In this document: piece by piece, positions 1 through 33,681 of the stretch | Layout of the letters: each line of letters opens with the position of its first letter | Numbering within the stretch: the stretch's first letter is position 1 | Virus record (IMG/VR): IMGVR_UViG_3300035698_006008 | Span: 1-33,681 of that record | Origin: a virus | Length of the DNA stretch: 33,681 bases | Direction: 5' to 3' (one strand) | Program-made: the position numbers and the translations under genes | The notes under the pieces: model-generated | What the model saw: the letters and a program-made list of their open reading frames with translations, nothing else | Database searches by the model: none | Told to the model about the DNA's origin: nothing

Positions 1-2
1 AT

Positions 3-212
3 TTAATCAGAGAGCAGTGCTGCGTACTTGTTAAACTTAGATGCTTTAATGAATGCTGCCTCTGATTTCTCAGTATAGTATGCGTATTCAGTATTGTCCT
101 CGCCAGCCATCTCAGCCCGTCTTGCATACATGTAAGCTTTGTCTTTTTCCAGTACTGCTTCTTTTTCCAATATTGCTTTTCTTCCGGCGTCTGTGTTCAT
201 TATATATACCAT
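3..212 (-). CDS. Small hypothetical protein, 69 aa
   Basis: I do not recognise this protein. It is short, charged and probably all-helical: Glu, Lys and Ala dominate, with Tyr-rich stretches (YAYYTEKSEAAF) and no membrane segment or Cys/His metal site. The ATG at 212 is preceded by TAAGGAGA six bases upstream, a strong ribosome binding site, so I prefer it to the in-frame ATG four codons later. It is the second gene of a short leftward unit that starts near 400 and runs off the left edge, divergent from the late genes. The small size and position suggest an early accessory protein, but that is inference. Confidence 0.7.
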   Translation of the reverse strand: MVYIMNTDAGRKAILEKEAVLEKDKAYMYARRAEMAGEDNTEYAYYTEKSEAAFIKASKFNKYAALLSD

Positions 213-233
213 TTGTTTCTCCTTATATTTCCT

Positions 234-401
234 CTATTTCGGATCTGTATGTTTTAAAACCGAAACAAGCATTTCTTTAAGTTCTATTTCCTGGATAGAA
301 CTTAACTGCTTCAGGTAATCTTGCACCTTATCTACAAGTTCGATACGTTCGATATTATGTATCTCGATTAGCTGTGCCATCTGTTTTATTTTATCGCTCA
401 T
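234..401 (-). CDS. Small hypothetical protein, 55 aa
   Basis: This is an unrecognised 55-residue reading frame, opening MSDKIKQMAQL and ending LKHTDPK, predicted to be almost entirely amphipathic helix (QMAQLIEIHNIERIELVDKV), as in a small dimerising protein. The ATG at 401 follows an AGGGGGAC ribosome binding site five bases upstream. Its TAG stop at 234-236 lies 21 bases before the ATG of the next leftward gene, so the two should be cotranscribed. Its short length makes it easy to miss. Function unknown; only the translation signals and clean frame support it. Confidence 0.65.
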   Translation of the reverse strand: MSDKIKQMAQLIEIHNIERIELVDKVQDYLKQLSSIQEIELKEMLVSVLKHTDPK

Positions 402-442
402 TTGTCCCCCTGCTTATGCCCTTTGTCTTCGTTAGTTTTCAC
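398..442 (-). CDS. Possible 14-codon leader ORF
   Basis: A GTG at 442, preceded by AAGGG with a five-base gap, opens a frame encoding VKTNEDKGHKQGDK. Its TGA overlaps the next gene's ATG as ATGA. The overlap suggests translational coupling, but the peptide is tiny and very hydrophilic and the start is non-ATG. An in-frame GTG at 448 is an alternative. It may simply be untranslated leader. Confidence 0.25.
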   Translation of the reverse strand: MKTNEDKGHKQGDK

Positions 443-466
443 TTCCACCCTTGTTTTAGTTGTTTG

Positions 467-499
467 CGTTACTCCTCTACGTTACTCCTCTACGTTAAC
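467..499. repeat. 13-bp tandem repeat, about 2.5 copies, carrying Shine-Dalgarno cores
   Basis: On the plus strand cgttactcctcta occurs at 467-479 and 480-492, followed by cgttaac. Read leftward each unit contains TAGAGGAGTAACG, with a GAGGAG ribosome-binding core. The nearest usable start codon is more than 20 bases further on, so these cores are not placed for a normal start. They may be a duplicated leader element or a relic of a lost gene start. Confidence 0.7.
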
Positions 500-546
500 A
501 ATGGTAGCATTGTCAAGTATTAATTTTAATTAAATGCATTTAATTA
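499..546. promoter_or_regulatory. Two dyads around a possible leftward -35 element
   Basis: Positions 527-546 are a perfect 20-bp palindrome (taattaaatgcatttaatta). Positions 499-512 are an inverted repeat, caatg-gtag-cattg. Read leftward, a consensus -35 hexamer TTGACA lies at 516-511 between them, but no convincing -10 lies 16-18 bases downstream, so the promoter is uncertain. The arrangement, upstream of the leftward genes, resembles an operator region; the palindrome could alternatively belong to a replication origin. Confidence 0.45.
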
Positions 547-578
547 TTTGCCAAGAATACGGTCAAACGACCCCGATA

Positions 579-902
579 ACCGCAACTCCCGCAGAAGCGT
601 CCGCAACTTGCTATAGTACTAAACCATTGATATTACAAAAGAATCTGGCGATAACCGCAGAAAAGCGGAAAAGCAAGGGTTCTGTTTTTAAATCGGATTC
701 TGTATATTTTTTCTATATATATATATATATATATATCTTATATGTAAGGGGAGGGTACTGTTGCGGTGTTGCTTTTTTAAATCAATCTCCCCCCGAAAGT
801 CTGCTGTTTTGCTGCGATTTTATGAAAGTGTAGTAATATCAGCACCTTACGGTCTGTAATCTCTGCGGTAAAGGGGTGCGGTTGGCTGCGGGGGTCTGCG
901 GT
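579..902. repeat. Nine CCGCA heptamers, inverted in orientation about the TA tract
   Basis: Forward-facing copies: ACCGCAA 579-585, CCCGCAG 588-594, TCCGCAA 600-606, ACCGCAG 654-660. Reverse-facing copies: TTGCGGT 761-767, CTGCGGT 863-869, GTGCGGT 876-882, CTGCGGG 885-891 (one base left of this depending on alignment), CTGCGGT 896-902. All copies left of the TA tract face one way and all copies right of it face the other. Confidence 0.6.
714..736. repeat. Alternating TA dinucleotide tract, 23 bases
   Basis: This is an uninterrupted run of alternating T and A in the middle of the motif array. Such tracts melt readily and can form cruciforms. It is a plausible DNA-unwinding element, or just a slippage-prone microsatellite. 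Confidence 0.7.
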
Positions 903-945
903 AGTGTGCCATTAGACATGATTAAGAGTATCTTCTTTAATAAGG

Positions 946-974
946 TTGACTAAGCGGTTATAATATAGTAGTAT
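946..974 (+). promoter_or_regulatory. Sigma70-like promoter for the rightward gene block
   Basis: TTGACT at 946-951 (five of six matches to the -35 consensus) is followed after 17 bases by TAGTAT at 969-974 (four of six matches to the -10). A perfect TATAAT also occurs at 959-964 but has only TTTAAT at the matching -35 position. Either would start transcription about 30-45 bases before the ribosome binding site of the first rightward gene. No repeated phage-type promoter sequence is seen upstream of later genes. Confidence 0.45.
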
Positions 975-1013
975 TATAAATAAACAGCATACATATAAAA
1001 GGAAAACAACAAC

Positions 1014-1307
1014 ATGGGACTAATAAAAGTAGATGACGAAGCAGCAAAACTCTGGGACGACACGACTGTCCGTACGACAATATTTACAGATCAGGATACG
1101 CTTACAGGGCTAAGACATATGGCCCGGGACGTTGGTAACGTTAATGTGGGTGCGCTTGTAACTGTCATAACAAGATTCGTGATGTCGATTGAAAAACTAT
1201 CGCTTAATGAGGATGCAATCAATCAAATAAATTATTCGTGGGATAAATTTATGGTAGACGTAAAACGTCCAGAAAAACGCGGGCGCCGCAAGGACGTTAA
1301 AAATTAA
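1014..1307 (+). CDS. Hypothetical protein with basic C-terminus, 97 aa
   Basis: This is the first gene of the rightward block and I do not recognise it. The middle (about residues 30-65) is a mix of hydrophobic and polar residues consistent with a helix-rich core; the last 15 residues are strongly basic (KRPEKRGRRKDVKN), suggesting nucleic-acid contact. The ATG follows AAAGGAAAA at about 12 bases, a moderate ribosome binding site. The TAA stop at 1305-1307 overlaps the proposed ATT start of endonuclease I as ATTAA, so the two are probably translationally coupled. The position suggests a regulatory or nuclease-partner role, but that is inference. Confidence 0.75.
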   Translation: MGLIKVDDEAAKLWDDTTVRTTIFTDQDTLTGLRHMARDVGNVNVGALVTVITRFVMSIEKLSLNEDAINQINYSWDKFMVDVKRPEKRGRRKDVKN

Positions 1308-1710
1308 AACCAAAGTAGGAAAACGTAGTCTGTTTGAAGAACAGATAGCGAAACAACTGGTACTCAATAATATAAAATTTGAGTATGAAGATAGAACCAG
1401 GGTTATACTTTATGTGGTGCCGGAGTCTTCACACAAATATCTACCAGATTTTATATTATCGAATGGTATATATATTGAAGCTAAGGGGTTGTTTAACAGA
1501 GCTGATCGGCAAAAACATATACTTATTAGAAAGCAATATCCAGAGATCGATTTGCGATTCGTATTTCAAAACATGAAAAATAAAATAAGTAAGCAGTCGA
1601 AGACAACATATGCTGACTGGTGCGTTAAAAATGGTTTTAAGTTCGCGAACCAAAGAATACCTGTTGCTTGGATTCAGGAAAACCATACTTATAATAGGAG
1701 CAATTTATGA
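1303..1710 (+). CDS. T7-type endonuclease I (Holliday-junction resolvase), ATT start
   Basis: Resembles phage T7 gp3 (endonuclease I family), which cuts branched DNA to debranch replicating concatemers before packaging. The order of conserved parts matches: GKRSLFEEQIAKQL, then IKFEYE, then KYLPDFILSNGIYIEAKG, then ADWCVKNGFKFA and IPVAWI. The expected catalytic set is present as E12, D49, E59 and K61, numbering from the ATT at 1303. Length is 135 aa against 149 in T7. No ATG, GTG or TTG precedes E12: the frame is open back to 1264, and the first standard start (GTG at 1414) would remove the catalytic Glu. The ATT has AAGGA eight bases upstream and overlaps the previous stop, so I take it as the start. 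The end overlaps the next gene as ATGATG. Confidence 0.88.
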   Translation: MKTKVGKRSLFEEQIAKQLVLNNIKFEYEDRTRVILYVVPESSHKYLPDFILSNGIYIEAKGLFNRADRQKHILIRKQYPEIDLRFVFQNMKNKISKQSKTTYADWCVKNGFKFANQRIPVAWIQENHTYNRSNL

Positions 1711-2177
1711 TGATTACGAAACGGATTATGAAACGGCTTTCTAATTTAGAGACAGAGAAGTTTACTCCCGTCCTTTGGCGACTAAAACAGACGCTTAGAT
1801 ATGAAATGACAAGAACTTTTGTTTCGGAAACTAACTTAGGAATTACGTGGACTAAACAGACAAATGGTAAATGGGAAGCTTCTGAAACTACTAATCTTAC
1901 TGTGCCAGAAGGGTTTATAACAGACGGCGTTAGCAGCCCAAGGTCTCTTGCTTGGGTTTGTTCTCCTATGGGAGGGAGATACGCAGAGGCTGCTGTTCTT
2001 CATGATTATCTATATTCACCTATGTGCGAGCGGTCGCTTTCTAGAAAACAGTGTGATAAATATTTTTACGGTGCGATGCTGGCTGACGGAGTTGGCTCAG
2101 TAAAAGCATGGGCAATGTATCTTTCGGTACGTTTTTTTGGAGGGAAGTTTTTTAAACGTTCGTTATATGGGAAATAA
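1707..2177 (+). CDS. DUF1353 family protein, 156 aa
   Basis: Resembles the phage-associated DUF1353 family, whose function is not established. Recognisable blocks are VPEGFITDGVSSPRSLAW (about residues 66-83), followed by GGRYAEAAVLHDYLY (89-103) with the characteristic His-Asp pair at 99-100, then a Cys/Tyr-rich helix (RKQCDKYFYGAML) and a hydrophobic C-terminal segment (AWAMYLSVRFFGG). The conserved Asp73, His99 and Asp100 look like metal ligands. Residues 1-60 are variable. It overlaps endonuclease I by four bases, starting at either ATG of ATGATG, and is followed three bases later by the next gene. Confidence 0.8.
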   Translation: MMITKRIMKRLSNLETEKFTPVLWRLKQTLRYEMTRTFVSETNLGITWTKQTNGKWEASETTNLTVPEGFITDGVSSPRSLAWVCSPMGGRYAEAAVLHDYLYSPMCERSLSRKQCDKYFYGAMLADGVGSVKAWAMYLSVRFFGGKFFKRSLYGK

Positions 2178-2180
2178 TAA

Positions 2181-3014
2181 ATGTTAAAAATTAAAGAGTT
2201 ACTTACAAACTTTGATCCTGGTATGTCAAACTATCAGAAAGATAACTTCGTTACGCTAAAGAATGGGGTTACGACTTATGGTAAGTATAAACAGGCACTT
2301 AGAGAATTGTACGGGCGCGTAGAATCAGTTGAACAGATGATTTTTGCTATGAAGAAACAAAAACTGGTAGTTAAAAAAGCGCGTTGGTATAGCGATTATT
2401 CACAATGGCTTCCTTTGCCAAAGGGAATGGAAGAAGTGGATAGCGACCATTATAAAGTGAGCGACCATTATAAAGTGAGCGAGTATATTAATAATAGGAT
2501 TGATATGCACGAACTAAAATTCGAAGAGGCTCAGTTTTATTATGATAAGATGAAACTTCGGGTGCCGGTACAGATAGAAGACTTACTTCGATTCTATTCC
2601 CAGGCAATAGTTCTGCACGATATGATTCTTACTGACTATACCTGCTCTTTAATCTCTAAAGAGCTACAAGAGAAGCTTGAGAAGAAAGAGTGGTATATCA
2701 GAGCAAAGCTTTTGGCAACTACTGATATAGAATATAACAAGATGATTACACCTGCCACCATAGAACAGATTGAGAGCTTGGATAGATCTTCTTGTAAGGA
2801 GATCTATGATTTTTTGGTGGATAGTCGATCATCTTGTAACGAAGTTAGTTTAAGTTTAAAATGGAAATCTGACTACCACGATTATAATGATCTGATATTC
2901 AAAGGATTTGACACTAAAGTTGAAGCCGTGTTATGTAAACTTTCAGATATTAAAACGATAGAAGACTTAAAACAAATAGGTTTTACGACAGATAATGGCT
3001 TACGATTGGAATAA
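2181..3014 (+). CDS. Hypothetical protein with in-frame hexapeptide duplication, 277 aa
   Basis: I do not recognise this protein. It is hydrophilic, rich in Lys, Glu, Tyr and Leu, mostly helical by eye, without membrane segments or an obvious catalytic motif. Residues about 88-99 carry SDHYKV twice in a row, encoded by an exact 18-bp tandem duplication, which points to a tolerant surface loop. The start ATG is three bases after the previous stop, with AAATAATAA and only a weak ribosome binding site, so coupling is likely. The last 20 bases overlap the next gene. It sits between DUF1353 and terminase genes, so a packaging or DNA-processing role is possible but unproven. Confidence 0.8.
   Translation: MLKIKELLTNFDPGMSNYQKDNFVTLKNGVTTYGKYKQALRELYGRVESVEQMIFAMKKQKLVVKKARWYSDYSQWLPLPKGMEEVDSDHYKVSDHYKVSEYINNRIDMHELKFEEAQFYYDKMKLRVPVQIEDLLRFYSQAIVLHDMILTDYTCSLISKELQEKLEKKEWYIRAKLLATTDIEYNKMITPATIEQIESLDRSSCKEIYDFLVDSRSSCNEVSLSLKWKSDYHDYNDLIFKGFDTKVEAVLCKLSDIKTIEDLKQIGFTTDNGLRLE
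2442..2477 (+). repeat. Exact 18-bp tandem duplication inside a gene
   Basis: agcgaccattataaagtg occurs at 2442-2459 and again at 2460-2477, followed by agcga, the start of a third copy. Each unit is six codons, so the reading frame is kept. Confidence 0.95.
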
Positions 3015-3369
3015 AAACGAATTAAGTGATGAAGTAGAGATAGAAATATATGAGATGCTAAGTATGGGGCTTCCGTTGAAGGACGTCTTGATTTTAAACG
3101 GGTGCTCTATGATTGAATTTAATGAGCGTCAGGTCAAGAACCCTGTATTTAAACGTCATATAGAGAAGGCTGAGAGCCAGTTTCACTGGAATCTATGGCG
3201 TGAGTTCGTGTCGTATTCTAAAGAAAATCCAGGGAAAGCAATGGAACTGTTACGGATTAAGTTTCCGGATGTATATATTGCTGTGTCTTCTAAAGGAACG
3301 GTATCATCTGCTGAGGACTTTCTATCAATTGTAGCTGCGAGAGCAGAAGAAAAGGGAATTATCTTATAA
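2995..3369 (+). CDS. Helix-turn-helix protein, candidate small-terminase-like, 124 aa
   Basis: Acidic N-terminus (NELSDEVEIEIYEML) leads into a helix-turn-helix-like stretch (LPLKDVLILNGCSMIEFNE, about residues 28-46). This is followed by a helical region ending KAMELLRIKFPDVY. That last block recalls the end of the DNA-binding part of some small terminases, where a similar Leu-Lys-Pro-aromatic pattern occurs. The start lies inside the previous gene with no strong ribosome binding site, and the stop directly abuts the next ATG. Together with the next gene it sits just before the large terminase. It may be the packaging-site recognition subunit or a related DNA-binding protein; the assignment is tentative. 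Confidence 0.7.
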   Translation: MAYDWNKNELSDEVEIEIYEMLSMGLPLKDVLILNGCSMIEFNERQVKNPVFKRHIEKAESQFHWNLWREFVSYSKENPGKAMELLRIKFPDVYIAVSSKGTVSSAEDFLSIVAARAEEKGIIL

Positions 3370-3792
3370 ATGTTATCAGGGATGCGTGTTTCATTTGTGA
3401 ATAAAAAGGATAATATTAATATAGTTGTCTACTTGTTATCTCAGGGCGTTGATTTGTATCATGCAATTGATATTGTAGGTTGGGATGCAGAATACTATAG
3501 CAATTTACTAAAGACTAACTCAAAGTTTAAACTTAGTGTGTTTGTCCAGTTGTTACGGCGTGATTACACTCTAAAGAGAGTTTGTGCCGGTATTGGTATG
3601 ACGATGTCTACTTTTTATGACTGGGTTAAAGGAGATGATGACGTTAGATATCATATAATCAACGAGCAGGATAAGCTAATTCAAAAGTTTAGAGATGGCG
3701 AGTACGAACCAAAATACTATAGAGATTACACAAAGAATAAAAAAGCTGACGAGGAAGCTGCAGCTTTGAAATCTGAGGCAGCATTAACGTAG
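3370..3792 (+). CDS. Candidate terminase small subunit, 140 aa
   Basis: Two successive helix-turn-helix-like units can be seen: GVDLYHAIDIVGWDAEYYSNLL (in two parts, about residues 26-47) and DYTLKRVCAGIGMTMSTFYDWV (about 63-84). The tail, from about residue 105, is charged and helical and could serve oligomerisation. Small terminases usually pair such a DNA-binding domain with an oligomerisation tail and lie immediately before the large subunit, as here. The ATG directly follows the previous TAA, and the last 10 bases overlap the proposed large-terminase start. Which of this gene and the preceding one recognises the packaging site cannot be decided by eye. Confidence 0.75.
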   Translation: MLSGMRVSFVNKKDNINIVVYLLSQGVDLYHAIDIVGWDAEYYSNLLKTNSKFKLSVFVQLLRRDYTLKRVCAGIGMTMSTFYDWVKGDDDVRYHIINEQDKLIQKFRDGEYEPKYYRDYTKNKKADEEAAALKSEAALT

Positions 3793-5207
3793 CAGAGGAC
3801 ATAGTAGACTATGTTCTGAGGTGGAGAAAGGATATATCTCTGTTCGCAGAAGAGTTTTTACAGATAACACCGACGCCTCAGCAGTCAGAATTTTTTAAAT
3901 TTGTAGTTAGCTACCAGAGGATTGCGTGTAAGTCCGGACACGGCACTGGGAAGTCTACCGGCTTGGCGGTAGTCATCTGGTGGTTTCTTATTTGTTTTCC
4001 TCGCGCTCAGTGTCCTTGTACGGCGCCATCAGCCGAACAGCTAAAGAACGTACTTTGGGATCGGTTAAGGGCTATCTGGACAAATCTTCCTCCTGAGATT
4101 AAAGACCAGTGGGTCATCACCTCCGCTAAAGTGGAGAACGTGATAACAAAGAACTCGTTCGCAATCGCACGTACCGCTCGTGTTGAGAACCCTGATGCTT
4201 TGCAGGGGTTTCACAGTGATAATCTGCTGATATGTGCTGATGAGGCTTCCGGTATATCAGATCAAATCTTCATGCCTATTATGGGCGCCCTTACGGGTGA
4301 GCACAACAAGATCATATTGATCGGAAACCCTACTCGCGTGACAGGGTTTTTCGCTGAATGCTTCGCACAAGACTCAGGCTGGGCTCAGATGACGCTTAAC
4401 GCTGAGGAGTCTAAGCTTGTAACTAAATATCAGATCAACTATTGGAAAGACAAGTACGGTGTATCGAGCGATGAGTATCGTATACGGGTACTTGGAGACT
4501 TTCCTATGTCAGACTCTTCCGCTCTGTTCAGTCTGGAAGATATAGACTATGCAATGGACTCATCTATCACCCCGGACGATCCGGTAGTGTGGGGTGTTGA
4601 CGTTGGTGGGTTTGGCGGGGATGCTTCTGTAATCGCTAAGAGGTTCGGCAACTGTATCACTGAGATTAAGGAGACGTTCAACCGCAGAAGCACTGAGGTT
4701 GCCTACTGGGTAGCGAAAGAATATAAGAAGACTACCGAGAAAGAGCGCCCGTTGATCATATTTGTTGACGTGATTGGTATTGGAGACGGGGTGTTCTCCA
4801 GACTGCGGGAGATTGGTCTCCCAGTACGAGAGGTTATCAGTCATGCGAACGCATTCGAGCCTGCAAAATACGTCAACGTTCGTACTGAGATGTTTATGAG
4901 GCTGAAGGATGCTGTAGAAAGCCGATTGCTTAAGCTTCCTAGAGATGGTAAGCTTCGCAAACAGTTAATGACGATTGGTTATATTTACGATAACAAAGGG
5001 AGATATCAACTATTGTCTAAGCACAAGAAGGTAATAGGGTCTGACCGAGTGTTCGGAGGTAAGAGCCCTGATATTGCTGATGCAATCGCATTCACATTCG
5101 TAGAAGATATTTACTGTTACGACCCAGGCAACATCTACGGCCGTCATCATTTAAGGCAGGACAACTACCTAACCCCTAATCCATTTGATAATATATATGA
5201 GCTATAA
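3783..5207 (+). CDS. terL: Terminase large subunit (packaging ATPase-nuclease), ATT start
   Basis: This is the motor that pumps DNA into the prohead and cuts the concatemer. From the ATT at 3783 the protein is 474 aa, a normal length. The N-terminal ATPase has Walker A SGHGTGKST (residues 51-59), Walker B LLICADEASG with Asp153-Glu154, and a coupling-type motif in IGNPTRVTG. The C-terminal RNase H-like nuclease has VWGVDVGGFGGD (Asp273), IIFVDVIGIGDGV (Asp329) and KSPDIADAIAF (Asp430, Asp433). No ATG, GTG or TTG precedes Walker A in the open frame from 3777; the first standard start (TTG 3963) would delete it. ATT 3783 has GAGG four bases upstream. CTG 3816 is an alternative without a ribosome binding site. 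Confidence 0.93.
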   Translation: MNVAEDIVDYVLRWRKDISLFAEEFLQITPTPQQSEFFKFVVSYQRIACKSGHGTGKSTGLAVVIWWFLICFPRAQCPCTAPSAEQLKNVLWDRLRAIWTNLPPEIKDQWVITSAKVENVITKNSFAIARTARVENPDALQGFHSDNLLICADEASGISDQIFMPIMGALTGEHNKIILIGNPTRVTGFFAECFAQDSGWAQMTLNAEESKLVTKYQINYWKDKYGVSSDEYRIRVLGDFPMSDSSALFSLEDIDYAMDSSITPDDPVVWGVDVGGFGGDASVIAKRFGNCITEIKETFNRRSTEVAYWVAKEYKKTTEKERPLIIFVDVIGIGDGVFSRLREIGLPVREVISHANAFEPAKYVNVRTEMFMRLKDAVESRLLKLPRDGKLRKQLMTIGYIYDNKGRYQLLSKHKKVIGSDRVFGGKSPDIADAIAFTFVEDIYCYDPGNIYGRHHLRQDNYLTPNPFDNIYEL

Positions 5208-6879
5208 CCCAAGTAATAATAAAGACGACTCGACCGGCCGCGAGAAGATGAAGAAGGTAGCGCGGCAACTGAACGAAGTGGTCGCTAAGCTTCAGGCATA
5301 TAGACGACCTTACGAAGCAACCTGGCAGTTAATATGCGACTATATATACCCTTCGATGGGTACGTTCACGACTAAGAGAACACCAGGTGAGATGGCCACG
5401 GGCAGTAAGGTTGATTCATACCCTACGCACGCTTGTGATATGCTGGCCAGTTGGCTTCAAACTATCCTGACGAACTCAGCTACTAACTGGTTTTTGCTGA
5501 AGATGTACGGGGACGACAGCAACAAAAACTATGAAACAGAGGAATGGTTGGATAAGACAGACCAGGTCTTTAGGACAATGATCAATGACAGCAACTTGGA
5601 CGTTGGTTTGTTCGATGCTTACCGGACTGTTGCGGCTCTTGGTACTGCATGCTTATACTGTTCTGCAAAGAAAGACTCTCCCCTATCGTACCAGACAATT
5701 CATTTGAACGAGATATTCTTAAGAAACACATATGACAGCGTGATTGACTCTGTCTTTAGGATTTACACTGTTACTAAGCGTGAAGCTGCTAACTTCTTTG
5801 GGATAGACAAGCTGTCCCGGGGGGTTAAGATGGATCTTAAAGGGCATAGAAAGGATACTGCCGAGGAAGAGATCACTCTTGTTCACGCGGTAGTGCCTAT
5901 CTCTGAGTTTAAAGACTTACCAAACGTCAACCCTAAGCATAAATACCGTTCTATTTATATGGAAAAAGATACTGAACACATTATAGATGTAGGGGGGTTC
6001 TTCGAACTGCCGTACATCGTGTTCCGATGGAGCGTTGAGCCTGGTCGAGTGTACGGTGTTGGTCCTGGATGGACCGCATTGGCTGATATTAAGATGCTGA
6101 ACCGTATGAAGGCCACTCTAATACGCGCAGCAGAGAAAGCTGCTGATCCTCCCTATGGCGTCCCGGAAGGAAAGTTCTCAGGGGTAATAAAGATGAACCC
6201 AGGCGGGATTCTTTTTATGAGGAAGGGATCTGATGCTTTGGAACCGTTGTTCCAGTCTTCTAACCTTTCGGTATCTCATGACATGGTGGAAGCACAAAAG
6301 TCTCAGATAGGCGAGATATTCTTCCAGGATCAGTTGAGGATGCTAAACAAAAGTCAGATGACGGCTACTGAGGTGTTAGAGCGGTCAGAAGAGAAGATGA
6401 GGCTGTTATCGCCTATACGGGGACGGTTTGAGATAGAACTGCTGCAACCTCTAGTTGAAAGGTCATTTCATTTATTAAATAGAAAGGGGTACCTCCCTAA
6501 ACCTCCCCCGAATGCGACCCAGAACGGGTTAACGATTGATTACCAATCGCCTATACATAAAGCACAGAAGATCGATTCACTGGTAGGTTTGCAGAAGATG
6601 ATTCAGATTGTCCAGCCTTACTTACAGTTAGATCAACAGGCGTCGTTGTTATTTAAAGGGGACGAGATTATAAGATTGGTAGCTGATATCCTTAATGTTC
6701 CTGTTAAAACCTTGAGAAGCGACTTTGAAGTACAGCAGAAACTTGAAGAGATGCAGAAACAGCAAGAGCAGCAGCAGCAGATGGAAGCACAGAAAGTCCA
6801 GGCCGAGGTAGGTCAGATGGCAGCCAGTGCTGAATTAGACAATGCAAGAGCGCAGCAGGCTAAAATCCCTGGAGGATAA
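5197..6879 (+). CDS. Head-to-tail connecting (portal) protein, T7 gp8-like
   Basis: A 560-aa protein of the podovirus head-to-tail connector family, which forms the dodecameric ring at one capsid vertex through which DNA enters and to which the tail attaches. Family-like blocks are AYRRPYEATWQLICDYIYPS near the start, ACDMLASWLQTILTNSATNW, NEIFLRNTYDSVIDSVFRIY, and GRVYGVGPGWTALADIKMLN in the middle. The C-terminal 50 residues form a Gln/Glu-rich helix. I start at ATG 5197, which overlaps the terminase stop region; a TTG four codons earlier gives no better ribosome binding site. The stop overlaps the next gene as TAATG, with GGAGGA just before. Confidence 0.93.
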   Translation: MSYNPSNNKDDSTGREKMKKVARQLNEVVAKLQAYRRPYEATWQLICDYIYPSMGTFTTKRTPGEMATGSKVDSYPTHACDMLASWLQTILTNSATNWFLLKMYGDDSNKNYETEEWLDKTDQVFRTMINDSNLDVGLFDAYRTVAALGTACLYCSAKKDSPLSYQTIHLNEIFLRNTYDSVIDSVFRIYTVTKREAANFFGIDKLSRGVKMDLKGHRKDTAEEEITLVHAVVPISEFKDLPNVNPKHKYRSIYMEKDTEHIIDVGGFFELPYIVFRWSVEPGRVYGVGPGWTALADIKMLNRMKATLIRAAEKAADPPYGVPEGKFSGVIKMNPGGILFMRKGSDALEPLFQSSNLSVSHDMVEAQKSQIGEIFFQDQLRMLNKSQMTATEVLERSEEKMRLLSPIRGRFEIELLQPLVERSFHLLNRKGYLPKPPPNATQNGLTIDYQSPIHKAQKIDSLVGLQKMIQIVQPYLQLDQQASLLFKGDEIIRLVADILNVPVKTLRSDFEVQQKLEEMQKQQEQQQQMEAQKVQAEVGQMAASAELDNARAQQAKIPGG

Positions 6880-7145
6880 TGGAATACTCAACAATAGTAG
6901 ACGAGAATGGCGACGATTTTTATAAGCTGGTAGAGATTTATAAGAACGTATTCGATAACCAAGACGGAGCCGTAGTCCTCAATCATTTGAGGGGGCTTGT
7001 TGGTTACGATGATTACAACTTTAGACACGGTATGGTCTCGCACGAGCTGTACTATCGGGAAGGCATGAGGTCAGTAGTGGTAAATATTCTTTCAATCTTA
7101 AAAACAAACACAAAAGATGTAATGCAACGACAACAGGGAGTGTAG
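6879..7145 (+). CDS. Bbp19-like small head protein, 88 aa
   Basis: Short acidic protein with the pattern VFDNQDGAVVLNHLRGLVGY followed by a His/Tyr/Arg stretch and REGMRSVVVNILSIL. This resembles the small Bbp19-type phage proteins first named in Bordetella phage BPP-1, which lie between portal and scaffold or capsid genes. Their exact role is not firmly established. The ATG overlaps the portal stop (TAATG) and has GGAGGA only two bases upstream, so it depends on coupling. The scaffold gene follows three bases after the stop. Confidence 0.75.
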   Translation: MEYSTIVDENGDDFYKLVEIYKNVFDNQDGAVVLNHLRGLVGYDDYNFRHGMVSHELYYREGMRSVVVNILSILKTNTKDVMQRQQGV

Positions 7146-7148
7146 TAT

Positions 7149-8147
7149 ATGGCAGATTTAAACAGCATTCAATTTGATACCGGCGAAAATACGTACGGGG
7201 AAGACTCTGCAACAGGTTCAAACCCGGAAGGACCAGTACAGGGCGGTATTATTAGGCCCGAGGGTATCGATAACGGGGAACATTCTGATCAGTTCAGGCA
7301 ATCTTCGGAGAACAATTTTATCCCTAACCCGCAGGATAGTTTCAAGCAGGGGACACCGTTGCCTGAACAGTTATCAGACTCTGCGGTTAGCCAGTTCTCC
7401 AGCGTTGAAGACCTGGCTAATGCTTATCTGCAGCAGACTACGCCTCCGGAGCAATACAGCTGGAATCCTCCGGTTCATGTTGACGTTGACCCTGTACAGG
7501 ATCAGGCGTTTCAGGACTTATCTAAGCGTATTGGGTTGTCACAGGATCAGTATAACGAGATCCAGAACTATGCGTTAGGCATATTTAATAACTCTGGCGG
7601 GCCTCAGAACGAACAGGGGCAACAGCCTCAGTTTCAGCCGGACCCTTACCAGCAGGATCAGTACCAGCACGAACAGCAGTACCAGCAGCAACAGCCTCAG
7701 ATGAACGATCAAATGCTGCAACAGCAGCAGAATATGCAGTACCAGCAACAGCAGCAAGAACAGCAGTACCAGCAGGATCAACGGGAATCGTACCATGCCC
7801 AGCAGGTTTTGCAGGCAGCGTGGGGTGATGATCTTGAGCGTAATTTAGAACTCGCTCAGGTTGGTGTAACACAAGTCTACGGCCCCGAGGGTGTTCAGAT
7901 AGCAGAACAGCAGGGTATGGGAAATGACCCTGAGTTTATAAAAAGAATGGCTGCGTTAGGTGAACGGGCTACCCAGGAACATTATCTGCATGGCCAAGAG
8001 CAGCAGCAGGCTACCACCCAGTCTATTAGGGGGGAGATAAATAAGCTCATGAACGGCGGTAGGAATTCTGCCTACCATGACCCTATGCACGCAGATCATA
8101 ACAACGCCGTGAACTATGTACGGCAGCTTTACGAGAAACTATACTAA
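7149..8147 (+). CDS. Capsid assembly scaffolding protein, Gln-rich, 332 aa
   Basis: The position between connector and major capsid protein, the acidic composition, the disordered N-terminal 100 residues and the charged helical C-terminus fit a scaffold that guides prohead assembly and is then lost. Residues about 153-219 are extremely rich in Gln with interspersed Tyr, Asp and Pro (for example QYQHEQQYQQQQPQMNDQ). The codons are mostly CAG, a slippage-prone composition. The ATG follows CAGGGAG with a suitable gap. Gln-rich segments are commoner here than in ordinary scaffolds and recur in a later ejection-protein candidate of this genome. Identification rests on context more than similarity. 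Confidence 0.82.
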   Translation: MADLNSIQFDTGENTYGEDSATGSNPEGPVQGGIIRPEGIDNGEHSDQFRQSSENNFIPNPQDSFKQGTPLPEQLSDSAVSQFSSVEDLANAYLQQTTPPEQYSWNPPVHVDVDPVQDQAFQDLSKRIGLSQDQYNEIQNYALGIFNNSGGPQNEQGQQPQFQPDPYQQDQYQHEQQYQQQQPQMNDQMLQQQQNMQYQQQQQEQQYQQDQRESYHAQQVLQAAWGDDLERNLELAQVGVTQVYGPEGVQIAEQQGMGNDPEFIKRMAALGERATQEHYLHGQEQQQATTQSIRGEINKLMNGGRNSAYHDPMHADHNNAVNYVRQLYEKLY

Positions 8148-8175
8148 AACAACAAAAGATAACAAGGTGATATAG

Positions 8176-9045
8176 ATGGCAAGTACAATACCTATGGCGA
8201 TGGTCGAACAGTTTTCCGCCAACGTATTTCTTCAAACACAGCAGGAAGAGACTATCCTTCGACCGACTGTTTACACAGAGTCGGTTAAGGGTATGAGTAA
8301 ATATGTAGATTCAATTGGCAGGGTTGCGCGTCCGGTTAAAGTAACAACTCGACACGCCCCGACTCCGATTGTAGCTACACCGCACGAAAGACGGCAGTTA
8401 TCGCTGGAGTTTTATTCTCATGGCGACATGATCGATGAGATCGATAAGGTTCGTATGCTGTACGATCCTACATCGATTTACGTTAAGGCGTTCTCTGCAA
8501 TATTCGGTACTGAGATTGATAGGATAATTTTGGATCAGATTGTCGGTACTGCCAGGATAGGGCAGAAGGGTGAGAGTACTAAGGAGCTGCCTGATAAACA
8601 GAAGATTGACGCGGTCGCGGCTTTTACTGTAGCAGAACTCCGAGCGATTAAACAGGTTTTCGACTGGAATAATGTCAAAGAAAAAGAAAAGAAATACCTT
8701 TGTATTTCTCCTGATGAGGTTGCAAAATTATTAGCAGATACAGAGCTTACAAGTTCCGATTACAACACCGTAAAAGCTTTGGTAGACGGTAAGGTAGACA
8801 CCTTCATGGGGTTCACCTTCGTTAAGTCCACGGTTATCCCTACGCACGTTGTGGGTGGCGTAACAAAAAGAAAGTGTGTGGCTTATACGTCAGATGCTTT
8901 TAGGCTTGGCATCGGGATAAATCCGACCATTCGTATCACTGAGAACCCGAACTATTCTTATGGAGTCCAGGTGTTTATGAGGATGGGGCTGGGTGGTGTT
9001 CGTGTTGAGGATAGAAAAGTTGTGCAGGTTGACTGCAACGTATAA
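8176..9045 (+). CDS. Major capsid protein, HK97 fold (Phage_capsid_2-like), 289 aa
   Basis: Builds the icosahedral head. The sequence resembles the BPP-1 Bbp17-type capsid family. Visible features are an N-arm with FLQTQQEETILRPTVY, a central SLEFYSHGDMIDEIDKVRML, the helix KAFSAIFGTEIDRIILDQIVG, a KKYLCISPDEVAKLLAD strand-helix, GFTFVKSTVIP, and a C-terminal RITENPNYSYGVQVFMRMGL. No N-terminal propeptide is obvious. The start has CAAGGTGAT about eight bases upstream. It follows the scaffold by 28 bases and is followed 13 bases later by a candidate decoration gene with a strong ribosome binding site, as expected for abundant virion proteins. Confidence 0.93.
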   Translation: MASTIPMAMVEQFSANVFLQTQQEETILRPTVYTESVKGMSKYVDSIGRVARPVKVTTRHAPTPIVATPHERRQLSLEFYSHGDMIDEIDKVRMLYDPTSIYVKAFSAIFGTEIDRIILDQIVGTARIGQKGESTKELPDKQKIDAVAAFTVAELRAIKQVFDWNNVKEKEKKYLCISPDEVAKLLADTELTSSDYNTVKALVDGKVDTFMGFTFVKSTVIPTHVVGGVTKRKCVAYTSDAFRLGIGINPTIRITENPNYSYGVQVFMRMGLGGVRVEDRKVVQVDCNV

Positions 9046-9058
9046 AGGAGAATAAATA

Positions 9059-9865
9059 ATGACGGCAATTGTGATAGACAGCAACGTCAAATCAGTCCGC
9101 GCTAAAGAGTTCGTGGCGAATGATAAGACGTTTGCACGCACTGGCAACATGATAGAAACTGGTCCTACTTCTCATACTATATGTGATGTGGTGAATTTAC
9201 AGGGGAACTCGGTGGCTATCGAAAATTATATACTTTTATCTCCGTTTCCCAATTCTTTAAGCTATTACTGTAGAAAAGTCACAGTAAATAAAATGATAGC
9301 CTTTACAGGTACTAGCAAAGTAAGCTTGGTCTATTTACCATTAGGTATTGATACACCCGATGATGGTGTTAAAACAGTTATCTCTTCGACTGTTTTTAAT
9401 GGAGGTAGCATCGGCACTCCAATCGTTAATGCTACAATGGAACCTCCATTAGCGTATACTACTATATATACAACAGGGAATTCTCCTATCGGATATGTTG
9501 TTGCAAAAGACCCTGGTATAGTAGGGACAAATATATCTTTAAAAATTGTTTTGGGTACTGCAACTACTCCTGTTATTTCATCTGTATATATAGATGATAA
9601 ATTCGATATCACGATTACGTGTGATGCCACTACTACTCCGGATGTACTTGCAACATTAATAAATAGTGATGTAGCCGTGTCAAAACATGTTTCTGCTGCC
9701 CATATTGTGGCTCAGGTTGCTTACAATGCTATAGCTACAGAAAAAACGTATCTAGACAATGTATCTATCCCTACGGACACTCGTGGCTGTTTTGCTCTAT
9801 ACGCGTTGGGCATTCTTACCGCAGGGATGGCAACGATTAGTATTGATTATACCGCAGCAAAATAA
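9059..9865 (+). CDS. Candidate capsid decoration or head-fibre protein, 268 aa
   Basis: Beta-rich protein placed directly after the major capsid gene with a strong ribosome binding site (AAAGGAGAATAAATA). Residues about 146-220 resemble a small Thr/Ile-rich module common in phage structural proteins: an opening GTNISLKIVLGT, a strand pair containing SSVYIDDKFDITIT, and a helix with VLATLINSDVAVSK. The N-terminal half (MTAIVIDSNVKSVRAKEF) and the C-terminal end (MATISIDYTAAK) look like one domain interrupted by this module. Phages with this capsid type often encode a cement protein next to the capsid gene. The role is inferred from position. Confidence 0.7.
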   Translation: MTAIVIDSNVKSVRAKEFVANDKTFARTGNMIETGPTSHTICDVVNLQGNSVAIENYILLSPFPNSLSYYCRKVTVNKMIAFTGTSKVSLVYLPLGIDTPDDGVKTVISSTVFNGGSIGTPIVNATMEPPLAYTTIYTTGNSPIGYVVAKDPGIVGTNISLKIVLGTATTPVISSVYIDDKFDITITCDATTTPDVLATLINSDVAVSKHVSAAHIVAQVAYNAIATEKTYLDNVSIPTDTRGCFALYALGILTAGMATISIDYTAAK

Positions 9866-9877
9866 AGGGGAAATAAT

Positions 9878-10372
9878 ATGTTCGAAGTAAACGATATTAG
9901 AAAGTGGCACAGTCACCAGACTGATAAAAATATGCAGATATTCTATGAGCCTGGTTTTGCGTTGGAGGGGTATCAGTTCAAGAAAGACACGTACCTGATT
10001 CTAACCAATCTGCCTAAAAGTCAGTATAAACGTATCTGGAAAGTACGGTTCAAGATTTTTGAAGAATTTAGTGATAATAAGATTCTTCCTATCCTATTCC
10101 TTAGAGGGATGGAGACTAAAGAACATCGGTTATATTTGCAGTCTGGTACCTCGTTTAAAGCAGGGAGTGTTGGAGTTCGTGTGGTTGATACAATAGCGAA
10201 TAAATGGGGACCGATTTGCCCAGGGAACGATGATTGTGTTTTGGCGTTGCATAATACTGGGCCAGATAAAACCATAGGGGGAGTTAGCTGTTGCATTTTC
10301 TATGAACAAGAGGATCAGATTTCCCCGATGAATCCGGACCCTCTTGATAATAGTATTCCAATGTTTTTGTAA
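9878..10372 (+). CDS. Probable virion structural protein, 164 aa
   Basis: Unrecognised, mostly beta-type protein with alternating aromatic and charged residues (WKVRFKIFEEFSDNKILPIL) and a Cys-containing C-terminal part (GGVSCCIFYEQEDQ). It has no signal peptide or membrane segment. It begins 12 bases after the candidate decoration protein with AAAGGGGAAA upstream, and lies before tail tubular protein A, where head-completion or second decoration proteins commonly lie. That position is the only evidence for a structural role. Confidence 0.65.
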   Translation: MFEVNDIRKWHSHQTDKNMQIFYEPGFALEGYQFKKDTYLILTNLPKSQYKRIWKVRFKIFEEFSDNKILPILFLRGMETKEHRLYLQSGTSFKAGSVGVRVVDTIANKWGPICPGNDDCVLALHNTGPDKTIGGVSCCIFYEQEDQISPMNPDPLDNSIPMFL

Positions 10373-10391
10373 AAAAAAGGATTTTTAAACA

Positions 10392-11003
10392 ATGCAGTCT
10401 AAATTAGACGTATTTAATCTATCGTTAAGTTTGTTGGGCCAATCCCCATTAGGTACGGTTGATGAAGATAACGAGATCGGAAGGGTGTGCAATTTAGTTT
10501 ACCCTTCCTCGTTACGGTCTTTTTTAGTTATGCACCCATGGGATGTGGCGCTAAGAAGAGCAGTTCTGTCTGTTCCTAATAGTGTCGCTCCTGCGTGGGG
10601 CTTTGATTATTCATATCCTCTTCCTCTTAGGTGTATTAGAGTTCTGCAAACAGCAGATAGTTACGGTTATATTCTGCCTGAGGGTGATTGTAATATAGAA
10701 GCAGATAATTTAATCACTAATCAACAGACAGTAAATATTTTATATCTATCTGATGATATCGAGATTGGGAAGATGTCACCTTCTGTTTTCGATGCTTTTT
10801 GCACTCGGTTTGCAGTCGATATAGGTAATAGAATATTAGGAGAGTCAGCTAATTTAAACCATGTTATTGGGATGTTCGGTGAGAAAATGATAACCGCCAA
10901 ACAGCAAAACGATTCTCAAAGTAGTTACATAGTTGATGGTAGTAGCTGGTTAGAGGCTGGAATGGTTAATAGAAGAGACGATATGAGAGTGATATTTGAA
11001 TAA
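10392..11003 (+). CDS. Tail tubular protein A-like (adaptor), 203 aa
   Basis: Matches the podovirus tail tubular protein A pattern (T7 gp11), which forms the ring linking the portal to the nozzle. Blocks seen are the opening KLDVFNLSLSLLGQSPL, the region CNLVYPSSLRSFLVMHPWDV with the typical His-Pro-Trp, then ALRRAVLS, FDYSYPLPLRCIRVLQ, and the C-terminal helical section SPSVFDAFCTRFAVDIGNRI. Length is typical (T7 gp11 is 196 aa). AAAAAAGGA lies upstream at a normal gap. The stop overlaps the start of tail tubular protein B as TAATG, consistent with coupled synthesis of the two tail parts. Confidence 0.92.
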   Translation: MQSKLDVFNLSLSLLGQSPLGTVDEDNEIGRVCNLVYPSSLRSFLVMHPWDVALRRAVLSVPNSVAPAWGFDYSYPLPLRCIRVLQTADSYGYILPEGDCNIEADNLITNQQTVNILYLSDDIEIGKMSPSVFDAFCTRFAVDIGNRILGESANLNHVIGMFGEKMITAKQQNDSQSSYIVDGSSWLEAGMVNRRDDMRVIFE

Positions 11004-13333
11004 TGTCTCATTATAAAATATTTAATAATTTCAAGAAGGGCGCGATAGATGAACTCTTTTCTGACAGGTTGGATTTGCCGTCGGTACAGCAATCCCTTAG
11101 AGAAGCAGTAAATTGTTACTCAGATTTTTCTGGTGTGTGTAAAAAGAGACCAGGGACATTGTTTTTAGCAGAAGCAAACACACCTGGGACTGAATACGTT
11201 AGAATCATACCGTTCTCAAAGGGGAACGGGGAGAGGTATTTTTTTCTACTTGGATTAAACCAGGTGGAGATATGGAAAGTAGAGGATAGCCTTTCCATAA
11301 CTTACAAACGTAGATTTTCGGGAGCGCCCTGGGGATATTCAAAAGTAGCTCTCCGAGAGCTTCAATATTGTGTTTATAATAATAAGATATATTTTTTTCA
11401 TAGGGATACTTGGCCTATATATATAGATGCGGAGAACAATAGCGCAGGGAACTGGAATATGTTTACAGGGGTGTTAGACGGACCCTTTGGTGGTCCTATT
11501 GATTATAAATGGACTGATCCTACTGCGACCCCACCTATTGTTGCTGCGAAAGTGTCATTTAGATGGCAGCATATTACTCCTAGTGCAGATGCTCAACCTT
11601 TGCCCGGCTTCAATTCATACATAGTTGCAATAAAAGCCGGAACGACATCCGACACAATTTATTTTTTTGATAAATTTGTCGATTTAGGTAGAAGCATTAT
11701 GTTTTATAACGGGCAAATTGATCCGACACAGAGCGATTTTAAAACTACTATCTATGATTCAAAGCTATATGCAGCAGGAATTATAACGGAGATTAATCCG
11801 TTAAATACGGAGGTAAAGTCCAACTTAGTTACTAATGTAACTATAAAATGGACTCGGCCACCTTTTATAGGCGGGTGGCCTAAAGAATCATCTTGTAAAG
11901 AAGCGTATATAGGAGTTTTCGGACGTATCCGAGATATTATTCCGGGAGAATACGATCGAGGAAAAAATTGTACCCCAGTGGGATATCCAGGATGCGTGGG
12001 GTTCCATCAACAACGTATGATTTTAGGAGGAACACAAAAATCTCCGAATACATTTTGGGGGTCTGCTGTGGCGTCATGGGAAATAAAACATAACAACGAA
12101 TTAATCTATACAATAGATACTGATGAAGTTAACCATTTTTGGAAATACATATCAGTAGCGGTTGCTCCGGATGATATGTCGTATTCTCATATTATTTCCT
12201 CCAAATTACAAGCTCCTATACGATGGATCAGTCAGGCTCAGACCCTTATAATTGGCACAGAAGAATCGGAATACGCCATATCTGGCAGTAGTAATAGTAC
12301 AGGCGACGACTCAACAACGACTTCTGACCCCATAACTCCTCGTAGCATCACAATAAATAAAGAAACGATGTTTGGCAGCAGTAATATTACTCCGATATAT
12401 CTAAACAACTTCTTTTTGTTTGTTGCTAAGTTGCCTTATAGGTTAGTATCTTTTTTTTATAATGCTACAAATAAAGGGTTCTCTGGTATTAACTACGATT
12501 TATTCAATACAACTTGGTTTTCCCCTGAGAAGACAATTGTAGAGATCACAAAAATATCTAGCAATTCAAACTATGTCATGCTTATCGATTCCACTGGGGG
12601 TTTGACAGTTATTACAATAACACAAGACATAGAAGATTCCGCAAAAACAACCAGTGGCTGGTTTAAATATACTACTAAAGAGTCCGATGAGTACTTAAGC
12701 TGCGCTAGCTTGACGAAGAATAATGCTATGTATAGCGTAGTTCTTTTTAAGAGAGACGGTAAGTACCTAATAGAAAGATTTGTTGAAAATGATTATGTCG
12801 CTGACGATCTCCATGTTTACTGTGATTCTAGTAAACGATACGCCAGCGACCCTCCTGAAACTGAAATTACACATCTCACAAATTTAGAACATCTAAACAA
12901 CAAAGAAGTCACCATATTAGCCGACGGGAATGTGCTGTCACCGATGACGGTAACAAATAATGAGTTAACGCTTCCGATAGGGGCTAAAAAAGTAACAGTT
13001 GGTTTAGCTTATGAAATGAAGGTGACGTTGCATCCATTAATGGCTGTTTTAGGAGAATCGGAAGGTCAGGCCACACCAGTACCTGGAATAAAAACACAAC
13101 CTATCTACGCTAGTTTCAAATTCTTAAAGTCAAAAGTGTGTTCTTACGGTATCGATGATAAAGGGTATGAGTTGTCGTTGCGAGAAGGGATGTCAAAAAA
13201 TACTACCTCGTTTACTGGGTACAAAAAAGTCACATTGCCGAGTAGGATGACTTCTAATGAGAAACTATGGTTTTCATCTAAATCTCCAGTTGCTCTAAAC
13301 ATACAAGGGATAACCATTAAAGTTAGGAACTAA
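11003..13333 (+). CDS. Tail tubular protein B-like (nozzle), 776 aa
   Basis: Corresponds to the T7 gp12-type nozzle protein forming the distal tail. The opening, FNNFKKGAIDELFSDRLDLP, continues with a Cys-containing stretch and KKRPGTLFLAEA. The middle carries the family-typical CVGFHQQRMILGGTQKSPNT followed by FWGS and HFWKYISVAVAPDD. Length is close to T7 gp12 (794 aa). It is beta-rich with no membrane segment. It begins on the TAATG overlap with tail tubular protein A, and a tail fibre gene follows after seven bases, the usual order in T7-type phages. Confidence 0.92.
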   Translation: MSHYKIFNNFKKGAIDELFSDRLDLPSVQQSLREAVNCYSDFSGVCKKRPGTLFLAEANTPGTEYVRIIPFSKGNGERYFFLLGLNQVEIWKVEDSLSITYKRRFSGAPWGYSKVALRELQYCVYNNKIYFFHRDTWPIYIDAENNSAGNWNMFTGVLDGPFGGPIDYKWTDPTATPPIVAAKVSFRWQHITPSADAQPLPGFNSYIVAIKAGTTSDTIYFFDKFVDLGRSIMFYNGQIDPTQSDFKTTIYDSKLYAAGIITEINPLNTEVKSNLVTNVTIKWTRPPFIGGWPKESSCKEAYIGVFGRIRDIIPGEYDRGKNCTPVGYPGCVGFHQQRMILGGTQKSPNTFWGSAVASWEIKHNNELIYTIDTDEVNHFWKYISVAVAPDDMSYSHIISSKLQAPIRWISQAQTLIIGTEESEYAISGSSNSTGDDSTTTSDPITPRSITINKETMFGSSNITPIYLNNFFLFVAKLPYRLVSFFYNATNKGFSGINYDLFNTTWFSPEKTIVEITKISSNSNYVMLIDSTGGLTVITITQDIEDSAKTTSGWFKYTTKESDEYLSCASLTKNNAMYSVVLFKRDGKYLIERFVENDYVADDLHVYCDSSKRYASDPPETEITHLTNLEHLNNKEVTILADGNVLSPMTVTNNELTLPIGAKKVTVGLAYEMKVTLHPLMAVLGESEGQATPVPGIKTQPIYASFKFLKSKVCSYGIDDKGYELSLREGMSKNTTSFTGYKKVTLPSRMTSNEKLWFSSKSPVALNIQGITIKVRN

Positions 13334-13340
13334 TAATCTT

Positions 13341-15269
13341 ATGACAATACCTGGATTTAATTCACGATATAGATTCACGTGGGATCCTCCGTCTGCTGAA
13401 CAGACTGTAGCTATCTCCTATCCGTTGGTAACCGCGCCTACTGGTGATAATCCTATAGTAACTGTTGTTGACTCTTCTGCTGTATCAGTACTGACTTGGG
13501 GTACGCATTATACCATCACTGGCAGTACTGATACCGGGTTTAATATTAATTTTTTAGCGTTGGCATTGTCTGCGTACCCCAACCCTGGGATAGTAGAGAT
13601 AAAACGCAACACACCAGTGAACCAACTAGAAGACATGGCTGCCGGAGGTGCTGTAGTTTTAGATAACTTTGAGAAAAGTTTAGATAAAATCACAATCGAA
13701 ATACAAGACCTTAAAAATAAGGTACAATTTTTTATTGGTGTACCAACTTATGACCTCCCTGGTGATGGCGTAAATTTATTACCTAATGTTTCTAACAGAA
13801 GTAATAAATATTTACAATTTGATCAAAACGGCATCCCTACTGCTGTTTCAGTGGTGACTCCGTCAGGATCGATCACTCCAGGAACAGTTGGGACCGTTAT
13901 AGTACAGTCTAATACTAAGGAAGAGGCTAGGTCAGCCAGCGATTCAGCTCTTAAACTTGGAGATGCTTCACAGACTTTTTTAGTAGCAACCCCATCCACT
14001 GACAGCGATGCTGCCAATAAAGCATACGTAGCTTCTCAAATAAGCGCTATCCCTGCGCTAAAGCCAAAGTCCGACAATTTACTTACAAATAGTTGGTTGT
14101 ATATAAATCAAAGAGAGAAGACTACATATGTGTCTACGGCTAGTACGGTATTGTCAACAGTAAGGATGTTTGATAGGTGGCATTGCAGAAGTACTACAGA
14201 AAAAAGAATCAATATTAAACGTGATGACGTTATGCCAGTAGGAGTTCCTCCAATAGACAATACTACAACAAACGCTCCATATATATTCACTATAACGCCT
14301 AATGTTAGTGGAGGATTAGGCGAACTCCAAGCGTATACTGTTTTATCACAATCTATTGAAGACCGAGTGGCGAATTCAATAGCAGACGAAGATTATATTA
14401 CATTAGGATTTAATTTAAGATACCATCACGGAACTGATGCGGTCACGTCATTAATAGCTGGTGGGGGGCAAAGTAGAACCCTTGGTATTTCAATTGAGGA
14501 TTCTCTTGGAAATCATTTAGCTCTTTTTTCAACGTCTGTTACTGTTGGAGATACTTGGGAGTTTAAATCATTTAAATTTAAAATTAAAGCTGCTGCGGAG
14601 ACTTTAAATTTCGGCGGTATGTCCGGAGAAGCAGGGTTGCGACTTAATATCTGCATCAATGGTAAGGGATTAACAGGAGAGTCGGACGGTATTTGGAAGG
14701 GTGGAGGAGCTAATAAGTATGGGGATAGTTATCAATTTAATTTTTCTAATTATGGACAGTTAATATATATTTCTAATATTTTTATAGTCAGAGGAGATAA
14801 CACTCTTGAAAGTGGATCGCAATTTCCTGCCGAAACAATTGTCGACCAAGAGTTGAAATGTCGCCGGTTCTTTCAAGAAGTTACCCCAGATATTACTTTT
14901 AGCGCTACCGTTATTCTTTTATGGACAGATCATATACATTTATGGTGTGTAGCAAAATTTTTACCTAATATGGCTAAACCAGGAGAATTTGTCCCGTCTG
15001 ATGACCTGCCTCCTAACGCATATAGGATGTCTATTTCTAAGGCCGATGGTTTTTATACTCCCGGGAGCGCATCCCAGAAACCATTTTCTGAATTAACACC
15101 CGTATTAGACTTTTCAGGAGTGCCGGTCATTTCTACCAAAAAAGCTACTTTTCAATTTACTTTTTTAAATTCGGCTGCTGCAACCACATTTGTTGATAAA
15201 TTAGTTAGGTTTGAAAACTGGGTAGAAGACGCTTCGTACGATAAATTATTTGTTTCTTGTGAGATTTAA
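13341..15269 (+). CDS. Tail fibre or tail-attached adhesin with T7-fibre-like N-terminus, 642 aa
   Basis: The N-terminal ~140 residues (start MTIPGFNSRYRFTWDP; then VEIKRNTPVNQLEDMAAGG and LDNFEKSLDKITIEIQDLKN) match the domain by which T7-type fibres attach to the tail. A linker with AYVASQISAIP follows. From about residue 245 there is NLLTNSWLYINQRE and MFDRWHCRS, typical of a beta-sandwich C-terminal module in many phage fibre and tail proteins. The C-terminal half probably contacts the receptor or carries further fibres. It directly follows the nozzle gene. This is the first of three fibre-like genes; the other two are 12 kb downstream. Confidence 0.85.
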   Translation: MTIPGFNSRYRFTWDPPSAEQTVAISYPLVTAPTGDNPIVTVVDSSAVSVLTWGTHYTITGSTDTGFNINFLALALSAYPNPGIVEIKRNTPVNQLEDMAAGGAVVLDNFEKSLDKITIEIQDLKNKVQFFIGVPTYDLPGDGVNLLPNVSNRSNKYLQFDQNGIPTAVSVVTPSGSITPGTVGTVIVQSNTKEEARSASDSALKLGDASQTFLVATPSTDSDAANKAYVASQISAIPALKPKSDNLLTNSWLYINQREKTTYVSTASTVLSTVRMFDRWHCRSTTEKRINIKRDDVMPVGVPPIDNTTTNAPYIFTITPNVSGGLGELQAYTVLSQSIEDRVANSIADEDYITLGFNLRYHHGTDAVTSLIAGGGQSRTLGISIEDSLGNHLALFSTSVTVGDTWEFKSFKFKIKAAAETLNFGGMSGEAGLRLNICINGKGLTGESDGIWKGGGANKYGDSYQFNFSNYGQLIYISNIFIVRGDNTLESGSQFPAETIVDQELKCRRFFQEVTPDITFSATVILLWTDHIHLWCVAKFLPNMAKPGEFVPSDDLPPNAYRMSISKADGFYTPGSASQKPFSELTPVLDFSGVPVISTKKATFQFTFLNSAAATTFVDKLVRFENWVEDASYDKLFVSCEI

Positions 15270-15303
15270 TTGTTATATACTACCGCATATAAAGGAGAAA
15301 TGT

Positions 15304-15702
15304 ATGCAATCAATGTTAAATTATAATTCTGCAAGCCAAGGCGGATTTGGGATGGCTCAACCAGGTAGCGGAGGAATGCTGAGTCACGCTCAACTTCCGT
15401 ATAGTGTCCTGAATTTATTCGATCGATTTATGCGTCAGCATATCCAAAAATATGTGCGGGATGCTGTAAGTGAGTATCTTAAAAATAAAGAGCCTACACA
15501 ACCAGAGCCGGAAAAAGAGGTTATTTTATCTCCTAATATAAATAGACGAGTTGCTCCTCCTACGAATCAAAAGGTCGCAGCTCAACAGCGTACGGCTTCT
15601 ATTTATTATCCTGCGATCGGTGGTCCTATACCAAAAAATAATGAGATGTCTATACCGGCCGGGTGGGACAGATACGGACAGTTAATAAATAGGGGTCGTT
15701 AA
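15304..15702 (+). CDS. Small hypothetical virion protein, 132 aa
   Basis: I start at ATG 15304, preceded by AAAGGAG at six bases; an earlier in-frame TTG (15250) lies in the preceding gene and is not supported. The protein has a Gly/Ser/Met-rich N-terminus, a helical segment (VLNLFDRFMRQHIQKYVRDA), then a Pro/Gln-rich linker and a C-terminal IPAGWDRYGQLINRGR. No family is recognised. It opens a run of nine genes that look like internal virion or ejection proteins. The 34-base gap before it is one of the larger ones in the late block and could hold a weak internal promoter (TATACT at 15276-15281, no clear -35). Confidence 0.7.
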   Translation: MQSMLNYNSASQGGFGMAQPGSGGMLSHAQLPYSVLNLFDRFMRQHIQKYVRDAVSEYLKNKEPTQPEPEKEVILSPNINRRVAPPTNQKVAAQQRTASIYYPAIGGPIPKNNEMSIPAGWDRYGQLINRGR

Positions 15703-15703
15703 T

Positions 15704-16807
15704 ATGAGCCTTCTAAAAACCTTACTACTCGGAGGTGCCGTAGCGGGAGCGTTACCTTTTGCGCCTTTTGGAGTTGGAAATATTGTAAGAGAAGCTGCAA
15801 GCAGTTTGTTGGGGAGTGGGTTGACATCTGCTTTGGGAACTGCGTATGGAGGATTTAGAGGTAATCGAGCTAGCAACAGAGAGCTAGTGCGTGGTATGAT
15901 TGGATCAGGTTCTGTTGCTGACGGATACCGAGCAGCGGGTTTTAAAAGGGCTGTCGGAGGCGCATATGACGCCGTCCAAATGGTCCCTGGATATCTTAAA
16001 CAAGGTTACGAAAATATTAAAAGTGCTTTCACATCAGATCCTGCCATGGGAGGTCATTTAGGTGACATGACGAGACAAAAAGCATTGCAGTTATATAAAG
16101 ACAGTTACAATGGATACGAGGGAAATCAGTTATTTGATACCAATCATCAACAGCCTTCACAATACTCTAATGAAGTTAAGAAACAAGCGTATCATGAAGT
16201 TGAAAAGAAGTCACATCATACTGATAATGCTAAGTATACCACTTTAAAACATCCTGATTTTTTTACGCAACGTAAGGCAACGGGTCAGTACTCTCCGCAC
16301 ATTCCAGAGAGTCAAAGAAAAATGAACGTAGTGCCTGATATTGGTGACCCTAAAGTCAAAGCGCAACATGATATTATCGGGTTAATAAAACATGGGATAC
16401 AACCGCAGGATCAGAATTTATTAAATTTTTTAAAAACCATACAAGGTTATAATAGCTTATCAAGTAGAGGTAGAAATACCATGGGTAAACGAAGAACTAA
16501 ATATATCGAGATTAATCATACCGGTATGGGAAAATACCAATCAATTCCTACTGTCGCGATAGGGGGATCAAGTAGCATGTATAAACATATTAGACAATTA
16601 AACGAAAAAAAACATAAAAACCAGATATCAAAAGCATATGATTACATGAATAAATCTGGAAAATACCATTCTGCCCTTATAAACAAAGCTATTACAGCCT
16701 CAAAAAAACCTAAGAATGCAACTATGGCCAGATATTTTCCATTTGAACAAATGAATTATACGGCACCTAAAAACGGGAAAGCTTTTGGCAAGTATAAATT
16801 TCATTAA
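15704..16807 (+). CDS. Internal-virion (ejection) protein candidate, 367 aa
   Basis: The N-terminal 70 residues are hydrophobic and Gly/Ala-rich (MSLLKTLLLGGAVAGALPFA; later SSLLGSGLTSALGTAYGG), resembling a membrane-active segment. The rest is hydrophilic, basic, rich in Lys, His, Gln and Tyr, and probably poorly ordered, with a C-terminal PKNGKAFGKYKFH. It starts two bases after the preceding stop. Ejection proteins of T7-type phages are packed in the head and travel into the cell envelope with the DNA, which would fit an amphipathic front and basic body. This is inference from composition and neighbourhood; no homologue is recognised. Confidence 0.65.
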   Translation: MSLLKTLLLGGAVAGALPFAPFGVGNIVREAASSLLGSGLTSALGTAYGGFRGNRASNRELVRGMIGSGSVADGYRAAGFKRAVGGAYDAVQMVPGYLKQGYENIKSAFTSDPAMGGHLGDMTRQKALQLYKDSYNGYEGNQLFDTNHQQPSQYSNEVKKQAYHEVEKKSHHTDNAKYTTLKHPDFFTQRKATGQYSPHIPESQRKMNVVPDIGDPKVKAQHDIIGLIKHGIQPQDQNLLNFLKTIQGYNSLSSRGRNTMGKRRTKYIEINHTGMGKYQSIPTVAIGGSSSMYKHIRQLNEKKHKNQISKAYDYMNKSGKYHSALINKAITASKKPKNATMARYFPFEQMNYTAPKNGKAFGKYKFH

Positions 16808-16825
16808 TAAAAAGGGAAAATAGGC

Positions 16826-17881
16826 ATGAGTTATAATATAGGAAATATTTTGTCTAGAATGTATGGAGGGGCTAAGTCTGGTGGGGGAATGCTATATGAA
16901 GGAGCGCAAAGGGCTGGCGAGAATTTCATGTCTAATTTTAGACATGAAAGAAATAGAAGTGGGATGGAGGATTTCGAGAAGAAATTAAAAGAAAACAAGA
17001 ATTTATTTGGTCAAAACCAACAATTTTACCAGTCCCATGGTGTTGAACCTATGGCGCATGGCTATATAAAGAATAGAATTTTTAATCCAGAGCTTAGTAG
17101 GACACGAACACTTACAGACGCGTTGAGGAAGTCTGGTCATCAACCTAGCGGTCAAGAAGATACCCGTATGTCTCTTCAGCAACAAGCAGATAGTTCCTTA
17201 TCACAGAAACGACCTAATCCGTTACAATATTACACTCCAATACAAGAGTTACAACAGGAGGCTCCTCAGGGACCGCAACTAACTGAGCAACCTGTTTATA
17301 AAATACCTTCCGATATAGCAAGGACGCAGCCTGCTAATAAACAGGTCTTGCCTACTTCCTCGATGACCGCGAGTCATAGGCAGTTGCCCCCGCAGCAGCA
17401 TATGCTGCAGCAAATGACACCACAGCAGCAGCATATGCTGCAGATGCAACATCTGCAGTATATGCAGCAGATGCAACATCTGCAGCAGCGAATGAACATG
17501 CAAAATCAAATGCGACAGGTTCCTAAACAACAACAGAATAAGCAGATGCAACAGGTAGGACAGCAACAGGTAGGACAGCAACAGCGAATGAACATGCAAA
17601 ATCAAATGCGACAGGTTCCTAAACAACAACAGCAAAATGATCAATTTAAAGAAAACTATTCGAATCGTACCATAGTTAACAATTCGTTAAAGATAATGAC
17701 CCAGGTTAACCAAATGACGAGTGGGAGCATTCCTAAATCGGAACAGGAAGAAATTTTTAACCAGTTGGTACTGCATAATGGGGACGCTAGAAGCATACCG
17801 TATAGCATGTTCAATTCGTTCTCTCCTAAAGCACAAAATATATTAAATCAGATACAAAATCCTGTTAGTGAAAGGAAGTAA
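16826..17881 (+). CDS. Gln/Met-rich internal-virion protein candidate with internal repeats, 351 aa
   Basis: The N-terminus MSYNIGNILSRMYGGAKSGG resembles those of neighbouring genes. Residues about 185-270 are a low-complexity Gln/Met/His region with two exact copies of a 17-residue unit beginning RMNMQNQMRQVPKQQQ. Between the copies VGQQQ repeats, and a HMLQ/QHLQ pattern precedes them. The last 80 residues are a more ordinary helical domain (NNSLKIMTQVNQMTSG, EEIFNQLVLHNGD). The ribosome binding site AAAAGGGAAAA is good. No family recognised. Low-complexity Gln repeats and position suggest an elongated or disordered virion component. Confidence 0.65.
   Translation: MSYNIGNILSRMYGGAKSGGGMLYEGAQRAGENFMSNFRHERNRSGMEDFEKKLKENKNLFGQNQQFYQSHGVEPMAHGYIKNRIFNPELSRTRTLTDALRKSGHQPSGQEDTRMSLQQQADSSLSQKRPNPLQYYTPIQELQQEAPQGPQLTEQPVYKIPSDIARTQPANKQVLPTSSMTASHRQLPPQQHMLQQMTPQQQHMLQMQHLQYMQQMQHLQQRMNMQNQMRQVPKQQQNKQMQQVGQQQVGQQQRMNMQNQMRQVPKQQQQNDQFKENYSNRTIVNNSLKIMTQVNQMTSGSIPKSEQEEIFNQLVLHNGDARSIPYSMFNSFSPKAQNILNQIQNPVSERK
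17486..17632 (+). repeat. 51-bp exact direct repeat plus a 15-bp tandem repeat
   Basis: A 51-bp unit occurs at 17486-17536 and 17582-17632, 96 bases apart (32 codons). Between them caacaggtaggacag is tandem at 17549-17563 and 17564-17578, with a partial third copy. All periods are multiples of three. Confidence 0.93.
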
Positions 17882-17883
17882 CA

Positions 17884-18750
17884 ATGAGCTTACTAGGTGA
17901 CATAGGGGATACCGCGCAAAAAGCATGGCCCCCAGTTAAACAAGCTGCAATTACAGCTTGGCCGTATGTACAGAAGTTTGCTAAAAGAGCTGGAGGCGGG
18001 ATATATAATATTGGAAAAATATTGGCTAATTTATTTAAACGAGGTGCGTCAGGGCTGATAAGGCCTTGGACTACAAAACCTGTGATTAATAAAGTATATA
18101 AATATAAAACTAACACTAAAAATAAGTACAACATTAAACCTTCCATTGATGCTAGCCAATATGATTTAAGCAATCAATATGATTTAAACGCAAATATAAA
18201 TGCTAACCAATATGCCGAGAGCAACCAATATGATTTAAGAAATCAAAGTAGAACTATGACTATGGCCTTACAACGACAGAATGAAGATATGAACCAAGAA
18301 GGCCCGATGAACCAACTTGCTCCGGGAGAGGGGGGCAGTAACTATCCTCAACAGATGCTTATGAATGAAAACGAACCTGGGGATAACAACGCATTGGTTA
18401 GGCAATCCCAACGCAGACAAGGCCCACAAAACTACAAGTCGCCTTTTCGCAGCATGACTGAGATCGCAAAAAAGTATAGTAACAATAAATTTATAGATCA
18501 ACGTAATGTGATTGGTAATATTATGCAGGACTTAATGTCCCAATTTCAACCGCCTAGTCAAAAGAACCAACACATACCGCATGAGGCCTTTTTTAAGCAG
18601 AAACAAAAGAACCAACACATACCGCATGAGGCCTTTTTTAAGCAGAAACAAAATAACTGGGCTGGAAAAGTTAAGTTGTCGGATGCCAAAAGATTTAATC
18701 TACATAACGTGTATGGGGTACCAGCAAAAAAAAAGAACATATTTAATTAA
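17884..18750 (+). CDS. Asn/Gln-rich internal-virion protein candidate with repeats, 288 aa
   Basis: Opens MSLLGDIGDTAQKAWPPVKQ and continues with an amphipathic, Gly- and Lys-containing segment (GGGIYNIGKILANLFKRGAS). Residues about 90-125 repeat NQYDL-type units (SNQYDLNANINANQYAESNQ). Near the C-terminus a 15-residue unit containing NQHIPHEAFFKQKQ is exactly duplicated in tandem. The tail is basic (PAKKKNIFN). AAAGGAAG lies eight bases before the ATG, two bases after the preceding stop. IYNIGKIL echoes YNIGNIL in the preceding gene, hinting at a shared motif. No family recognised; a role in the internal core is inferred. Confidence 0.65.
   Translation: MSLLGDIGDTAQKAWPPVKQAAITAWPYVQKFAKRAGGGIYNIGKILANLFKRGASGLIRPWTTKPVINKVYKYKTNTKNKYNIKPSIDASQYDLSNQYDLNANINANQYAESNQYDLRNQSRTMTMALQRQNEDMNQEGPMNQLAPGEGGSNYPQQMLMNENEPGDNNALVRQSQRRQGPQNYKSPFRSMTEIAKKYSNNKFIDQRNVIGNIMQDLMSQFQPPSQKNQHIPHEAFFKQKQKNQHIPHEAFFKQKQNNWAGKVKLSDAKRFNLHNVYGVPAKKKNIFN
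18559..18648 (+). repeat. 45-bp exact tandem duplication
   Basis: A 45-bp unit at 18559-18603 is repeated without change at 18604-18648, followed by the first five bases of a third. It encodes 15 residues per copy, including IPHEAFFKQKQ, and preserves the frame. Confidence 0.95.
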
Positions 18751-18784
18751 TAAACTCTAATAACAATATTGAAAAGGACACATT

Positions 18785-18808
18785 ATGTCATACCTAATGT
18801 CATACCTA
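18785..18808 (+). repeat. 12-bp exact tandem duplication of a start region
   Basis: atgtcataccta occurs at 18785-18796 and 18797-18808, duplicating the start codon and three following codons and so giving two in-frame starts. Confidence 0.95.
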
Positions 18809-19267
18809 GGTAAAAAGTTGGGGGGCCCCGCAAAATGGTTAGACGATTTAGAGCAGAAAGCGCTTCGGTCTCCTATTCTCCCGGCTTTAGGAGGGCTTGT
18901 AGGGGGAGCAATTACCATGAACCCGGCCGGGGCAATGGCTGGTGCTACCATAGGGGGTTCAGTCAACAGCTACTATCAGAATAACGATCAAAAAGAAGCG
19001 TCTGATAAGATACGCGCTGGAGAATTCCAGGAGCAGCAAGGTAATTTATTGACACAAGGGAGAATGGGCGCCGGCTCTTTACTCGCTAGAGGTCATGGAG
19101 GGAATAACCGAGGGTTACTTCCTTCTCAGTCAGCTATAGGGCTACAGTCTCCGTTAGGTTCTTTAGAAAGATCTAGCAATTTACAACAGAAATTATCTAA
19201 TTTAAAACATCAACGTAGTATCAGTGGCGGGATCACTAGCGGAATCAGTGGTATTTCTGGATATTAA
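18785..19267 (+). CDS. Small internal-virion protein candidate with Gly-rich hydrophobic segment, 160 aa
   Basis: Start MSYLMSYLGKKLGGPAKWLD; the first four codons are duplicated exactly, so ATG 18785 and ATG 18797 are both usable. GAAAAGGACA lies upstream of the first. Residues about 30-60 form a Gly/Ala-rich hydrophobic stretch (LPALGGLVGGAITMNPAG, then AMAGATIGGSV) of the glycine-zipper type that can insert into or associate with membranes. The remainder is hydrophilic and Gly/Ser-rich. Position and composition suggest a component ejected with the DNA; unproven. Confidence 0.65.
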   Translation: MSYLMSYLGKKLGGPAKWLDDLEQKALRSPILPALGGLVGGAITMNPAGAMAGATIGGSVNSYYQNNDQKEASDKIRAGEFQEQQGNLLTQGRMGAGSLLARGHGGNNRGLLPSQSAIGLQSPLGSLERSSNLQQKLSNLKHQRSISGGITSGISGISGY

Positions 19268-19269
19268 TT

Positions 19270-19761
19270 ATGTTTTCTTTTTTAATTCCTATAATTGCAG
19301 CATTAGCTTCTCCTACTGCTGCTGCGGTAGCAACTGGGGTAGGATTAGCTGCTACAGTTGGAAGTAGTCTGATATCAGCTAAGCATTCTAGTGACGCACA
19401 AGATGACAGCAGAAGACAATCTGCGTTAGCTGGTAATTATAACCAGGGCTCGTTAGCTCAAGCTAATAGATTACGGATGGGACAATCTCGTGCGCAAGGA
19501 GCGTCTAGTGGTGTGTCGTCTCAAGGTGGATCATTGAGGGATTTCTTATTGGCCAGTGGCGCAGAGAATAAATTCGCTATGGCTAAAATGAAAAAGGTAG
19601 GCGCTGAGGAGCTATCCAATGAAATGAGGGATTTAAAAGCCTCTGAACAAATGAGTTACATGTCCGGTATTGGGCAAGCTGCACAAGGGATAGGCTCGTT
19701 TGGCTCGGCGTTGTCAGCATCTACTACACAATCTAATTGGAAACCTTACGTAGGGTATTAA
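19270..19761 (+). CDS. Small internal-virion protein candidate, T7 gp14-like in layout, 163 aa
   Basis: The N-terminal ~36 residues are hydrophobic and Ala/Gly-rich (MFSFLIPIIAALASPTAAAV then ATGVGLAATVGSSLISA), followed by a hydrophilic helical body with many Gln, Ser, Arg and Met (SLRDFLLASGAENKFAMAKM). The layout, a membrane-active front with a charged helical rear just before a large ejection protein, resembles the small internal core proteins of T7-type phages, although no sequence identity is claimed. The start is two bases after the preceding stop and no strong ribosome binding site is visible, suggesting coupling. Confidence 0.65.
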   Translation: MFSFLIPIIAALASPTAAAVATGVGLAATVGSSLISAKHSSDAQDDSRRQSALAGNYNQGSLAQANRLRMGQSRAQGASSGVSSQGGSLRDFLLASGAENKFAMAKMKKVGAEELSNEMRDLKASEQMSYMSGIGQAAQGIGSFGSALSASTTQSNWKPYVGY

Positions 19762-19766
19762 TTATT

Positions 19767-21842
19767 ATGAGATTTAAATCACCGATGGAATATGGCGCTA
19801 GTGGGGATAAAGTATCATTCGCGCCTTCAAGTAACAAGGCTTCTACATTGAGCGGGGCTACAACAATGGGAGCCGTGGGCGCTGGTATAGGGTCTTTATT
19901 TCAAAATGGGGCAGAGCTTATAAAAGTTCAAAAAGCCAATGACGAACGAACTATCCTGAATTTTGAGAATAAGACATATAAGCAATATTCTAAGCTGTCA
20001 GAAGAATTAGAAAAAACGGGTGATTATAAGGGTGTCTTAGATAGCTGGAAATCTTATATAAAAACTGTTTCTACAGAAACAAGCGGGAAACTATCATTTT
20101 TAGGGAAAAAAGCCTTTAATGTATCAGAAAATACAGCAGTTATAAAATTTGATGGTCTTTTAGAACAAGATGCGTTGGGCCTTCAAAAGAAGGATTTAAC
20201 AGCTGCAATCGAATTAAATATCCAATCCTTAGTTGAATCAGCCTTAAAAGAAGGGATGCCCAACAAAGACGATGTTTTACACATTAAAGCCGACGTGGAT
20301 ACACTTCCCGGATTAGGCCCGAAAGAACAGTTGCTTGCTGCCAATACAAAAATTAAGGATTATTATTATAGGGTAGCCGAGCAATTAATATCTTCTGATC
20401 CTGAGAAGTTTATAAAAAATATAAACGAGTTTCAGCCTGGGGTTTTGGCCTCTGATTTGGCTAATTTTAAGGATGCAGCATATGGCGGTATAATAAAAGA
20501 CAGGAACCTAAAGGAACAGTACAATAAGGATGCCGTATCTGCGCTATCTATTCAATCTAAAGATCAAATAACCTCGATACTTACCACTGGCAAGCCTGTT
20601 AATCCTGACATGATAGAATCTTTATACGAACTGGGGGCTACAGAGCAATCGCAAGCCTTGGCATATCAAGAACGTATCGCCTTTGAGATGTATCCTAAAT
20701 TGTCTCAGTTAGATGCTCTTCCGTTGTTACGGCAACAGGACGTAATAAAAAATATAGGCCCGTCACCTGGCGAGAAAGGGTTCGAACTAAAACAAACTCT
20801 TTTGGAGAGTGCATCGAAGGCTTTAGATCTGAAAGTAAAAAAGTTTAAGGAAGACCCTGTCGCTGCATTAGAAGAACAAGTTCAAATGGTGGTTTCAAAA
20901 TCAAAGGCTAATCCTGTAGCTGCCATGGTAGAAGCTCAGAAAAATCAGGGTGTGGCTTCGGAAGATATCCAATTCTTCACGAACAAAATCAAAGAAGATT
21001 TTAAGGACCAGTGGGAAAAGGAAATCTCGTCTCCTTCCAATGTTATTAATCAATTATTAGACGATATCCCGGAAGAATATAAAAAGGCAGCTTTAGCCAC
21101 GCTGCCAATCGATCAGTTATCTAATATGGCATACAATCTATCAGAGGTTGATAACGATAGAAATTTAATGATCAACGCAGTTAAGTTGGATGTTTACACA
21201 AAAGTTTTCTCTCAAGAACAAAAAGACGAAGTAAATGAATTAATAAATAATATGCTTGATTCTGATGATAGTCCTTTGAATTATTATAAAAACTTACTTA
21301 AATCTACAGGGGATGCAGACATGTCAAATTATGTCCCTCAGTTATTACAGATTACAAAAAGGGTTGGCGCTTATCACTACATGACATATAACGATGCCTC
21401 CAATACTGAGGTAGCTACGGTACAAACTATGTTCGGACAGGACAATGGGTTCGTATCAAATGATTTAATACTAGGGTCTGCGGGATCTGAAACTCTTGAG
21501 TTATTACAAACATGGGAAGGGAAAGTTCTATTAACAAACCTGCGAGCTACGATGCCTTCTTTTTCCTACGGCTTAAATGAAGCTACCGTAAATAGAATCA
21601 GACAGAATGACGGCAAATGGATTATCGAAGAAAACAAGTTGGTATTATTTGATCCTATCACCAGGACTAAAGTGGTAGGTGAGGATGGAATGGGGATATC
21701 AATAGATATCGGGGAATTCAAACAGATGGTGTTACAAGCACAATCACAAGCGGAACAACTCCGAGCAAATCAAAAAGGCCGTCTTTCAGAATATGGTGAT
21801 TTTTCTTGGAAATATCCAACAAGTAAAGGAGATAACCAATGA
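19767..21842 (+). CDS. Large internal-virion protein candidate, T7 gp15-like position, 691 aa
   Basis: I start at ATG 19767 (MRFKSPMEYGASGDKVSFAP), five bases after the preceding stop; an in-frame TTG at 19737 lies inside the preceding gene. After a Gly/Ala segment (GAVGAGIGSLFQNGAELI) the protein is a long, mostly helical chain with regular charged heptads (KTYKQYSKLSEELEKTGDYK). It has no catalytic motif that I can see. Size, helicity and place before another pair of large proteins match the middle-sized core protein of T7-type phages, which forms part of the ejected channel. The stop overlaps the next gene as ATGA. Confidence 0.72.
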   Translation: MRFKSPMEYGASGDKVSFAPSSNKASTLSGATTMGAVGAGIGSLFQNGAELIKVQKANDERTILNFENKTYKQYSKLSEELEKTGDYKGVLDSWKSYIKTVSTETSGKLSFLGKKAFNVSENTAVIKFDGLLEQDALGLQKKDLTAAIELNIQSLVESALKEGMPNKDDVLHIKADVDTLPGLGPKEQLLAANTKIKDYYYRVAEQLISSDPEKFIKNINEFQPGVLASDLANFKDAAYGGIIKDRNLKEQYNKDAVSALSIQSKDQITSILTTGKPVNPDMIESLYELGATEQSQALAYQERIAFEMYPKLSQLDALPLLRQQDVIKNIGPSPGEKGFELKQTLLESASKALDLKVKKFKEDPVAALEEQVQMVVSKSKANPVAAMVEAQKNQGVASEDIQFFTNKIKEDFKDQWEKEISSPSNVINQLLDDIPEEYKKAALATLPIDQLSNMAYNLSEVDNDRNLMINAVKLDVYTKVFSQEQKDEVNELINNMLDSDDSPLNYYKNLLKSTGDADMSNYVPQLLQITKRVGAYHYMTYNDASNTEVATVQTMFGQDNGFVSNDLILGSAGSETLELLQTWEGKVLLTNLRATMPSFSYGLNEATVNRIRQNDGKWIIEENKLVLFDPITRTKVVGEDGMGISIDIGEFKQMVLQAQSQAEQLRANQKGRLSEYGDFSWKYPTSKGDNQ

Positions 21843-22486
21843 GTTTTTTAAGTTCTATAGGCCAACGCTTAAATAGAAATATTGGGCAGCCTGTCCGCGA
21901 GGCTATGGGTAGAGCTAGATATGGGATAGGCACTTCATTAAGTAACATGTTCTTTAACATGTCAGGAGGTGGCTCTGGACATCATCCTAGTGACCATCCT
22001 TTGGCAAGGATGCACAAGAGGACGGTGGTAGCTCCGTCATCATTTGATAAGGCTGGGAATTGGTTAGTAGATAAATTTAAAGGTGAAGGCTATTCCAGGG
22101 GGGAGCGTTTTGGGCAATCGCAAAATGTTTTCACAAAGTCTTCTCCGGTTACAAACATTTTAAATAAACATGTTATCCCTAGAGGTATGGAAAGCACTAG
22201 TGGTAGAAAATTACTATCTTTAGCTAACAGGTTAGAAGCCTGGGGTAAAAATAAACCATTGACTAAAGTTACTGCGCTTAATAAGAATAATTTTCCTAAT
22301 TTTTTTAATGATCCTGTGGGCCCGAATGGATATCATTTTAACCCAGATTGGAGTGGCCATGTAGGAATGCGAAGCGATCCATTGCTTCATTTTTTTAAAA
22401 ATACAGCAAGTGATAAAGATATGAATTCATTTAAAGCTAGTAACCACATAGGAAACATGGATTGGTCAAAAGTTAGATATGTTTAA
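21839..22486 (+). CDS. Internal-virion protein candidate, 215 aa
   Basis: N-terminus MSFLSSIGQRLNRNIGQPVR resembles the MS-hydrophobic starts of the genes at 15704, 17884 and 18785. A Met/Gly-rich segment (GTSLSNMFFNMSGGGSGHH) follows. The rest is basic, with Asn, His and Lys, and ends NHIGNMDWSKVRYV. No family recognised. It overlaps the previous gene by four bases and the next by eight, so all three are probably coupled. It lies between two large core-protein candidates. Confidence 0.65.
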   Translation: MSFLSSIGQRLNRNIGQPVREAMGRARYGIGTSLSNMFFNMSGGGSGHHPSDHPLARMHKRTVVAPSSFDKAGNWLVDKFKGEGYSRGERFGQSQNVFTKSSPVTNILNKHVIPRGMESTSGRKLLSLANRLEAWGKNKPLTKVTALNKNNFPNFFNDPVGPNGYHFNPDWSGHVGMRSDPLLHFFKNTASDKDMNSFKASNHIGNMDWSKVRYV

Positions 22487-23840
22487 TCCAAAAATTAACA
22501 TGAAACTAATGACAGCAGAGGATTCTAACTATGAATCTAACCTGTTACGTCAAGGAAAATGGGATTCGTTCTGGGGCAATGCGTATTTAGGCCTGCGGTT
22601 AGATACTACACCAGGTGCGCTCCTTTCATTAAATAATCAGTATATCACCACTGGGATAGACAAAGAATCTTCTGTAGAATTAAATGAAGAAGACTGGAAA
22701 AATAGTATCTATCATAGAGAAAAACTCCCATATTCTAAGGGAATGAATGAATACCGTGCGCAGGTGTTATCTGAGACATATGATAGTGTTCATTACCAAC
22801 GGTACCTCAACAAAAAAACAACGGGTGTAGGCGCTGGGATTGTTCAGTTCGCTGGAAGGATAGCAGGTAACTTGGTAGACCCTCTTAATTTTATTCCAAT
22901 TATGGGTCCCGGATATAAGGTTATGCGGTTAAGTAAAGCTGGTACGGCTATAATGAAAAGCAATGTATTAAAAACACTAGCTAATCGCCAAGCGTTAACC
23001 GGGGCAGTAGTAGGTGCTGGGGAAGCCGGCGTCGCCTCCGCTTTAATGCAGCCTGTTATAAACTATACGTATGAAGCCTCTTTGGGGGAAAAACGAACGT
23101 TTGCAGATATTACTGCTGATATTGCTTTGTCGGCTGCATTCGGAGCTGCGATAGGAGGTATCGTCGGATGGCGGTCAAAGCCTACCAGTTTTGACGATGC
23201 TATGAGTAAGCTATCCGGTAATAGTGATAAATTAAATGCTCTTAACGAAACTATAAACGAGTTAGAATCAGGGATGAAATCTCCTGATGGTGGGATAGAT
23301 GTATCGTTTGATATCCAAGCAAACGCTCAAAAATCTTTTTCTTCTGCCGTTAACAGTCTTATTGCCGGTGATATCCCAATAGCGAGCGCAAGCCGGTCCC
23401 AGGCTATAGAGGAAATATCAGGAAGAATGGGAGCGCCTACAAGATTGAGCGTTGAACCAGAACCCTCTATGCCTGATTTAGAAAAAACATTTTCGTTTGA
23501 AGCTCCTCCGGATAAATCGATAGAGCCGGCAGGAACAAAATCAACTGACGGTGACGTCCCGGTAGAGAAAAAAGAAGTATCAAAAGACGGAGTTGCCGTA
23601 GACGCTGTAGCTCCTCAAATTTATGATGAGAGTATAACCAAGGTCGCAAACGACTTAGGTATTGATATGAACGGACAGGCGTTACAAGACGAACTCCCAG
23701 CAGGCGTTGATTTTTTAAGCGGATCAGATGCAGCCTCATTTAAAAAAGAGTTGAACCGTGCTAATAAAGAAGTTAAAGCGACAGAACGAGAAGCTGAGCT
23801 TTGGGATTTAGCTGTGAAATGTCTAATAGGTAGAATATGA
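22479..23840 (+). CDS. Membrane-active internal-virion protein candidate, 453 aa
   Basis: The N-terminal 110 residues are ordinary and charged. Three hydrophobic Gly/Ala-rich stretches then follow: IVQFAGRIAGNLVDPLNFIP, LTGAVVGAGEAGVASALMQP, and ADIALSAAFGAAIGGIVGW. The last 180 residues are acidic and low in complexity (VPVEKKEVSKDGVAVDAVAP). Such hydrophobic clusters are seen in the largest ejection proteins of podoviruses, which cross the inner membrane. It overlaps the next gene as ATGA, and the two together (about 1,257 residues) approach the size of T7 gp16, so this may be one core protein split into two genes. No lytic transglycosylase motif is seen. Confidence 0.7.
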   Translation: MFNPKINMKLMTAEDSNYESNLLRQGKWDSFWGNAYLGLRLDTTPGALLSLNNQYITTGIDKESSVELNEEDWKNSIYHREKLPYSKGMNEYRAQVLSETYDSVHYQRYLNKKTTGVGAGIVQFAGRIAGNLVDPLNFIPIMGPGYKVMRLSKAGTAIMKSNVLKTLANRQALTGAVVGAGEAGVASALMQPVINYTYEASLGEKRTFADITADIALSAAFGAAIGGIVGWRSKPTSFDDAMSKLSGNSDKLNALNETINELESGMKSPDGGIDVSFDIQANAQKSFSSAVNSLIAGDIPIASASRSQAIEEISGRMGAPTRLSVEPEPSMPDLEKTFSFEAPPDKSIEPAGTKSTDGDVPVEKKEVSKDGVAVDAVAPQIYDESITKVANDLGIDMNGQALQDELPAGVDFLSGSDAASFKKELNRANKEVKATEREAELWDLAVKCLIGRI

Positions 23841-26251
23841 AATATTCAGAGTGCCGATCATTATTGATGAGTGAGTTTGATATCTCTAAGTCTAGGGCAA
23901 ACGAAGTTCTGTCCTATTTAGATAAACAAACAACTGATCTAAAAACAAACGCTGAGATTAAAAACGTCGAGTCCGCATTATTTGCAGCTGGGAAGAAACG
24001 AGCATCCGTTAAACGATTAGACGCTCTATACAATAAGAAAAAGATGTTGCTTACTCAACAGAAATTCGCAACTACGTGGCAACGGGTAGACAAGTTTCTA
24101 ACGGATAATCCTAAAGCTAGTGCGACGAATGCGCTTAAAGCGGAAATATTTGGGCTGCCTGGTCTTAAAAGTGGAGAAAACTCGTTGGATCTTCACCTTA
24201 AAGTTGCCAAGAAAATACATCTAAATAACATATTCAAATCTTTTAAAGATAGCGGATTATCTGTAAAAATCCTTAACGACCCTACTGTAAGCAGGAATAC
24301 AACCAAAATACTATTAGGCGAATTGATCGATGATAAGGCCTCTACTACGGCTGCGAGTATCTTAAAAAGAGAGTTGAAGGCACTTCACGAAGAACAATTG
24401 AAGGTCGGATTAAATGTTGGATACATAGAAAACTACATCCCGCAAAAATGGCTGCCTGAAAGAATGGCTCGTCATACCTCAAAGGAATTTATTAGAGATG
24501 TGATGGAGGTCAGCACGTTTAATTTTGAGGGTAATCCAGACATACCTAAAATACTACAAAAGATGTATAACGATATTATACGAGGATACAGCCTAGACGA
24601 TATTGACCCTTCTAAAGGGTTCGGGAAGGCCAATAAAGCAGGTTCGTCCTATGAGTTTAACCGAAAGATACATATTGATAACCCTGACGACTGGATCGCA
24701 ATCGCAGAAAAATACGGGGATCCTAACCCCATAAAATCCATCTTTAATTATATCCATAACCGATCACGAATGGTAGCGCTCGTAGACAGACTCGGATTTA
24801 CCCCGGAAGAGACGCTAGCAAAAGTTGTTAAGTCTATCGCAATCACTCATCCCAAAAGGAAGAAGGTGTCTGAGTTGGTGAACAGCTTGGACGGGTCTGG
24901 GAGATCATTTGATAGAAAATCATACGGATGGGATCAAGTTGGTTCTTGGTATGACTCTGCTACTAACGCGCTGCATATCCCTCAAAACCCAGGGTCTTTT
25001 ATTTACAAGCTCTACAGAACTACCAAGATGATACAGAATCTTTCCAAACTCGGGTCTGCGACAGTAGCTAGTTTGAACGACATATTCATTGGTGCTCAGC
25101 AGTCCATATATAGGGGTACTCCTCTTATAACTGCCTGGGGAGAAAGTATCCACAAGACTCTGATGCCTAAGGGTGTGGATGTAGCAACTAACCGCAAAGT
25201 GGCGGAATACGTTGGCATTTACGGCGACAGCATGAGTGCAGATATCGTGAATAGATGGGATCCTATAGACTCTGGTTCTATGTCTGGGATAGATTTTAAT
25301 TCCATTGAGTCGACCTTTTTTAAAATGACCGGGCTGACCTGGTGGACTGACCATATGAGGTCGAACTTCGCTACTATTCTAAGCCATGACGTGGCTGAAA
25401 TGGTAACCGGAGGGGGGTTTGCGAATGTACGGCCAGAGTTTGTGCGAACGTTATCTAACTATGATATCTCCGGTCGAGAATTCGACTTGTTAAATCATTG
25501 TTTACGAACCGATACGAAGGGCCGGAACTTCATCGACCTTGAAGGTTTAAACAATCCAGAGATAAAAACTAAGTTCTATAAGTTCTTCATCAACGAGACA
25601 GAGAACGGTATCCTGGCTCCTCAAGCTGCGGAAATGTATTACACCTCCATGGGGTTCCAGGCAGGTTCAGCTTGGGGGATGATATCAAGATTAGTTATGC
25701 AGTTTAAAACGTATCCTATTTCTTACCATAGACGTATGATTATGCCTGCTGTTAGACAGATACAAGAAGGGAACATCTATGGAGGCGTAACATCTATTTC
25801 CAGCTTGCTAATGGCCACATTAGCAGGAGGCGCTTTATCTAGCTGGGCCTGGGATGTCGTTAACAATAGAACGCCAAGGGCAATAACACCGACCACAGTG
25901 GGACAGTTTTTTATAAAGGGCGGAGGAGGCGGACTCCTGGTAGATTTTCTGGCCCAGGATTATTCAAGACCTTGGAAGAACCCGTGGTCGACACTATTAG
26001 GCCCGACTGTTTCTGACTCAGTAGGGTTTATTGAAGGTGTTTCAGGTGCTGTCAGAGGTGATCCGCCAGGAGGAAGAAAGATGCTTCGGGCAGCCAAGGG
26101 GTTAGTGCCAGGGAATAACATCTGGTACCTCCGGGGTGCGTTAGAGTATCTGCTGATGGTTGATATGTACGAAGCATTAGAGCCTGGGTACATGAGGAAA
26201 ATGAAAAAATCTATGGATAAAAGAGGCCAAGAGCTTTTATTCATAGATTAA
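23837..26251 (+). CDS. Very large internal-virion protein candidate, 804 aa
   Basis: Long helical protein beginning MKYSECRSLLMSEFDISKSR. A recognisable middle element, VGYIENYIPQKWLPERMARH, is followed by IRDVMEV and NYIHNRSRMVALVDRLGF; similar arrangements occur in very large virion proteins of several podoviruses. The C-terminal ~200 residues include a hydrophobic run (ISSLLMATLAGGALSSWAWD), Gly-rich FFIKGGGGGLLVDFLAQDYS, and a closing helical block (RGALEYLLMVDMYEALEPGY). This is consistent with ejection into the envelope. It is coupled to the previous gene by ATGA and followed after three bases by the coiled-coil membrane protein. Confidence 0.75.
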   Translation: MKYSECRSLLMSEFDISKSRANEVLSYLDKQTTDLKTNAEIKNVESALFAAGKKRASVKRLDALYNKKKMLLTQQKFATTWQRVDKFLTDNPKASATNALKAEIFGLPGLKSGENSLDLHLKVAKKIHLNNIFKSFKDSGLSVKILNDPTVSRNTTKILLGELIDDKASTTAASILKRELKALHEEQLKVGLNVGYIENYIPQKWLPERMARHTSKEFIRDVMEVSTFNFEGNPDIPKILQKMYNDIIRGYSLDDIDPSKGFGKANKAGSSYEFNRKIHIDNPDDWIAIAEKYGDPNPIKSIFNYIHNRSRMVALVDRLGFTPEETLAKVVKSIAITHPKRKKVSELVNSLDGSGRSFDRKSYGWDQVGSWYDSATNALHIPQNPGSFIYKLYRTTKMIQNLSKLGSATVASLNDIFIGAQQSIYRGTPLITAWGESIHKTLMPKGVDVATNRKVAEYVGIYGDSMSADIVNRWDPIDSGSMSGIDFNSIESTFFKMTGLTWWTDHMRSNFATILSHDVAEMVTGGGFANVRPEFVRTLSNYDISGREFDLLNHCLRTDTKGRNFIDLEGLNNPEIKTKFYKFFINETENGILAPQAAEMYYTSMGFQAGSAWGMISRLVMQFKTYPISYHRRMIMPAVRQIQEGNIYGGVTSISSLLMATLAGGALSSWAWDVVNNRTPRAITPTTVGQFFIKGGGGGLLVDFLAQDYSRPWKNPWSTLLGPTVSDSVGFIEGVSGAVRGDPPGGRKMLRAAKGLVPGNNIWYLRGALEYLLMVDMYEALEPGYMRKMKKSMDKRGQELLFID

Positions 26252-26254
26252 CCC

Positions 26255-26770
26255 ATGCCTATCTATGACCTGTTAAAATGGTGTGTAGAGAAGAACCCCT
26301 CGGTGGTAGCAGTCTTGACGGTGTTCTTGGTTATAGTCACGGTTTATATCTACAGATCAATTATGATCAAAACAACAATTTTAAGTAAGATCGATGGTAA
26401 TGATACATTGTTTTCTAAAAATATACTGGACGTTGAACGCTGCATTGATGAGATTAGAAGATTAACCACTTTATACCATGAGAGCAAAAACGAGATGCTT
26501 AAAATAGAGCAGCGACTTACAAACTTGATAAACCAGAAGACCAATGACCTCGAGCAGAGAATCCAGACTTCATTTAAGGATTCCAATAAAGAAATTAAAG
26601 GCATAGGCACTAAATTACATGCTATAGATAAAGAATTCTCTGTTAATCTCCAGGCTATTACAGATTATGTGGAAAAGGTTCATGATCAGATCGGTATCCT
26701 GATAAAATTCTATGATGTAAAATCAAAGGATGACAACACTATAAAAAGCAAGATTATAAAGATGAAGTGA
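26255..26770 (+). CDS. N-terminally anchored coiled-coil protein, inner-membrane spanin candidate, 171 aa
   Basis: Residues about 16-33 form one membrane segment (SVVAVLTVFLVIVTVYIY). The rest is hydrophilic and strongly helical with heptad-like spacing (KIEQRLTNLINQKTNDLEQR), ending in a Lys-rich tail. One N-terminal anchor plus a long coiled coil is the layout of Rz-type inner-membrane spanins, which help destroy the outer membrane at lysis. Against this, I find no lipoprotein partner gene overlapping or following it and no obvious holin nearby, and it lies between core-protein and fibre genes. It could instead be a structural protein. The ATG follows the preceding stop closely with no clear ribosome binding site. 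Confidence 0.7.
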   Translation: MPIYDLLKWCVEKNPSVVAVLTVFLVIVTVYIYRSIMIKTTILSKIDGNDTLFSKNILDVERCIDEIRRLTTLYHESKNEMLKIEQRLTNLINQKTNDLEQRIQTSFKDSNKEIKGIGTKLHAIDKEFSVNLQAITDYVEKVHDQIGILIKFYDVKSKDDNTIKSKIIKMK

Positions 26771-26777
26771 TATTATT

Positions 26778-27113
26778 ATGGTAATAGCACGATACACAGA
26801 AAAAATCACGGTGTCCCAAACTGGTGACGAGACTCCTACCAAATTGTACGCTCAGTTCGGAAGGAGTTTTTTGTCATTTACGAATTCATTAATGTTCTCT
26901 GAGAACACAATGACTGCGATAGTTACGGTTGAGACGGCCTCTATCCGGTTCTCGACTACGGACACACCAGTATTGTCTACCGCAGAGACAACTGGGCTAT
27001 TAGTTGGAGCAGGGGTGATGCTCACCATTACTGGTATTGATGATATAACTGATTTTAGGGCCATTAGAGCAACTGACGACGCTGCTGTTCTTCAAGTGGA
27101 GTATTACGTATGA
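26778..27113 (+). CDS. Small beta-rich structural protein candidate, 111 aa
   Basis: Composed almost wholly of beta-prone residues (Thr, Val, Ile, Ser), for example TMTAIVTVETASIRFSTTDT and VLQVEYYV at the end. It has no signal peptide, Cys or membrane segment. Small proteins of this sort often form trimeric or ring-like parts of tails or fibre bases. It overlaps the first Kelch-like fibre gene as ATGA, so it may be its base or adaptor; this is inference. No family recognised. Confidence 0.65.
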   Translation: MVIARYTEKITVSQTGDETPTKLYAQFGRSFLSFTNSLMFSENTMTAIVTVETASIRFSTTDTPVLSTAETTGLLVGAGVMLTITGIDDITDFRAIRATDDAAVLQVEYYV

Positions 27114-28468
27114 TTGAGAGCAAGGTTGTAACTCCTGGGGAAGGCGGGGGAAGCACAGGTGGTTGTGTTAGAACCTATGTGGTTTGGACGACTGATCATA
27201 CCATGACTACGGATGAAGTTTCCAATACGCTGCTGTCGAACTATGGACAGACTGAGAATGTTACGTGGACGCTGCCTACTGCTGCGGAAGGGTATGATTT
27301 TATTGCTCAGATTGGGGCGCTTGAGTATAATCTTCTTACTATAAACCCGCAAGCATCCGATCATATTTATTTAGATGGTGTTAAATTGTCAGCCGGGGAA
27401 GGGATAAGATGTACCTCTCCACAGCGAGGGGATAATATCTGGTTCTGGGTTATTAAAGAATCAGAGGGGAATTTCAGTTGGATAGGTCATACCGGATCGG
27501 GGTCATGGGGTAGCGCTACCGCGATGTTTTGGATTGTAAACGGGGGGTCTACAGATGGATATTATACTCCTAGGAATAGAAAAATGGATTTATCCGAAGG
27601 AAATCCGGGTAGTTGGGTTGTTGACGTAGCCCCTCCGATGCACTTAGTTCATACTAGTGGGTGCATTTTAGACGGTATAATGTTCCACGCGTTTGGACAG
27701 TTAGACGCTGCGGGTACAGGATATGAAAAAATGAGGTCGTTTAATCCTGGGTTAGGGTCTTGGAGTGGGGAAATGGATGTGCCTCTATGGGATTATATGT
27801 CAATATCATTCGTTGGCATTGGAGCAAAAGGTTATGTGACCGCGTGGACGGCACTTGGATCGAACCCAGAAAAAACACACACCTATAATAAAATAACCGC
27901 CTCTTGGTCAGTAGGAGCGACGGACTGGGGGAATCTAAGGTCGCAATATAATGGTAGTTTCGCGTCAAAAGAAACCTCGGGATCGGAATTCGGTGTCATT
28001 TATGTCGGAGGTTTTCCTAACTTTGATGCAGGGAAGTGTTTATTTTATACCCCTTCATTAGATACGTTAACCAGCAAAACATATTACCCCAAAGACGCAC
28101 TTTGGGGTTTTAGGGCCTTTAGAAAAAATGATTCCGAAGGTCATTGTGTAGGTGGATTTTCAAACACTCCGACAGATACGTACTTTAATTACAACGAAAA
28201 GTTTATCCATAGTGGATCAGGGGCATGGTCTAGTGAAACCGTTTTTCCTCTATCCGGGCTATGCAATGCCGGAGAAGGTAGCACTGGATGCAGTGTAGCC
28301 GGGAAAGGGTATGTTACAGGAGATAAAGTGGATGATGTAACCATACATTATGTAGCGACATGCACACAATATAATGAAGACGTATGGACAACGATGACCC
28401 CATACCTTCCGGTGGGTGGGTATGTAATGCAGGCAGCGAATGTATCCTACGGAGAAAACCCAGTCTAA
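27110..28468 (+). CDS. Kelch-like tail fibre / receptor-binding protein 1, 452 aa
   Basis: The N-terminal ~125 residues form a domain shared with the next gene: SNTLLSNYGQTENVTWTLPT, then YDFIAQIGA, GDNIWFWVI and FSWIGHTGSGSW. From about residue 165 there is a series of Kelch-type blades, each with a Gly-rich strand and a Trp about 30-50 residues on: GCILDGIMFHAFGQ with GLGSWSGEM, GIGAKGYVTAWTAL with ITASWSV, GHCVGGFS with GSGAWSSE, and VAGKGYVTG with YNEDVWTTMTPY. A beta-propeller adhesin binding host surface sugars is the likely role. The C-terminus is YGENPV. The start overlaps the previous gene and the stop overlaps the next fibre as TAATG. Confidence 0.78.
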   Translation: MIESKVVTPGEGGGSTGGCVRTYVVWTTDHTMTTDEVSNTLLSNYGQTENVTWTLPTAAEGYDFIAQIGALEYNLLTINPQASDHIYLDGVKLSAGEGIRCTSPQRGDNIWFWVIKESEGNFSWIGHTGSGSWGSATAMFWIVNGGSTDGYYTPRNRKMDLSEGNPGSWVVDVAPPMHLVHTSGCILDGIMFHAFGQLDAAGTGYEKMRSFNPGLGSWSGEMDVPLWDYMSISFVGIGAKGYVTAWTALGSNPEKTHTYNKITASWSVGATDWGNLRSQYNGSFASKETSGSEFGVIYVGGFPNFDAGKCLFYTPSLDTLTSKTYYPKDALWGFRAFRKNDSEGHCVGGFSNTPTDTYFNYNEKFIHSGSGAWSSETVFPLSGLCNAGEGSTGCSVAGKGYVTGDKVDDVTIHYVATCTQYNEDVWTTMTPYLPVGGYVMQAANVSYGENPV

Positions 28469-29769
28469 TGATTAAACTATCCTACATAACCCCAACAGGG
28501 GGAGACGGCACAAGAACCAGATACGAGATACCAACCACATCAAGCATAACCGAAAAACAGGTCTCAACAACGATAATATCAAACTTCGGACAGTCAGGTA
28601 CTATCACATGGACACTGCCGACTGCTGAGAAGGAACTTGATTTTATTGCTCAGATCGGGACTGCTACTGGTACGGATTATATTATTATTAAACCACCGCC
28701 AGGCAGCGTCATGCTGCTGTTAACCGATTTCGTAACTCAAATTGACTGCAAGGACGCAAAAGAAGGCGACTCAATTTGGTTTCGGGTCATTGAGTCGGTT
28801 GTAGACGGAACTTTTCTTTGGTTTGGAACCATAATAGAAGGGGTCTGGCTGAGCTTAAATGATTTGTTTTGGTGTGTCGGAGGTGTACAAGATTCTGCAC
28901 AGGTGAATGCTAACCGGGAAATGGACGTTAAAAAAAACACGTGGTCTTTAAATACGCCGTTCCCAGTGACACATCAAAGCGGAAGTTCTGCTATGATAGA
29001 TGGGAAGATGTACGTTGGGGCTGGGAAATCAACCAGTGGTTTTAAATACCCATATTTATCAGCATTTAATTTCATTACAAAAAGCTGGTCATCTACGATC
29101 AGTATATCAAGACCATATGGTTTTGTTTCGTTTATCGGGATAGGGCCACTAGGTTATTATTACTCCGCTTCTGTGGCAAGCCCATCAGCAGGGTTGCAGG
29201 TATTCGACAGTGAATTGATTTCATGGACAACTAAGTTCCCAGGAGAAACTCATGTCAAGAACGCGTGTTTCTCCTTTAGTTCAAAGAATACAGAACAAAC
29301 AGAGCAAGGAATCTTTTATGGATGTGGCGCAACTATGCCTGTATATGCTATGACCGCAACTAACTATTTTTATTATCCCCCTCTGAATTATTTTATAAGC
29401 AAAACTGTTTTCCCAGTAGGGGTGAGGCAATCCGGAGGTTCTTTTAGAAAGAACGAGACAGAAGGACATTGCCTAGGAGGCCTGGACATTGGGTCTTCTG
29501 GTACTGCAAGTAACCAGAAATTCTCAAATATAAGTAGTGGTATTTGGACAGGGGAAGCGTCGCTTCCATTCTTTTTTTGGAACCAAAGCGGTAACATTGG
29601 ATGTGGCGTAGGAGGGAAAGGATATATTACAGGTGGCCCTCGTAACGGGTACGGCAGCCCAGCCTGCTCGCAATATGATGATAACATATGGACATTGATG
29701 ACCCCATACCCGGCCACGTATATTTCCGAGCAGTCAACCACGTCAACCGGAGAAAACGCTGTAGCTTAG
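28468..29769 (+). CDS. Kelch-like tail fibre / receptor-binding protein 2, 433 aa
   Basis: Paralogue of the preceding gene. The shared N-terminal domain reads SNFGQSGTITWTLPTAEKEL, LDFIAQIGTA, GDSIWFRVI. Propeller-like blades follow: MIDGKMYVGAGKST with FITKSWSS, GIGPLGYYYSA with LISWTTKF, GHCLGGLDIG with SSGIWTGE, and VGGKGYITGG with YDDNIWTLMTPY. The C-terminus TSTGENAVA mirrors GENPV of the first. I use ATG 28468 (TAATG overlap) rather than an upstream in-frame ATG inside the previous gene. The stop TAG is shared head-on with the stop of the leftward lysozyme paralogue (overlap of four bases), leaving no room for an intergenic terminator. Confidence 0.78.
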   Translation: MIKLSYITPTGGDGTRTRYEIPTTSSITEKQVSTTIISNFGQSGTITWTLPTAEKELDFIAQIGTATGTDYIIIKPPPGSVMLLLTDFVTQIDCKDAKEGDSIWFRVIESVVDGTFLWFGTIIEGVWLSLNDLFWCVGGVQDSAQVNANREMDVKKNTWSLNTPFPVTHQSGSSAMIDGKMYVGAGKSTSGFKYPYLSAFNFITKSWSSTISISRPYGFVSFIGIGPLGYYYSASVASPSAGLQVFDSELISWTTKFPGETHVKNACFSFSSKNTEQTEQGIFYGCGATMPVYAMTATNYFYYPPLNYFISKTVFPVGVRQSGGSFRKNETEGHCLGGLDIGSSGTASNQKFSNISSGIWTGEASLPFFFWNQSGNIGCGVGGKGYITGGPRNGYGSPACSQYDDNIWTLMTPYPATYISEQSTTSTGENAVA

Positions 29770-30284
29770 GTAGATAGCCATTCCGCAATTAATTCTATAT
29801 TATCGTCAAGCCTATGTTTCCCTTTCCCCCTATACCACTTGGAATCAATAAGTTCTTTTATAAAAGTATTGTATTTCTTATGATTGATTGCTTCGATAGC
29901 CCTCTTAAACTTTCTAAACCCGGTATATCCTAGCGCGTACCTTAAATCTATGAGCACTCTTCTAACTACCCATGGCGTTTCTTCCCAGAAAAAACGGTAC
30001 GAAAAAATACATTTCAAATCATTTGTGCAGTTTATAATATCGTTATCTAGCAGGAACAAAGCTTCTTTTACTGATAACCCTCTATCTTCCCAGTTTGTCG
30101 TATATCCAGTAGAACAACTGTACTTTATTTTTAGATCTTCATATTCTTTTACTGATAACCCTCTATCTTCCCAGTTTGTCGTATATCCAGTAGAACAACT
30201 GTACCCCATTTTTATTAGTAGATCTTCATATTGTTTTGTTATCGAATCACGCTCTTCATATTGTTTTGTTATTGAATCACGCAT
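29766..30284 (-). CDS. Lysozyme paralogue lacking the catalytic Glu, 172 aa
   Basis: Copy 1 of the duplicated lysozyme. The C-terminal 98 residues differ from the intact copy at only seven positions. The front is remodelled: the stretch holding the catalytic Glu (LLIKHEG) has become LLIKMGYSCSTGYTTNWEDR. The TIGFGRNLD strand is lost, and a 27-residue segment containing YSCSTGYTTNWEDRGLSVKE is present twice through an 81-bp period repeat. The frame is fully open, with AAGGAG before the ATG at 30284. Glycosidase activity is unlikely. It may be decaying, or retained as a non-catalytic lysozyme-fold protein. It ends head-on against the second Kelch-like fibre gene. Confidence 0.8.
   Translation of the reverse strand: MRDSITKQYEERDSITKQYEDLLIKMGYSCSTGYTTNWEDRGLSVKEYEDLKIKYSCSTGYTTNWEDRGLSVKEALFLLDNDIINCTNDLKCIFSYRFFWEETPWVVRRVLIDLRYALGYTGFRKFKRAIEAINHKKYNTFIKELIDSKWYRGKGKHRLDDNIELIAEWLST
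30063..30204 (-). repeat. 61-bp exact repeat at 81-bp period inside the lysozyme paralogue
   Basis: The 61 bases at 30063-30123 recur exactly at 30144-30204. The period of 81 bases is 27 codons, so the duplication kept the frame. The intact lysozyme copy has only one version of this segment. Confidence 0.93.
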
Positions 30285-30364
30285 TAATTTTCTCCTTTTT
30301 GAATATCTATAAACTCCCATACCTGCAATCGATTAGTTTTACATAAGGTCTCAAGCAACAACAT
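30284..30364 (-). pseudogene. 3' remnant of the primase gene left by the duplication
   Basis: In the primase reading frame this stretch encodes LCKTNRLQVWEFIDIQKGEN and the same TAA stop as the real primase gene, with one Lys-to-Glu change. It joins in frame to an ATG (30364) in the 22-base junction, giving a 26-codon frame starting MLLLET. I see no ribosome binding site for it, so it is most likely a duplication scar that now serves as the leader of the lysozyme paralogue. Confidence 0.75.
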
Positions 30365-30386
30365 CGTTCGGAGAAAACGCTGTAGC

Positions 30387-30872
30387 TTAGGTAGATAGCC
30401 ATTCCGCAATTAATTCTATATTATCGTCAAGCCTATGTTTCCCTTTCCCCCTATACCACTTGGAATCAATAAGTTCGTTCATAAAAGTATTGTATTTCTT
30501 ATGATTGATTGCTTCGATAGCCCTCTTAAACTTTCTAAACCCGGTATATCCTAGCGCGAACCTCAAATCTACGAGCACTCTTCTAACTACAATTGGCGTT
30601 TCTTCCCAGAAAAAACGGTACGAAAAAATACATTCCAAATCATTTGTGCAGTTTATAATATCGTTACCTAGCAGGAACAAAGCTTCTTTTTCTGATAACC
30701 CTCTAGTGTCTAAGTTTCTGCCAAACCCAATTGTCGTATATCCAGTAGGACAACTGTACGCCATGTGCCGTCCATTTCGAACACGAGAGCCTTCATGTTT
30801 TATTAGTAGATCTTCATATTGTTTTGTTATTGAATCACGCTCTTCATATTGTTTTGTTATTGAATCATGCAT
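30387..30872 (-). CDS. T4-type lysozyme (endolysin), Cys-variant active site, 161 aa
   Basis: Glycoside hydrolase family 24-type endolysin that cuts the peptidoglycan glycan backbone at lysis. The catalytic triad pattern is E27 (LLIKHEG), C41 in AYSCPTGY and T47 in TTIGFGR; T4 lysozyme has Glu11, Asp20 and Thr26. Cys in place of Asp is known to be tolerated in this family. The E-to-C loop (13 residues between) is longer than in T4 (eight). The C-terminal lobe has FFWEETPIVVRRVLVDLRFA and GYTGFRKFKRAIE. No signal peptide or anchor is seen, so a holin would be needed. Residues 3-22 hold a DSITKQYEER duplication. The ATG at 30872 overlaps the primase stop (TAATG), with AAGGAG upstream. Confidence 0.9.
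   Translation of the reverse strand: MHDSITKQYEERDSITKQYEDLLIKHEGSRVRNGRHMAYSCPTGYTTIGFGRNLDTRGLSEKEALFLLGNDIINCTNDLECIFSYRFFWEETPIVVRRVLVDLRFALGYTGFRKFKRAIEAINHKKYNTFMNELIDSKWYRGKGKHRLDDNIELIAEWLST
30811..30867 (-). repeat. 30-bp-period repeat at the lysozyme N-terminus
   Basis: A 27-base segment at 30811-30837 recurs at 30841-30867, a 30-base (ten-codon) period encoding DSITKQYEER then DSITKQYEDL. The same repeat is present in the paralogue (30223-30249 and 30253-30279), so it predates the gene duplication. Confidence 0.93.
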
Positions 30873-33100
30873 TAATTTTCTCCTTTTTGAATATCTATAA
30901 ACTTCCATACCTGCAATCGATTAGTTTTACATAAATCCGTAACTCCAGAATCAGCAGGTTTTAGCCACCCATGGCTCTCTAGAAGATCCACTCCCTCAAC
31001 AGCAGATTTTTTAGTCCGATAACACGACGGGCCGAAATTATAAATGTCAGGTAGAGAGATCCTTTTTAAACCTCTCCTTTTTATAAACATCAGAAGCTTG
31101 TCCGCATTGTTTATACCTTGATCCTCTGCATCCAATAATGTCATCCTAAGACGTTCTGACAAATAATAATCCACCAGTGTTGCTGCTTGATCCATAGCGA
31201 GTACTTTTATTTCTTCTGCCTCTGGGTCCTCAAACAAGGTCAAAATACCGGCAAGCCGTATGACATGATTTGGAGCTTTCCCGGCAAACCCCTGTATTGA
31301 TTCGTATTCTCCCCCCTTGGATAGTCTACTCTCAACGTCGTTATAGAAAATCTCCCATCTATCGTGAGCTGTATCGCTTATAGTAACTTCCCTAGGAATA
31401 ATAGAATTGTTAACAATATTTAATTTAACGGATAAGCTTTGTTCGAGGGTATCATGATATTTTTCAAATTCTTTAGATTTTGTGATGTCCTCAGATACGT
31501 ATTTTCTATCTCCGAGAAGAGATTTAGGGTACGCACATAGGAACCGAGAAATTAAACCCTGGTTTCTCATTACAGCATCATTTAAGAATTTCATAGCTAT
31601 ATCATCCTGCATCATCAGATGTATGGATAAACGTTTCCCGGTTAAAACGACAGCGTCATCTCCTCTTATTCTATCAATAGACATACCATCCCACCATTTC
31701 GAGTACTGAGTTGCGGTGTAAACTTTCTCCTCTTCTTTCATAGAATGCCCGCCCGTTACTTGCCCTCCCTCATCCGCGCAAAGATATTTACTTGGGGTTC
31801 CTGATTCGAATAATTTAAAAATGCCTTGTATTGTAGGGTCAGAGAAAACCAGGATGGGATTATATGGTTTCTGTGGTACGTCTGACAAATCACGTATAAT
31901 CTTGTTAAGATCCTGTCCTTCAGTTGTTTTTAACCCTTTTAGTGCAGCCTTTTTTTTAGCCTTATAGAGATCTACCTTCGTTTCATATTCTATATTATCT
32001 GAACGATATTTTATCAAAAGTTTTTCTTGAAAATTCTGTGTCATAGCAGATGCCCTAGCATCACATTCAGTTTTTCTTGAAGACTTGCTTCCGATGGATA
32101 GAAAAAACTCATTTAAGGGTATCCTTCTTCCATCTAAGGTCACAATATTAGCTATGCCCTGAACACTATGCGCAGCAAACCCGAGCAACGAATGAGCGCA
32201 GATAGCATCCGGCGCGTTAATATTTTCAAACATTTTGCACCCTGCTGCTCCGAGGACGTCGCCTAGCGCGTAGAAAGGATACGGTCTTGGTTCGTTTGCC
32301 TTTCGTAATAACGGAATCGGTTCTTCACTAGAAGAAGAAATAATGTTTATTTTGTAAATTGATAGGATCGTTGTTATAAATTCCTTGGACCCTAACGGAG
32401 GTAGGCATCGCTGGTTCCATATTTTGCATAACTCTATTGTGTCGTCTAAAGATAAATTTTTAGACAGGTATCCACCGCAAATAGAGGCTAATGCAGAATT
32501 ACGGTTGCCTTTACAAACCCCAAATGCGGAGTTCACGACCGGTTTTATTAAGGATAAATCTATTCCGCCTTCTTTGACGGAAGAATCCGTGTGAGTCACT
32601 ATCGGAAATTCCGACAACCCATCCCACCCATCCGGGAAAAATTCCCACCGGTATGGTTTTTTTGATATATAATGAAGTGACGGCGGTGCAACTGCTAACC
32701 CGCCGTCACCCTTTAAGTCAACGTCCTTGTAAAACCCGTTAACACTTTTTAACGCTGGGAACGGACCCCCCTGGGGATACTTATAATAAAAATGCTTCCC
32801 CCGGGTAGTTATGTTTACCACATTCGCGTGAGGATAGTTTTTCTCTATCCAAGCACATCCTTCTTGTGTGTCACCATCTAATACGACAACCCCTGATATT
32901 TTACCGGTTACTATAGATATGCTAACGTCCGTTTTATTTTCAAACCACTCGTGTAATTTTTTTTTTGTAGGAAATTGTTTTTGATATATTTTCCATGGAA
33001 CCTCCGGTACCCTAGTTTTTGTATGAATAGGAATTACAGAAAAACCCTGCTCAAGATATTCAAGTGCGTAATCTAATATTGTTTTATCCGGAATGAGCAT
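30872..33100 (-). CDS. Prim-pol / DUF3987 primase-helicase-like replication protein, 742 aa
   Basis: The N-terminal domain resembles bifunctional primase-polymerase: QGFSVIPIHTKTRVPEVPW, the metal pair in GVVVLDGD (Asp75, Asp77), GKHFYYKYP (His103) and DVDLKGDGGLAVAPPS (Asp129). The rest resembles DUF3987, found next to phage and plasmid primases. Its ATPase-like loop is SIGSKSSRKT (about 336-344), with the Arg-Lys form usual in that family instead of Gly-Lys, and its Walker B-like motif is LCADEGGQVTGG (Asp443-Glu444). It probably primes and helps unwind the phage genome. The ATG at 33100 has only AAGAGAAAA upstream. It is followed by the lysozyme through a TAATG overlap, tying replication and lysis in one leftward operon. 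Confidence 0.9.
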   Translation of the reverse strand: MLIPDKTILDYALEYLEQGFSVIPIHTKTRVPEVPWKIYQKQFPTKKKLHEWFENKTDVSISIVTGKISGVVVLDGDTQEGCAWIEKNYPHANVVNITTRGKHFYYKYPQGGPFPALKSVNGFYKDVDLKGDGGLAVAPPSLHYISKKPYRWEFFPDGWDGLSEFPIVTHTDSSVKEGGIDLSLIKPVVNSAFGVCKGNRNSALASICGGYLSKNLSLDDTIELCKIWNQRCLPPLGSKEFITTILSIYKINIISSSSEEPIPLLRKANEPRPYPFYALGDVLGAAGCKMFENINAPDAICAHSLLGFAAHSVQGIANIVTLDGRRIPLNEFFLSIGSKSSRKTECDARASAMTQNFQEKLLIKYRSDNIEYETKVDLYKAKKKAALKGLKTTEGQDLNKIIRDLSDVPQKPYNPILVFSDPTIQGIFKLFESGTPSKYLCADEGGQVTGGHSMKEEEKVYTATQYSKWWDGMSIDRIRGDDAVVLTGKRLSIHLMMQDDIAMKFLNDAVMRNQGLISRFLCAYPKSLLGDRKYVSEDITKSKEFEKYHDTLEQSLSVKLNIVNNSIIPREVTISDTAHDRWEIFYNDVESRLSKGGEYESIQGFAGKAPNHVIRLAGILTLFEDPEAEEIKVLAMDQAATLVDYYLSERLRMTLLDAEDQGINNADKLLMFIKRRGLKRISLPDIYNFGPSCYRTKKSAVEGVDLLESHGWLKPADSGVTDLCKTNRLQVWKFIDIQKGEN

Positions 33101-33118
33101 TTATTTTTTCTCTTTTTT

Positions 33119-33310
33119 TTAATCGTCTGTTTTATTGTACAACCGTTGTAGTTCTTCCTGAGCCAATTGGGGGAGTTCAGATGGATCATATAGCTTTTCA
33201 TAGTCGTCGTATTCATTTTTATAATCGTCTGTTTTATTGTACAACCGTGATGGATGATCATATAGCTTTTCATAGTCGTCGTATTCATTTTTATAGTCTT
33301 CCAACCTCAT
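33119..33310 (-). CDS. Small acidic repeat protein, 63 aa
   Basis: Starts MRLEDYKNEYDDYEKLYD after a near-perfect ribosome binding site (AAAGGAGGT, five bases upstream of the ATG at 33310). It consists of two copies of a Tyr/Asp/Lys-rich unit (DYKNEYDDYEKLYD and RLYNKTDD), with a short insert PSELPQLAQEELQ in the second. It is highly acidic and helical. No family recognised. It lies between the single-strand-binding candidate and the primase, so it may be a small replication accessory or DNA-mimic-like protein, but that is speculation from charge and location. Confidence 0.75.
   Translation of the reverse strand: MRLEDYKNEYDDYEKLYDHPSRLYNKTDDYKNEYDDYEKLYDPSELPQLAQEELQRLYNKTDD
33121..33295 (-). 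repeat. Two direct repeats covering most of a 63-codon gene
   Basis: A 26-base segment recurs exactly at 33121-33146 and 33223-33248 (period 102). A 40-base segment recurs exactly at 33184-33223 and 33256-33295 (period 72). Both periods are multiples of three; the 30-base difference is an insert in one unit. Confidence 0.93.
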
Positions 33311-33328
33311 TATGACCTCCTTTAAAAT

Positions 33329-33681
33329 TTAAAACGGTATATCTGACTCCGATATTTTAGATTGCAGCTTTGACTCGATATTTCCAGTCATGTCACATGA
33401 CTGGAAATATTTTATGACATTTTTATCGGGGTAATCAGTAGATATTTTAATGTACAGATACCCTTGGCAGACTTTCCCAATAAACGAATTTAAATCGTTC
33501 GGATAAAAAACCGAGTTATTGAAATTAACGGCGGAGCATAATGCTTTTAATTTTTGTAAACTATAATTAGTGGTTAATGACATATTCTCCCATACTTTAG
33601 TATTACTATTGTCCTCATCGACAATGGTGAACTCCCACTTAATATAATCTGCCCCGCTTTCCTTCGCCTGCAGTATATTCA
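33329..33681 (-). CDS. OB-fold-like phage single-strand-binding candidate (DUF669-like), 5' end outside window
   Basis: The frame is open to the right edge of the window. In-window residues begin NILQAKESGADYIKWEFTIV and continue DEDNSNTKVWENMSLTTNYS, FIGKVCQGYLYIKIS and YPDKNVIKYFQS. This succession of strands, the Trp at a strand end, and IGK followed by a second barrel half recall the DUF669-type phage proteins with an OB-like fold. The C-terminus, ISESDIPF, matches the acidic DIPF tail by which bacterial SSBs recruit partners. An in-frame ATG at 33583 with GGGAGAAT upstream is possible, but it would remove the first strands, so I treat the gene as partial. It lies upstream of the primase in the same operon. 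Confidence 0.7.
   Translation of the reverse strand, partial: NILQAKESGADYIKWEFTIVDEDNSNTKVWENMSLTTNYSLQKLKALCSAVNFNNSVFYPNDLNSFIGKVCQGYLYIKISTDYPDKNVIKYFQSCDMTGNIESKLQSKISESDIPF
33378..33410. repeat. Perfect 16-bp inverted repeat with one-base centre, inside a gene
   Basis: The left arm atatttccagtcatgt (33378-33393) is the exact reverse complement of the right arm at 33395-33410, around a single C at 33394. It lies within the 3' part of the single-strand-binding candidate gene. No U-tract follows on either strand, so it is not a typical terminator. It could form a hairpin in mRNA or a cruciform in DNA. Confidence 0.95.

Follow-up and report, generated by a model that had tools for sequence, protein, structure and literature searches.

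The large terminase (TerL) gene of this phage has no standard start codon ahead of its Walker A motif and is probably translated from an ATT codon at position 3783, a junction that is shared by two phage genomes. We analysed the whole virus record (33,681 bases, G+C 0.407), hereafter the window, and the features of interest are listed in Table 1. The TerL frame is closed on its 5' side by the stop TGA 3774-3776 and opened by GGC 3777. From there to position 3962 it contains no ATG, GTG or TTG, exactly as the initial annotation had described, and the first standard start is TTG 3963. Because the Walker A motif lies 5' of this TTG, a start there would delete it, and the codon was rejected. Read-through of TGA 3774 was dropped as well, as no standard start lies between the previous stop in this frame and the TGA. 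The situation at ATT 3783 is that expected of an AUU-initiated gene: essential conserved sequence is preceded by no standard start, and an AUU stands at the homologous start position (-56, in codons from the Walker A lysine codon) with a Shine-Dalgarno sequence, at a short gap. The lack of a standard start, coding back to the overlap with the preceding gene and the position of the ATT are all well supported by the sequence.

Table 1 Features of the window discussed in the text.
Feature	Coordinates	Strand	Remarks
Inverted repeat AACGTCC/GGACGTT (7 bp)	1264..1298	+	3' arm overlaps part of the Shine-Dalgarno sequence of endonuclease I
Endonuclease I gene, from proposed ATT 1303 start	1303..1710	+	PF05367 1.6e-50, phrog_945; alternative start GTC 1267
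Upstream gene, 140 aa, putative small terminase	3370..3792	+	Named by position
GAGG, Shine-Dalgarno-like	3775..3778	+	4 nt before ATT; duplex -5.6 kcal/mol
ATT, proposed TerL start codon	3783..3785	+	Walker A Lys codon follows 56 codons later
TerL gene	3783..5207	+	474 residues counting the initiator; PHROG matches, motifs
9-bp hairpin (one G-U pair)	3796..3817	+	Begins 13 nt after the A of ATT 3783
Walker A motif SGHGTGKST	3933..3959	+	
TTG, first standard start codon in TerL frame	3963..3965	+	Rejected as start
Head-tail connector (portal) gene	5197..6879	+	PF12236 (Head-tail_con) 5e-109; 11-nt overlap with TerL end

The predicted product of the gene is a large terminase, with a packaging and nuclease role assigned by family. 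It belongs to the TerL class by sequence match (phrog_5902, 8.9e-56; phrog_2, terminase large subunit, 1.7e-45) and by its ATPase motifs. In a four-sequence alignment the Walker A motif has G54, G58 and K59 invariant, and the Walker B motif LLICADEASG has D155, E156 and A157 invariant. The frame is unbroken over 476 codons. No Pfam family was matched at 0.001, and the 202 records of the phages collection that match the protein are all below 60% identity. The preceding gene, which from its position would be the small terminase, encodes a protein with only a weak match, to the transposase PHROG phrog_157 (6e-4); none of the 50,697 records of the phages collection matches it at E 0.01. It ends in TAG 3790-3792; its frame and that of TerL overlap by 16 nt (3777-3792), and the overlap is 10 nt if TerL starts at the ATT. 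A tRNA search of the window found none.

Starts of related terminases were compared by how many codons separate a standard start codon from the codon of the Walker A lysine, and are thus read from codon positions. The set comprised 141 relatives, 81 from viral_contigs and 60 from genome_contigs. We left out L035, which belongs to the same contig as L001 and is identical to the window, L002, which has the same junction, and the 202 matches in the phages collection. Single-linkage clustering at 70% puts the relatives into 27 clusters of uneven size, the largest holding 63 of the 141. Given that internal GTG and TTG codons inflate any count of all starts, we counted ATG only and used neighbouring stretches as controls. 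An ATG is present at -61 to -50 in 120/141 relatives, compared with 14/141 at -49 to -38, 9/141 at -37 to -26 and 8/141 at -25 to -14. Farther 5', with stops ignored, the counts are 34/141 (-73 to -62) and 44/141 (-85 to -74); some of these ATGs are alternative starts farther upstream, and others fall beyond the open stretch of the frame. The commonest single positions are -56 (30/141), which is that of ATT 3783, and -57 (28/141), with a further 11/141 at -55. Some standard start codon occurs at -61 to -50 in 140/141 relatives and at -45 or earlier in all of them, the exception (L177) having standard starts at -81, -70, -66 and -45. In thirteen relatives no ATG stands in frame at -40 or earlier, and GTG or TTG takes its place. 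Relatives with an ATG aligned elsewhere, which would have spoken against the start put forward in the initial annotation, did not appear; the starts of the relatives align at the position of the ATT.

Furthermore, the same ATT junction was found in a second phage genome. L002 is a separate contig of 6,647 bases that shares the position of the upstream stop and the ATT and likewise lacks a standard start, whereas L001, L010 and L035 derive from a single IMG/VR contig; across its 7051 bases L001 does not differ from the window and hence is not an independent witness. Across codons 3777-3962, the first 62 of the frame, L002 and the window differ at seven codons, five silently and two by replacement. 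One replacement is Tyr to His; the other, GTA to TTA at 3789, leaves the upstream protein unchanged. Nei-Gojobori counts gave 6.0 silent changes over 40.5 sites and 2.0 replacement changes over 145.5 sites (dS 0.165, dN 0.014; Fisher p 0.0014 on rounded counts), and the bias was also seen in codons 3786-3839 alone (3/11.2 silent vs 1/42.8 replacement, p 0.023). A second contig with silent-biased change makes a sequencing slip or a decayed gene unlikely. In agreement with the positions of the relatives' starts, the L002 junction thus points to ATT 3783, with its GAGG, as the best start, as was originally proposed.

L002, which is 79% identical, was initially taken as a distant witness of deep conservation, and this was dropped after the codon-level comparison, which showed the junction to be young. 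Two amino acids differ between L002 and the window among the final 49 residues of the upstream gene, and along TerL their dS is 0.27 for codons 62-121, 0.92 for codons 122-181 and saturated beyond. Over L002:1-1554, the end of the upstream gene and the start of TerL are near-identical to the window and later TerL is saturated at silent sites, implying that L002 is a mosaic in which a young junction was joined to a divergent TerL body by recombination inside the ATPase domain. The comparison therefore places the junction in two phage genomes and does not speak for ancient conservation. In viral_contigs there was no further close relative with this junction, one of the searches covering the best 80 of 578 matches, and a search with the upstream protein returned the same two contigs only. 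A DNA pattern for the junction had one match, L034 (a contig of 435,804 bases), which was rejected as it is not a TerL relative (best E 0.86). In genome_contigs, a TerL sequence search found none, and a TerL alignment search found 60 loci whose best segments are 27-39% identical. A capsid search gave 12 loci, one of them the contig identical to the window; a TerL relative was present in one of the 11 other capsid records, at 25%.

Several other readings of the junction were weighed. TerL could start at another near-cognate codon of the frame, namely ATA 3801 (-50), CTG 3816 (-45), ATA 3834 (-39) or CTG 3840 (-37). GAGG lies 2 nt upstream of ATA 3801 (GGAGG in L002), and weak initiation by CUG, at 0.86% of AUG, is described in PMC11497404. 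The upstream duplexes of ATA 3801 (-5.8), CTG 3816 (-5.8, 16 nt away) and ATA 3834 (-7.7, the strongest among the candidates computed, which did not include CTG 3840) equal or exceed that of ATT 3783, and the 4-nt gap between GAGG and the ATT is itself short. Nevertheless, the relatives have an ATG at -50 in 2/141 cases and at -45, -39 and -37 in none, vs the 30, 28 and 11 noted above for -56, -57 and -55; the gap at ATA 3801 is very short; and the silent changes in L002 begin 5' of ATA 3801, at 3792 and 3798, although these are two sites only. Overall, we regard a start at one of these codons as unlikely. Trp16 (codon 3822) does not vary among the four aligned sequences and is Tyr in most viral_contigs relatives, and this variability means that it supports coding 5' of 3834 and 3840 only loosely. 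Shine-Dalgarno sites precede many other genes of this phage, and the RNA fold at the TerL start is not notable (z -1.36).

The overlap of the two frames at 3777-3792, together with the missing standard start, might also be read as the site of a programmed -1 (or +2) frameshift that fuses TerL to the upstream protein. By eye, however, the overlap holds no slippery site: the upstream codons GCA GCA TTA ACG TAG allow no -1 re-pairing and contain no X XXY YYZ. The standard codon near the position of the ATT in 140/141 relatives is moreover consistent with separate starts, and we consider the frameshift very unlikely. Fusion to the preceding gene, named beforehand as an outcome that would overturn the ATT start, likewise did not appear. 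A sequencing or assembly error, or decay of TerL, has to be considered for a metagenomic record, the more so as the identical L001 contig may share its source data. Against it stand L002, another contig in which frame and ATT are kept despite seven codon differences, five of them silent, and a TerL frame intact for 476 codons, which leave this explanation extremely improbable.

If TerL is translated from ATT 3783, the initiator tRNA would start it at the AUU with GAGG as the Shine-Dalgarno sequence; we infer both actual initiation at this codon and its sensitivity to IF3. As in coupled pairs, the downstream ATT 3783-3785 is next to the upstream stop TAG 3790-3792, and since it sits 7 nt 5' of it (first base to first base), ribosomes would most likely be supplied by termination-reinitiation from the preceding gene. 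Those ending at TAG 3790 would be 7 nt past the AUU and could re-initiate weakly with the help of GAGG. Re-initiation at overlapping gene pairs is described in PMC6728339 and PMC2268962. Overlaps are frequent here (14 of 30 adjacent plus-strand gene pairs, or 12 without two mechanical TTG starts), so that overlap alone is weak evidence for special regulation, and we lean only slightly towards coupling of TerL to the upstream gene. The portal gene may be coupled to TerL too: its ATG 5197 lacks Shine-Dalgarno pairing, and its first 11 nt overlap the end of TerL.

AUU is a poor start that is disfavoured by IF3, and TerL output would therefore probably be kept below that of its neighbours. IF3 works against non-standard starts (PMC5472188), and re-initiation at a start without a Shine-Dalgarno sequence falls when IF3 is high (PMC2268962), which suggests that the output should be low and sensitive. 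For a low-copy packaging motor that has nuclease activity, low output would be fitting; that it was selected is possible, and on balance we find it doubtful. The ATT may instead be a real start that arose as a neutral by-product of an ancestral ATGA overlap, with coupling making a bad start tolerable. By this route a single change of ATG to ATT would have extended the upstream gene by two codons to TAG. Were 3785 a G, the upstream frame would have a TGA at exactly this place, and at 1707, 21839, 23837 and 27110 the genome does have ATGA overlaps. On the other hand, the ancestral ATGA is itself hypothetical, and the fact that the window and L002 have both kept the ATT, with different TerL bodies and a junction dS of about 0.17, suggests at least tolerance over time. 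We hold the neutral route to be a serious possibility, a little short of an even chance; this judgement is not exclusive of translation from ATT 3783, as the start codon is the same and only the reason for it differs. The neutral route and selection for low output can both be true, and the neutral route is as good an account.

The initial annotation had further proposed two ATT starts in one genome, both on packaging or DNA-processing enzymes, as a shared way to keep expression low. It left the second enzyme unnamed, and the only other candidate that we found is endonuclease I. This gene surely lacks a standard start as well: its frame is open from 1264, with none until GTG 1414, while 25/25 endonuclease I relatives have one 5' of the residue used for comparison. 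These comprise 2 phage records and 23 viral loci, many of the latter near-identical. ATT 1303 is preceded by AAGGA 1290-1294, with 8 nt between, shares its last T with the upstream TAA and is the likely start. This part of the proposal holds less firmly, since ATT 1303, at -21, is 3' of the starts of most relatives, which lie 30-39 codons before the comparison residue, and the assignment is less certain than that of ATT 3783. The alternative GTC 1267 is at -33 and has no visible Shine-Dalgarno sequence, and a +1 slip on the AAAAA run preceding it is conceivable. A base error at this junction is possible, as no second genome with it was found: the only close match is the contig identical to the window, the rest being at most 58% identical. 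None of 12 records (the 11 other capsid records and the L003 record) has an endonuclease I match, which tells us little as the records may be fragments. A 111-nt fold of the inverted-repeat region is unusually stable (z -2.64; 2/200 shuffles as stable), whereas in a 45-nt window it is less unusual, 5.5% of all such windows being as stable. Opening of the repeat over the Shine-Dalgarno sequence by upstream translation would fit.

Start-codon usage was otherwise uniform. The 36 listed genes comprise 32 with ATG, two with ATT (TerL and endonuclease I) and two called mechanically from TTG (15250 and 19737). The last two have no Shine-Dalgarno pairing and an in-frame ATG soon after, and ATG 15304 and ATG 19767 are taken as their true starts. 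Given that both ATT genes encode DNA endonucleases by family and that the other assigned starts are ATG, low expression of both is plausible, although this concerns two genes of one genome and is inseparable from drift at overlapping stops. The pattern fits a throttle on harmful enzymes, but post hoc and in two genes. It seems improbable that TerL and endonuclease I share an AUU throttle that responds to IF3, with both genes tied to the stop of the gene before them, such that both enzymes appear only with heavy upstream translation or when IF3 becomes limiting late in infection.

Both L002 substitutions in the 3796-3817 stem (C-G to U-G and G-U to G-C) keep pairing. The window contains 38 distinct stems that have 9 or more pairs and a loop of 3-8, and thus a hairpin near a start is not rare. 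Long hairpins with 16-pair stems (G-U allowed) occur at 17431-17465 (-24.5 kcal/mol) and 33377-33411 (-20.5 kcal/mol). In the region 29735-30934, the minus-strand neighbours 29766-30320 and 30387-30908 both match phrog_13211; they share blocks of 300 nt and 137 nt at 95% and 98% identity and 22 identical nt upstream, and the first copy has an internal 71-nt unit repeated 81 nt apart. The pair looks like a recent tandem duplication.

Bacteria do use AUU starts (PMC9410913, PMC5472188). The cases are E. coli infC, which encodes IF3, and pcnB, given in PMC9410913 as the only two AUU-start genes of E. coli; the title of Binns and Masters 2002, cited in PMC9410913, describes pcnB as translationally limited by its inefficient start codon. 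The proposed AUU start of TerL is common to both, which are chromosomal, whereas TerL is a phage gene that tightly overlaps an upstream stop, with no IF3 feedback implied. Streptomyces sigR (PMC5472188) has a non-standard start, GTC, that is repressed by IF3, was missed by annotation and acts as a brake; it differs in its codon, in being a cellular regulator and in having been shown experimentally, TerL being known from sequence. In the ATGA and TGATG pairs of Huber et al. 2019 (PMC6728339), start and stop likewise overlap, or nearly so, and the Shine-Dalgarno sequence lies inside the upstream gene, but those pairs share stop and start bases, whereas the proposed TerL start is an AUU 7 nt before the stop. 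With phrog_2/phrog_5902 terminases the protein shares the Walker A and a Walker B-like motif, and here the gene precedes a Head-tail_con portal. The 141 relatives of this type have a standard start available, in contrast to this lineage.

A literature search, mostly without subscription papers and hence weak evidence of absence, returned no report of an AUU-started phage terminase. All 64 start codons have reportedly been studied by Hecht et al. With a start position strongly supported by its alignment, TerL looks like a new phage member of the rare AUU-start class. AUU starts are very rare, and the case is a real but modest oddity. If TerL is AUU-started, gene callers limited to ATG, GTG and TTG can truncate essential phage proteins, here a motor that loses its Walker A motif, and the junction would offer a small natural test of a near-cognate start beside an overlapping stop codon.
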